Source of the DNA: a virus | Virus record (IMG/VR): IMGVR_UViG_3300035211_000099 | Coordinates: 1-40,874 of that record | Length of the DNA stretch: 40,874 nt | Direction: 5' to 3' (one strand) | In this document: positions 1 through 40,874 of the stretch, one piece after another | Numbering within the stretch: position 1 is the stretch's first letter | Layout: each line of letters begins with the position of its first letter | Program-made: the position numbers and the translations under genes | The notes under the pieces: model-generated | What the model was told of the DNA's origin: nothing | The model's database searches: none | What the model saw: the letters and a program-made list of their open reading frames with translations, nothing else

Positions 1-32
1 GGTAAATTTCGATCGCTGGGTTTTCAAGCTCA

Positions 33-95
33 CAACTTGTCAACAGACTTGACAAAAATTCTTGACAAGTTGCGCATATAAGTTATATTTTTTCT
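33..95 (+). promoter_or_regulatory. Promoter with overlapping inverted-repeat operator for the packaging operon
   Basis: A TTGACA box (62-67) and a TATATT box (84-89) are separated by 16 nt. The -35 box is part of a perfect 11-bp inverted repeat, CAACTTGTCAA (33-43) against TTGACAAGTTG (62-72), with a further TTGACA at 49-54 between the arms. A repressor bound here would cover the -35 region. The start codon at 96 is only six bases past the -10 box, so the transcript is probably leaderless. The boxes are seen; repression is inferred. Confidence 0.6.
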
Positions 96-746
96 ATGTC
101 TACAAAAAATACAAACAATATTATCTCCCAAACATCAGCTGCAAGAATAGCAGGAACTTCACGTCAGGCAATCTCAAGCTTGAGAATAAATTCAACATAT
201 AATTTTTTTACAGAAAATGGAAAAGTTGACATCAATAATCCAGACTGGCATTCGTATCTTGAAGAGCGAAAAAATAAGGGCAGCCTGGGAAAACATTCGG
301 CAGAAAAAATAACGATAAATAAAGCTACAAGAGATTCAGGGACGAAAAAACGCATAAAAAAAGAAGTTGATCAGTCGAAAAAAAAACAATTGGCAAAAAA
401 TGAATGGAATCGCAAGCATTCGTTAACCGGAGGTTTTGATCCTGGAATGTTTGTTCCCACAAATCCTGCTCAATTAAAATCTCTAACAGATATTGCAGCG
501 AAAAGCTTGGAAATGAGAATAAAACTCGGCGAATACATACACCGAGATATTATTGAAAACTATATGGATAAAATATCAAACGAGATAAATCAGTTTGTTT
601 ATCTTGGTCGGTCCATCTCTAAAAAAGTTTGTGAAAAACTAGATCGAATTGGGATGGAAAAAACATTTGAAAAAATCATCGCCGAGGAAGTAGAAAAAAT
701 AATTATACAGATCATAAAATCATGCAATGACATCAAAAAAATATGA
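96..746 (+). CDS. Putative terminase small subunit (HTH-containing)
   Basis: This 216-residue protein probably recognises phage DNA for packaging. Residues 12-30 (SQTSAARIAGTSRQAISSL) look like a helix-turn-helix, followed by a charged Lys/Arg-rich linker (about 60-115) and a helical C-terminal half (about 125-216) likely to mediate oligomer or large-subunit contacts. That layout, and its place at the head of an operon ending in the large terminase, suit a Nu1-type small subunit. No Shine-Dalgarno site precedes the ATG and the -10 box ends six bases before it, so translation is probably leaderless. No other Met lies nearby to serve as start. The family call rests mainly on context; a plain DNA-binding regulator is possible. 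Confidence 0.5.
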   Translation: MSTKNTNNIISQTSAARIAGTSRQAISSLRINSTYNFFTENGKVDINNPDWHSYLEERKNKGSLGKHSAEKITINKATRDSGTKKRIKKEVDQSKKKQLAKNEWNRKHSLTGGFDPGMFVPTNPAQLKSLTDIAAKSLEMRIKLGEYIHRDIIENYMDKISNEINQFVYLGRSISKKVCEKLDRIGMEKTFEKIIAEEVEKIIIQIIKSCNDIKKI

Positions 747-771
747 AAATTGAAAAAAAGGAGTTTTTAGG

Positions 772-1431
772 ATGAAATTTTTTGAAACTAAAAAAGTAGA
801 ATTGCAAATATTAGAAGAGACTCTCGGTAATCCGCAAATGATGAGTGACAAAGAATTTAATGGGCTTGTTAAGTCCATTAAAGAAAAAGGATTTATATTA
901 GATAATCCCGTAGTCTGGGAATATGAACAAAATAAATATAAAATCATATCAGGACATCACAGAATTAAAGCAGCAATGAAAGCCGGATACAAAGAATTGG
1001 ATTGTAAAATTTTGGAAGATATATCAGAAAAGCAGGCTAGGTTGTTAGTATTAGAAGCGAATCAAAGGAGAGGTAAATTAGACGGTACAAAATTTGAAAG
1101 ATATATTCAGGATATATTATCAGATTTTGAAGAAATAAATTTAGATGAGATTGACGAGTCAATAGGCAAAATTACAAAAGATATTATTGATATGGAACCG
1201 GAATTACAACAAGAGTCAGAAAGTTTAAAATTAACAATAACATTTAAGTCATATGAAGAAAAAGAACAATTCTGTGAAGTGTTAGATTTTCATGGAGGGA
1301 GGGGAAGAGCGATTTCAGAAAAAGTAAAAAATTTTGTTGATATTATACTCAGAGATCAGAAAAAGAAAATAGAAAAAGAAGAAAAAGAAGAAATAGAAGA
1401 GGAAGAAGAAAAAGAAGAAATAGAAGAATAG
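772..1431 (+). CDS. ParB/Srx-fold nuclease-like protein (IbrB-like)
   Basis: The first 110 residues are a ParB N-terminal-type domain: an N-terminal 'what to bind' segment, then the hallmark SGHHRIKAAMKAGY (residues 60-73, the GxHRxxA box), then an ARLLVLEANQRRG helix. The C-terminus is an extremely Glu/Lys-rich tail. ParB-like proteins of this size, without the KorB/HTH region of plasmid partition proteins, commonly sit beside PAPS-reductase-like enzymes in phages, as in the E. coli IbrB/IbrA pair. Here the PAPS-reductase-like gene follows after 8 bp. An AAGGAG site precedes the ATG. The biochemical role (nuclease, CTPase or regulator) cannot be told from sequence. Confidence 0.75.
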   Translation: MKFFETKKVELQILEETLGNPQMMSDKEFNGLVKSIKEKGFILDNPVVWEYEQNKYKIISGHHRIKAAMKAGYKELDCKILEDISEKQARLLVLEANQRRGKLDGTKFERYIQDILSDFEEINLDEIDESIGKITKDIIDMEPELQQESESLKLTITFKSYEEKEQFCEVLDFHGGRGRAISEKVKNFVDIILRDQKKKIEKEEKEEIEEEEEKEEIEE

Positions 1432-1439
1432 GGTAAAAT

Positions 1440-2321
1440 ATGGAAAAAATAAGATCAGAAAAAATAAAAGAGCACATCGAATATTTTAATTCTATTCGAG
1501 AAATTGGAGTAATAGAAGCATGTAAACAAGGGATAATTAAAGAAGTAAGCTGTTCTTTCTCGGGAGGTAAGGATAGTTTGGCAACATTATTATGGGCTAA
1601 GAATAATTTACCTTCACAGACAAAAATAATAGGTTCATATGTTAATATTCCATTAGAAAATATAGATATAATTAATTATATAAAATATGTTGAAAAAGAA
1701 ACGGGAATAAAAATAGATATATATCAATATACACCTGAACAAGAGAAAAAACAGATTGATTTACTTCTTAAAACTGCCAAAGAAAATGGTCCACCTTTTA
1801 CGGTAAGATCATGCGTAGCAATTTTAAAAGAACCGTTATATAAAAAATTTAATAGGAAAGTTGATATTGGATTCATCGGTGTACGATGGAAAGAAAGTCA
1901 ATTAAGACAAAATGCTACTAAATTATATCGGTATCACTATGGAATATTTTATCATCCAATAATTTCATGGTCGAAATTTGATGTTTTTAATTATATTAAA
2001 GAAAATAAAATAAAACTTTATCCTGCTTATAAATATGTTGATAGGCTAGGATGTTCAATATGTCCTTTAGGACTAGGGAAAAAAAACTGTTCACAAATCT
2101 ATTTTATTTCTAAAATGCGACATTGCGTTGATTGGGATTTTTACGATAGATGGTATTCGGCAATGGAGAATTTTAAATATGACCATAGTTGCGAATCTTT
2201 TGTACAAAGATTAAATTATTTAAAAAGTAATTGGCGAAAACTTAAAAAATTATTAGAAAAAGATCATGAAGAAATAAAAATTCCTGAATATAATCCACCA
2301 GTTTATGATTGGTTTAAATGA
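1440..2321 (+). CDS. PAPS reductase/PP-loop family enzyme (IbrA/DndC-like)
   Basis: An adenine-nucleotide alpha-hydrolase fold enzyme of 293 residues. The PP-loop SGGKDS is at residues 41-46, and downstream are GFIGVRWKES (about 144-153) and a cysteine cluster C205, C208, C217 plus C125 that could hold a metal or Fe-S cluster. Related proteins include IbrA and the DndC sulfur-transfer enzyme of DNA phosphorothioation. No DndA, B, D or E partners are seen, so phosphorothioation is not supported. It is translationally coupled to the terminase gene through an ATGA overlap and preceded by the ParB-like partner. A phage role in regulation or DNA modification is an inference. Confidence 0.8.
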   Translation: MEKIRSEKIKEHIEYFNSIREIGVIEACKQGIIKEVSCSFSGGKDSLATLLWAKNNLPSQTKIIGSYVNIPLENIDIINYIKYVEKETGIKIDIYQYTPEQEKKQIDLLLKTAKENGPPFTVRSCVAILKEPLYKKFNRKVDIGFIGVRWKESQLRQNATKLYRYHYGIFYHPIISWSKFDVFNYIKENKIKLYPAYKYVDRLGCSICPLGLGKKNCSQIYFISKMRHCVDWDFYDRWYSAMENFKYDHSCESFVQRLNYLKSNWRKLKKLLEKDHEEIKIPEYNPPVYDWFK

Positions 2322-4630
2322 TTTATAAAACAATCACAGAGCTAAAAGAAATAAAACAAAACGGAGCCGCAGAAGATGCGGCTTTTTGTTCGGAAATTTT
2401 AATATCTATTATCAAAAAAAAACCAGATGATTTTTTAAAAAAATATCAAAACACATTATCTGATTTTATTGATATATATGAAAACTATAAACATAAACAA
2501 AACAAGAGTCTTGCTGAAAAATTAGAAAATATCATGACGTTACCAGCAATTGAAATTATCATAATTTTACATATATTGCAATGGTCAAAAACTGGGAAAA
2601 CTAAAGTTGTCTGGCCATTACACCATAAAAAATATTCTGGATTGCCTAAATTTATGTTACCGGAGGAAATTGAAAATGAGATGCACTTATATTTTCAATC
2701 AAGAATACAATCATTTCCAAAATCTGCAATAAACGAAACTGTATCGGAACTTGTTGAGCGTATAAGATACATAGGCCCTGGTGTAACAGCAAGACCCGGG
2801 AAAATATCTTTCATGACAACACCTTATCTACGTGAGCCTGCGAATAACCTGTCGGATAATTCCCCTATTCGTGAAACATATATGATAAAACCTACTCAAA
2901 TCGGATGGACCGTAATGGTAATCGAAAATCATATGCTATACTGCGTATATTTCGGGATCGGGCCAGGTTGCTTTGTTGGCGGAGATCAGACCATGGCAGA
3001 GGAAGAAATTGAAAAGCGTTTTGATGAGATGATTTATTCGTCAAACATGCAAAATAAAATAAAACCAAACATTGTTAAAAAAAAAGGAAAGGCAACGGGA
3101 GATAGGACAGATAGCAAAAGCTATGGAGGAACTTTTTTGCGTGCGGTAGGCCCAAACTCGGAGAGCAAAGCCGCAAGTTTTCCGATGATTGTTTTGTGGC
3201 TTGATGAGATGGACAAATATCCTTTTCAGCTTACTAAAAACGGTGTTAATTCTGGCGATATTGTTGAGAAGTTTACACGCCGTCAAGATAGCTATAGGAA
3301 GAAAGGAATTTCAAAAACACTTGGGGGGAGCACGCCAAAAGATCAAAGTATAAGTCGAATTGAACCGCTAGTTGAGCAAGGTGACAAAAGATATTATAAC
3401 ATAATATGTCCGAAGTGTGGATTACAGCAACCTTTATTGTGGAATAATTTTAAATTTCGTAGAAATGATAAAGGGAAATTGGACATAAAAAGAAAAATAA
3501 TCAATGGAGTTGAAACAATTGTTGATGATGCCTGCTGGTATGAATGCGCTAATAAAGATTGCGACTGGAAAATGAGAGATAGAGATAAAATGGATTTATT
3601 ACAGGAGAAAGGATATGGAGGAAATGCGGAATGGATCCCCACAAAAGAATCAGAACGGCCGTTCGTCAGATCATACGTGATCAACGGATTGTATGGTTTT
3701 CGTGAATGGTGGGACATAGCAGAACATTTTTTAAGGGTCAAAGACGATCCATTCAAATTTAAGGATTTTGTAACTGATACGCTTGGGGAAACATGGAAGG
3801 AAAGCGCAAACAAACCAGATGATAATGAACTTTTTATTTTATCACAAGAACACGAACACTGGCCTCGTGGATTTATAAAAAAAGAAATATTGTTTCTAAC
3901 ATTAACGGCAGATGTTCAAAAGGACAGATTAGAGGCTGGATTGATTGGATGGGGAAGAAACAGACAAGGATATGTCATAGACTACTGGACATGGTCGGGA
4001 CAAACAGAAGCTGTCGAAAATGATTGTTGGGAAAGATTACGAGAAAAAATATATACGAAATATATCAGAGATGATGGACATGAGCTTTTTGTTCAGATTG
4101 CGTTTATTGACACAAGTTATTTGTCTGATACAGTAGATTTATTTTGCGGCAGTTTTGATTATGATCCGAATGGAATAGCAGGAGTGTATCCGGCACAGGG
4201 CCGAGACACGCAAGATGTAATTGTGAAAAAATTAAACAGCAATATTAAAACGCCTGTTATAGGATTTCATGATCAGGAATTAAAACGAGCGTTATATAAC
4301 ATTCTTAAAAAACGTCCGCATGGTTTAAGTTTCCCTGGTTATTATTTGCATTTTAGTTTTGAGTATGGAAATGAGTTCTACAAGCAGCTGACGAGTGAAG
4401 AGATTGTTCAGATAACCGTCAAGGGCGAGCAGCGTGGGTTTAAAATTTTAAATACGAAAAAGCGCCGGAATGAGGTATTAGACATTGTGAAAATGGGGAT
4501 GGCTGCTGTCCAGTGGGCAATGACAAAATATTTTCAGTTAAAAAATGAACAAAGGCGCTTGCAAAAGCGCCCTGAAATACAGGAAGATTATGACCTCTTT
4601 ATGGATTATGTCGAAAATGTTGTTGATTAG
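2318..4630 (+). CDS. Terminase large subunit, GpA family
   Basis: The DNA-packaging motor and nuclease, 770 residues, somewhat longer than lambda gpA (641). The ATPase part shows a degenerate Walker A (KPTQIGWT, 191-198), Walker B VLWLDEMD (292-299) and the coupling motif GGSTP (336-340). A zinc-finger-like insertion follows (CPKC at 364-367, C410, C415). The nuclease part has ADVQKDR (531-537) and FIDTSY (596-601), the acidic motifs of the RNase-H-like domain. The start overlaps the previous stop (ATGA). The stop at 4628-4630 overlaps the stop of a leftward mini-ORF, so transcription converges here. The N-terminal 110 residues have no assigned match. Confidence 0.93.
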   Translation: MIYKTITELKEIKQNGAAEDAAFCSEILISIIKKKPDDFLKKYQNTLSDFIDIYENYKHKQNKSLAEKLENIMTLPAIEIIIILHILQWSKTGKTKVVWPLHHKKYSGLPKFMLPEEIENEMHLYFQSRIQSFPKSAINETVSELVERIRYIGPGVTARPGKISFMTTPYLREPANNLSDNSPIRETYMIKPTQIGWTVMVIENHMLYCVYFGIGPGCFVGGDQTMAEEEIEKRFDEMIYSSNMQNKIKPNIVKKKGKATGDRTDSKSYGGTFLRAVGPNSESKAASFPMIVLWLDEMDKYPFQLTKNGVNSGDIVEKFTRRQDSYRKKGISKTLGGSTPKDQSISRIEPLVEQGDKRYYNIICPKCGLQQPLLWNNFKFRRNDKGKLDIKRKIINGVETIVDDACWYECANKDCDWKMRDRDKMDLLQEKGYGGNAEWIPTKESERPFVRSYVINGLYGFREWWDIAEHFLRVKDDPFKFKDFVTDTLGETWKESANKPDDNELFILSQEHEHWPRGFIKKEILFLTLTADVQKDRLEAGLIGWGRNRQGYVIDYWTWSGQTEAVENDCWERLREKIYTKYIRDDGHELFVQIAFIDTSYLSDTVDLFCGSFDYDPNGIAGVYPAQGRDTQDVIVKKLNSNIKTPVIGFHDQELKRALYNILKKRPHGLSFPGYYLHFSFEYGNEFYKQLTSEEIVQITVKGEQRGFKILNTKKRRNEVLDIVKMGMAAVQWAMTKYFQLKNEQRRLQKRPEIQEDYDLFMDYVENVVD

Positions 4631-4677
4631 ACTTCATTTTCTGATTCTGATACAACCTCTCTCTGATGTTCTGTCAT
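4627..4677 (-). CDS. Possible 16-residue mini-ORF
   Basis: Reads MTEHQREVVSESENEV then stop. It begins two bases past the stop of the preceding leftward gene, and that gene's 3' end supplies an AGGAG ribosome site. It is acidic and too short for family assignment. The ribosome site is the only support, and it may be untranslated 3' sequence. Confidence 0.25.
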   Translation of the reverse strand: MTEHQREVVSESENEV

Positions 4678-4678
4678 A

Positions 4679-4855
4679 TTATTCCCTCTCCTTTCTAATT
4701 TCCTGGCAACACTCAAGTAATTTCCCTGCAACAGGATCAAGCCATTTTGTTTTGAGCAATGCCATTTGAAGTGATTCATGCAAAACCATAAGTTCAAGAT
4801 CAGTATAATTCCTAAATGTTTCAAGAAGTCGACACTTTTCATTTGTACTGTTCAT
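4679..4855 (-). CDS. Small hypothetical protein (58 aa)
   Basis: A short helical protein starting MNSTNEKCRLLETF and ending QEIRKERE. The start at 4855 is set by a strong site, AGGAGAAACAAA just before the ATG. A longer overlapping frame (4627-4842) has no such site and is probably a shadow. Residues 17-35 (about YTDLELMVLHESLQMALLK) are an amphipathic helix. It is the last sizeable gene of the leftward island next to the terminase. No family recognised. Confidence 0.6.
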   Translation of the reverse strand: MNSTNEKCRLLETFRNYTDLELMVLHESLQMALLKTKWLDPVAGKLLECCQEIRKERE

Positions 4856-4865
4856 TTTGTTTCTC

Positions 4866-5219
4866 CTATTGAATTAAATTTTTAACGTACTTTATTTGCC
4901 CTTTTTTATCTCGGACGCAATTGTCCGTATCTGAGGCAAATATATCTAATCTAGTAATATGTATATTTTTGATTGCTAACAATGTGGGTAGAGATACAAT
5001 ATACATAAACCCTTTTGTAACAGGGGGAAGTTGTATACTATCAATATCTTTAAATTTGACAGATATTGACATGTTTTCTGAATACAGAAAACGTTCTTCA
5101 AAAGTAGTAAAGTTAATTCGTCCTACTCCTGGGTATTCTTTAAGATTGCTTGGGAGAGAAATAATATCCCCGTTTGTGTCCTGTATGTTTATTTCGTGTG
5201 GTGTTAAGTTTATAAACAT
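4866..5219 (-). CDS. Conserved phage protein beginning 'FINLTPHEINI'
   Basis: A 117-residue protein. The N-terminal LTPHEINI, the central YIVSLPTLLA and the late RDKKGQI motifs belong to a phage-specific family of unknown function seen near replication or accessory genes of many phages and prophages. No catalytic motif or membrane segment is visible. AAAGG lies before the ATG. It is spaced 10 bp from the next leftward gene, so the two are probably co-transcribed. Confidence 0.7.
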   Translation of the reverse strand: MFINLTPHEINIQDTNGDIISLPSNLKEYPGVGRINFTTFEERFLYSENMSISVKFKDIDSIQLPPVTKGFMYIVSLPTLLAIKNIHITRLDIFASDTDNCVRDKKGQIKYVKNLIQ

Positions 5220-5243
5220 AGTTTTTTTTCCTTTATTAATTTA

Positions 5244-5277
5244 CATATGCAGGCCCCCAAAAAGGGGCTAGCATATG
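5244..5277. other. Strong imperfect inverted repeat between leftward genes
   Basis: Arms CATATGC (5244-5250) and GCATATG (5271-5277) flank inner arms GCCCC (5253-5257) and GGGGC (5264-5268) around a CAAAAA loop. It lies 3' of the gene at 5292 and 5' of the gene at 4866. No T run follows on either strand, so it is more likely an RNA processing or stabilising hairpin, or a protein site, than a simple terminator. Confidence 0.5.
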
Positions 5278-5291
5278 GAAACTATATTCCA

Positions 5292-5513
5292 TCATATGTT
5301 CCTTTCATCCATAGCATAGAAGTAATAGTTGCCATCTATGTAGAATTTAACAATATAATGCGTACAATCTATTACCCACTCCTCAAACAATATGCCTTGT
5401 TCCAGAATGTAATATTGTTTGTAGCAATACGCATCTTCCGTGTTCTGTTCTCTCCACTGCGCAAAATATTTTTGTGCAGCATGGAAATCACTTATTTTAT
5501 TTTTTGTTTTCAT
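5292..5513 (-). CDS. Small hypothetical protein, paralogue of the N-terminus of the gene at 24652
   Basis: A 73-residue protein beginning MKTKNKISDFHAAQKYFAQW. The segment AQKYFAQWREQ...YILEQGILFEEW lines up with GMMAFSRWREDH...YNESILIEKW in the gene at 24652-24981, so the window holds two members of this small family. It is rich in aromatic residues and has no clear motif or membrane span. A strong AGGAGG site precedes the ATG. It probably shares a leftward transcript with its neighbours. Confidence 0.6.
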   Translation of the reverse strand: MKTKNKISDFHAAQKYFAQWREQNTEDAYCYKQYYILEQGILFEEWVIDCTHYIVKFYIDGNYYFYAMDERNI

Positions 5514-5537
5514 ATTTTTCCTCCTTTATTAAATTAT

Positions 5538-5556
5538 CCGGGGCATTACACCCCGG
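5538..5556. other. GC-rich hairpin, possible weak terminator
   Basis: CCGGGG (5538-5543) pairs with CCCCGG (5551-5556) over a 7-nt loop in otherwise AT-rich sequence between two leftward genes. There is no long U run on either strand, so termination is uncertain. Confidence 0.35.
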
Positions 5557-5588
5557 CGGTTTGAGAGTCACTGACGCAATAGCCAATC

Positions 5589-6146
5589 TCACATTTTCCA
5601 CAAATAGCTATTTGGAACATGTTTTTCTATAAATTCATTTTGTTCACTACTATTTTCAAGTAATGAAGCTTTTTTCGGGTCCGAGAGTTTCTTGAACTCT
5701 TTATATATTTTATTTATATGGGTATAGTACCCATTTTCCCACTGTCGTGGTGATTTCCCGTTCATGTACTTTTTTAAGAACGGTAAATTTTCGTGGATAC
5801 CTTCTAGTTTTTTCTCCAAATACGTTTTTGCTTTTTTGTATTTTGAATTGAATCTATCGAACTCATCTTTCTTGCCCCAATTCCCACAATATGAAGAGAG
5901 CTCGATCCACCAATTTTTATTGAGTTCAATAACAATTTCTGTCATTGTGAACCCATTTTGTTTATTTACTATCGTCCCGAAGTCATGAATTCCCTTCCCT
6001 GAGGGAGAAACTTCTACAATTGCACAAATAGTTTCTGGATTTATTTCTTCATGCTTGTAATTTTTGTCACCAGCATGATTTCCGTATCGACTTTGAACTC
6101 TTCTATGCGTCCAAACTATTTCATATTTTTCCATTATTCTTTTCAT
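5589..6146 (-). CDS. Hypothetical protein (185 aa)
   Basis: Begins MKRIMEKYEIVWTHRRVQSR and is preceded by AAGGAG. The sequence is basic and Trp/Tyr rich, with a predicted beta-rich first half (about 1-80, including EICAIVEVSPSGKG-like strands) and a helical, Lys-rich second half. No catalytic motif or membrane segment is seen. It belongs to the leftward island between terminase and head genes and lies downstream of the structured element at 6177-6240. No family recognised. Confidence 0.6.
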   Translation of the reverse strand: MKRIMEKYEIVWTHRRVQSRYGNHAGDKNYKHEEINPETICAIVEVSPSGKGIHDFGTIVNKQNGFTMTEIVIELNKNWWIELSSYCGNWGKKDEFDRFNSKYKKAKTYLEKKLEGIHENLPFLKKYMNGKSPRQWENGYYTHINKIYKEFKKLSDPKKASLLENSSEQNEFIEKHVPNSYLWKM

Positions 6147-6176
6147 TTTTTATTCTCCTTTTTCTTTAACTTAACT

Positions 6177-6240
6177 ACCCTCTGCATTTCCCGGGCTTGG
6201 GACCGGCTGTGGCTGCATTAACGCCCTGATGGGCGTTTTT
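6177..6240 (-). ncRNA. HEARO/omega-RNA-like conserved RNA block, copy 1
   Basis: On the minus strand, in order: hairpin ACGCCC-ATCA-GGGCGT, then AATGCAGCC, then GCCGGTCCCAAGCCCGG and AAATGCAGAGGGT (core read across 6177-6207). Copies at 31372 and 38245 match it at nearly every position. The CCGGTCCCAAGCCCGG core followed by AAAnG...GAGGGT resembles, from memory, the conserved core of HEARO RNAs, the guide scaffolds of IscB nucleases. No IscB or TnpB gene is present. It sits in the 3' untranslated region of the gene at 6243. The first hairpin would also act as a plus-strand terminator (GGGCGTTTTT), the main competing reading. Confidence 0.5.
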
Positions 6241-6242
6241 AT

Positions 6243-6551
6243 TTATATATATTTCTCTACAAATGACTTCATCGCTGAGAAGTCGTATTCTATATAACGA
6301 TGGTCTCTCCCATCATCTCCTTTTCTAAAGGTTTCTTTTTCTTCGAATAGAAGAGTTTCGTCATCTATTTCAATTTCAATTCCTTTGATGCTGAAATCGT
6401 ATTCGGCATCAACATTTTCTAAGTTCTCGAGGAATTCACACATTTCTTCGTCCAAAAAAACTTTTGTATCGTTTACGAATATTGCTTTTCCTTCTGCATA
6501 ATCGTAAATTTTCGAATTTAATACTTTTTTTACCATCTCTGAATTATTCAT
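6243..6551 (-). CDS. Hypothetical acidic protein (102 aa) driven by the repeated promoter
   Basis: Starts MNNSEMVKKVLNSKIYDYAE at 6551. The frame is open further upstream, but the promoter boxes (6586-6614) and a GGAGAAAAAAC site fix this start. It is strongly acidic, with an EIEIDDETLLFEEKE strand region (about 55-75). It has no membrane segment or known motif, and could be a DNA mimic or small regulator, though nothing proves that. It is the first gene of the leftward island, under one of four nearly identical promoters. Confidence 0.65.
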   Translation of the reverse strand: MNNSEMVKKVLNSKIYDYAEGKAIFVNDTKVFLDEEMCEFLENLENVDAEYDFSIKGIEIEIDDETLLFEEKETFRKGDDGRDHRYIEYDFSAMKSFVEKYI

Positions 6552-6585
6552 CGTTTTTTCTCCTTTTTTCTTATTAACTGAGAAC

Positions 6586-6614
6586 AATATACTAATAATT
6601 ATTAGCGTTGTCAA
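6586..6614 (-). promoter_or_regulatory. Leftward promoter with palindromic operator, copy 1
   Basis: On the minus strand TTGACA (6609-6614), 17 nt, TATATT (6586-6591). The spacer holds the perfect palindrome CTAATAATTATTAG (6592-6605). The same arrangement recurs at 25254, 31720 and 38594. Boxes and spacing are near ideal. The palindrome in the spacer points to a common repressor or activator. Confidence 0.85.
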
Positions 6615-6652
6615 GTATTTTATCATTTTTTTTTGCGCTTTTAAAAAAAAAA

Positions 6653-6728
6653 TACGTTTTATACGACATAATACGTAAAATTCTTGACTTTTTCCCATTT
6701 TATTTTTCTTCTATATATAGAGGTAATA
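6653..6728 (+). promoter_or_regulatory. Candidate control region of the head-tail operon
   Basis: An inverted repeat TACGTTTTAT (6653-6662) / ATAATACGTA (6668-6677), one mismatch in ten, lies just before TTGACT (6684-6689). A TATATA stretch at 6712-6717 is too far (22 nt) for a standard sigma-70 -10 box, so a phage activator or non-standard promoter may be needed. AGAGG precedes the ATG at 6729. The repeat is clear; the promoter is tentative. Confidence 0.4.
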
Positions 6729-7007
6729 ATGTCACTCCAAGCGACAGATATAGCAAATTATTTTACGGCTGATCAGATACAGACGGAAATAACATCTATC
6801 CAGTCTGCCATCAGCAATGCCCGTCAATCCATGTCTGATTCATTCGGAGACACACAAGCAAGCCAGACTGTGAAGCGCCAGGCCCTTGATAGGCTTAATA
6901 ACGAGCTTGCGGTATATATTCGCGCATACCAAATTGTTTCAAATAACGAAAGTGCGTCTGCAGAGCTTATCGCGGCAAAATACAATCCTTCATGGCCCCG
7001 TATATGA
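6729..7007 (+). CDS. Putative head-tail joining protein (gpW-like)
   Basis: A 92-residue mostly helical protein, MSLQATDIANYF at the start. The start at 6729 follows an AGAGG site; an upstream in-frame ATG at 6684 lies within the control region and lacks one. Its size and its place between large terminase and portal match lambda gpW, which is added late to close the filled head. Sequence similarity to gpW is not obvious by eye, so the call is positional. It is the first gene of the long rightward virion operon and overlaps the portal start by ATGA. Confidence 0.5.
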   Translation: MSLQATDIANYFTADQIQTEITSIQSAISNARQSMSDSFGDTQASQTVKRQALDRLNNELAVYIRAYQIVSNNESASAELIAAKYNPSWPRI

Positions 7008-8674
7008 GAATACCGTTTTACACCGCATATAGCGAGCGCAAACAGCAAGAACGTGATGCGCGTACTCAGATGATAAAAGCAGAAACAAAAATGGTCAAAG
7101 AGCGCACTATTGCAATACGCAATATGCGGGAACAAAGCGCGAAGGCGTTAGAAGCAATACTGGAAACTGCGACAAAACCGGTGATGTCGTTGAATGATGA
7201 GTTGTATGGATCAGGCTCTCCGTACAATACTGACATATGGCAATATGGAATAGCAAAAACAAGACGCGTATCAAGAATTGCGCATTCTCAATCACCTGCT
7301 GCACAGGCGCTCACTGGAAGATTCGTTGATCTTGTATACGGTACTCATTTAGAGCTACAGTCACAGCCATTTTTCGGCCTGATCCCTGGTGCTCCTATGG
7401 GTATAGAAGAACAACAGACAATCATCAAAAACATAGAACGCAGATGGTGGTTGTGGGCGAAGTCAAAAAAATCTGACTATGAGGAAGATAAAAGCTATTT
7501 TGAGCAGGCACGAATAAATTTTGAAAAGCTGATGATTGATGGTGAATATTTTTTGTTGCTACGTTATTCGCAATCGAGAAAACGGAATCCTCTCACTATT
7601 CAGTATGTAAAGCCAGAAAATATTATTCGTGTTAATTCTCAAGTGGTAAATGGAAATACAGAAAAAGACGGGATCGAATACAATAGCAAGGGTGTTGCGG
7701 TAGCCTATCATATCCTTGATTGCATTACGAACAAATCAACACGCGTACCGCGCTATGGCGTGAAATCAGGCAGAACTTTTGTAATACACGTGAAAATAGG
7801 AAGCGAACGTCGTGGAGTTGGTCTTTTAGCTGGAATTATATCTGAATTGACAAAATTGTCTGATTTCCAGGCATTGGAGATACAGGCTGCTGTCATAAAT
7901 GCTCTTTTTGCCGTATGGGTAGAAACGCCGATAGGTGGAGAACAAAAAAACTTGCTAAAAAAACGCGGAATAGGCGGAATCGGCAAACAAATTGATGACG
8001 CAGCAAGTCAATTTTCGCCTTCCGAGTACGAAACAAGGCTGAAATCTACAGATTTTCAGCATGGCGGAATGATTGTGCAGGAGATGGGAGAAGGTCAGAA
8101 ACTAAACTCTTTCGACACAAAACGTCCTACAGCTAATTTTCAAGATTTTTACGAAGCAACTTTAAGAAATCTTGCATCCGCGAAAGGGATGTCAGTATCT
8201 GTTATGCAATATAATTTCAACGGGCAGTACGCTGCCGCACGCGGAGAACTGCTCGTATTATGGTTGAGAATCAGAACAATGCGTTTTGATTCCATCATGC
8301 AACGAGAAAATGAAATATTCAAAATGTGGCTATGGGGCGAAATCGACAATGGCAATGTACCTGATTATGGGTATGGTAGTGACGAATTTATACGTGATGC
8401 GTTTTCTAATGCTGAGTGGACCGGTCCGGCACGTCCTGATATAGATCCTTTAAAAAGCGCGAAAGCTCATGAAGTCGAAGAAAATCATAGCTGGAAAACG
8501 AATCAGCAAATTTCTGCTGAGCGTGGCGGTGGAGATTTTGACGAAAATATATCACGTACGACTGACGAGAAGCGCAAGAAGGCAAAAGCGAATGAACCGA
8601 TCGTACGACTTGAGAAGACAACATATTCAAATAGCAGTAGTGTGACGGAATCAACTAGCAAGGTGGAGGAATAA
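7004..8674 (+). CDS. Portal protein, lambda gpB family
   Basis: Forms the dodecameric ring at the head vertex through which DNA passes. About 556 residues. Typical features: a charged N-terminal helix, GIEYNSKGVAVAYHI (middle), then VIHVKIGSERRGVGLLAGII and the KLSDFQALEIQAAVINALFA helix, then SVSVMQYNFNGQYAAARGEL, all in the order seen in lambda-type portals. The ATG at 7004 overlaps the preceding TGA (ATGA), favouring it over the in-frame ATG at 6992. The C-terminus is Lys/Glu then Ser/Thr rich. Confidence 0.9.
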   Translation: MRIPFYTAYSERKQQERDARTQMIKAETKMVKERTIAIRNMREQSAKALEAILETATKPVMSLNDELYGSGSPYNTDIWQYGIAKTRRVSRIAHSQSPAAQALTGRFVDLVYGTHLELQSQPFFGLIPGAPMGIEEQQTIIKNIERRWWLWAKSKKSDYEEDKSYFEQARINFEKLMIDGEYFLLLRYSQSRKRNPLTIQYVKPENIIRVNSQVVNGNTEKDGIEYNSKGVAVAYHILDCITNKSTRVPRYGVKSGRTFVIHVKIGSERRGVGLLAGIISELTKLSDFQALEIQAAVINALFAVWVETPIGGEQKNLLKKRGIGGIGKQIDDAASQFSPSEYETRLKSTDFQHGGMIVQEMGEGQKLNSFDTKRPTANFQDFYEATLRNLASAKGMSVSVMQYNFNGQYAAARGELLVLWLRIRTMRFDSIMQRENEIFKMWLWGEIDNGNVPDYGYGSDEFIRDAFSNAEWTGPARPDIDPLKSAKAHEVEENHSWKTNQQISAERGGGDFDENISRTTDEKRKKAKANEPIVRLEKTTYSNSSSVTESTSKVEE

Positions 8675-8692
8675 TGCAAGAGGTAAAAAGCA

Positions 8693-9790
8693 ATGTATAA
8701 AATTAAATTATTTGGCGATTTTACTTATGAAATATTGCGGGGTTGGCTCTACGGAGAAGACGAATCTATCGTTACAACTGATCATCTAGAACAGGAATTA
8801 AAAATTGCAAATGGCGAAGATTTGGAAGTTGATTTGTCATCTCCTGGAGGTTATGTAGATGTCGCAACTGATATGATCATCATGTTGCGTGATTATAAAC
8901 GTGAATTTAAAGGCTCTCAAATGCAACTAAATATCAAGGGGGTTGCGGCAAGTGCAGCATCATTTTTTGCGGCTGCTGAAGTTTGGGACTTGATAACAGT
9001 TGAAGACATATCAACCTGGATGGGACATAGGCCGTTTGTGTGTATTTGCGGAGATTATGAAGTATTCGAAAGCGAAGCTGAAAGCCTGAAACGTGCTACA
9101 CAATTATATGCCTCTGTTTATGTAAAACGTTCAGGGAAAACTAATGATGAAGTGCTTGAATTGATGAGAAAAACAACGTATCTATATGGTCAAGAAATCG
9201 TGAATAATGGCTTTGCTGATGAGATTATGACGACAGACAATAATATGGACAAAGATGTCGCAATTGCAAGTATGCAAAAAGAGCATAAAGAGATTATGAA
9301 ACGCATGAGGGAGACAGAGCATGAAAACGAAAAAGAATATCTTGAAAAACTTGCCGCAAGTTTGACTCGTTATGAGGCAAGACATAATAATATAAAACAA
9401 AGCGTACAACCCGCCGGAGGCGGTAATAATAAAATGAAAGAGGAGGGCTTGACTATGGCGAATACGTTAGATGAGCTCAGAAATGAAAATCCCGCCCTGT
9501 ACAGTGAAACCGTCCAGGCAGGGAAAACAGAAATGATTGCGAATAATAAAGCGATCATGGAATTTCGTGATAAAGAAGAATACAAAAATCTTCCTTTTAT
9601 ACATGAACGATGCGATAAGGCGATTATGGAGGGAGAAAGTTTCGAAGATCTTAAAATGGCAGTAATGGCATTGATGCTAGATCCAAAAAATCAGGCATCA
9701 ATTGAAAGTCCTGGCGATATTAATACCGGTGCAGGTGATACAATGAGTGGAGAGCAGGGCTCAAAAAACAAAGACGAGGCGAGGTGGTAA
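8693..9790 (+). CDS. Prohead protease (ClpP fold) fused to scaffold
   Basis: Residues 1-180 are a ClpP-like serine protease: VDLSSPGGYVD (47-57), GVAASAAS (83-90, with Ser87 the probable nucleophile) and WMGHRP (109-114, His112). Residues 185-250 are a charged coiled-coil linker. The remainder, from about 255, is a scaffold-like helical region. It probably trims head proteins during prohead maturation, like lambda gpC. An AGAGG site precedes the ATG. A separate start inside the gene (see 9455) would make the scaffold alone, as lambda C/Nu3 does. Confidence 0.88.
   Translation: MYKIKLFGDFTYEILRGWLYGEDESIVTTDHLEQELKIANGEDLEVDLSSPGGYVDVATDMIIMLRDYKREFKGSQMQLNIKGVAASAASFFAAAEVWDLITVEDISTWMGHRPFVCICGDYEVFESEAESLKRATQLYASVYVKRSGKTNDEVLELMRKTTYLYGQEIVNNGFADEIMTTDNNMDKDVAIASMQKEHKEIMKRMRETEHENEKEYLEKLAASLTRYEARHNNIKQSVQPAGGGNNKMKEEGLTMANTLDELRNENPALYSETVQAGKTEMIANNKAIMEFRDKEEYKNLPFIHERCDKAIMEGESFEDLKMAVMALMLDPKNQASIESPGDINTGAGDTMSGEQGSKNKDEARW
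9455..9790 (+). CDS. Nested scaffold protein from an internal start (Nu3-like)
   Basis: An in-frame ATG at 9455 (MANTLDELRNENPALYSETV) is preceded by a perfect AGGAGG (9441-9446) with 8-nt spacing, which is unusual inside a coding region. The product of 111 residues would be the acidic, helical C-terminal part of the protease protein, the expected scaffold. In lambda the Nu3 scaffold is made the same way from within gene C. The site is seen; production of the short form is inferred. Confidence 0.7.
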   Translation: MANTLDELRNENPALYSETVQAGKTEMIANNKAIMEFRDKEEYKNLPFIHERCDKAIMEGESFEDLKMAVMALMLDPKNQASIESPGDINTGAGDTMSGEQGSKNKDEARW

Positions 9791-9791
9791 A

Positions 9792-10583
9792 ATGTCTTTT
9801 ACACAAGCAGTTCAAAATACAAACAATTTTTCAGAAATAAAAAGCAATGATACTCAGCCGTTAGTAACCAATAATCTTGGCAGAACAGTAGAACAGTACG
9901 AGCTCGTGTATCTTGATGGATATTTCGGCGAAGTTCTTGAGTACGGTGGTATTGCAGATGGTGCGACAGGTCGCATAAATATAGATGGAAATCGTGAGAT
10001 ACGCACAGAGCAGGTAGAGGAAACGGACACATTTACAATTGGGAATACTCTTTGGTTCGCATCAGGTGGATCTGGCGCAGCCGGGAAGTTGGAAGATGCT
10101 GACCCTGGTATCGGAACTCGTGTTGCGTGTGGGATTATAACTGGAGAAGAGGGAAGCGCTGGTGCTCAAACTGCGGTACAATTCCGTCCATTCCTACAGC
10201 GTCTTGATGCTGCCGATGTATCTGCTGAGGTCGCTACGCTTCAAGCAGAAATGCTTGTTGAGCAGGCAGAACCTAAAAAAATTAAATTCGCAGTAGAAGA
10301 AGATGCGTCTTCTGGTATCGCAATAACTGGCCTTTCCGAGGGAGACGAGATTATCGGAGTGAAATCAATTTGTACGGCAACAAATGCGTCAGGCACGCTA
10401 AAAATAACAGACGGAGCAGATAACGACATCACTGATGCGATGCAACAGGCAACTGATAAAGAGGTTGCGTATGCAGCATCTGTTGATGACGCCTATTCTA
10501 CATTGCCGGCAACAGGCGCAAAGGTAATTGCAAACGGTTCCGCAGATCGCGGTATTTTAATTATTGAATATATACCAGCATAA
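9792..10583 (+). CDS. Head decoration protein (DUF2190-like) with extra C-terminal domain
   Basis: A 263-residue protein starting MSFTQAVQNTNNF. Residues about 15-140 resemble capsid cement proteins: an opening loop region, ELVYLDGYFGEVLEYGG, an FTIGNTLWFA strand, and ACGIITGEE...VQFRPF. A second beta-rich domain (about 165-263) with GTLKITDGADNDIT and RGILIIEYIPA may project from the capsid. AGGTGG precedes 9792; an in-frame upstream start at 9747 would run inside the protease gene and is less likely. Order after the protease and before the capsid protein matches lambda D. Confidence 0.7.
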   Translation: MSFTQAVQNTNNFSEIKSNDTQPLVTNNLGRTVEQYELVYLDGYFGEVLEYGGIADGATGRINIDGNREIRTEQVEETDTFTIGNTLWFASGGSGAAGKLEDADPGIGTRVACGIITGEEGSAGAQTAVQFRPFLQRLDAADVSAEVATLQAEMLVEQAEPKKIKFAVEEDASSGIAITGLSEGDEIIGVKSICTATNASGTLKITDGADNDITDAMQQATDKEVAYAASVDDAYSTLPATGAKVIANGSADRGILIIEYIPA

Positions 10584-10602
10584 AAAAGGAGAAATGAAAA
10601 AA

Positions 10603-11832
10603 ATGAATGAAATAAATATCATTACGAAAGATCTTCTCATGCAGAATGCCCAAGAGAAGATAAAAAAAGGGATTATCCCTAATCGGTCGGAAATGGTCAA
10701 TCTTGTTGTTCCATCGATGCAATTGTCTGCATCGAATAGCGACAAATTCGATATTGCTGAAAGATCAGAGATGATATCAAATGCTGTTTTAACAAGGATC
10801 GAAGATATAAAATCATATGGATCAGCATTCGATTTACCACAGCCGTGCATGACGCTATCAGAGTCTAGCAAAAAAAATGTTACGATGTCAGTTCGTGAGA
10901 TGATAAACAAAGGTGTTTTCATGTCATCAAACTCTCTTCCTGCCGATTGGCAAACATTATGGGATGCGCTTCGAATAGATATTTCCATCAGGAAGGCAGC
11001 GCTTGGTACAGTTCGTGAAAATTTTTACAATGTGATTAGCATGCCGAATAGCGACAAAGTTTTTAAAGCGACTGAGTTTTATCCTTACGGCGTTGTTTTT
11101 GAAGAAAATAATGGTGAAGGCCAGGCGATTACACAAGGTGAAACTAGAGGTGGTCAAGTAGAATCAATAGAACATATCATTTATGCAGCCGGCTTTACCT
11201 GGACGCTGCTTGCAGAGCTATTTCAGGGATCTGTTGACCCTCAAAAAATCAGTGATAGCGTTATGATCGGATATAATTCCAAACAAGATGATCTTTCGAT
11301 CAGTCCGATAGTGGCGTATAGTTATAGCGGTGCTCAACAAACTTCTGCTTCGACAGTGGGAACTTTGCGGCAGGAGTTGCTATATACTACGCTTGAGAAT
11401 GCAATTGATGATCTTGCTGATCGTGAGGATCCTATAACAGGAAGAAATATCATGGCAGATGATTTGCGAGTCCTTGCGCACCCAGAAGACGCGCGGCACA
11501 TACAGCGTGTTGCAACAGGTTTGCCGTCAACAAACGAGCGAGTATATCCAGCTCTTACAGAGATTACCGGAATCGTCGCATATGACGGTGAAAGCATTCC
11601 TCTTCGAGCGAAAACAGTTTCATATTCTGGAGTCACTAAGGGAAAATGCTATCTGATCAAGCGCAATAGATATATGAATATTGGAATTAAACGAAGCCTG
11701 ACATTAGAGGTAGATCAACAGCCTGATGTAAAAACACTTGCGAGAGAAGAGCGGGCATGGTATTTCGTGGAGGGTCAACAGACAACAGGTATCGAATCTT
11801 TTATTCAAGAAATAACATTGCCAACATGGTAA
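10603..11832 (+). CDS. Major capsid protein (HK97 fold expected)
   Basis: About 409 residues beginning MNEINIITKDLLMQ. Position directly after protease/scaffold and decoration genes, size and composition all point to the shell protein. Features include an N-terminal helical arm (1-70), an EFYPYGVVFEENNGEGQA loop that could be the E-loop region, and a DLRVLAHPEDARHI segment typical of capsid P-domains. AAGGAG lies at 10586-10591; an in-frame ATG at 10594 is too close to it, so 10603 is preferred. The fold is inferred. Confidence 0.8.
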   Translation: MNEINIITKDLLMQNAQEKIKKGIIPNRSEMVNLVVPSMQLSASNSDKFDIAERSEMISNAVLTRIEDIKSYGSAFDLPQPCMTLSESSKKNVTMSVREMINKGVFMSSNSLPADWQTLWDALRIDISIRKAALGTVRENFYNVISMPNSDKVFKATEFYPYGVVFEENNGEGQAITQGETRGGQVESIEHIIYAAGFTWTLLAELFQGSVDPQKISDSVMIGYNSKQDDLSISPIVAYSYSGAQQTSASTVGTLRQELLYTTLENAIDDLADREDPITGRNIMADDLRVLAHPEDARHIQRVATGLPSTNERVYPALTEITGIVAYDGESIPLRAKTVSYSGVTKGKCYLIKRNRYMNIGIKRSLTLEVDQQPDVKTLAREERAWYFVEGQQTTGIESFIQEITLPTW

Positions 11833-11847
11833 GGGGGAAGGGAAGAA

Positions 11848-12177
11848 ATGAAAGAAAAGTATATCGTAAATAAATTTAAAGATTTCCCTGGTTTAACTGT
11901 AACGAATTACGTGTTTAAACCAAGCATGATCTTTACGCGAGACGAATGGAAATGGGGAGATGAGGCTCTTTCTGCCGCAATAAAAAGTGGTAGGTGCAGT
12001 CTTGTTAAAGACGAAGAAGAGACAACAAAAAAAAACAAATCAAGTGTTAGCGACACAGAGAAAATACAGAAACAACTTGATAAACTTTTAGAAAAATATT
12101 CTTCACTAGACGCAGAGAGTGAAGAAGCACAAAAGCTTGAGGAAAAAATTCAAAAGCTTGAGGGAAAAATTAAATGA
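11848..12177 (+). CDS. Small coiled-coil protein of the head module (109 aa)
   Basis: Residues 1-55 form a compact domain ending in SAAIKSGRCSLVKDEEE. Residues 65-109 are a strong coiled coil (KIQKQLDKLLEKYSSL ... QKLEEKIQKLEGKIK). A GGGAAGGG-type site lies upstream. It is coupled to the next gene by ATGA. Its place after the capsid gene suggests a head-completion or accessory role, but the family is not recognised. Confidence 0.6.
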   Translation: MKEKYIVNKFKDFPGLTVTNYVFKPSMIFTRDEWKWGDEALSAAIKSGRCSLVKDEEETTKKNKSSVSDTEKIQKQLDKLLEKYSSLDAESEEAQKLEEKIQKLEGKIK

Positions 12178-12398
12178 AAGTTAAAAAACAGACTATCGTA
12201 AAAATAGATAAAGTTTCATATGAGCTCTATGTTGGTTCGGTAGTACCTCAAGTTGTTATTGATTTTTGGAAATCGTCAGGTCAAATAAATGGTCTTAAAA
12301 AAGATGGAATTATTGATGACTCAGACGAGGATAAGGGCAAGAATAAAAAAAATGATGTCGAGGGAGATAGTGGGACTGTACGATCGAATCAAGATTGA
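12174..12398 (+). CDS. Small hypothetical protein (74 aa), head-tail junction region
   Basis: Begins MKVKKQTIVKIDKVSYELYV; the first 45 residues look folded and the rest is charged and probably disordered (DDSDEDKGKNKKND). The start overlaps the preceding stop (ATGA), and the 3' end overlaps the next gene's 5' end in another frame. No family recognised. Confidence 0.55.
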   Translation: MKVKKQTIVKIDKVSYELYVGSVVPQVVIDFWKSSGQINGLKKDGIIDDSDEDKGKNKKNDVEGDSGTVRSNQD

Positions 12399-12723
12399 CA
12401 ACGCCAGGATTGTATCTGGCGATGACATGCGAGCAGTTACTGTTTATAACGCAGAGATGGAAAGTGCAATCGGTTTGGCAAGAATTACGTCAGTCGGAAT
12501 GGATATCAACGCACAGGGGCAAGCGTTCGCAACGAAAAAACATTCTATATGTTTTCATTTAAATGAATTTTCAGAAATAACTAGTGAGAATGAAACATAC
12601 AAAAACTGGCGTGCATCATTTTTAAATTCACAAGGGGAAGCCGTAACTGGAATTTTCAACAATCCTCTTGTCGATAAAACTTTCGGTTATGTCGTTGCGA
12701 CATTAACAGAAATAAAAGCGTAG
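12352..12723 (+). CDS. Hypothetical head-tail connector-region protein
   Basis: About 123 residues from the ATG at 12352 (MMSREIVGLYDRIKIDNARI). A GTG at 12370 just after an AGGGAG is an alternative start giving a shorter form. It is beta-rich, with AIGLARITSVGMDIN and FGYVVATLTEIKA strands. It lies between capsid and sheath genes where head-completion and tail-terminator proteins are usually encoded. No confident family match; the 5' end overlaps the previous gene. Confidence 0.55.
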   Translation: MMSREIVGLYDRIKIDNARIVSGDDMRAVTVYNAEMESAIGLARITSVGMDINAQGQAFATKKHSICFHLNEFSEITSENETYKNWRASFLNSQGEAVTGIFNNPLVDKTFGYVVATLTEIKA

Positions 12724-12731
12724 GTGCTTAC

Positions 12732-13352
12732 ATGGGCGTAATAAATACAGAAACAGGAGCAATTGAAGAATTTTTGTGGATCAAAGCTCAGGACGGAATA
12801 AAAATTATCCTTGAGTCTGTGTCTGGTTCACAAAGCGCAATAAATTCTGATTATGCGTTTCAAGTACACTCAAACTTATATCGTCCATCTATAGAATCAA
12901 TAGAAAATGTAGCTATGGTGAACATTCGGATTGGGAAAGTAGATAATATAGATGAGACATATGCATCTATGACGCAGCAGGTTACGTATTATATAGATTG
13001 TTATGTTCGCGGGCAGAATGAAGGCGATCCTGATAATCCAGTTTCTCTTGTACCTGCGGACGAGGCGGCAGTCCAGAGATTGCATTATCTTGTTGCGATG
13101 GTTTACAGTGGAATAACGAATTTAGCAAATTATTATTTTGGATTGAATTCTGGAGAAATTGTTCCAGGGAAAATTGGAATAGTGTTCAATCCTGTCGAGG
13201 ATGTAGAAGACTCAGCAACGCCGTATGCTCCTGCGCAAATAACTTTTACGTGTGATTTTCCATACGACGTTCAAGATCTTACAGGATTGCCAGAATGGGA
13301 ATCAACATATGTCAAGCTATCAAGCTGGGCAGCACAAATTTTTAAAGAATAA
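12732..13352 (+). CDS. Putative tail terminator/completion protein
   Basis: A 206-residue protein, MGVINTETGAIEEFLW onward, immediately before the sheath gene. The segment ASMTQQVTYYIDCYVRGQNE followed by a helix (AAVQRLHYLVAMVYSGI) resembles the strand-helix layout of tail terminators, and the sequence ends with QITFTCDFPYDVQDL. In Mu-like and other myophages the gene ahead of the sheath encodes the tail terminator. The assignment is mainly positional. Confidence 0.5.
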   Translation: MGVINTETGAIEEFLWIKAQDGIKIILESVSGSQSAINSDYAFQVHSNLYRPSIESIENVAMVNIRIGKVDNIDETYASMTQQVTYYIDCYVRGQNEGDPDNPVSLVPADEAAVQRLHYLVAMVYSGITNLANYYFGLNSGEIVPGKIGIVFNPVEDVEDSATPYAPAQITFTCDFPYDVQDLTGLPEWESTYVKLSSWAAQIFKE

Positions 13353-13364
13353 AAGGAGAAAGAA

Positions 13365-14879
13365 ATGCCTATATCTTTTTCGAATATATCGTCTTCTTAC
13401 AGAGCAAGCAAGATATTCATAGAGCTTGCTGGGACAAAAAAATCTTTGTCTAGTTTGTTCATACCTCCTACTGGTATGATTATCGGGATGTATGATCCAA
13501 CAAAAACTAGTGTAGTAGATTATGTTCCAGTGAAAGTTACATCTTCAGACGATGTAGGGCTGAAGGCTGGTTTCGGTTCTCATGCACATAGACAAGCGTT
13601 GCAATTTCCTGCGTCTGTATTTTTGCAGGGGGGAGGTGTTTATTGGATGCCTATTCCTGAAGAATCAGGAGGAACTGCAGCGAGCGAGACAGTCACATTC
13701 TCGGGGACTTCTACAAGTGCAGGTACTCTTTTTTTTGGAATTGGTGGCGAACTTGTTCAAGTCGCTGTTGCGAATGGAACTGTTGCTGCTGATATAGCAC
13801 AAGATCTAGAAGACGAAATAACAGCAACAAGAGATATTGCTGTTACCGGGTCTGCATCTGCGGCAATAACGACATTAGAAGCGAAGTTCAAAGGAACACA
13901 AGGCAATCAGCTTTTGGTTATTTTGAATCCAGATGGAGAATCTCAAGAGGATGAAAACCCTTCAGGTATCACAGTCACGCTAGGAGAAAGCGACGGATAT
14001 CTAGCAGGTGGTGCTACCGACCCAGATATTGAATCTGCGTTCTTTGATGCATCAGGGAATGATATTCTTGGTGATAGATGGTATACTCATATTACGATGC
14101 CATTTGTAGATTCTACGAATATCGGACACTACGAAACGCTTGCGTCTCTAAGATCAGATCCGGCCGTAAATAGATTTTTTGGTGCATATGCAGGATATGT
14201 GAAAGATACATATTCCGAGGCATTGGTATTGCCTGCGGCAATCAACAATAAATATATTGGTCAAATCTGGGAGAATCGTTATTATGGGCCTGAGTTCGAA
14301 TTATCTGCGGCCCTGATTGGAATTATGCTCAATGAGCAAAATGAAGCGCCTAGTAGGCCATATGCTACAATAGAAATCGGCGGCATGTTTAATGCTGATA
14401 CGGCAAATAGACGCTATATAGAAAACGATGCTCTTTTTCGTGCAGGAATGTCGTATTGCAATATTGTTGCAGGGTCTCTCCAACTCGGTGATATAGCTCT
14501 CACATATAGAACAAATTCTTCAGGCGGATCAGCAACGGATTGGTTTGATGCAGTGTCATTGCATAGAAGGCAGGCGAAGGCGTATAGTATAGAAGAATTA
14601 TTCAAAACAGAAACATATCAGCGTGCGGTTGTCGTATCTGATACTGATGTTACTGCAGTAGATTTTACTATAGCGCCAAAAGATGTTATAGCTGATCTCG
14701 CGAAATTGATCAGTGAACTCTGGGTACCGTATGGATGGACGAAAAACGGAGACGAAGTAATTGCTGCATTGACTGCAGAAATAAACAGCTCATACGAATC
14801 ACGTATTGATGCGCAGATTACAGACGACGAAGCACAGGCATTGCGACAGATAGCTGTCAAATATGCGTTTTTATATTAG
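13365..14879 (+). CDS. Tail sheath protein (Mu gpL family)
   Basis: The contractile sheath subunit, 504 residues. The N-terminus (PISFSNISSSYRASKIFIEL) matches the opening of Mu-type sheath proteins, and GGGVYWMPIP, the RWYTHITMPF strand, SYCNIVAGSLQL and the C-terminal ISELWVPYGWTKNGDEVIAA are in the expected order. Residues about 105-210 form an inserted beta domain (SETVTFSGT ... ITVTLGESDGYLAGG) as in longer sheaths. AAAGGAG precedes the ATG. Its presence identifies the phage as a myovirus. Confidence 0.9.
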   Translation: MPISFSNISSSYRASKIFIELAGTKKSLSSLFIPPTGMIIGMYDPTKTSVVDYVPVKVTSSDDVGLKAGFGSHAHRQALQFPASVFLQGGGVYWMPIPEESGGTAASETVTFSGTSTSAGTLFFGIGGELVQVAVANGTVAADIAQDLEDEITATRDIAVTGSASAAITTLEAKFKGTQGNQLLVILNPDGESQEDENPSGITVTLGESDGYLAGGATDPDIESAFFDASGNDILGDRWYTHITMPFVDSTNIGHYETLASLRSDPAVNRFFGAYAGYVKDTYSEALVLPAAINNKYIGQIWENRYYGPEFELSAALIGIMLNEQNEAPSRPYATIEIGGMFNADTANRRYIENDALFRAGMSYCNIVAGSLQLGDIALTYRTNSSGGSATDWFDAVSLHRRQAKAYSIEELFKTETYQRAVVVSDTDVTAVDFTIAPKDVIADLAKLISELWVPYGWTKNGDEVIAALTAEINSSYESRIDAQITDDEAQALRQIAVKYAFLY

Positions 14880-14891
14880 GAGGATGAGAGA

Positions 14892-15359
14892 ATGAAGTTT
14901 ATGAAATATGTTTTGATTTTTGGTATCGTTGCTCTCGCATATCTAGCTTATGTTTTTATTGACATGTTAATCGGTAGCTATATGGGTGTTTCGATGGCGA
15001 TGGCTGTAGTTGGCGGGCCATTTCGTACATTGAAATGGGGGGGAATCCCGCTGAGACCGACAAAAGATAGCGACGCAGAATATGAGCTCGGTGGTTTTGA
15101 TTTCGAACATGAGGCGAGTCCAAACGGAGATATATATTCAACAGGTACCGCACGAATAGGATATGTACAACAGGAATGCGCCATGACTGCTACAGAATTT
15201 AAATCTTTCAAAGAGTTGCAGGATGGTGCTACTCGCTCAGGAACTGCGACATGTCCAAACGGTGACGTGCTTAGTATTAACGGTTCTCTTGATGGAGAGC
15301 AAAACATATCAGGCGGAAAAGTGACAGTAAAAATTGCTGGGAAAATAAAACTACAATAG
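14892..15359 (+). CDS. Tail tube protein (Mu gpM-like) with an odd N-terminal hydrophobic helix
   Basis: The last 115 residues (from about GGPFRTLKWGGIPLRPTKD) form a compact beta-rich domain with GTARIGYVQQ and LSINGSLDGEQNISG, followed by GGKVTVKIAGKI; place and size match the Mu tube protein after the sheath. Residues 5-32 are strongly hydrophobic (YVLIFGIVALAYLAYVFIDM), like a membrane span, which is not expected for a tube subunit. A perfect AGGAGG (14878-14883) drives translation from 14892, so the hydrophobic part appears to be made. Internal ATGs (14981 on) could give the normal form but have poor ribosome sites. Confidence 0.65.
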   Translation: MKFMKYVLIFGIVALAYLAYVFIDMLIGSYMGVSMAMAVVGGPFRTLKWGGIPLRPTKDSDAEYELGGFDFEHEASPNGDIYSTGTARIGYVQQECAMTATEFKSFKELQDGATRSGTATCPNGDVLSINGSLDGEQNISGGKVTVKIAGKIKLQ

Positions 15360-15367
15360 GAGTTTTT

Positions 15368-15817
15368 ATGTTCGAAAAAAAAGGTGAACAAGAACAAAAA
15401 AAAATGACAAGAGAGCAAGCGTTTGAACTTATAGCCGGATGGGTAGAAAAGACGAAATCAAGGCAGTACGGAGAAAGTCTGCTAGAGTTGCAAGACATCC
15501 TCTGGGTTGCAGTTCGTGATGAAAGATTATGTTTGGATGAAAATTCAAAATTAAAATTCAAATATGTTCTTGATGAACCTATCATGAATAAAGCTGGCAC
15601 AGAAACAGTGCTGAGCATGGTCACAATCCAACGCACTATGATGAGCCAAGTTTTGAAGATGGAGCAAATCAAAAATAACGAAGAGAAAGCGTATAAAATG
15701 ATAGAATCTTTTTGTAGGGATTCAGAAGGCGAAACAATCGAGCAAGGATTTATCATGCGTCTTGATTCAAGGGATAGCGTTATTATTCAGTCAGTCATCG
15801 GATCTTTTTTTTTCTAG
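15368..15817 (+). CDS. Tail assembly chaperone, short form (Mu gp41-like)
   Basis: A 149-residue helical protein lying between tube and tape-measure genes, where tailed phages encode the chaperone that coats the tape measure. It ends SVIGSFFF at a TAG immediately after a run of nine T. Such chaperones classically exist in a short and a frameshifted long form (lambda gpG/gpGT). AGGAG precedes the ATG. Confidence 0.7.
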   Translation: MFEKKGEQEQKKMTREQAFELIAGWVEKTKSRQYGESLLELQDILWVAVRDERLCLDENSKLKFKYVLDEPIMNKAGTETVLSMVTIQRTMMSQVLKMEQIKNNEEKAYKMIESFCRDSEGETIEQGFIMRLDSRDSVIIQSVIGSFFF

Positions 15818-16107
15818 GGTATATTGATGAGAATGGATTTTATAATTTTTCATATCAGCGTGAGATAATGGGGTTGCTTGCAAGATTCTATAGAGGTGGG
15901 TTGTCAATAGCAACAATGATGAATATGACCTGGGAAGAAATAGAAAAATGGTATAAAATTTATATCCTACAGTCAACAGAAGAAGAGGTTATTTTTGAGC
16001 TCAGTCATGACAAGGATGGCAAGAAAAAAAGATTACCTGACGCAAGAAAAATACGTGAAATCGTCCTAAACAGAATACAAGAGGAGAAACGAATACATGG
16101 CGAGTAG
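15368..16107 (+). CDS. Tail assembly chaperone, long form by -1 frameshift
   Basis: Slipping back one base in the T run moves the ribosome into an open frame that continues LGYIDENGFYNFSYQREIM and on through GLLARFYRGGLSIATM to the stop at 16107, giving about 246 residues. The shifted frame has no stop between the slip site and the Met at 15868 and no ribosome site of its own there, so the downstream part is best read as an extension, not a separate gene. The long form presumably bridges tape measure and tube protein. Confidence 0.8.
15805..15814 (+). promoter_or_regulatory. Programmed -1 ribosomal frameshift site
   Basis: Nine T then C. In the zero frame the codons are TCT TTT TTT TTC TAG. 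Heptamers T TTT TTT (15805-15811) and T TTT TTC (15808-15814) both fit the X XXY YYZ rule and directly precede the stop codon. Re-pairing one base back gives CTA GGG TAT ATT GAT and an open frame. Confidence 0.82.
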
Positions 16108-17716
16108 ATTCAGCTTAGAGGGCGTTATCAGCATGCTTGATAAAGTCTCGAGTCCGATGAAAAAAATATCCTCTAGCGTTACGACATACAACAAAAAAAT
16201 GCGTAGTCAGATAGCGCTAACGAATGCGCAGGGCTCTAGAATGGGTCGTGTATTCTCGTCAGTTCGTGGTTTTGCGATGTCAATGCTTCCTGTTTTGAGC
16301 GGTTACGCAATGTTGCGGTATGCGAATCAGAGTATAGAGGCATGGAAGGTTCAGGAGACAGCGATTGCGAATGTAGAATCTGGACTAAACGCGACAAACA
16401 ACGCAATAGGATTATCATCAAAAAAATTACAAAAAATGGCAACAAGCTGGCAAAAGGTTGGAATTTTTGGAGACGAAACTATATTACAAAATGTCACTGC
16501 ACAATTGCTGACTTTTGGTAGTATCGGAAAACAAAATTTCGATCGGATGCAAGGCGCAGCGATGGACCTTACTACAAAATTGTATGGAACACGCAGCACG
16601 GGAGAGCAGCTGCGAGACGTGACAATTATGCTCGGAAAAGCTATGGATGACCCTGTCAAGGGAATGACAGCATTGCGCAGACGTGGTATTCAGTTTACAG
16701 AACAACAACAAAATCAGATTAAAACATTATATCGAAGTCAAGGCAGACTCGCTGCTCAAAATAGATTGTTGAAAGAAATTGAAAAACTATACGGAGGGAC
16801 GAATAGAGCAATACGCAAAACAACTGCAGGTATGGAAATAGCTTCAAAAATGACAATAGGTGATGCCATGGAGAAACTAGGAAAAGTACTGATACCTATA
16901 AAGCTTACATTTTTAAGTTTGATAACTGAAATTCTTCCTCCATTCGTGCAGATTATTACAGCACTACTAAAAATGATATATAAGCTTAGATTTGTTATTC
17001 TCGGAGTTACGACAGCTATTGTTGCCTGGAAGATAGCGACATATAGTCTTATCGCGGCACAAAAAATTATGATGGCCTTTAATGTTGTTAAAGTTCTTGG
17101 ATTCATCGGGGCGATAAAATACGCAGTAATTGGAACCAAGCTATGGGCTGCGGCACAATGGTTGCTTAACGCGTCAATGGCACCAATGATTCTGACTGTA
17201 CTTGCAATTGTTGCGGCCGTAGGTCTGTTGGTCCTCGCAGGTATTTGGGTTTATAAAAAATGGGATGCTATTATAGGATTTTTGTCCAGGGCATGGGATA
17301 GTTTCAAAGAAAAATTCATATATGTTATAGATATAACCTGGGAGTATCTGCGAAAATTTGGACGTGGATTTATGACGTATATGCTAATGCCTCTTAATTT
17401 AATGATTACCGGTGTAACTTATTTGATCAGGTTAATCTCAAAAATTCCAGGTTTAGGGAAATATGCTGCTGTAGCAGATTACGCGGAGAAGCTGCAAACG
17501 AAAATGAATCGTGCAGTTGGGGCGCAAACAGCGCAGGAATTATATACTACATATGTTTCTCCTGAATCAAAAAATATTGCATCAGGTAGAGAAACAGGAA
17601 GAAATACAACAGGAAATGTGAATATAAATGTATCAGGCCCGAAAGAGGCGATGGAGGTTGAGCAAAGAGGAACAATGCCAATGGGAATGAGTCTTAATGT
17701 AGGTGCGCAAGGATGA
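16097..17716 (+). CDS. Tape measure protein
   Basis: Sets tail length and threads through the tube. 539 residues, short for the family. Order: basic helical N-terminus (1-60), a conserved helical core with KAMDDPVKGMTALRRRGIQF and IGDAMEKLGKVLIPI, then several hydrophobic segments (about 270-385, e.g. MILTVLAIVAAVGLLVLAGI) that may enter the host membrane, and a Thr/Asn-rich tail. At roughly 0.15 nm per residue the tail would be near 80 nm (rule of thumb, inferred). It overlaps the chaperone 3' end by 11 bp. Confidence 0.88.
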   Translation: MASRFSLEGVISMLDKVSSPMKKISSSVTTYNKKMRSQIALTNAQGSRMGRVFSSVRGFAMSMLPVLSGYAMLRYANQSIEAWKVQETAIANVESGLNATNNAIGLSSKKLQKMATSWQKVGIFGDETILQNVTAQLLTFGSIGKQNFDRMQGAAMDLTTKLYGTRSTGEQLRDVTIMLGKAMDDPVKGMTALRRRGIQFTEQQQNQIKTLYRSQGRLAAQNRLLKEIEKLYGGTNRAIRKTTAGMEIASKMTIGDAMEKLGKVLIPIKLTFLSLITEILPPFVQIITALLKMIYKLRFVILGVTTAIVAWKIATYSLIAAQKIMMAFNVVKVLGFIGAIKYAVIGTKLWAAAQWLLNASMAPMILTVLAIVAAVGLLVLAGIWVYKKWDAIIGFLSRAWDSFKEKFIYVIDITWEYLRKFGRGFMTYMLMPLNLMITGVTYLIRLISKIPGLGKYAAVADYAEKLQTKMNRAVGAQTAQELYTTYVSPESKNIASGRETGRNTTGNVNINVSGPKEAMEVEQRGTMPMGMSLNVGAQG

Positions 17717-18963
17717 GTTTAGATTTCCAAAATAGGTTGCGTCAGGGATCGTTTGTATCTCCATCTGGAATTGAAATAGAATTTCAGACAGATACTCTAC
17801 GAAAAAATGGAGGAAAGAAGTTATCAACACAAGAAATTGTAGATAGTGACGAATCTATTACGCAAGATCAGGGAAACAAAACAAACGTATTTCCCATGAC
17901 GATATATTTTATTGGTGATGATTTTGACGAACAATTGAACGATTTTGAAGTTTTGCTGAAAGAGCGGTACACTCTTGATGCGCCTGGCGTATTGAAGCAT
18001 CCGATGTGGGGAGACATAAATGTTTTTCCTGTATCATGGAGTGAGTCAATAGAGCTTGTAGATAGCGCTGGCATAGGAAACATTGAAGTAGAATTCGTAG
18101 AAATTTTTTTGAGGAAATACCCTTCATCAGAATTAAGCGGTTCTGATGCTATATCTGGAGATATTGATGATATGTCTTTGATTGATTCTGCTTCAGAAAT
18201 GGCAACTGATACGGTTGCGGCAACAACAAATATAAAAAGTAAAATTCAGGCTGTAGTTGGCGCAATATCTGATGCTGTTGAATTTGTTGAGACAGTAGAA
18301 GAAACTATGACATCTATCCAGGCTGAAATAAATTCAATGATAGATGACATAGCGGGGAATATCAGTCAGCTACTTTTTGCAGTACAACGACTTATGAGAG
18401 CGCCGGCACGGTTGCAAGATTCGACAATGAACAAAATAAATACATACTCAGAAATGTGTTCCGACATAATAGAACAAATCACATCAGGTGAAGAGTCGAA
18501 CATAACAAACATGAGAAATAATGCTATATTGCTGCAATCGTTTGCTGGATATGCAGTTGCAAGTCTTGCTGAATCGTCTATATATACTGATTATGAGATT
18601 AGAACAAATACAATAGACGCTATCAATATAATAGAAAATTCGCTTGAAGAATATAACACGTCATTAGCTGCTACATGGGTAGGCGGTAGCATCTCTGAAG
18701 AATATTCAGGAGACCATAATTTTCAATTGTTATTGTTCGACGCTATAGCGAGAATAAAAGATTTATTGCTAAACAAAACATTCGACTTAAAAGCACAAAA
18801 AACTTTTATATTGAAAAATCCGTCAGATCCGATAACATTGTGTTATGAATATTATAGCGCTGTTGATAATGAAACAGTGGAATATTTTTTAAAAACGAAC
18901 AATATAAAAAATGATGAATTCATAGAAATCCCGTCCGGGAGGGAAATAATAATATATGTCTGA
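17713..18963 (+). CDS. DNA circularisation/baseplate protein (Mu gpN family)
   Basis: 416 residues. The N-terminal 140 residues carry the DNA_circ_N pattern: GSFVSPSGIEIEF, KTNVFPMTIYFIGDDF, then APGVLKHPMWGDINVFPVSWS and EVEFVEIF. The remainder is helical. In Mu the protein links tail tube and baseplate hub; the older name refers to a proposed role in genome circularisation. It is joined to the tape-measure gene by ATGA and overlaps the next gene, matching Mu order 42-N-P. Confidence 0.85.
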   Translation: MSLDFQNRLRQGSFVSPSGIEIEFQTDTLRKNGGKKLSTQEIVDSDESITQDQGNKTNVFPMTIYFIGDDFDEQLNDFEVLLKERYTLDAPGVLKHPMWGDINVFPVSWSESIELVDSAGIGNIEVEFVEIFLRKYPSSELSGSDAISGDIDDMSLIDSASEMATDTVAATTNIKSKIQAVVGAISDAVEFVETVEETMTSIQAEINSMIDDIAGNISQLLFAVQRLMRAPARLQDSTMNKINTYSEMCSDIIEQITSGEESNITNMRNNAILLQSFAGYAVASLAESSIYTDYEIRTNTIDAINIIENSLEEYNTSLAATWVGGSISEEYSGDHNFQLLLFDAIARIKDLLLNKTFDLKAQKTFILKNPSDPITLCYEYYSAVDNETVEYFLKTNNIKNDEFIEIPSGREIIIYV

Positions 18964-20281
18964 TTCAATTTTTGGAGATAGCTACAATATAAAAAACAGG
19001 GAATTTCCAGAACAAGGGAAATTTTATACCGTAGAGTATGCTGATAATCTGCAAAAAATATCCAGATGGGCTTATGGATATGACAAGGTAATAGAGATCA
19101 TACGCGCAAATTCCGCATTGTTGCAACCTCGTATAGATTCAGGAAGAATACACGAAGACCTGGGAGGGATACCGATTGTCTACAAAAATGATCGTCTGTG
19201 GATTCCTATATTAGAAGAACAAAGTACAACCGACATTGAAGATGTCAATCCTGAATTTCATAATGAAATTGTATTCAGAATAAACGGAAAAATTTTTCAT
19301 GGGTTCACTACAAATACGATGGAACGTTCTATCAATACTATAGCTGATTCATTTTCATTTACAGCACCATATGATTATAACGATGAGAGCAGCAAATATC
19401 TTGACGCATATACATTTCATGAAGTTGAATTATTTATTGATGGGAAATTATTCATGACCGGAACTGCGTCTACCTGGTCATTCAAAGTTGGTGTTGATTC
19501 TACCATGGTTACAATAGGATGCAAATCAAAGGCCGGAGTGCTTGTAGATTGCCCATCTAATGATTCAAAATTAAATTATACGAAACAAACATTTTCACAA
19601 ATTGCGCAATCACTGATACAACCATACGGGATTACTCTTGAACTTCCCTATGGAGACAGCGGAATAATAAATAGAACAAAAAGAGATGTCGGACAAAAGA
19701 TTTTTGATTTTCTTGCGAAGATAGCGAAAGATAAGGGTTTTATTTTGAATAGTACGTCTCAGGGAGGAATTAAACTTGATCGTGCGAACATCGACAATGA
19801 GCCTATATTGAATATTATACAGGGAGATCCGAACATAATTGATATTTCGGTGAGTTATGACGGGCAAAAAAGATTTTCTTCATTCAAAGCAATATCACAA
19901 TCAAGAGGAAATGCGAAAAATGCATCAGAAATAAAAGATACGACTATAAATGCATATCGTCCAAATATTTTCAATGCTGAAAATAATGAACAGGGTGGGA
20001 TACAAAATGCTGCACTTTGGGAAAGATCAAGAAGCCTGGCAAGATCATCTACCGTCAGCGTAATGATGTCTGGATGGGATGATAAGAATGGTGACATCAT
20101 AACTGAAAACAATACAGTAACATTATATGCGCCTAGCGCATGCATACATACAGAGACAAAATATCTCATTGAAAAAGTATCGTATGCGCAAAATGGGAAA
20201 TCAGTGACATTATCTCTTACGCTTCCCCAGGCGTATACATTAGAATTTCCGGAAAAGGACGAAATGCCGTGGCAAAGATAG
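18956..20281 (+). CDS. Baseplate hub protein (Mu gpP family) with N-terminal LysM-like domain
   Basis: 441 residues forming the hub under the tube. From about residue 95 the Mu gpP/T4 gp27-like fold is suggested by EIVFRINGKIFHGFTTNTMER, the FSFTAPYDY strand, TWSFKVGVDSTMVTIGCKSKAG and KIFDFLAKIAKDKGFILN. Residues 18-87 (YTVEYADNLQKISRWAYGYD ... RLWIPIL) resemble a LysM/tail-protein-X module, which in many phages is a separate gene. The fusion would place tube-tip and hub functions in one chain. It overlaps both neighbours. Confidence 0.85.
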   Translation: MSDSIFGDSYNIKNREFPEQGKFYTVEYADNLQKISRWAYGYDKVIEIIRANSALLQPRIDSGRIHEDLGGIPIVYKNDRLWIPILEEQSTTDIEDVNPEFHNEIVFRINGKIFHGFTTNTMERSINTIADSFSFTAPYDYNDESSKYLDAYTFHEVELFIDGKLFMTGTASTWSFKVGVDSTMVTIGCKSKAGVLVDCPSNDSKLNYTKQTFSQIAQSLIQPYGITLELPYGDSGIINRTKRDVGQKIFDFLAKIAKDKGFILNSTSQGGIKLDRANIDNEPILNIIQGDPNIIDISVSYDGQKRFSSFKAISQSRGNAKNASEIKDTTINAYRPNIFNAENNEQGGIQNAALWERSRSLARSSTVSVMMSGWDDKNGDIITENNTVTLYAPSACIHTETKYLIEKVSYAQNGKSVTLSLTLPQAYTLEFPEKDEMPWQR

Positions 20282-20757
20282 CTATTCTAAAAAACGCACG
20301 ATTGGAGCAGTTCCAAGGCGCACCTGGGAAATCAAAATTAGTAGATATAGAACATCACGGGACAGATGACGCAGAGTTGTATCAAGTTTCAGGAGTATAC
20401 GGAAAGCCACAAGATGCGATCAATGGGCTAGTCATCGATTGCGGAAGCAATAGCATTGTAGTCGCAACACATGACTACAACTTTGATGAAGACATAGAAA
20501 AAGGTGAAACTTTGATATACTCATATGATGCAGATGGATCACTAGTCGGGAAAATTTTAATTAATGCGTCAGGAGAAATAGTTATAAATGATGGCACTAA
20601 ATCTGCTGTTAGTCACGCTGAACTAGATACAGCATTGCAATTAATGGTAACAGCATTCAATACAGCATTGGCGAGCAAACTGAATGGATCAGGTACGGCA
20701 GGAACTGTTACTCTTGATATTTCAGCATCTGAAGTGAGCGAGGTCAAATTACCATGA
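20269..20757 (+). CDS. Baseplate spike protein (Mu gp45-like)
   Basis: 162 residues from a GTG at 20269. TLIYSYDADGSLVGKI and INASGEIVINDGTKSAVSHAE are the recognisable strand repeats of Mu-type spikes (an OB domain leading to a beta-helical region), and a C-terminal part follows with LDISASEVSEVKLP. The tip would pierce the outer membrane. It overlaps the hub gene by 13 bp and the next gene by ATGA. Confidence 0.8.
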   Translation: MAKIAILKNARLEQFQGAPGKSKLVDIEHHGTDDAELYQVSGVYGKPQDAINGLVIDCGSNSIVVATHDYNFDEDIEKGETLIYSYDADGSLVGKILINASGEIVINDGTKSAVSHAELDTALQLMVTAFNTALASKLNGSGTAGTVTLDISASEVSEVKLP

Positions 20758-21188
20758 CAGTTTATACAGGTGATATGCTATTATCACAGAATAGGCAAGG
20801 CGACTGGGACATAAATTTTGAAAACGGTCAGCCTGAAATGACAAACGGATTAGAAACATATGTGATGCTCGCTATTTTTGGTGCTGATTATTGGGGGAAC
20901 GCAATTGAGACGGACCCGGGAAATAAAATGATTTCTGAATTTCCTAACGTGATAGAAAGAAATGTTGTGACCGACAAAACCAAAAATGATGGAGTGAAGG
21001 CTCTTGAAAAAGCCCTATCATATATGATTACAGAAAAAATTGCCAGAAAAATAATTGTTACAGGGGAGATCCAAACAAATTACAGAATCGCCTGGCAGAT
21101 AGATATAGAATCTATCACAGACAAAAGCGTGAAATATTATATCAATTGGGAAAAGGGCAATCTTACGGCCAACATGGTGGAGGAATAA
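20754..21188 (+). CDS. Baseplate wedge protein (Mu gp46/gp25-like)
   Basis: 144 residues. Opens with LLSQNRQGDWDINFENGQPE and GLETYVMLAIFGADYWGN, the lysozyme-like wedge motif region of Mu gp46-type proteins, and ends with strands RKIIVTGEIQTNYRIAWQID. It starts the baseplate wedge series 46-47-48 in Mu order. Coupled to its upstream neighbour by ATGA. Confidence 0.8.
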   Translation: MTVYTGDMLLSQNRQGDWDINFENGQPEMTNGLETYVMLAIFGADYWGNAIETDPGNKMISEFPNVIERNVVTDKTKNDGVKALEKALSYMITEKIARKIIVTGEIQTNYRIAWQIDIESITDKSVKYYINWEKGNLTANMVEE

Positions 21189-21190
21189 AT

Positions 21191-22330
21191 ATGGCATTAC
21201 CGCAAATTCCAACGATTGCAGAAATATATGATAGAATTGTTACTGACATAACCGGGAAAATAAATCAGGGTGTACCATCACTACCATTATCATTAGTAAA
21301 GGTATTCTCGAAGTCTGTTGCTGCTCCTGTATTCCTCTTATATCAAGCAATATTGTGGGTATACAAACAAATATTCCCTTCATCTGCTGAATACGATACA
21401 ATAAAAATGCTGGGATCTATTGTCGGGCTATATCCTGATAATCCAATTAGCGCAGTCCTATTATGCACTGTTCCAGGTACAACAGGTGCATGGGTTTATT
21501 CAGGAGAAACATTTATTGGGACAAACAATATTATTTATAGAGTTACAACGAATACAGAAATAATTGCAGGAGAAGCAACGAACGTACCGTTATTGGCACT
21601 TACATCAGGGGAGGAAGGGAATCTTGATGTCGGAGAAATCCTTGATATCATGCAAACGAATTTATCATTAACAGGAACGGCAGAAGTGACAAGTATTAGC
21701 ACAACAGGATCAGACGAACAAAGTCAAGAATCGTTTCGTGCAGAAGTAGAAGCCAGATATAGAAGAAAAATCACAGGAGGCAGTCCGGCAGATTATTATT
21801 TTTGGGGGCTGGAAGCTCCTAATTTTGATTGGATTGGAGTTTATGCAACGGTAGATACACCAGGAGGAGTAACACTGTATGGGCATGTAGACAATCAAAC
21901 GGATGGTATACCAACTAGTACCCAACTTGATGATTTGGAATATTACGTAAAATATGATCCAAACACAGGGAAGCTACACAGAGCACCCTTAAGCGATACT
22001 TTGACGATCAACGCTACTGACGTAGAGGAATATGATTTAGAATTTACGATACTGGACGGAACACCGGCGCTAAAATCAGATATTGAAGATGAAGTTACTG
22101 AATATTTGCCAACGCTGCGGCCGTATATCGAAGGGATATCTGACATAAAAAAAAATATTTTAGGATCATCAAATCTTGAAGATATTGCAAATGATATAGC
22201 ATCGTCTACAGATGCATATATAACGAAATGCGAAATAACAGAAGTGTCTACGTCAACGACAGAGGACTATTTTACTTTGGATGGTGGAACTATGGTAAAG
22301 GTAAGAAACATAACGTGGGTTGATATATAA
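21191..22330 (+). CDS. Baseplate protein J (Mu gp47 family)
   Basis: 379 residues, a wedge component organising the baseplate rim. PTIAEIYDRIVTDITGKINQ and then LPLSLVKVFSKSVAAPVFLL begin the family pattern; a VPLLALTSGEEGNLDVGEIL region and ETFRAEV-like SQESFRAEVEARYRRK follow, as in gpJ/gp47. GGAGGAATAAAT before the ATG at 21191 fixes the start, downstream of an earlier in-frame ATG at 21146 inside the previous gene. The stop overlaps the next start. Confidence 0.87.
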   Translation: MALPQIPTIAEIYDRIVTDITGKINQGVPSLPLSLVKVFSKSVAAPVFLLYQAILWVYKQIFPSSAEYDTIKMLGSIVGLYPDNPISAVLLCTVPGTTGAWVYSGETFIGTNNIIYRVTTNTEIIAGEATNVPLLALTSGEEGNLDVGEILDIMQTNLSLTGTAEVTSISTTGSDEQSQESFRAEVEARYRRKITGGSPADYYFWGLEAPNFDWIGVYATVDTPGGVTLYGHVDNQTDGIPTSTQLDDLEYYVKYDPNTGKLHRAPLSDTLTINATDVEEYDLEFTILDGTPALKSDIEDEVTEYLPTLRPYIEGISDIKKNILGSSNLEDIANDIASSTDAYITKCEITEVSTSTTEDYFTLDGGTMVKVRNITWVDI

Positions 22331-23004
22331 TGTTCAAACGTACGCTATTGAGACTACTGGCAAAATTAAGAATACTGAAAGCGTCGTATTGGATACCTTT
22401 ATTTTTTGAAGGAGTTGCAATCGAGCTAGAAAGGGTGAACGATTTTAAGAAAAAAGTTCTTAAATCGGTTGTGCCAAATTCGAATATGGATACTGACAGT
22501 CTTGATGATTACATAAAAAAATATGGTCTTGAATATTTGGACTACCTGCCAATAACAATCACTGATGAACAGAAAATAAATTTTTGCATTGAGGCTGCGG
22601 CGTTGTCTGGACATAGCGGTCCTGAATGGTTGCAAGATCAGCTACAAAAGGCAGGATTTGATTTTTATGTCTTTAAGAATGATCCCTCTACAGACCCGTC
22701 AACAATAGCGGGAGAACTTGTTGTAGGTACACACCCTACAGGCGGATTATACGATATACTTTCTGTTGATTCTTCAAGGTGGGGATTTTTTCTTGTGTTA
22801 TCTCCATTCGACGATCATGTAGCAAGTGCATCTGAGTTGACAGAAATGACATTGTACGAATTTCAAATCATTAGAAAATTGATAATAAATTTAAAATTCC
22901 AGAGAGATTGGATAATATTGCAGGTTGATTATAGCCAATATCTTGACGGCGAAAAATGGCTTGATGGATCCTGGTATCTCGATGGTATAGGGACGGAGGT
23001 TTAG
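22330..23004 (+). CDS. Baseplate/tail protein (Mu gp48 family)
   Basis: 224 residues. Helical N-terminus with FFEGVAIELERVNDFKKKVL, then DDYIKKYGLEYLDYLPITIT and INFCIEAAALSGHSGPEWLQ, which match the helical N-terminal domain of Mu gp48/YmfQ-type proteins attaching fibres. The C-terminus repeats YLDGEKWLDGSWYLDG. It directly precedes the fibre-like gene, as in Mu. Confidence 0.78.
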   Translation: MFKRTLLRLLAKLRILKASYWIPLFFEGVAIELERVNDFKKKVLKSVVPNSNMDTDSLDDYIKKYGLEYLDYLPITITDEQKINFCIEAAALSGHSGPEWLQDQLQKAGFDFYVFKNDPSTDPSTIAGELVVGTHPTGGLYDILSVDSSRWGFFLVLSPFDDHVASASELTEMTLYEFQIIRKLIINLKFQRDWIILQVDYSQYLDGEKWLDGSWYLDGIGTEV

Positions 23005-23006
23005 AC

Positions 23007-24635
23007 GTGGCATATTATAACGCAAAAACAAGGGAATGGAAAGATGGGAACACGGCAGCTACAGGAACCAGGGCATTTGGTTCATATTTTGATGACGAGT
23101 TTGATCAATTATACGCAAACTGGAACGAGTTTTTTACTTCTGACGGACTAGAATTTTCTGTTCCTACTGCCGATATAGATACGGTCAAAACTGATGAGAT
23201 AACCGGAACTGACGGAGGAGATGTCAATCTTGCGAGCATAAAACATCTCATTCGTGAATTTACGGTTGCTGCAGGAGAGTCGGTTACGGCCGGGCAGGTA
23301 GTAGAATATATAAATGGAGAAATTAGGGGAGGTGTTGGAGGGAATTTAGAATATGCTAGTGAGTATGATTTTGAAACCATTCTTAATATAGGAGAAATGA
23401 CATCTAGCTTAATTTCAGAAAATAAGGTTTTTATAGTTTACTCATCATCCTCATACGCAATGACAGCCATTATTGCAACAATAAGTGGTACTTCTATTAG
23501 TTTCGGCGATCCTGTTGTAATCACGAGCAATATATTAAATCCGTATAATGATATCTCATGTTGTATATTAGAAGAAAATAAAGTTTTTGTAGCATATCGT
23601 GATGTAGATAGCTCATATTATGGGACAGGAATAGTAGCAACAATATCAGGCACAGTGCCCACGTTCGGATCACCTGTTGTTTTCGAAAGTGGTGTTACTC
23701 AATTCATATCGTGTTGCAGGGTATCAGAAAACAAAGTTTTTATAGCATATGAAGATGAAGACAATTCTGATTACGGTACTTCCGTGGTAGGCACAATATC
23801 TGGCACTGTTCCAAGTTTTGGAAGTCCTGTTGTATTCGAATCAGGAACTACCTCTCATACTGCGTGTTGCCTTGTTTCAGAAAATAAAGTTTTTGTTATT
23901 GCAAACGCTACATCTGGAGCAGGTAAGTCGTGGATAGCAACAATAAGCGGTGACGTCCCTGGTTTTAGTTTAAGCGATACTATTGGAATAACATCACCAT
24001 CATATCTTTGTTGCTCTTTATTAGAAAAAAACAAGGTTTTCGTAGCATATTCAGATGGAGGAAGTTCATCACATGGGACTGCTATTGTTTGCGCTATAGA
24101 TAGTGATGATAATATGGATTATGGGAGTCCTATAGTCTTCGAAAGCGCTACAACAACCTACATCTCATGCTGTGCAATAGCAAAAGATAAAGCATTAGTG
24201 ACATATAGAGATGAAGGTAATTCCAATTATGGTACTGCCGTAGTAGGGACAATAGATGGAACAGTTTTAACTTTTGGAGACCCTATCGTTTATACAGGTA
24301 CAAACGTAGTTCTTTACTCATCTGCGATACAACTAGAAGAAAATAAAATATGCGTTTCTTTTTCTGACATCACTAATAGTGATGGGACTTCTCTGATTTT
24401 AAGTGAAACAGAATTGTTAGGCATTTCTCAAGAAGCGGCATCGGCAGGAGAAGTGGCAAGAATTGTTATGGATGGCGTGAGTACTGCACATACAGGATTG
24501 ATTGATGGTATGAGTTATTATGCCGATAGTGACGGGAATTTGCTTGATCCGCTTTTGAAAATCCCTGGCACGTATATAGGGCAGGCATTGTCAAGTACCG
24601 AGTTGAGGCTAAAATATAAAAAAAAACCAGGGTAA
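23007..24635 (+). CDS. Tail fibre/receptor-binding protein with seven ~49-residue repeats
   Basis: 542 residues from a GTG preceded by GGAGG. Residues 1-125 anchor it to the tail. Residues about 130-470 hold seven repeats of the form SENKVFxxYxDxxxSxYGTxxVxTISGTVPxFGSPVVFESG, consistent with a seven-bladed beta-propeller (fold inferred from repeat number and length). Each repeat often begins with a Cys-Cys pair (ISCCRVSENK). The end (SAGEVARIVMDGVSTAHTGL ... YIGQALSS) is a familiar phage fibre module. The gene is last in the rightward operon and ends inside a terminator. Confidence 0.75.
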   Translation: MAYYNAKTREWKDGNTAATGTRAFGSYFDDEFDQLYANWNEFFTSDGLEFSVPTADIDTVKTDEITGTDGGDVNLASIKHLIREFTVAAGESVTAGQVVEYINGEIRGGVGGNLEYASEYDFETILNIGEMTSSLISENKVFIVYSSSSYAMTAIIATISGTSISFGDPVVITSNILNPYNDISCCILEENKVFVAYRDVDSSYYGTGIVATISGTVPTFGSPVVFESGVTQFISCCRVSENKVFIAYEDEDNSDYGTSVVGTISGTVPSFGSPVVFESGTTSHTACCLVSENKVFVIANATSGAGKSWIATISGDVPGFSLSDTIGITSPSYLCCSLLEKNKVFVAYSDGGSSSHGTAIVCAIDSDDNMDYGSPIVFESATTTYISCCAIAKDKALVTYRDEGNSNYGTAVVGTIDGTVLTFGDPIVYTGTNVVLYSSAIQLEENKICVSFSDITNSDGTSLILSETELLGISQEAASAGEVARIVMDGVSTAHTGLIDGMSYYADSDGNLLDPLLKIPGTYIGQALSSTELRLKYKKKPG

Positions 24636-24650
24636 TGACACCCTGGTGTT
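24621..24650. terminator. Bidirectional rho-independent terminator
   Basis: Stem ACCAGGGT (24626-24633) / ACCCTGGT (24640-24647) flanked by a run of A on the left, which reads as at least eight U in minus-strand transcripts. It separates the convergent fibre gene and the leftward gene at 24652. Confidence 0.85.
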
Positions 24651-24651
24651 A

Positions 24652-24981
24652 TTATGCAACAGTCCAGGAAAAGATGCATGCTCCTCCTGTTGAGGCTGAA
24701 ATCTCAACAAGGATAATTCGCCTGGGTGTTGAACCCTCCTCATCCAGAACAAATGCATTTTTCCCGACGCAAGGCCTCATCGCCCGGCCGTTGGATTGCA
24801 TATAAATAGGAGGACTTTCTGTATCCTCTTTTTTTGTCAAACTCCATTTTTCGATCAATATGCTTTCATTATAGACCCGGTATATGCAGTATCCAGCGTA
24901 ACCATGATCTTCTCTCCATCGAGAGAAAGCCATCATTCCACCATAGAATTTATTAATTTCTACTTCTTTTTCTTTCTCCAT
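24652..24981 (-). CDS. Chimeric small protein: paralogue N-terminus joined to a helicase motif fragment
   Basis: 109 residues. Residues 1-55 (MEKEKEVEINKFYGGMMAFS ... ESILIEKW) match the small protein at 5292-5513. Residues about 65-90 (MQSNGRAMRPCVGKNAFVLD) match motif VI of the SF2 helicase at 28728-30179, and the DNA matches over about 85 bp (24744-24828 with 29173-29259). The final 25 residues match neither. Only a piece of the helicase is present, so helicase activity is impossible. An AAGGAG site precedes the ATG, so the chimera may be expressed. Confidence 0.6.
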   Translation of the reverse strand: MEKEKEVEINKFYGGMMAFSRWREDHGYAGYCIYRVYNESILIEKWSLTKKEDTESPPIYMQSNGRAMRPCVGKNAFVLDEEGSTPRRIILVEISASTGGACIFSWTVA

Positions 24982-24993
24982 TTTTTCTCCTTT

Positions 24994-25221
24994 TTATTTA
25001 TCTCCATGAATCCGGTATCCGGATTCCCTAAGCCTGTTCTCAACTGCATATATATTAAAGTCATAATTATCGTAGCCGCTTTCGAGCTCTTCAATCATCT
25101 GTTCTTTAATGGCCTTTTCTATATCATTTTCTATTGATCCAGACGACCAATATAGTCTCTTCCCTTCGAGAACATCTTTAGATAGTCTTATCAGTTTTTT
25201 TGTTATTGTTATTTTTTTCAT
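24994..25221 (-). CDS. Small hypothetical protein (75 aa) under the repeated promoter
   Basis: Begins MKKITITKKLIRLSKDVLEG; charged and helical, with no membrane span. GGAGAAAAAAC precedes the ATG, the same leader sequence as at the other genes under this promoter family. Its promoter (25254-25282) is nearly identical to that at 6586. It is co-transcribed with the chimeric gene downstream. No family recognised. Confidence 0.6.
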   Translation of the reverse strand: MKKITITKKLIRLSKDVLEGKRLYWSSGSIENDIEKAIKEQMIEELESGYDNYDFNIYAVENRLRESGYRIHGDK

Positions 25222-25253
25222 GTTTTTTCTCCTTTTTCTTATTAACTGAGAAC

Positions 25254-25282
25254 AATATACTAATAATTATTAGTGTTGTCAA
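25254..25282 (-). promoter_or_regulatory. Leftward promoter with palindromic operator, copy 2
   Basis: TTGACA (25277-25282), 17 nt, TATATT (25254-25259) on the minus strand, with the perfect palindrome CTAATAATTATTAG at 25260-25273. About 80 bp around it nearly match the region at 6565-6650. Confidence 0.85.
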
Positions 25283-25311
25283 GTATTTTATCATTTTTTT
25301 TTGCACTTTTT

Positions 25312-25342
25312 TTAAAAAAAATACCGGGGAGCAATCCCCGGT
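25312..25342 (-). terminator. Leftward rho-independent terminator
   Basis: Minus-strand stem ACCGGGGA (25335-25342) / TCCCCGGT (25323-25330) with a 4-nt loop, followed by a U-rich run (25312-25322). It ends the transcript of the gene at 25376 and insulates it from the promoter at 25254. Confidence 0.87.
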
Positions 25343-25375
25343 AACGTTGAATAGAGGTATTAGTATTGATAAATA

Positions 25376-25648
25376 TCATTCGCAAAAAAGTTGCTTTTCT
25401 ATTTCTTTACAAACTTCTTTATAATCTTTATTAATTTCTTTATCCATCCACCACATAGATAAAACTTTTTTATTACAAATTTGAATAATATTAAAATCAT
25501 CATGTTTTAATAATTCTAATCCATGCAATATTGCTTCTTTCCTAGTTCCGAAATATTTAAAATCTGACGTATAGACAGTATAAAAATTATTTCCTATTGT
25601 TATTATATTCGACGGAACAATTATCCATTTAATTCCCTGTTTCATCAT
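25376..25648 (-). CDS. Hypothetical protein (about 90 aa)
   Basis: Starts at either of two adjacent ATGs (25648 or 25645) after an AAGG site; an in-frame GTG upstream is also possible. It reads MMKQGIKWIIVPSNIITIGN, has a FGTRKEAILHGLELLKHD helix typical of small phage proteins that resemble RNA- or DNA-binding modules, and ends EIEKQLFCE. A terminator follows. No family assignment. Confidence 0.6.
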   Translation of the reverse strand: MMKQGIKWIIVPSNIITIGNNFYTVYTSDFKYFGTRKEAILHGLELLKHDDFNIIQICNKKVLSMWWMDKEINKDYKEVCKEIEKQLFCE

Positions 25649-25655
25649 ATGCACC

Positions 25656-25898
25656 TTACATAAAATATATAACTTTTAAATATTTCCCATCTTCAAGTGG
25701 GTAATACATATCTCCGAAAATATTACCACAAAAATCTTCTTCTTGATTTACATATTCGTGGTCAAAAATAGAAATATCTGAATTTTGTTTTTTCCCTTTA
25801 GGTACATCTACTATAGTGGGGAAATATAACGTAGCACCATCTTCTTTCCCACTTTCAACTATTTTTTCTAATATTTCTTTTAATTCTATCAATTTCAT
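25656..25898 (-). CDS. Hypothetical protein (80 aa)
   Basis: Begins MKLIELKEILEKIVESGKED with a strong AGGAG site. An N-terminal helix is followed by short strands (ATLYFPTIVDV) and an acidic stretch (FDHEYVNQEEDF). It is 8 bp or less from the next gene, so one transcript is likely. No family recognised. Confidence 0.6.
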   Translation of the reverse strand: MKLIELKEILEKIVESGKEDGATLYFPTIVDVPKGKKQNSDISIFDHEYVNQEEDFCGNIFGDMYYPLEDGKYLKVIYFM

Positions 25899-25947
25899 TT
25901 TATCTCCTAAAAGTTATTCTATCATACAAATTAGAATACAAATCTTC

Positions 25948-26340
25948 TTATTTTATATATTGAATATATCTCGAATCGATGTTTTCAGGAATGTTCATGT
26001 ATATAAGGCATTCGTCATTTACTATTATTTCTGCAAAAATCTCGTGCACTGATTTTTTGCATATGCGTCGCACTTCTAAATAATATTGATGTATTTGTGC
26101 ATTGTGCGTAAATGATACAGTATAAGGCAACCGCACTTGTTCTACAATATGTATGCCTTGATCATTTGTATACTGCAACTCTACTGGGTCTTGTCCGGAA
26201 ACCACATAATCAACATTCCTTGTTGTTTCATAATCATAGTCTTTGTCGACGTCTATTGTATTGTCGTGATTACATCCAGATAACGTTATTGTAATCACAG
26301 CAATCATGGAAACCATTAAAAGTATTTTTTCAATTTTCAT
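25948..26340 (-). CDS. Putative phage lipoprotein
   Basis: 130 residues with a canonical lipoprotein signal: basic MKIEK, hydrophobic core ILLMVSMIAVITIT, lipobox LSGC (20-23). The mature part is acidic at first and then beta-rich (EQVRLPYTVSFTHNAQIHQY). AGGAG precedes the ATG. Phage lipoproteins such as T5 Llp block superinfection by binding receptors; such a role here is inference. It sits next to replication genes and away from any lysis cassette, so an Rz1-like outer spanin is less likely. Confidence 0.75.
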   Translation of the reverse strand: MKIEKILLMVSMIAVITITLSGCNHDNTIDVDKDYDYETTRNVDYVVSGQDPVELQYTNDQGIHIVEQVRLPYTVSFTHNAQIHQYYLEVRRICKKSVHEIFAEIIVNDECLIYMNIPENIDSRYIQYIK

Positions 26341-26351
26341 ATTTTTTTCTC

Positions 26352-27506
26352 CTATCCATTAAATAATTTTTTATCATTCTCTTCTTTCTGCTCTTCTTTC
26401 TGCTCTTCTTCAATAATTTCAGCATCGGTAATTTTTTCTTCATCAAATTGTCCTGACGCACGTGACAGAATTGCGTCTGCTACGTCCTCCCTGGTATCAA
26501 GCGATTCTTCTTCCCACTCATCCACCATAGCTGAAGCATTCCTCACCCTCATGTATGGGCGGAAAAAAGATTTCCCCGCCGCTTTTCGTAGCATTTCCGG
26601 TCTGTCTGGTCCGTCATATGGATTTGTGATGTCTAGTTCATATATTTTTTTCTCGTATGATTGTTTTTTCCCCTCCTTAAAGTATTCTATTTTTTTGAGA
26701 AAATAATCTCCCTGCTCGTCATTTTGCAGTTTCCCTTCAATTTGCATTTTTTTAAATTCTGCTAGATTAGCAAGACACATGCGATATGCAGGAGAATGCA
26801 CACGTGCTTTCTCAAGTAATCTGTCAACATCATATATTTCACCGATGCGTTTATTATTGTCAGTTCTGATCGCAGTAACAGCGACAGCCAATATGTCACC
26901 TCTTGGGATACCACGTTTGATTTCTATTTCAAAATTACCATCTTTTTGGTAATTTTCTGTTTGATCATTTTCATGAATAAGATCAATAGAAATATCTCGA
27001 AACGGAGCATTCCTTCCAGACTCAAGAGCGAATTTGAAACATTCTACCGACGGAATAAATTCACAACTGCTTCCATAAGGAACTATATCACCCATTTCCC
27101 CCAGAGTCGCGGCGTAATAATTTGCTTCTGTCATTGCGTATTTTATTGATTCCTGGCCTTCCTTAGTCGACCATATTTTGTCCCAGGTCTTCCCGGCAAG
27201 ACTCGCAACATACCTAAGATTTTTTTCTATCATTCGTTGCGTTGCTGGTTTATCTATAAATTGTGCTGATTGTCTCATCAATGCCTGAATATTATTTTTC
27301 CCCCATGACATAATTTGCGTGTGGTCTTTGGGCATTGGTTGCAATTCATATTCGACCTGCTCTTTCTTTTGGAAATAATTTTCTACTTCTTTTTTGTTTT
27401 CTGATTTAAACTTTTTCCCGCATTTCACGCATTCGGCATAGAACAATTCTTTCCCGTTTTGTTTTCCTCTTTTGATCTCTATATTTTTATCACAACATTT
27501 TATCAT
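26352..27506 (-). CDS. recT: RecT-family single-strand annealing protein with N-terminal zinc finger
   Basis: 384 residues. The start is a zinc-binding module (CCDKN ... CVKCGKKF, residues about 4-32). The central part carries EANYYAATLGEMGDIVPYGS (a LG..P.. region typical of RecT near its DNA-binding core), then FKFALESGRN and the EIYDVDRLLEKARVHSP region. The C-terminal 50 residues are acidic. It is coupled to the YqaJ-like nuclease by a 17-bp overlap, the usual two-component recombinase layout. The RecT assignment rests on both motif and context; an Erf-like protein is an alternative. Confidence 0.6.
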   Translation of the reverse strand: MIKCCDKNIEIKRGKQNGKELFYAECVKCGKKFKSENKKEVENYFQKKEQVEYELQPMPKDHTQIMSWGKNNIQALMRQSAQFIDKPATQRMIEKNLRYVASLAGKTWDKIWSTKEGQESIKYAMTEANYYAATLGEMGDIVPYGSSCEFIPSVECFKFALESGRNAPFRDISIDLIHENDQTENYQKDGNFEIEIKRGIPRGDILAVAVTAIRTDNNKRIGEIYDVDRLLEKARVHSPAYRMCLANLAEFKKMQIEGKLQNDEQGDYFLKKIEYFKEGKKQSYEKKIYELDITNPYDGPDRPEMLRKAAGKSFFRPYMRVRNASAMVDEWEEESLDTREDVADAILSRASGQFDEEKITDAEIIEEEQKEEQKEENDKKLFNG

Positions 27507-28737
27507 TTTTTATGTCCTCCAATTCACGTTTTTTTAAAATAAAATTTGGCTTTCTACTTTTTTCTGTCTCTTTTATGAGACATTTTCTTTTTAGATATTT
27601 CTCTATCGTTTTACCATCCTCCCTTTCCCGTATCTCCTTCAGTCCTGCAACACGCAAGCTACCTCCCGTCTCTTTCCATTTCGCAATGTCAGTAATAATA
27701 CCTCCTACTTCTCCCTTGAGCACTTGCGTGTCCTTCAAGTGTATTGCGATACGCTCGCTGCATTCATCTTTTTTGCGTTTCCATATTTTTTCTTGCTCGG
27801 CCGCCTCTTTTTGTTCTATTGCGAGTTTCAAAACTTCTGCGAGCTCATCACCTTTCGCTTCTCTGAAATCTTCTTTTACTTCTGGATACAAAGAACAAAT
27901 ATCTTTGCTATTCATCAATAAATTTTTGGGCGGAGTTTGTGTATCAATACATTGTATCATATACATAGCTAATTGCTGCAATTCTGCCTGATGTTTTTTA
28001 TTCGCCTTGACCGTCCAATAGTGCTTAGAGTTCGTATCAAAAATCAAAACAATATAGCAGGTGTCTACTCCATATAGCAACATTTGATATTGCACCTGGA
28101 AATATACTTTTAGCGGAATTCCCTGCCATTCTTTCAGTTCTAAATCATACCCGGTATAAGGATCGTCTTTGCGACGTGCTGACCAATAGTTAGAGCTTTT
28201 CGCCTCGATTAAAGAAGGCGTATCTAAATCTAATGTAATTCCATTCCTCGATATAGCGCCAGGCAGTGAAGATTTATTTTTATCTCTTGGATCATATACA
28301 CAGTCAGCGTGAGCAACGCCTCCCCACTCTGAAGTCGCTTCTGTATTATGCTTGAATATAGAATGCGTCGTGTGATACAGCCTCGGATCGATCGCTTGTT
28401 TTTTATAATCTTGATCGATTTTGTGCAGCATGTATCCTCTATAGAATTCAGATGCAATACGTTTCTCTACAAAATCTGCAATAAATTCATACAACGCTTT
28501 GCCTTCAATGAAATGTCCCATTTCTGCAGGAAATGAGTATTCATATTCTCTTCCATATACCTTTTGCATATATAGATCATTCGCAGTATTCGCATAGCGC
28601 TTGCCATCTTTGGTATATGCTGCAAGTGATTCAATTTGCCGGATAGGGTGCGGGATCAAATATGGTATGTCGCTGGCCCCTATTCTTGATTGACGTGATT
28701 TTTCGAAATTTGTTATGTAATGATAATTCAAAGCCAT
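27490..28737 (-). CDS. YqaJ-like viral exonuclease (PD-(D/E)XK)
   Basis: 415 residues. Typical YqaJ motifs: SRIGASDIPYLI (15-26), MGHFIEGKALYEFI, then WGGVAHADCVYDP with the catalytic Asp and LIEAKSSNYWSAR with the ExK pair, then WQGIPLKVYFQVQYQMLLYG. It digests double-stranded ends so that the partner can anneal strands. AAGGGG precedes the ATG. Overlaps the helicase gene upstream and the RecT-like gene downstream, so all three are probably one operon. Confidence 0.85.
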   Translation of the reverse strand: MALNYHYITNFEKSRQSRIGASDIPYLIPHPIRQIESLAAYTKDGKRYANTANDLYMQKVYGREYEYSFPAEMGHFIEGKALYEFIADFVEKRIASEFYRGYMLHKIDQDYKKQAIDPRLYHTTHSIFKHNTEATSEWGGVAHADCVYDPRDKNKSSLPGAISRNGITLDLDTPSLIEAKSSNYWSARRKDDPYTGYDLELKEWQGIPLKVYFQVQYQMLLYGVDTCYIVLIFDTNSKHYWTVKANKKHQAELQQLAMYMIQCIDTQTPPKNLLMNSKDICSLYPEVKEDFREAKGDELAEVLKLAIEQKEAAEQEKIWKRKKDECSERIAIHLKDTQVLKGEVGGIITDIAKWKETGGSLRVAGLKEIREREDGKTIEKYLKRKCLIKETEKSRKPNFILKKRELEDIKNDKML

Positions 28738-30179
28738 TTGACCCCTTCTCTAAATTTTGTTTTTGATTTTGTTCCAGTAAGATCACGCTTCAAAATTTCC
28801 ATCTTTTGCGCTCTCGTGATCGTAATATCATTACCGTCATTTTGTTTATCGCAATATTTATCGCTATTGCCAATATTATGCTGATTGCTAATATTATAAT
28901 CATCTGGTTCCTCCAACCATATTAAATTTCCATCAACAAATTTTGGTAGTTTGCGTTTTTTTTTACGTTCATTTTCGGCAATATCTATCGTAAAATCATG
29001 TCCGCAAATCCAACATTTTTCATTATTACAGCTATTTGCAGTCCCGCAAACAGGGCACATCCTCATAACCGGTGCAATCTCTATATCTTCGCTTGGATCG
29101 TAATCAACGTCTAGCTTCCATTTCCGATTAATATCTGGGCGGCCATGGAGAACGCTATTACCGACAGGATCTACCAGAACAAATGCATTTTTCCCGTTAC
29201 AAGGCCTCATCGCTCGGCCGTTGAACTGCATATAGATAGTAAGACTTTCTGTCATCCTCATCCATATTATCCCGTATAGGCCAGGGATATTCATCCCTTC
29301 AACTCCTACGCCTACCGTACATAAGATATTCACTTTACCTGTTTTTACATCGTGCACAATTTTGCGACGATCATATTTATTAAGCTTGCTGTGTAGATGC
29401 CCGACATCCCAACCTGCGCTTTCATACATTGCAGCCACTAGCTTTGCATGCTCATAACCAGAGCATGGGACAATTACCGGAAGACCAGCAAAGATTTCCG
29501 CATATATTTCAAGCATATCACCGATAATTTTTTTGTCTTTTACGATCTGTCTTTGATCAGCCTTATTAACATTCTCAATGCTAAGCTGGTCTGGGACATA
29601 TCCCATATACTCATCAGGGATTATGACAAGCGGTTGACAGAGATATCCCTGTTTGATCGCCTCTGTCATTCTTATCGGTTCATATATTTTATCAAAAAAT
29701 TGACCAAGAGGCTTATTGTCCATCCTGTATGGCGTGGCTGTCCAGCCTGCACGATGACAATGAGAAAACATATCAAAAATATCTTGATAACTTTGCGCGG
29801 CGCTTCTATGTGCCTCATCGATAAAAACATTTTGGAATGATTTTGTAAATCGTTCCGGTAGAGCTGCTAGCATGTTAGATAGCGATTGGAACATGCATAC
29901 ATACACATCTTTGTTTCTTCCAATCACACCCTCATCATTGATATATCCATAATTGATATCATTGTCTGAAAACTCTTTCATCCACTCGTCCATAATTTCG
30001 ACTTGAGGAACGAGCAGAATATTTTTCTCATGTAAGGATATTCGATCAATGATAACCTGTGTACCTGCTTTTGTTTTCCCTGTTCCGGTTGGGGCGACTA
30101 GCAGAGGATTGTTTCCCTGGTTAAGTTGTCGGTTTATCCATTGCGTCGCCTTTTTTTGGTACTGCCGTAATTTTAGCAT
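28728..30179 (-). CDS. SF2 DEAH helicase with C-terminal zinc ribbon
   Basis: About 483 residues. Walker A APTGTGKT (29-36), DEAH (121-124), TATP (147-150), then motif VI QFNGRAMRPCNGK (318-330). After the core, CPVC and CWIC (residues 375-392) form a zinc ribbon. Such RecG/UvsW- or RadB-like phage helicases act in replication and recombination. ATG at 30179 overlaps the upstream gene; a TTG six bases earlier is also possible. An 85-bp piece of this gene is copied into the chimeric gene at 24652. Confidence 0.88.
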   Translation of the reverse strand: MLKLRQYQKKATQWINRQLNQGNNPLLVAPTGTGKTKAGTQVIIDRISLHEKNILLVPQVEIMDEWMKEFSDNDINYGYINDEGVIGRNKDVYVCMFQSLSNMLAALPERFTKSFQNVFIDEAHRSAAQSYQDIFDMFSHCHRAGWTATPYRMDNKPLGQFFDKIYEPIRMTEAIKQGYLCQPLVIIPDEYMGYVPDQLSIENVNKADQRQIVKDKKIIGDMLEIYAEIFAGLPVIVPCSGYEHAKLVAAMYESAGWDVGHLHSKLNKYDRRKIVHDVKTGKVNILCTVGVGVEGMNIPGLYGIIWMRMTESLTIYMQFNGRAMRPCNGKNAFVLVDPVGNSVLHGRPDINRKWKLDVDYDPSEDIEIAPVMRMCPVCGTANSCNNEKCWICGHDFTIDIAENERKKKRKLPKFVDGNLIWLEEPDDYNISNQHNIGNSDKYCDKQNDGNDITITRAQKMEILKRDLTGTKSKTKFREGVKWL

Positions 30180-30664
30180 TTGCAATTATCCCTTGGGGCT
30201 GTTGGTGCAGGCATCCAATGTGAAATAAAAATAATTGGCATACGCATACCGATAAGCCTATCATAAAAACATGGACCGGCTTTAACATCGCATAAAAATG
30301 TAATGTTGTATTCTATTGTACCTGTTTCAGTATATACAATCACCTCTTGATCATTATCAGGAAGAAATTCGTCAGTTCTTTTCCACAATTGATTTATTTG
30401 CAGAAGAGGTGTTGATACCTCATATTTCGGAACAAATTTTCCGTCAATGTTCTCAAAAGAACATGTAACAGTTTGGTCTCCATACGCGATAACTATTTTA
30501 TTTTCGGAAATAGCGACAGCACATATGTGTGCACGATTTATTTCGAACATGTCGAGCATATGAGCAAGTTTTTTTGTATCTATATTGTTTTCATCATTCA
30601 AAAATGGCATTGGCTCTAATTCAAGAAATCTTGAAATACACAATTTTATTTCATCTAGTATCAT
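30173..30664 (-). CDS. DUF551-containing protein
   Basis: 163 residues. The last 60 residues have the DUF551 pattern: a central WKRTDEFLPDNDQEVIVY, then a strand-rich middle and the terminal ISHWMPAPTAPRD. The first 75 residues are a separate domain (CAVAISENKIVIAYGD) of unknown function. Common in phages, function unknown. AGGAGATATCT precedes the ATG, and it is 4 bp-overlapping with the helicase gene. Confidence 0.7.
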   Translation of the reverse strand: MILDEIKLCISRFLELEPMPFLNDENNIDTKKLAHMLDMFEINRAHICAVAISENKIVIAYGDQTVTCSFENIDGKFVPKYEVSTPLLQINQLWKRTDEFLPDNDQEVIVYTETGTIEYNITFLCDVKAGPCFYDRLIGMRMPIIFISHWMPAPTAPRDNCKC

Positions 30665-30673
30665 AGATATCTC

Positions 30674-31015
30674 CTACGCTATTCCCCATAGCGTTATAAT
30701 TTTTTGGAACTTTTCGAAATTATCCATAACGTACACATCAAAACCACAATTGTTGATCCTATTGTGGATAATTTTTTGATCGTCTCTAGGCTTCTTTCCG
30801 GGAGCTTTGAACTCAATAAAGAAGCAACTACCTTTAAACAAAATGCATATATCAGGCATCGCTGGCAGCAATCCCATTTTTTTTAATTTATTCAGTTGAG
30901 CATAGCTCACGCCATAACGCTCATTAGGGATAGAAAAAAATAATAAATCCCAATGGCGCTGTGCTATATGAGAAAGATAATCTATACATTGTATTTGTAG
31001 ATCTGATTCCTTCAT
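30674..31015 (-). CDS. VRR-NUC domain nuclease
   Basis: 113 residues, beginning MKESDLQIQCIDYLSHIAQR. The VRR-NUC signature is complete: the N-terminal helix, then FSIPNERYG, then KKMGLLPAMPDICILF (catalytic Asp) and FFIEFKAPGKKPRDDQ (ExK). Single-domain phage VRR-NUC proteins act on branched or damaged DNA. ATGA coupling with the upstream gene fixes the start at 31015 (a TTG upstream is an alternative). Confidence 0.87.
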   Translation of the reverse strand: MKESDLQIQCIDYLSHIAQRHWDLLFFSIPNERYGVSYAQLNKLKKMGLLPAMPDICILFKGSCFFIEFKAPGKKPRDDQKIIHNRINNCGFDVYVMDNFEKFQKIITLWGIA

Positions 31016-31308
31016 TTTTTTATAAAAATATGCCAAGACAGATGATAATCATGCGAAAAAAAAGTATCAAGATAGGAATATGAGCTGTCATCAAAAGATT
31101 CTCCTGTTTCAATTATTGCGATATTAACAATATTTCCATAGGCATTCTCCGCAAGATTAGTTTGAAAAATAAGAGATATTTTCGATTCTCCTATTCTTTT
31201 TATACTTAACAGTTCGCTCCCTCGAGGAACTGAAAAATTTATACTGCTAAAATAAGTATTCCCGTGTTTAAATCCTGCTTCTATTTGAAATATTCTTTTC
31301 ATCGTCAT
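31012..31308 (-). CDS. Hypothetical protein (98 aa)
   Basis: Reads MTMKRIFQIEAGFKHGNTYF, a predominantly beta-strand protein ending HLSWHIFIKK. The ATG at 31308 lies 5 nt past a perfect GGAGG; the upstream in-frame ATG at 31320 contains that site and is less likely. It is the first gene of the helicase-VRR-NUC transcript after the repeat region. No family recognised. Confidence 0.6.
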   Translation of the reverse strand: MTMKRIFQIEAGFKHGNTYFSSINFSVPRGSELLSIKRIGESKISLIFQTNLAENAYGNIVNIAIIETGESFDDSSYSYLDTFFSHDYHLSWHIFIKK

Positions 31309-31332
31309 AACAACCTCCATATTTTAGCACGT

Positions 31333-31435
31333 GGGGGATTTCTCCCCCAGGCTAGTTAATAAAGTAAAAGGACCCTCTGCATTTGCCCGGGCTTGGGACC
31401 GGCATTGGCTGCATTGACGCCCTGATGGGCGTTTT
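31333..31435 (-). ncRNA. HEARO/omega-RNA-like conserved RNA block, copy 2
   Basis: Minus-strand order: hairpin ACGCCC-ATCA-GGGCGT, AATGCAGCC, GCCGGTCCCAAGCCCGG, AAATGCAGAGGGT (31372-31435), then 23 nt and a GGGGGA-GAAA-TCCCCC hairpin (31333-31348). It sits 3 nt after the stop of the 82-residue gene and just before the ribosome site of the gene at 31308. The core and final GC hairpin parallel HEARO-type RNAs as remembered. Confidence 0.5.
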
Positions 31436-31438
31436 ATA

Positions 31439-31687
31439 TTATCTGTATGTTCTGTATCCGTATAATTCTTCAGGATACCCATCCATGAAGAATTGTGAAT
31501 ATACTTCTATTTCTTCTTTGCATCTTATCCATGACTTTGTTGTGTCAATACGATCACATGTGGCAATCAAGCCCGGGTGAAATGGGTCTATATTCCATAT
31601 AGAACATTTGGAATTGTGAATACGAAATTCAAAATTCTCAATCTGTTTTTTTGCAAAAATTTTTTGATCTTCAATTTTTTTATTCAT
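31439..31687 (-). CDS. Duplicated hypothetical protein (82 aa), copy 1
   Basis: MNKKIEDQKIFAKKQIENFE onward; identical to the protein at 38312. It has a positively charged N-terminal helix and a Trp/Cys-containing middle (SIWNIDPFHPGLIATCDRID). GGAGAAAAAAC precedes the ATG. Its promoter contains the palindrome. Two unchanged copies in a phage genome suggest recent duplication or selection. No family recognised. Confidence 0.6.
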   Translation of the reverse strand: MNKKIEDQKIFAKKQIENFEFRIHNSKCSIWNIDPFHPGLIATCDRIDTTKSWIRCKEEIEVYSQFFMDGYPEELYGYRTYR

Positions 31688-31719
31688 GTTTTTTCTCCTT
31701 TTTCTTATTAACTGATGAT

Positions 31720-31748
31720 AATATATCTAACAATTATTAGTTTGTCAA
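31720..31748 (-). promoter_or_regulatory. Leftward promoter with palindromic operator, copy 3
   Basis: TTGACA (31743-31748), 17 nt, TATATT (31720-31725) on the minus strand. The palindrome is CTAACAATTATTAG (31727-31740), one base from the perfect form at 6592. Confidence 0.83.
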
Positions 31749-31795
31749 GAAAAAAAGCTCATTTCAGGTATTTTTTTGCGTTTTTTATGAATATA

Positions 31796-33367
31796 TTATT
31801 CAGGTATATCCATGAGTCTGATTAAATCAACATCAGGTGGCACATTACGTTTTCTATCAACTTTTGTCTCATAAATAACAAATCTAAAACGTTTCTCTCT
31901 CGGCAAATACCAATGGATTATTCCAGTTGCTGCGGAGTAAGTGCCTTTTCGCTCTAGTGCGTACATCGTTACATCTCCGGTATCGATTGGAGGGTTAACG
32001 GCAATAACTTCTCCGGTACATTTTTCAAGAGGTTCTCCGTCTAGGTCCATACAATATTCATATACAGTACATAGATCAGCAGCCGGAGCAGGTGGAATAT
32101 TTATACCAGCTCCTTCATATGTTTGAACAGTGTCCCCTGATACTACAAGTGTAAAAGGATCACCGAAACTCCAACCTGCTTTGCGAACCTTCACAGTATA
32201 TGTCCCGTCATCCCTGGAAGCTGTGTATATTCCAGATGAATTTGTATATCCTCCTTGCAAATATACGCTAGCGTCTTCATTCCATATCTCAACTCTGGCT
32301 TCGGGAATTGGAATTGATAATTCATCTTCAATAGTTATTGTCACTGTGCTAGATCCACCCCCTCCGGAAATTCCAGATATTGCATCGCTAATCGCCTCAA
32401 GACTGTCAGTACCTAATGTATATCCAGATCCTTTTATTTCTGATAAGTCTAAAACAAATGGCAAAATAGCATATACTGATGTTTCGTCTGGTATAATATC
32501 AAATGTTCCATATATTGTGGCTGTCTGTGTTGAACCATTATATGATTGAATCAACTTCGCTTGATCCTGGCCAGTCCCAGCACTAATAAATAATACCTGA
32601 TTATTATATACATCGTCAATGGCAGATGCGAGAGCATTCAATTGTGCAGTAGTAGAAGATCCAGAGCGTAAAATACCCTCATTAGCATGTGATTCACCTG
32701 CGTATGGAGAAATAATATATTCAGATGTGGAATCAGGATTTGTTTTCCATTCTCTATTTATATATGCATATCTATTTGTTCCATCATATTCATATATTGC
32801 CCTAGATTGTCCTGCTCCTGTTCCGGAAACAATGGAGATTACAGCTGGGTCGTAAGCACCGTCTAAATTGCTTGCATCGGTATCAAGTTCAATTCTGTAT
32901 GCGGTATTTCCTGTGCCAGGGCTTATTCCTGAAATAATGATAGACGATGTTGCTTGACGGATTCTTCTACCTGCAGAGGTTGGAATATTATAGGTGGCAC
33001 CCGTGAGAATGGTATTATATACCTGATCTGGTATACTTGTAGATCTATCTAGTACGTAGCAAGCATCAGCATTACCGAAAGTTCTTATCTCTATCACTTT
33101 AGTTAACCATGATGCAGTTGCGTCTTGATCTTCAATAAAAATTTCAATCACTTTTCCTGTCAACTCAGCATCGGTCAAGACAAGACTGTATCCTGTCCCA
33201 TTGTCAGTAGGCAAATTGGTTGTGTTTGCTTCTGTTCCGCTATCTATTTTAATTTTTATATCACCAGAAACAAAAAAAGCATCCTTTTTAATTTCTGTTC
33301 CGTCTGATATATATAAAATAAAATAAATTGTTTTTCCTACTCCATATTTTTCTTCTCTTCTGTCCAT
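31796..33367 (-). CDS. Phage surface protein with beta repeats and a carboxypeptidase-regulatory-like domain
   Basis: 523 residues. The N-terminal 100 residues form a beta domain. Two similar segments follow: VSGTGAGQSRAIYEYDGTNR and ISAGTGQDQAKLIQSYNGST, a repeat familiar from phage tail proteins. Then ITIEDELSIPIPEARVEIW, an Ig-like carboxypeptidase-regulatory domain (about 345-415), and a compact C-terminal domain. It is probably a virion decoration or adsorption protein, but it is encoded on the opposite strand from the other virion genes. Coupled to the upstream gene by TAATG. Confidence 0.6.
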   Translation of the reverse strand: MDRREEKYGVGKTIYFILYISDGTEIKKDAFFVSGDIKIKIDSGTEANTTNLPTDNGTGYSLVLTDAELTGKVIEIFIEDQDATASWLTKVIEIRTFGNADACYVLDRSTSIPDQVYNTILTGATYNIPTSAGRRIRQATSSIIISGISPGTGNTAYRIELDTDASNLDGAYDPAVISIVSGTGAGQSRAIYEYDGTNRYAYINREWKTNPDSTSEYIISPYAGESHANEGILRSGSSTTAQLNALASAIDDVYNNQVLFISAGTGQDQAKLIQSYNGSTQTATIYGTFDIIPDETSVYAILPFVLDLSEIKGSGYTLGTDSLEAISDAISGISGGGGSSTVTITIEDELSIPIPEARVEIWNEDASVYLQGGYTNSSGIYTASRDDGTYTVKVRKAGWSFGDPFTLVVSGDTVQTYEGAGINIPPAPAADLCTVYEYCMDLDGEPLEKCTGEVIAVNPPIDTGDVTMYALERKGTYSAATGIIHWYLPREKRFRFVIYETKVDRKRNVPPDVDLIRLMDIPE

Positions 33368-34425
33368 TAATAACCCTCTCTTCGTCTTCGTAATATTTGT
33401 ATGCCAGTTGATACATATGCAAATGGTCCCACATCCCAGGTTGTTCTTTCATTTCCTAATATATCATATTTTAATGGATTCGTTTCCCCGTCAATTGTCG
33501 TAAATTCATTTGTTAAGTCTACTCCTGCATTATATAAAAGGCTGCTTTTATCTTTGACTTTGTAGTTCCCGTTTGCATAATCTACAAAGCAGGCTTCCCA
33601 CTCTCCACTAGCATTCTCGTTTAACAATATCGCGTTGTCTCCTTCACCATCATCACTTGCACAATTTGTTATACTATCCACGAAAAAGAAATCATCGGTA
33701 TTGTTGAACAACACGCAATTCTTCACATTTTCTACAGTATCTTCCGGGTAATCTGCTATTCCATATCCCATCTTTGTTATCAAAGAGTGATAAATATTTA
33801 CTGTCCCACCAATTGTGCTCCGAATATAAACACCAATCATACCGTTGCCATCTATAATACAATTCCATATACGAATAGTTTTATTTGATTCCGTCCCTAC
33901 TGTAATTGCACCTGAATTATAATTATTATTATCTACTTTCAGAAAACAATTAGAAAACTCGAAAACTTCGTAGTCTGAACCTGAAGAATAAAATAATGAT
34001 CTGGAAGAAGTTGTGGTAACGAATTGGCATTGTATTCCATCTAGTCTAACGTATAGTGCGCCAGTGTTTTGTACACGAATTGCCGCATAAATTTCGTTTC
34101 CGTATATAGTGTATAGTCCATCAGAAAAAATCCCATTACATCTTGCCTCTCCAATAGCACGAATAAAAATATAATGATCTGCGTCACATATCCAATTATA
34201 AAAAACAAGCTGACCATCGAATCCAACCGTTAGCCAGTTGGATGTTTCATCTCCCCATATTATTTCACAAATTTCTATTTCATCTAGGGACACCAAATCT
34301 CTATCTTGATCATTATCCCAATCTGAAATAGAAGTATATCTTGAATTAGAATTGTATTTCGCCTGTTCTTCTATAGACAGAGTGTACCCGGTAGGGTATA
34401 TGCAAGAATAATGTATAGTTGCCAT
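33367..34425 (-). CDS. Right-handed beta-helix surface protein
   Basis: 352 residues. The opening MATIHYSCIYPTGYTLSIEE and SRYTSISDWDNDQDRDLVSL are typical of a family of phage and bacterial parallel beta-helix proteins; the middle has strand-rich helix turns (NCFLKVDNNNYNSGAITVGT ... VYIRSTIGGTVNIYHSLI) and the end has GNYKVKDKSSLLYNAGVDL and DILGNERTTWDVGPFAY. It likely acts as a tailspike or adsorption protein. No pectate-lyase active site is clear. It forms a pair with the gene at 31796. Confidence 0.65.
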   Translation of the reverse strand: MATIHYSCIYPTGYTLSIEEQAKYNSNSRYTSISDWDNDQDRDLVSLDEIEICEIIWGDETSNWLTVGFDGQLVFYNWICDADHYIFIRAIGEARCNGIFSDGLYTIYGNEIYAAIRVQNTGALYVRLDGIQCQFVTTTSSRSLFYSSGSDYEVFEFSNCFLKVDNNNYNSGAITVGTESNKTIRIWNCIIDGNGMIGVYIRSTIGGTVNIYHSLITKMGYGIADYPEDTVENVKNCVLFNNTDDFFFVDSITNCASDDGEGDNAILLNENASGEWEACFVDYANGNYKVKDKSSLLYNAGVDLTNEFTTIDGETNPLKYDILGNERTTWDVGPFAYVSTGIQILRRRREGY

Positions 34426-34426
34426 T

Positions 34427-34588
34427 TTAGTACGTCTCTATTCTCTCTAAATATTCTTTTATTTTACCGGGATTAAATTCTTTTCTGTCTTGAAATTCTT
34501 CCTGTTTCCCTTTATTGAATTGATTTACCGGTCTGTAATAACCAACAACTCTGGAATAACATTCTACTGGTATTTTTTTACATTCCAT
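34427..34588 (-). CDS. Mini-protein resembling the C-terminal glycyl-radical region of anaerobic ribonucleotide reductase
   Basis: 53 residues, MECKKIPVECYSRVVGYYRP onward. VECYSRVVGYYRPVNQFNKG and QEEFQDRKEF resemble the last part of NrdD, where RVxGY carries the radical glycine and the metal-binding cysteines lie nearby. Only two cysteines remain here and no catalytic domain is present. Standalone fragments of this type occur in other genomes but a spare-part role is unproven. It overlaps the gene at 34578. Confidence 0.5.
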   Translation of the reverse strand: MECKKIPVECYSRVVGYYRPVNQFNKGKQEEFQDRKEFNPGKIKEYLERIETY

Positions 34589-34805
34589 TTCTTTTTTTAC
34601 CCCAATTATAAACACCCAGCCACCCCAACACAAATCCTTGTATAGATATAAGTAATGTGTCTGATATAATATCTATTCCTGTCATCTTCATTACAAAATT
34701 TATTACAGCTAGCAATAGCAGGAGCGATACCCAAAAATATGGAGGGTTAAACTTCCCTTCGCTATTACAAAAAAATGATTTTAATATTTCACAAATCTTT
34801 CTCAT
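34578..34805 (-). CDS. Small protein with two membrane spans (holin candidate)
   Basis: 75 residues. Hydrophobic spans at about 23-42 (YFWVSLLLLLAVINFVMKM) and 50-68 (LLISIQGFVLGWLGVYNW), a charged C-terminus (GKKRNGM) and a polar N-terminus. Class II holins have two spans, but no endolysin neighbour is seen. Overlaps the upstream gene by ATGA and the downstream gene by 11 bp. Confidence 0.55.
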   Translation of the reverse strand: MRKICEILKSFFCNSEGKFNPPYFWVSLLLLLAVINFVMKMTGIDIISDTLLISIQGFVLGWLGVYNWGKKRNGM

Positions 34806-35113
34806 GTTATTACATTACCTATGAGGAATTGAAACCGACCATTTAGACCCGCCTCGACGTAAAAAATATTGTTTGATCGCATTTTACCATCAAGGAATGG
34901 CTTTTTTGTCGCAAAAAATTTTAGTTCTTTTTTGCACGTTCTCAAATCAAATTGACTATAATCATAAGAAATTTTTGTCGTTTCCTTTATCGCCGTTTTT
35001 TCTACTATTTTGATTTCTGGATGCTGCGTAAAATATAGGTATGTAAAATATCCTGTTATGATATTTACGAAAAATAGACATAACAGGAAAATTATTTTGA
35101 TCTTTTTTTTCAT
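34802..35113 (-). CDS. Membrane-anchored hypothetical protein (103 aa)
   Basis: One N-terminal span (IIFLLCLFFVNIITGYFTYL) followed by a globular part with YDYSQFDLRTCKKELKFFAT. The layout (signal anchor plus periplasmic domain) could fit an inner spanin or an inhibitor of an envelope enzyme; neither is proved. Coupled to the two-span gene by ATGA. Confidence 0.55.
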   Translation of the reverse strand: MKKKIKIIFLLCLFFVNIITGYFTYLYFTQHPEIKIVEKTAIKETTKISYDYSQFDLRTCKKELKFFATKKPFLDGKMRSNNIFYVEAGLNGRFQFLIGNVIT

Positions 35114-35119
35114 TTTATT

Positions 35120-35383
35120 TTATTGACTAATGATAATGTCAACGAAACTGGGGTCTTGCAGGCGTGCACTTAACGCCTCTTGGTAGTGCGGATATTTTTT
35201 TACGATGTTGATTGCTGCGAGTTGCGCTTCCCAAGAGTTATTAATGTAGAATTGGATCCGATCAACAATCTCTTGTTCTGTAGTCAGCTCTCCGAATCCT
35301 AGCGCAAGAAGCTCAATTACATATTCATTGTGGAACACAACCACATATTCTTTTTTTTTGGGATGACATTTTTTCTCTTCCAT
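35120..35383 (-). CDS. Hypothetical protein with a duplicated domain (87 aa)
   Basis: A soluble helical protein. The segment QEIVDRIQFYINNSWEAQLA ... SARLQDPSFVDII aligns with the C-terminus of the next upstream gene (QEVDERLEHIWNKQWGAHIV ... PRLLDEKFAKRIL), so both carry one domain of about 50 residues. AGGAG precedes the ATG. Family not recognised. Confidence 0.6.
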   Translation of the reverse strand: MEEKKCHPKKKEYVVVFHNEYVIELLALGFGELTTEQEIVDRIQFYINNSWEAQLAAINIVKKYPHYQEALSARLQDPSFVDIIISQ

Positions 35384-35391
35384 AAAGTCTC

Positions 35392-35883
35392 CTATTTATA
35401 TTTATTTAAAATTCTTTTCGCAAATTTCTCATCCAATAATCTAGGGGTGACTTGTTCTTCAGCACGCTTTGATTCAGCTACTATTTTCATAGCCACTATA
35501 TGAGCCCCCCATTGCTTATTCCAAATATGTTCGAGTCTTTCATCAACTTCCTGCATAGTTTTGTATCGTCCGAATTCCCAGGCAACCAGTCGTACGCTTG
35601 ATTTATTTCCTGCATCCTCTATTTTCTCGTCTAATTTTGCAATATGCTTTTGCATCCCTTTATTCACAGCTTCGTCGATAGAAGAGAGATGTTTTTTCAT
35701 GCTCTTCTCTACTGCTTTGTCGATGATTGATTCAAATGCTTTCGTTGTCTTATCCGGTATGAATAGCTTGATCGCTTCAATACCTCCCCCGATTGCATTC
35801 AACGCCAAAACAACAAAAATAATCATAAGTGCTTTATTTTTTCTTATTTCACGAAAGGAGATGAAATTATTTTTTTCTTCCAA
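35392..35883 (-). CDS. Membrane-anchored coiled-coil protein sharing the duplicated domain
   Basis: 163 residues from a TTG start (M-EEKNNFISF). A transmembrane span (ALMIIFVVLALNAIGGGI, about 18-36) is followed by coiled-coil repeats (KSMKKHLSSIDEAVNKGMQK) and the C-terminal domain shared with the gene at 35120. The TTG start has only a weak AGAGAT site, so a nearby alternative start is possible. The layout suggests a membrane-bound sensor or plug, possibly in lysis or exclusion. Confidence 0.55.
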   Translation of the reverse strand: MEEKNNFISFREIRKNKALMIIFVVLALNAIGGGIEAIKLFIPDKTTKAFESIIDKAVEKSMKKHLSSIDEAVNKGMQKHIAKLDEKIEDAGNKSSVRLVAWEFGRYKTMQEVDERLEHIWNKQWGAHIVAMKIVAESKRAEEQVTPRLLDEKFAKRILNKYK

Positions 35884-35968
35884 TTTAATCTCTTTTAAAA
35901 ATTATGATATTATATCGTACAATCTCCATATATATTAGCAATTATTTTTTTTATATTTATAATATTTT

Positions 35969-35990
35969 TAATAAAATTCCAATTTTATTA
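35969..35990. other. 22-bp perfect inverted repeat (AT-rich)
   Basis: TAATAAAATT (35969-35978), CC, AATTTTATTA (35981-35990), sitting just past the stop of the gene at 35992. Too AT-rich for a strong terminator; a protein-binding site or weak processing hairpin is possible. The 108-bp gap (35884-35991) shows nothing else. Confidence 0.4.
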
Positions 35991-35991
35991 T

Positions 35992-36378
35992 TTATGCCTG
36001 TTTTTCTTTTTTTTTATTTGAAATCCTTTCAATTTCGTCATTGCACCAATTGAACAGGCATGACATGTTAGAAATGTTATCCCGAGCTTTGTTAAATTCT
36101 GCCGTAAACATGCGCACAACCTCTTTTACTATTTGCTCATTATTTTTTATGTTTCTGCGTTCTTTTTTGAACGCTTTTATTTCATTTTTTAATCTGGTTA
36201 TTTCGAGCATTAGGAGTTCTAGTTCAGCCTTGTTTTCCTGCTCGATAAGGATTATTTCCTCTCGATAATCTCTGTGTATTTCGTCAATTTCATCCTGTTT
36301 GTCCTGGCAGGCTTTTTGGTATCCATGCTTGAACCATTTTTTCAGCTCATTTTTTATTCTTGATTTTAGAACTATCAT
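35992..36378 (-). CDS. Coiled-coil protein (128 aa)
   Basis: MIVLKSRIKNELKKWFKHGY onward; a long charged helix (DEIDEIHRDYREEIILIEQE ... ITRLKNEIKAFKKERR) spans residues 25-85. The C-terminal part contains paired Cys (MSCLFNWC). Resembles the layout of Rz-type spanin or nucleoid-like proteins but lacks a membrane span. It overlaps the small membrane gene upstream by 32 bp. Confidence 0.55.
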   Translation of the reverse strand: MIVLKSRIKNELKKWFKHGYQKACQDKQDEIDEIHRDYREEIILIEQENKAELELLMLEITRLKNEIKAFKKERRNIKNNEQIVKEVVRMFTAEFNKARDNISNMSCLFNWCNDEIERISNKKKEKQA

Positions 36379-36520
36379 AAATATCCCTCATTTTTTTCTC
36401 GTGAAGATACTTTTTGTAATCATTTACTTCTATGATTATCATTTTATATAGAGCAAAAATTGCGTAGATGTTTAAAGCAAAAAACAGGCAGGTAAAAAAT
36501 ATATTCTCATATATTTTCAT
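36347..36520 (-). CDS. Small membrane protein (57 aa)
   Basis: Reads MKIYENIFFTCLFFALNIYA then a short loop and a basic tail (SSKIKNKK). One hydrophobic span at about 7-30. GGAGG lies 11 nt before the ATG. ATGA overlap with the gene upstream and 32-bp overlap with the gene downstream suggest a compact translational unit. Too short for family assignment. Confidence 0.5.
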   Translation of the reverse strand: MKIYENIFFTCLFFALNIYAIFALYKMIIIEVNDYKKYLHEKKMRDIYDSSKIKNKK

Positions 36521-36633
36521 TTAAGCTTGCTCCTCCAATAATCATAGAGATTTTTAGCTATATCATTTTTTTTATTTTTAGTTCTCAGCAAAAAAACTAT
36601 AGCAATAATTATTAGTGCCAATAGTGTTTTCAT
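36517..36633 (-). CDS. Very small single-span membrane protein (38 aa)
   Basis: MKTLLALIIIAIVFLLRTKN followed by a basic tail ending WRSKLK. One span (about 4-17). No strong ribosome site. Because it overlaps and couples to two other small genes, it is plausible as a lysis or membrane-regulatory peptide. Confidence 0.4.
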   Translation of the reverse strand: MKTLLALIIIAIVFLLRTKNKKNDIAKNLYDYWRSKLK

Positions 36634-36646
36634 GTTAATTGATATT

Positions 36647-36949
36647 TCATTCGAGTCCGTTTTTAATTGCCCATGAATACATGATGTATTCGAAAACTGG
36701 ACTCTGATTCACTCTCTCCATCCAGCACCAGTCGTCCAGTGCCTGCATGGTCTTCTCGTCAATCCAAAAAGTATGGCGTTTTTTTGGAAATTTATTCAGG
36801 CGGTCTTTAGGCTTATATTTTGGATTACTGAGGAACTTTTCAATTTCATCCTGATAAAGATCACATAGCTTGATCTTTTTTTCTTTTTTATACGTCTCTA
36901 AAAATTCGATTAGATCGGCATAAATAAATCTACCATAAGCTGCGTTCAT
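36647..36949 (-). CDS. Ribbon-helix-helix-like protein (candidate regulator)
   Basis: 100 residues. After a helical N-terminal half, residues about 57-100 (KKRHTFWIDEKTMQALDDWC ... PVFEYIMYSWAIKNGLE) follow the strand-helix-helix pattern of Arc/MetJ-type DNA-binding proteins. If right, it is the only clear DNA-binding candidate in the leftward region, so it could act on the palindromic promoters. Binding to them is not shown. Confidence 0.5.
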   Translation of the reverse strand: MNAAYGRFIYADLIEFLETYKKEKKIKLCDLYQDEIEKFLSNPKYKPKDRLNKFPKKRHTFWIDEKTMQALDDWCWMERVNQSPVFEYIMYSWAIKNGLE

Positions 36950-36988
36950 TCTTACTCCTCTTTTTCAAAACCATTAAGATTAAAAAAG

Positions 36989-37327
36989 TTAATTATCTAA
37001 TAGTTCAGGGTTTTCATGAATATTGCCCATGACTTCTATGAATTCGAAATCATCAAAATAATGGCCATCTGATAAATTAAACATCAATGAATCATTATTC
37101 CATTCAACTATAGCAATATAATCATGTCCAGTATAACCACCATAGTCTTTTGGATCTGCAGATATTCTGACTATATCACCCTCATAAATTTCTTTTCCAT
37201 GCTTGTCTTTTAATCCGGTGAATTGTTCAAAACTAACTAAATTCATTTTTTGTAATTCAAATAGTGAATCGAGTAATTCATATTCTTTTATTTTTTTATT
37301 CCATGCTCTAAATTTAATTTCTCTCAT
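36989..37327 (-). CDS. YopX family protein
   Basis: 112 residues. The full YopX signature: MREIKFRAWNKKIKEYELLD, then FEQFTGLKDKHGKEIYEGDI with VRI, then a FEFIEVMGNIHENPELL end. Function unknown; typical of Gram-positive and other phages. GGGGATATATG gives the start and lies just past the U run of the RNA at 37359, so the two may share a transcript. Confidence 0.88.
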   Translation of the reverse strand: MREIKFRAWNKKIKEYELLDSLFELQKMNLVSFEQFTGLKDKHGKEIYEGDIVRISADPKDYGGYTGHDYIAIVEWNNDSLMFNLSDGHYFDDFEFIEVMGNIHENPELLDN

Positions 37328-37347
37328 ATATCCCCGTTTTTATGCGC

Positions 37348-37559
37348 AAAAAAAATTTGTCCCTGGCAGGATTCGAACCTGCACGCTAGTGTTAAAGTTT
37401 TATGCACACTTAAAAGAGCTAAAATATGTGCATCTTTTCGCATTATCTAGACTGAACCATATACTTATCTTGGTGTTCTAGCCGTCTTTACACGGTAGAT
37501 GGTATCTAACAGGAAATTCCGTGCTTCAACCTTGTGTCTACCAATTCCACCACAGGGAC
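37348..37559 (-). ncRNA. tRNA-Leu-like RNA with a ~128-nt insertion in the anticodon loop
   Basis: The 5' GTCCCTG (37553-37559) pairs perfectly with CAGGGAC (37359-37365). TG GTG GAATTGGTAGA CAC (37534-37552) matches the D arm of class II tRNA-Leu, and GCAGG TTCGAAT CCTGC (37366-37382) is a perfect T arm. AGGTT (37528-37532) can pair with AACTT (37395-37399) as an anticodon stem, but the loop is replaced by 128 nt with hairpins GCACGG/CCGTGT, TAGAT/ATCTA, CTAGA/TCTAG and ATGCACA/TGTGCAT. Eight U follow the acceptor. It is too small for a group I intron; an intron-bearing tRNA, a decoy or a new RNA are all open. Confidence 0.65.
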
Positions 37560-37661
37560 ATATCCTGCGTTGTTAACCCAGCCGCACCCCTGGAGTACTC
37601 GTGACCTGTCTAATTTTCCGAGTTGCCAGCGCAGTTAACGATTGCGCCTCGTTTTATTATA
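37560..37661 (-). ncRNA. Structured leader of the tRNA-like RNA with its promoter -10 box
   Basis: TATAAT lies at 37656-37661 with no good -35 box. Past it, CGAG (37648-37651) and GCGCA (37643-37647) pair with TGCGC (37629-37633) and CTCG (37619-37622) as a nested hairpin. Further on, ACTGCG can pair with CGCAG near 37565. The whole 37349-37700 stretch has no plausible gene and is structured RNA. Confidence 0.5.
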
Positions 37662-37700
37662 TTACACGCCGATTTTAATAAAAATTATTTATATATTAAC

Positions 37701-37973
37701 TTACCGGGCCTCCTCTAAATTTTTTATTCTATCATAAACATACGATTGTATGTTGTAATAGTCATCGATTTCCCTCAACTGATCGTCGCTAAGAGTGATT
37801 ATTAGCCCTTCAGGATCACCAATTTTATTTATTGTATCAGGCTCGAACCTGATACAACCCTTTAGGCGGTATTCAAGAACATTATCACTCTCACGGTATT
37901 CTATTATTTCAGCCGTGAGAATCAACTCAGAAAAGGCATTGTCATTAAGATCGATTATGATTTCATTAAACAT
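37701..37973 (-). CDS. Hypothetical protein (90 aa)
   Basis: MFNEIIIDLNDNAFSELILT onward, alternating beta strands and an acidic C-terminal helix with LSDDQLREIDDYYNIQSYVY. A GGAGG site lies before the ATG. Found between the zinc-ribbon gene and the tRNA-like RNA. No family recognised. Confidence 0.6.
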   Translation of the reverse strand: MFNEIIIDLNDNAFSELILTAEIIEYRESDNVLEYRLKGCIRFEPDTINKIGDPEGLIITLSDDQLREIDDYYNIQSYVYDRIKNLEEAR

Positions 37974-37993
37974 AAAACAACCTCCGTTTTATT

Positions 37994-38170
37994 TTAATCA
38001 TAATACTCTACTTCTAAATCACGAATAGCAGTAATTTTATTTTCAAATCCACATTCGTGACATTTTACTTCTACATATCTCATTGTAAATAATTCAAATA
38101 AATAGTCTCTCAAATATTCAGGTTCTATTTCTATTCCGCATTTTTTACATATTAATTCATCATACTGCAT
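37994..38170 (-). CDS. Small zinc-ribbon protein (58 aa)
   Basis: MQYDELICKKCGIEIEPEYL onward. CKKCG (residues 8-12) and CHECG (about 38-42) give a 4-Cys ribbon, with the middle containing YLRDYLFELFTMRY. AGAGG precedes the ATG. It is the first gene past the second repeat copy. Its size and pattern match many phage zinc-binding proteins of unknown function. Confidence 0.65.
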   Translation of the reverse strand: MQYDELICKKCGIEIEPEYLRDYLFELFTMRYVEVKCHECGFENKITAIRDLEVEYYD

Positions 38171-38205
38171 GAAGTTAACCTCTTAATCCCATTATTTTAG
38201 CACGT

Positions 38206-38308
38206 GGGGGATTTCTCCCCCAGGCTAGTTAATAAAGTAAAAGGACCCTCTGCATTTGCCCGGGCTTGGGACCGGCATTGGCTGCATTGACGCCCTGATG
38301 GGCGTTTT
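38206..38308 (-). ncRNA. HEARO/omega-RNA-like conserved RNA block, copy 3
   Basis: Identical to the block at 31333-31435: core GCCGGTCCCAAGCCCGG and AAATGCAGAGGGT within 38245-38308, then the GGGGGA-GAAA-TCCCCC hairpin at 38206-38221. It lies between the 82-residue gene and the zinc-ribbon gene. No nuclease gene is nearby. Confidence 0.5.
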
Positions 38309-38311
38309 ATA

Positions 38312-38560
38312 TTATCTGTATGTTCTGTATCCGTATAATTCTTCAGGATACCCATCCATGAAGAATTGTGAATATACTTCTATTTCTTCTTTGCATCTTA
38401 TCCATGACTTTGTTGTGTCAATACGATCACATGTGGCAATCAAGCCCGGGTGAAATGGGTCTATATTCCATATAGAACATTTGGAATTGTGAATACGAAA
38501 TTCAAAATTCTCAATCTGTTTTTTTGCAAAAATTTTTTGATCTTCAATTTTTTTATTCAT
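38312..38560 (-). CDS. Duplicated hypothetical protein (82 aa), copy 2
   Basis: Identical in protein to the gene at 31439, with the same GGAGAAAAAAC ribosome site and a promoter of the palindromic family. The absence of differences in coding DNA suggests the duplication is recent or maintained by gene conversion. Function unknown. Confidence 0.6.
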   Translation of the reverse strand: MNKKIEDQKIFAKKQIENFEFRIHNSKCSIWNIDPFHPGLIATCDRIDTTKSWIRCKEEIEVYSQFFMDGYPEELYGYRTYR

Positions 38561-38593
38561 GTTTTTTCTCCTTTTTTCTTATTAACTAACAAC

Positions 38594-38622
38594 AATATAT
38601 CTAACAATTATTAGTTTGTCAA
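38594..38622 (-). promoter_or_regulatory. Leftward promoter with palindromic operator, copy 4
   Basis: TTGACA (38617-38622), 17 nt, TATATT (38594-38599) on the minus strand, with CTAACAATTATTAG at 38601-38614. It lies just downstream of the stop at 38633-38635 of the preceding leftward gene. Confidence 0.83.
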
Positions 38623-38632
38623 GGGAAAAAAC

Positions 38633-39406
38633 TCATTTTAAGTATTTTTTTGCGTTTTTTATGAAAATATTTCCTAAAATTCCAGTAGTTATTTTCCCTA
38701 TACTTTTTTTGAATTTGTGTGTCGGTTTCACGCGGATAAATTTCTTCTCTAATGTCCTGATCATGCGGATCCTTCGACTGATAACGTGAAATATCCCTAA
38801 CCCACGCTTCATTCCGGTAAAAAAGAATTGTTTTTTCATATCCCACCCGTACGGATTTGTTTTATTTCTCCCCTTCCCGGATAATCCTGTATACTTGTAT
38901 AGAATCGCCCATCGTTGCGGTCCAGTGAACGGATCGTTTAGTCCGAGTTGGTGCTGGCCTATTTGCAATTTTTGTATCAAAGATTTTTGTAGACGAAGTG
39001 GCCCCTTGACTGGTTTTGCAAAACTTCCTCCCTGGCGTGCAGTGTCCATTGGTACGGCAACGCTATATTGCGTTTTTGCGCTTCCACGCTTTGTTCCTCC
39101 TTCCTCCTGCATCTTTAGATAATGATCTTTTCCGCCTTTCATTTTTCGTACTGCAACAATAGCGTTTATTTTTTCAATCTTTCGAAATTCTCCAGTTGAA
39201 CGTTGCGCCTTGCTCTTATATAATTTTATTGCTCCCTTCGTGAATTTATTACGGAGAGTGAATTTATCTAGCTCTTTCCCGTATGATTTCTCTACGATCT
39301 CAGCAGCTTCATTGACAGTTTGACTTCCTACTGTCGCAAGTGCTCCATGTTTTTTTTTCAGAAATTTTATATATTGTTTAACGTTGTCTTTATATTGTAA
39401 TTGCAT
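38633..39406 (-). CDS. HK97 gp10-like virion morphogenesis protein
   Basis: 257 residues, beginning MQLQYKDNVKQYIKFLKKKH. Very basic, with the phage neck/minor-tail pattern: N-terminal helices (GSQTVNEAAEIVEKSYGKEL), then GGTKRGSAKTQYSVAVPMDT and the helical PLRLQKSLIQKLQIGQ, and a C-terminal domain. Such proteins join tail to head. It is encoded on the strand opposite to the other virion genes, unusually placed among accessory genes, behind a terminator-like leader (39421-39569). Confidence 0.6.
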   Translation of the reverse strand: MQLQYKDNVKQYIKFLKKKHGALATVGSQTVNEAAEIVEKSYGKELDKFTLRNKFTKGAIKLYKSKAQRSTGEFRKIEKINAIVAVRKMKGGKDHYLKMQEEGGTKRGSAKTQYSVAVPMDTARQGGSFAKPVKGPLRLQKSLIQKLQIGQHQLGLNDPFTGPQRWAILYKYTGLSGKGRNKTNPYGWDMKKQFFFTGMKRGLGIFHVISRRIRMIRTLEKKFIRVKPTHKFKKSIGKITTGILGNIFIKNAKKYLK

Positions 39407-39569
39407 CTCCCCTCTCTGAAAAAAGCCCTTAGCTTCCCAAGCTGAGGGCTTTTTATAGAATTTTAAAAGCGTAAAAATTTACAGACACTTGAGTTGCACC
39501 TCAAGTGATACGCCAGTTATTCATTGAGTTTGATACTATTAATATCGCCAATGTAACAAAGAAAGTCAA
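39407..39569 (-). promoter_or_regulatory. Leader with promoter, hairpin and terminator: candidate attenuator
   Basis: On the minus strand TTGACT (39564-39569), 17 nt, GATATT (39541-39546) give a candidate promoter. About 40 nt on, ACTTGAG/CTCAAGT (39487-39506) forms a 7-bp hairpin. A long intrinsic terminator follows at 39421-39454, and the AGAGGGGAG ribosome site lies right past its U run. Such an order would make expression of the gene at 38633 depend on antitermination. Elements seen; control inferred. Confidence 0.5.
39419..39454. terminator. Bidirectional rho-independent terminator
   Basis: Stem GCCCTTAGCTT (39425-39435) / AAGCTGAGGGC (39439-39449) with a CCC loop, six A before and five T after, so it works on both strands. 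It is 13 nt from the start of the gene at 39406. Confidence 0.88.
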
Positions 39570-39668
39570 GAAGTTTTAATTTCTCTAAAAAAAATCCATA
39601 ATCTTAATTCATTATCATAAATGAATTCTCTATATGTGCAATTATTTATGAACAGAATAGCTTTTCTT

Positions 39669-39866
39669 TTACTCACCTCGTTTCCTCTCCGCACTGCGCA
39701 TTCCGATAAACATGAGTATACAAATAATAAGATTTGTGATGTCCATCCATACCAAAAAATTCTTATTATATAAATTTAATGCATGCGACATCGCCAACCT
39801 GGCGATTATTGATCCTATTGCCATCGCAAAAAAATGAGATGAAAGTACAAATTTTAAAAATTTCAT
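39669..39866 (-). CDS. Small protein with two membrane spans (65 aa)
   Basis: MKFLKFVLSSHFFAMAIGSI onward. Spans at about 8-30 and 40-57 (ITNLIICILMFIGMRS), ending with a charged tail ERKRGE. A GGAG site precedes the ATG. Downstream of SSB in one leftward operon. Could be a holin-like or host-envelope protein; not assigned. Confidence 0.55.
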   Translation of the reverse strand: MKFLKFVLSSHFFAMAIGSIIARLAMSHALNLYNKNFLVWMDITNLIICILMFIGMRSAERKRGE

Positions 39867-39881
39867 ATGTTCTCCTTTAAT

Positions 39882-40283
39882 TTAAAATGGAATATCGTCA
39901 TCAGTGAGAATATCGTCATCAGTGAATTGACTATCATTAGTATCATTTGCGTTTGATGATTGTTCTTTATTTTGCAAAAAATCTATTTCCTGAATTACGA
40001 TATTAACCGATTGCCTTTTATTGCCGTCAGAATCTTCCCATCTCGATTGCTGGAGCTTCCCTGTAATTCCTATGCGGTCACCTTTTTTGAACCATTTTGA
40101 TATTACATCGGCAAGCCCAGACCAGGCAACGCAATTAAAGAAATGTACTTTTTCTACTTTATCGCCATCTTTTGTATATTGTTCGTTATACGCAATTGAG
40201 AAATTAGCGTTACTCGTTCCACCTGATGTAAATTTCATTTCTGGATCTCTTGTTAAATTTCCTATTATGTTTATTTTATTCAT
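39882..40283 (-). CDS. ssb: Single-stranded DNA-binding protein
   Basis: 133 residues from the ATG at 40283 (MNKINIIGNLTRDPEMKFTS). The OB-fold motifs SIAYNEQYTKDGDKVEKVHF, FNCVAWSGLADVISKWFKKG and GKLQQSRWEDSDGNKRQSVN are complete. The C-terminal acidic tail DDDILTDDDIPF ends in the DDDIPF motif that recruits partner proteins. An upstream in-frame ATG at 40349 lies within the ankyrin gene; GGAGG fixes 40283. Its ATG overlaps the preceding TGA, so translation is coupled. Confidence 0.93.
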   Translation of the reverse strand: MNKINIIGNLTRDPEMKFTSGGTSNANFSIAYNEQYTKDGDKVEKVHFFNCVAWSGLADVISKWFKKGDRIGITGKLQQSRWEDSDGNKRQSVNIVIQEIDFLQNKEQSSNANDTNDSQFTDDDILTDDDIPF

Positions 40284-40874
40284 TGTATTCCTCCACCGCA
40301 TGTTTCCAAATATTTTACGACATCGGTATGACCATTTCTTGACGCACATCGAAGGGCATCGTCATCATCTGCATGTATATCAGCACCTTGCTCTACAAGA
40401 TATTTTACGACATCGGTGCGGCCGTAATTTGCAGCACCGAAAAGGGCATATTCACAACGTGCATGTACATTCGCACCCTGTTCCACCAGATATTTTACGA
40501 CATCAATATGACCGTACCTTGCCGCATCGAAAAGGGCATCGTCATCTTCCGCATGTATATCAGCACCTTGCCCAACCAGATACCGTACGACATCAATATG
40601 ACCGTATCTTGCAGCCCAGCGAAGAGGGGTGTCATTCCATGCATGTATATTTGCACCCTGATTTACTAGGTATTTTATTGTTTCCAGGTTTATTGGTTTC
40701 CTTTCGCCCAAACAAAAAACGTCTGTTTTCCATTTCTTCGGTGCTCCTGGGTTTTCATACACTCTTGATTCCGGGAGAAGTGTGACCTCTCTAATCCAAC
40801 AGCCGGAATACAGAAACCCCAGAATATCTTCCCTGGAAAAATACATGCCACCACGAGCACAATCGCCTCCCGGA
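40280..40874 (-). CDS. Ankyrin-repeat protein, 5' end outside the window (partial)
   Basis: At least 188 residues and open to the window edge, since codons before the Met at 40846 contain no stop; the real start is probably beyond 40874. After an N-terminal region with GGxCARGGMYFSREDIL and REVTLLPESRVYENPG, five ankyrin repeats (~34 residues each, for example DVVKYLVEQGADIHA) span roughly residues 55-180. Ankyrin proteins mediate protein contacts, often with host or in symbionts. Adjacent to ssb and translationally coupled to it. Confidence 0.8.
   Translation of the reverse strand, partial: PGGDCARGGMYFSREDILGFLYSGCWIREVTLLPESRVYENPGAPKKWKTDVFCLGERKPINLETIKYLVNQGANIHAWNDTPLRWAARYGHIDVVRYLVGQGADIHAEDDDALFDAARYGHIDVVKYLVEQGANVHARCEYALFGAANYGRTDVVKYLVEQGADIHADDDDALRCASRNGHTDVVKYLETCGGGIQ

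Follow-up and report, generated by a model that had tools for sequence, protein, structure and literature searches.

The stretch of DNA analysed here, referred to as the window, is the whole IMG/VR entry IMGVR_UViG_3300035211_000099 (40,874 bases), and with its terminase, portal, protease, sheath and baseplate genes it belongs to a contractile-tailed phage. An RNA gene lies on its minus strand (37559-37358) between two genes of the same direction, one coding for a 90-aa protein of no known function and the other for a YopX-family protein. This tRNA-like RNA is present in a single copy in the window. Its parts and the elements next to it are, in the direction of transcription:

37656-37661, minus strand: TATAAT, a weak candidate for a -10 box immediately ahead of the leader, with no good -35 (direct reading)
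37560-37655, minus strand: upstream leader that may form a hairpin CUGCG/CGCAG; it is doubtful whether it is part of the functional RNA (folding)
37553-37559, minus strand: acceptor stem, 5' strand GTCCCTG; 7/7 pairs with 37359-37365, and all seven pairs covary across the class described below
37534-37552, minus strand: Leu-type D arm TGGTGGAATTGGTAGACAC, with U8, D stem GTG/CAC, A14, A15, G18, G19, U20 and A20a (direct reading)
37383-37533, minus strand: 151-nt insert replacing the anticodon and variable arms, ending in U48; no canonical anticodon loop possible, no long frame
37524-37532, minus strand: 5' strand of the predicted closing helix, AGGUUGAAG, pairing with CUUUAAC-A-CU (insert MFE)
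37388-37397, minus strand: 3' strand of the predicted closing helix, CUUUAACACU (insert MFE and shuffle test)
37366-37382, minus strand: T arm GCAGG-TTCGAAT-CCTGC, GCAGGTTCGAATCCTGC; 5/5 stem, partial Rfam tRNA match
37358-37365, minus strand: acceptor stem, 3' strand CAGGGAC, and discriminator A73; no CCA encoded (direct reading)
37348-37355, minus strand: run of eight T after the acceptor (and AA), a possible transcript end (direct reading)

The initial annotation had described a tRNA-Leu-like RNA with a structured insertion in place of the anticodon loop, and direct reading bore this out. The acceptor stem is paired in 7/7 positions and the T stem in 5/5, the D arm is of the Leu type (TG-GTG-GAATTGGTAGA-CAC) and has blastn matches to the D arms of phage tRNA-Leu, and the insert, from which no removal of an intron gives a U33, is unable to form a tRNA anticodon loop. 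The assignment to class II was not supported, as just 5 nt are left between the closing helix and the T stem if the 9-bp closing helix forms. It was also proposed that the RNA has a separate structured leader, which was neither upheld nor refuted: folding of the 95-nt leader gave -25.6 kcal/mol, no significant gain over shuffled sequence (z = -1.3); no leader like it was noticed in other members of the class. The TATAAT at 37656-37661 was absent from the output of the promoter scan, and the T8 run at 37348-37355 was not flagged by the terminator scan.

Folding of the insert predicted the hairpins TAGAT/ATCTA, CCGT/ACGG, CTAGA-ACCA/TGGT-TCTAG and ATGCACA/TGTGCAT, together with a closing helix of 9 bp and one bulge that is positioned where an anticodon stem would start (shuffle p = 0.013). 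An alternative to the closing helix is a pseudoknot of AGGTT/AACTT crossing GCTAG/CTAGC (shuffle p = 0.02), of which GCTAG/CTAGC, with its end 2 nt from the T stem, fits the register seen in part of the class but competes with the 9-bp closing helix. Close homologues of the window RNA were found neither by blastn against INPHARED phages, nor by an exact 31-base pattern, nor through its own acceptor and gap pattern or the neighbouring proteins. Having no such homologue, the inner structure of the insert is a prediction without covariation support, and two closing structures are possible. The folding energy of the RNA was unremarkable against shuffled sequence (z about -1.0 to -1.4), and forcing the cloverleaf arms cost 1.7 kcal/mol (-52.5 kcal/mol vs -54.2 unforced).

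Several known kinds of RNA were considered for the locus. A functional decoding tRNA-Leu was rejected, as the 5-bp anticodon stem and 7-nt loop with U33 are missing, though the acceptor, D arm, T arm, A73 and A15-U48 are all present. ARAGORN reported no tRNA there by default; with introns allowed it returned c[37357,37560], a "tRNA-Met(cat)" with a 121-nt intron. It could be argued from this fit, which uses the stem AGGTT/AACTT, that the insert is an intron, small or degenerate, whose splicing leaves a normal tRNA, and a parallel is offered by a 193-kb phage contig (L080), where about 95 nt are inserted at the intact anticodon loop of what appears to be a tRNA-Tyr. However, U33 occurs in none of the eight possible 7-nt loops between AGGTT and AACTT and comes from no exon combination, an anticodon stem is found only at chance level across the class, no group I match appeared up to E = 10, and the inserts of the class (34-160 nt) are too short for group I introns and for the most part unrelated, all of which make a spliced tRNA very improbable. 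The specific case of a tRNA with a group I intron was rejected, with no covariance model match up to E = 10 and ligated exons that give no normal anticodon loop. The Rfam search gave nothing above threshold at the locus, the best match being the T arm alone (14.4 bits).

A tmRNA was likewise rejected, as Rfam (again up to E = 10) and ARAGORN gave no match and no tag frame or other long frame is present, which confirms the earlier view that the RNA is not tmRNA-like in this sense. There was no support for the insert as a coding frame; the first stop in frame 1 comes after 22 open codons. A looser relationship is conceivable, in which a leucine-charged RNA would act on ribosomes in the manner of tmRNA, with the insert supplying a short frame or ribosome-guiding pseudoknots. 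An insert placed where the anticodon would be, between tRNA-like ends, the pseudoknots in some inserts and the 22-codon open stretch in the window would all suit such an RNA, but no conserved tag or resume codon was seen, Rfam made no tmRNA call, inserts are as short as 34 nt and the identity is Leu, not Ala, and we hold it to be improbable.

IMG/VR was scanned for a Leu D arm followed by a T arm at non-tRNA spacing; acceptor pairing was required and ordinary tRNAs were discarded. At least 126 RNAs with a 7/7 acceptor and a full T stem were found, with inserts of 34-160 nt; after additions the 7/7 acceptor set came to at least 141, and a looser collection of scaffold inserts to at least 213. 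At least 112 members are non-redundant and have the same scaffold around unrelated inserts. The window RNA shares with them the Leu D arm, the T arm and a 7/7 acceptor enclosing an insert that is no anticodon arm, as well as A73 and a U48 ahead of the T stem. The suggestion of a new phage RNA mimicking tRNA was in this way supported and widened to a class of more than 100 RNAs. That the pattern scan yielded many further RNAs whose acceptors pair perfectly and covary puts the scaffold beyond chance. In the 112 non-redundant members all seven acceptor pairs covary, with 5-6 pair types per position, and 63 different acceptors occur. GCG/CGC forms the D stem in 102/112 and GTG/CAC in 9/112. Conserved positions are U8 (112/112), A14A15 (110/112), U48 (105/112) and A73 (93/112), although position 73 is G, C or T in some members and some D arms are of other types. 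The search pattern contained no acceptor pairs, D stem, U8, A14A15, U48 or A73; G18G19-U20-A20a and the T loop were part of it, so that conservation there is not independent and was not counted. The Levitt pair 15-48 joined A15 with U48 in 121 cases and G15 with C48 in 8, while 9 cases followed neither pattern (Fisher p = 2e-9 for the A/G x T/C table), in a set that takes in other D arms and a few probable intron-bearing tRNAs.

In contrast to the scaffold, an anticodon stem at 27-31 was possible in 14.9% of the class inserts, vs 14.0% after shuffling and 91% of ordinary Leu-type tRNAs. A kept scaffold with an anticodon stem at chance level indicates that the elbow and ends of the tRNA are under selection and that the decoding part is gone. 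Conservation of the pairing in related phages had been proposed as a check; it was found for the scaffold, with strong covariation throughout the class, while the window insert had no close homologue with which it could be compared. The Rfam tRNA model recognised some of the shorter members, at 35-41 bits, as tRNAs containing a long insert, and some members are therefore probably annotated as odd tRNAs. A search by topic of open-access papers found no description of the class, which is apparently undescribed so far. Four members (L060, L106, L195 and L240) have an additional insertion within the D loop, ahead of the GGTAGACGC part.

In 32/99 short inserts, where about 10 would be expected, exactly 2 nt separate the T stem from the end of the strongest 3'-terminal helix, as in the register of class II variable arms. 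H-type crossing helices were over-represented (25% of inserts at p <= 0.05), and nested pairs were similarly enriched (26%). Compensatory changes were found between the related inserts L204 and L241 (GTAAC/GTTAC to GCAAC/GTTGC) and in two hairpins of another related pair, L146 and L254. The sequences indicate that the inserts are modular and differ between phages as well as between neighbouring copies. For instance, L011 and L123 lie upstream of a terminase gene in almost the same flanking sequence but have unrelated inserts, and the L123 insert recurs in unrelated contexts with a different acceptor (L207). This locus upstream of the terminase gene was seen with differing inserts in L011, L049, L123, L125, L210 and L237, some of which also have a second, smaller tRNA-like RNA (GGCTATG...CATGGCC) that is absent from the others.

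Members of the class also occur in arrays of 5-12 copies, with 12 in L223 (7293-12187), 7 each in L284 (983-3290), L230 and L146, and 6 in L216. Copies within an array have an identical acceptor and T arm (AGTCAGG...ACAGGTTCGAATCCTGTCCTGACT) and differ in their inserts and sometimes in their D arms; the L284 array appears to be a tRNA cluster. When INPHARED isolates were searched for the AGTCAGG scaffold, the matches were ordinary tRNA arms only. In more than 80% of cases the members lie between co-directional genes with short gaps. No neighbour gene was common to the class, the flanks including terminase, thymidylate synthase, RecT-like and helicase genes (translations read by eye).

Such a setting raises the possibility that the scaffold is a processing module, which would recruit RNase P and 3'-processing enzymes and thereby cut polycistronic phage RNAs, or free and stabilise the cargo as a small RNA, charging being irrelevant. 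The position of the members between co-directional genes, the swapping of modular cargo, and the acceptor and T arm as the best conserved parts in arrays are all in its favour. Yet RNase P recognition requires neither a Leu-specific D arm nor the 15-48 pair, and both are kept. We consider this reading unlikely, but it is the main rival of the reading preferred below, action on ribosomes of the tmRNA-like kind being less likely.

In GTDB genomes the stringent pattern was found on 8 contigs only, four of Sphingobacterium and one each of Chitinophagaceae, Chlorobiaceae, a Clostridia MAG and Peregrinibacteria; within Sphingobacterium, 6/94 genomes of the genus carry one. A related pattern was found in 0/298 other Bacillota genomes (299 in all), and the reversed control was also empty. 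This near-absence from bacterial genomes indicates that the class is mainly viral. The members L265 and L266 are from Sphingobacterium prophages; L266 has terminase and portal-like genes next to it, and L265 has genes for phage recombination (translations read by eye). The two have a near-identical insert, and their acceptors (GGAGAGA/TCTCTCC in one, GGAAAGA/TCTTTCC in the other) differ by a compensatory change. The hosts are partly Bacteroidota, and the window and L263 suggest other hosts too.

tRNA genes are common phage attachment sites, and the window copy, being single, might be taken for a decayed or pseudo-tRNA, or for a tRNA fragment left by integration. This reading is contradicted by the two intact halves and by acceptors that covary class-wide, and the insert is not derived from an anticodon arm, copies have multiplied, and almost none of the bacterial genomes checked carry the pattern. 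Of all the alternatives decay is the one that we find hardest to credit.

A review of tRNA identity bears on what the scaffold may do. The essential identity elements of E. coli tRNA-Leu are A73, A15-U48, G18G19 and A20a, contacts between the D and T loops are important, and U8:A14 is crucial for Aquifex LeuRS (PMC9976931). The anticodon and variable arm are dispensable for charging by E. coli LeuRS, a tRNA-Leu missing both being still chargeable, and the anticodon arm is needed for editing only (PMC9976931). The positions kept by the class match this published E. coli LeuRS set, and since the set is kept, leucylation would be expected. The explanation that we favour, with a probability of about 0.5, is that the window RNA is a phage tRNA mimic, in which a leucine-tRNA scaffold carries a self-folding cargo in place of the anticodon and variable arms, and which can be leucylated, does not decode and is probably a decoy or competitor. 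The RNA would be excised by RNase P and 3' processing, receive its CCA from the host enzyme and be charged by host LeuRS, yet would be unable to decode. Charged and with its elbow intact, it might then compete for host factors that grip the acceptor and elbow of tRNA, candidates being tRNA-attacking defence proteins and LeuRS itself. A decoy is favoured because a constant scaffold with fast-changing cargo resembles an arms race. The purpose is the least certain part of this explanation and is a guess. Conserved insert families exist, and this counts against a pure decoy, which would have no need of them; it suggests that the cargo does something of its own. More tentatively, phages of several bacterial groups might deploy leucine-charged, non-decoding mimics with exchangeable cargoes, up to a dozen per genome, that engage host defence or translation factors, and which would then be a new kind of viral RNA effector.

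Among known RNAs the nearest are tmRNA and the T4 species 1 RNA. With tmRNA (ssrA) the class shares tRNA-like ends, a long structured insert at the anticodon position and pseudoknots, but it has no tag frame, no Ala identity and no Rfam match, its D stem is full and its inserts are unrelated and hypervariable. The T4 species 1 RNA (RNA C, 139 nt; L314:1109-1247, minus strand) is a stable phage RNA within a tRNA cluster; it was confirmed by Northern blot as a late RNA (PMC9697503) and its function is not known (PMC3014915). It has a perfect T arm (CCGGG-TTCGAAT-CCCGG), an acceptor-like end and a long insert; however, only 5/7 of its acceptor is paired and it has no Leu D arm, so that its likeness is one of form and limited to the T arm and the acceptor-like end, and it is a possible remote analogue of the class. 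Theta ribozymes are also pseudoknotted phage RNA elements tied to tRNA genes, but they lie downstream of the tRNAs and not within the scaffold, and the paper describing them makes no mention of tRNA-like RNAs (PMC10879173). Group I introns in tRNA-Leu genes are, like the insert, placed at the anticodon arm of a Leu-type scaffold, whereas the window RNA has no group I core match, is too small and has no exon anticodon loop. Compared with bacterial tRNA-Leu itself, the acceptor, D arm, T arm, A15-U48, G18G19, A20a and A73 are the same, and the anticodon stem and loop and the ordinary variable arm are replaced by the 151-nt insert, which is predicted to fold.

The use of many phage tRNA genes is debated, and the function of the T4 stable RNAs C and D is still not known. 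Phages seem to make tRNA look-alikes that are unable to translate, and by keeping the Leu identity set and dropping the anticodon these RNAs set the charging and binding of a tRNA apart from its decoding role. Annotation programs miss such RNAs, as with the window copy, or score shorter ones as long-insert tRNAs, and the class may for this reason sit unnoticed in public data.

Two further observations were made in the course of this work. In L080, L033, L009 and L039, phage tRNA genes carry small inserts (about 48-95 nt) at the anticodon loop or close to it, some of these inserts sharing a hairpin followed by ACAGCAA; they are perhaps small introns of an unrecognised type. In the window, one CRISPR-type repeat (34806-34835, minus strand; Rfam CRISPR-DR2, 38.8 bits) lies at the 3' end of the ORF 34802-35113. 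Repeats with 2-3 mismatches to it were present in 8/398 Bacillota genomes, often as arrays, and this likeness in sequence points to Bacillota as a possible host of the window phage. The repeat may be a solitary unit, which would make it a candidate RNA anti-CRISPR.
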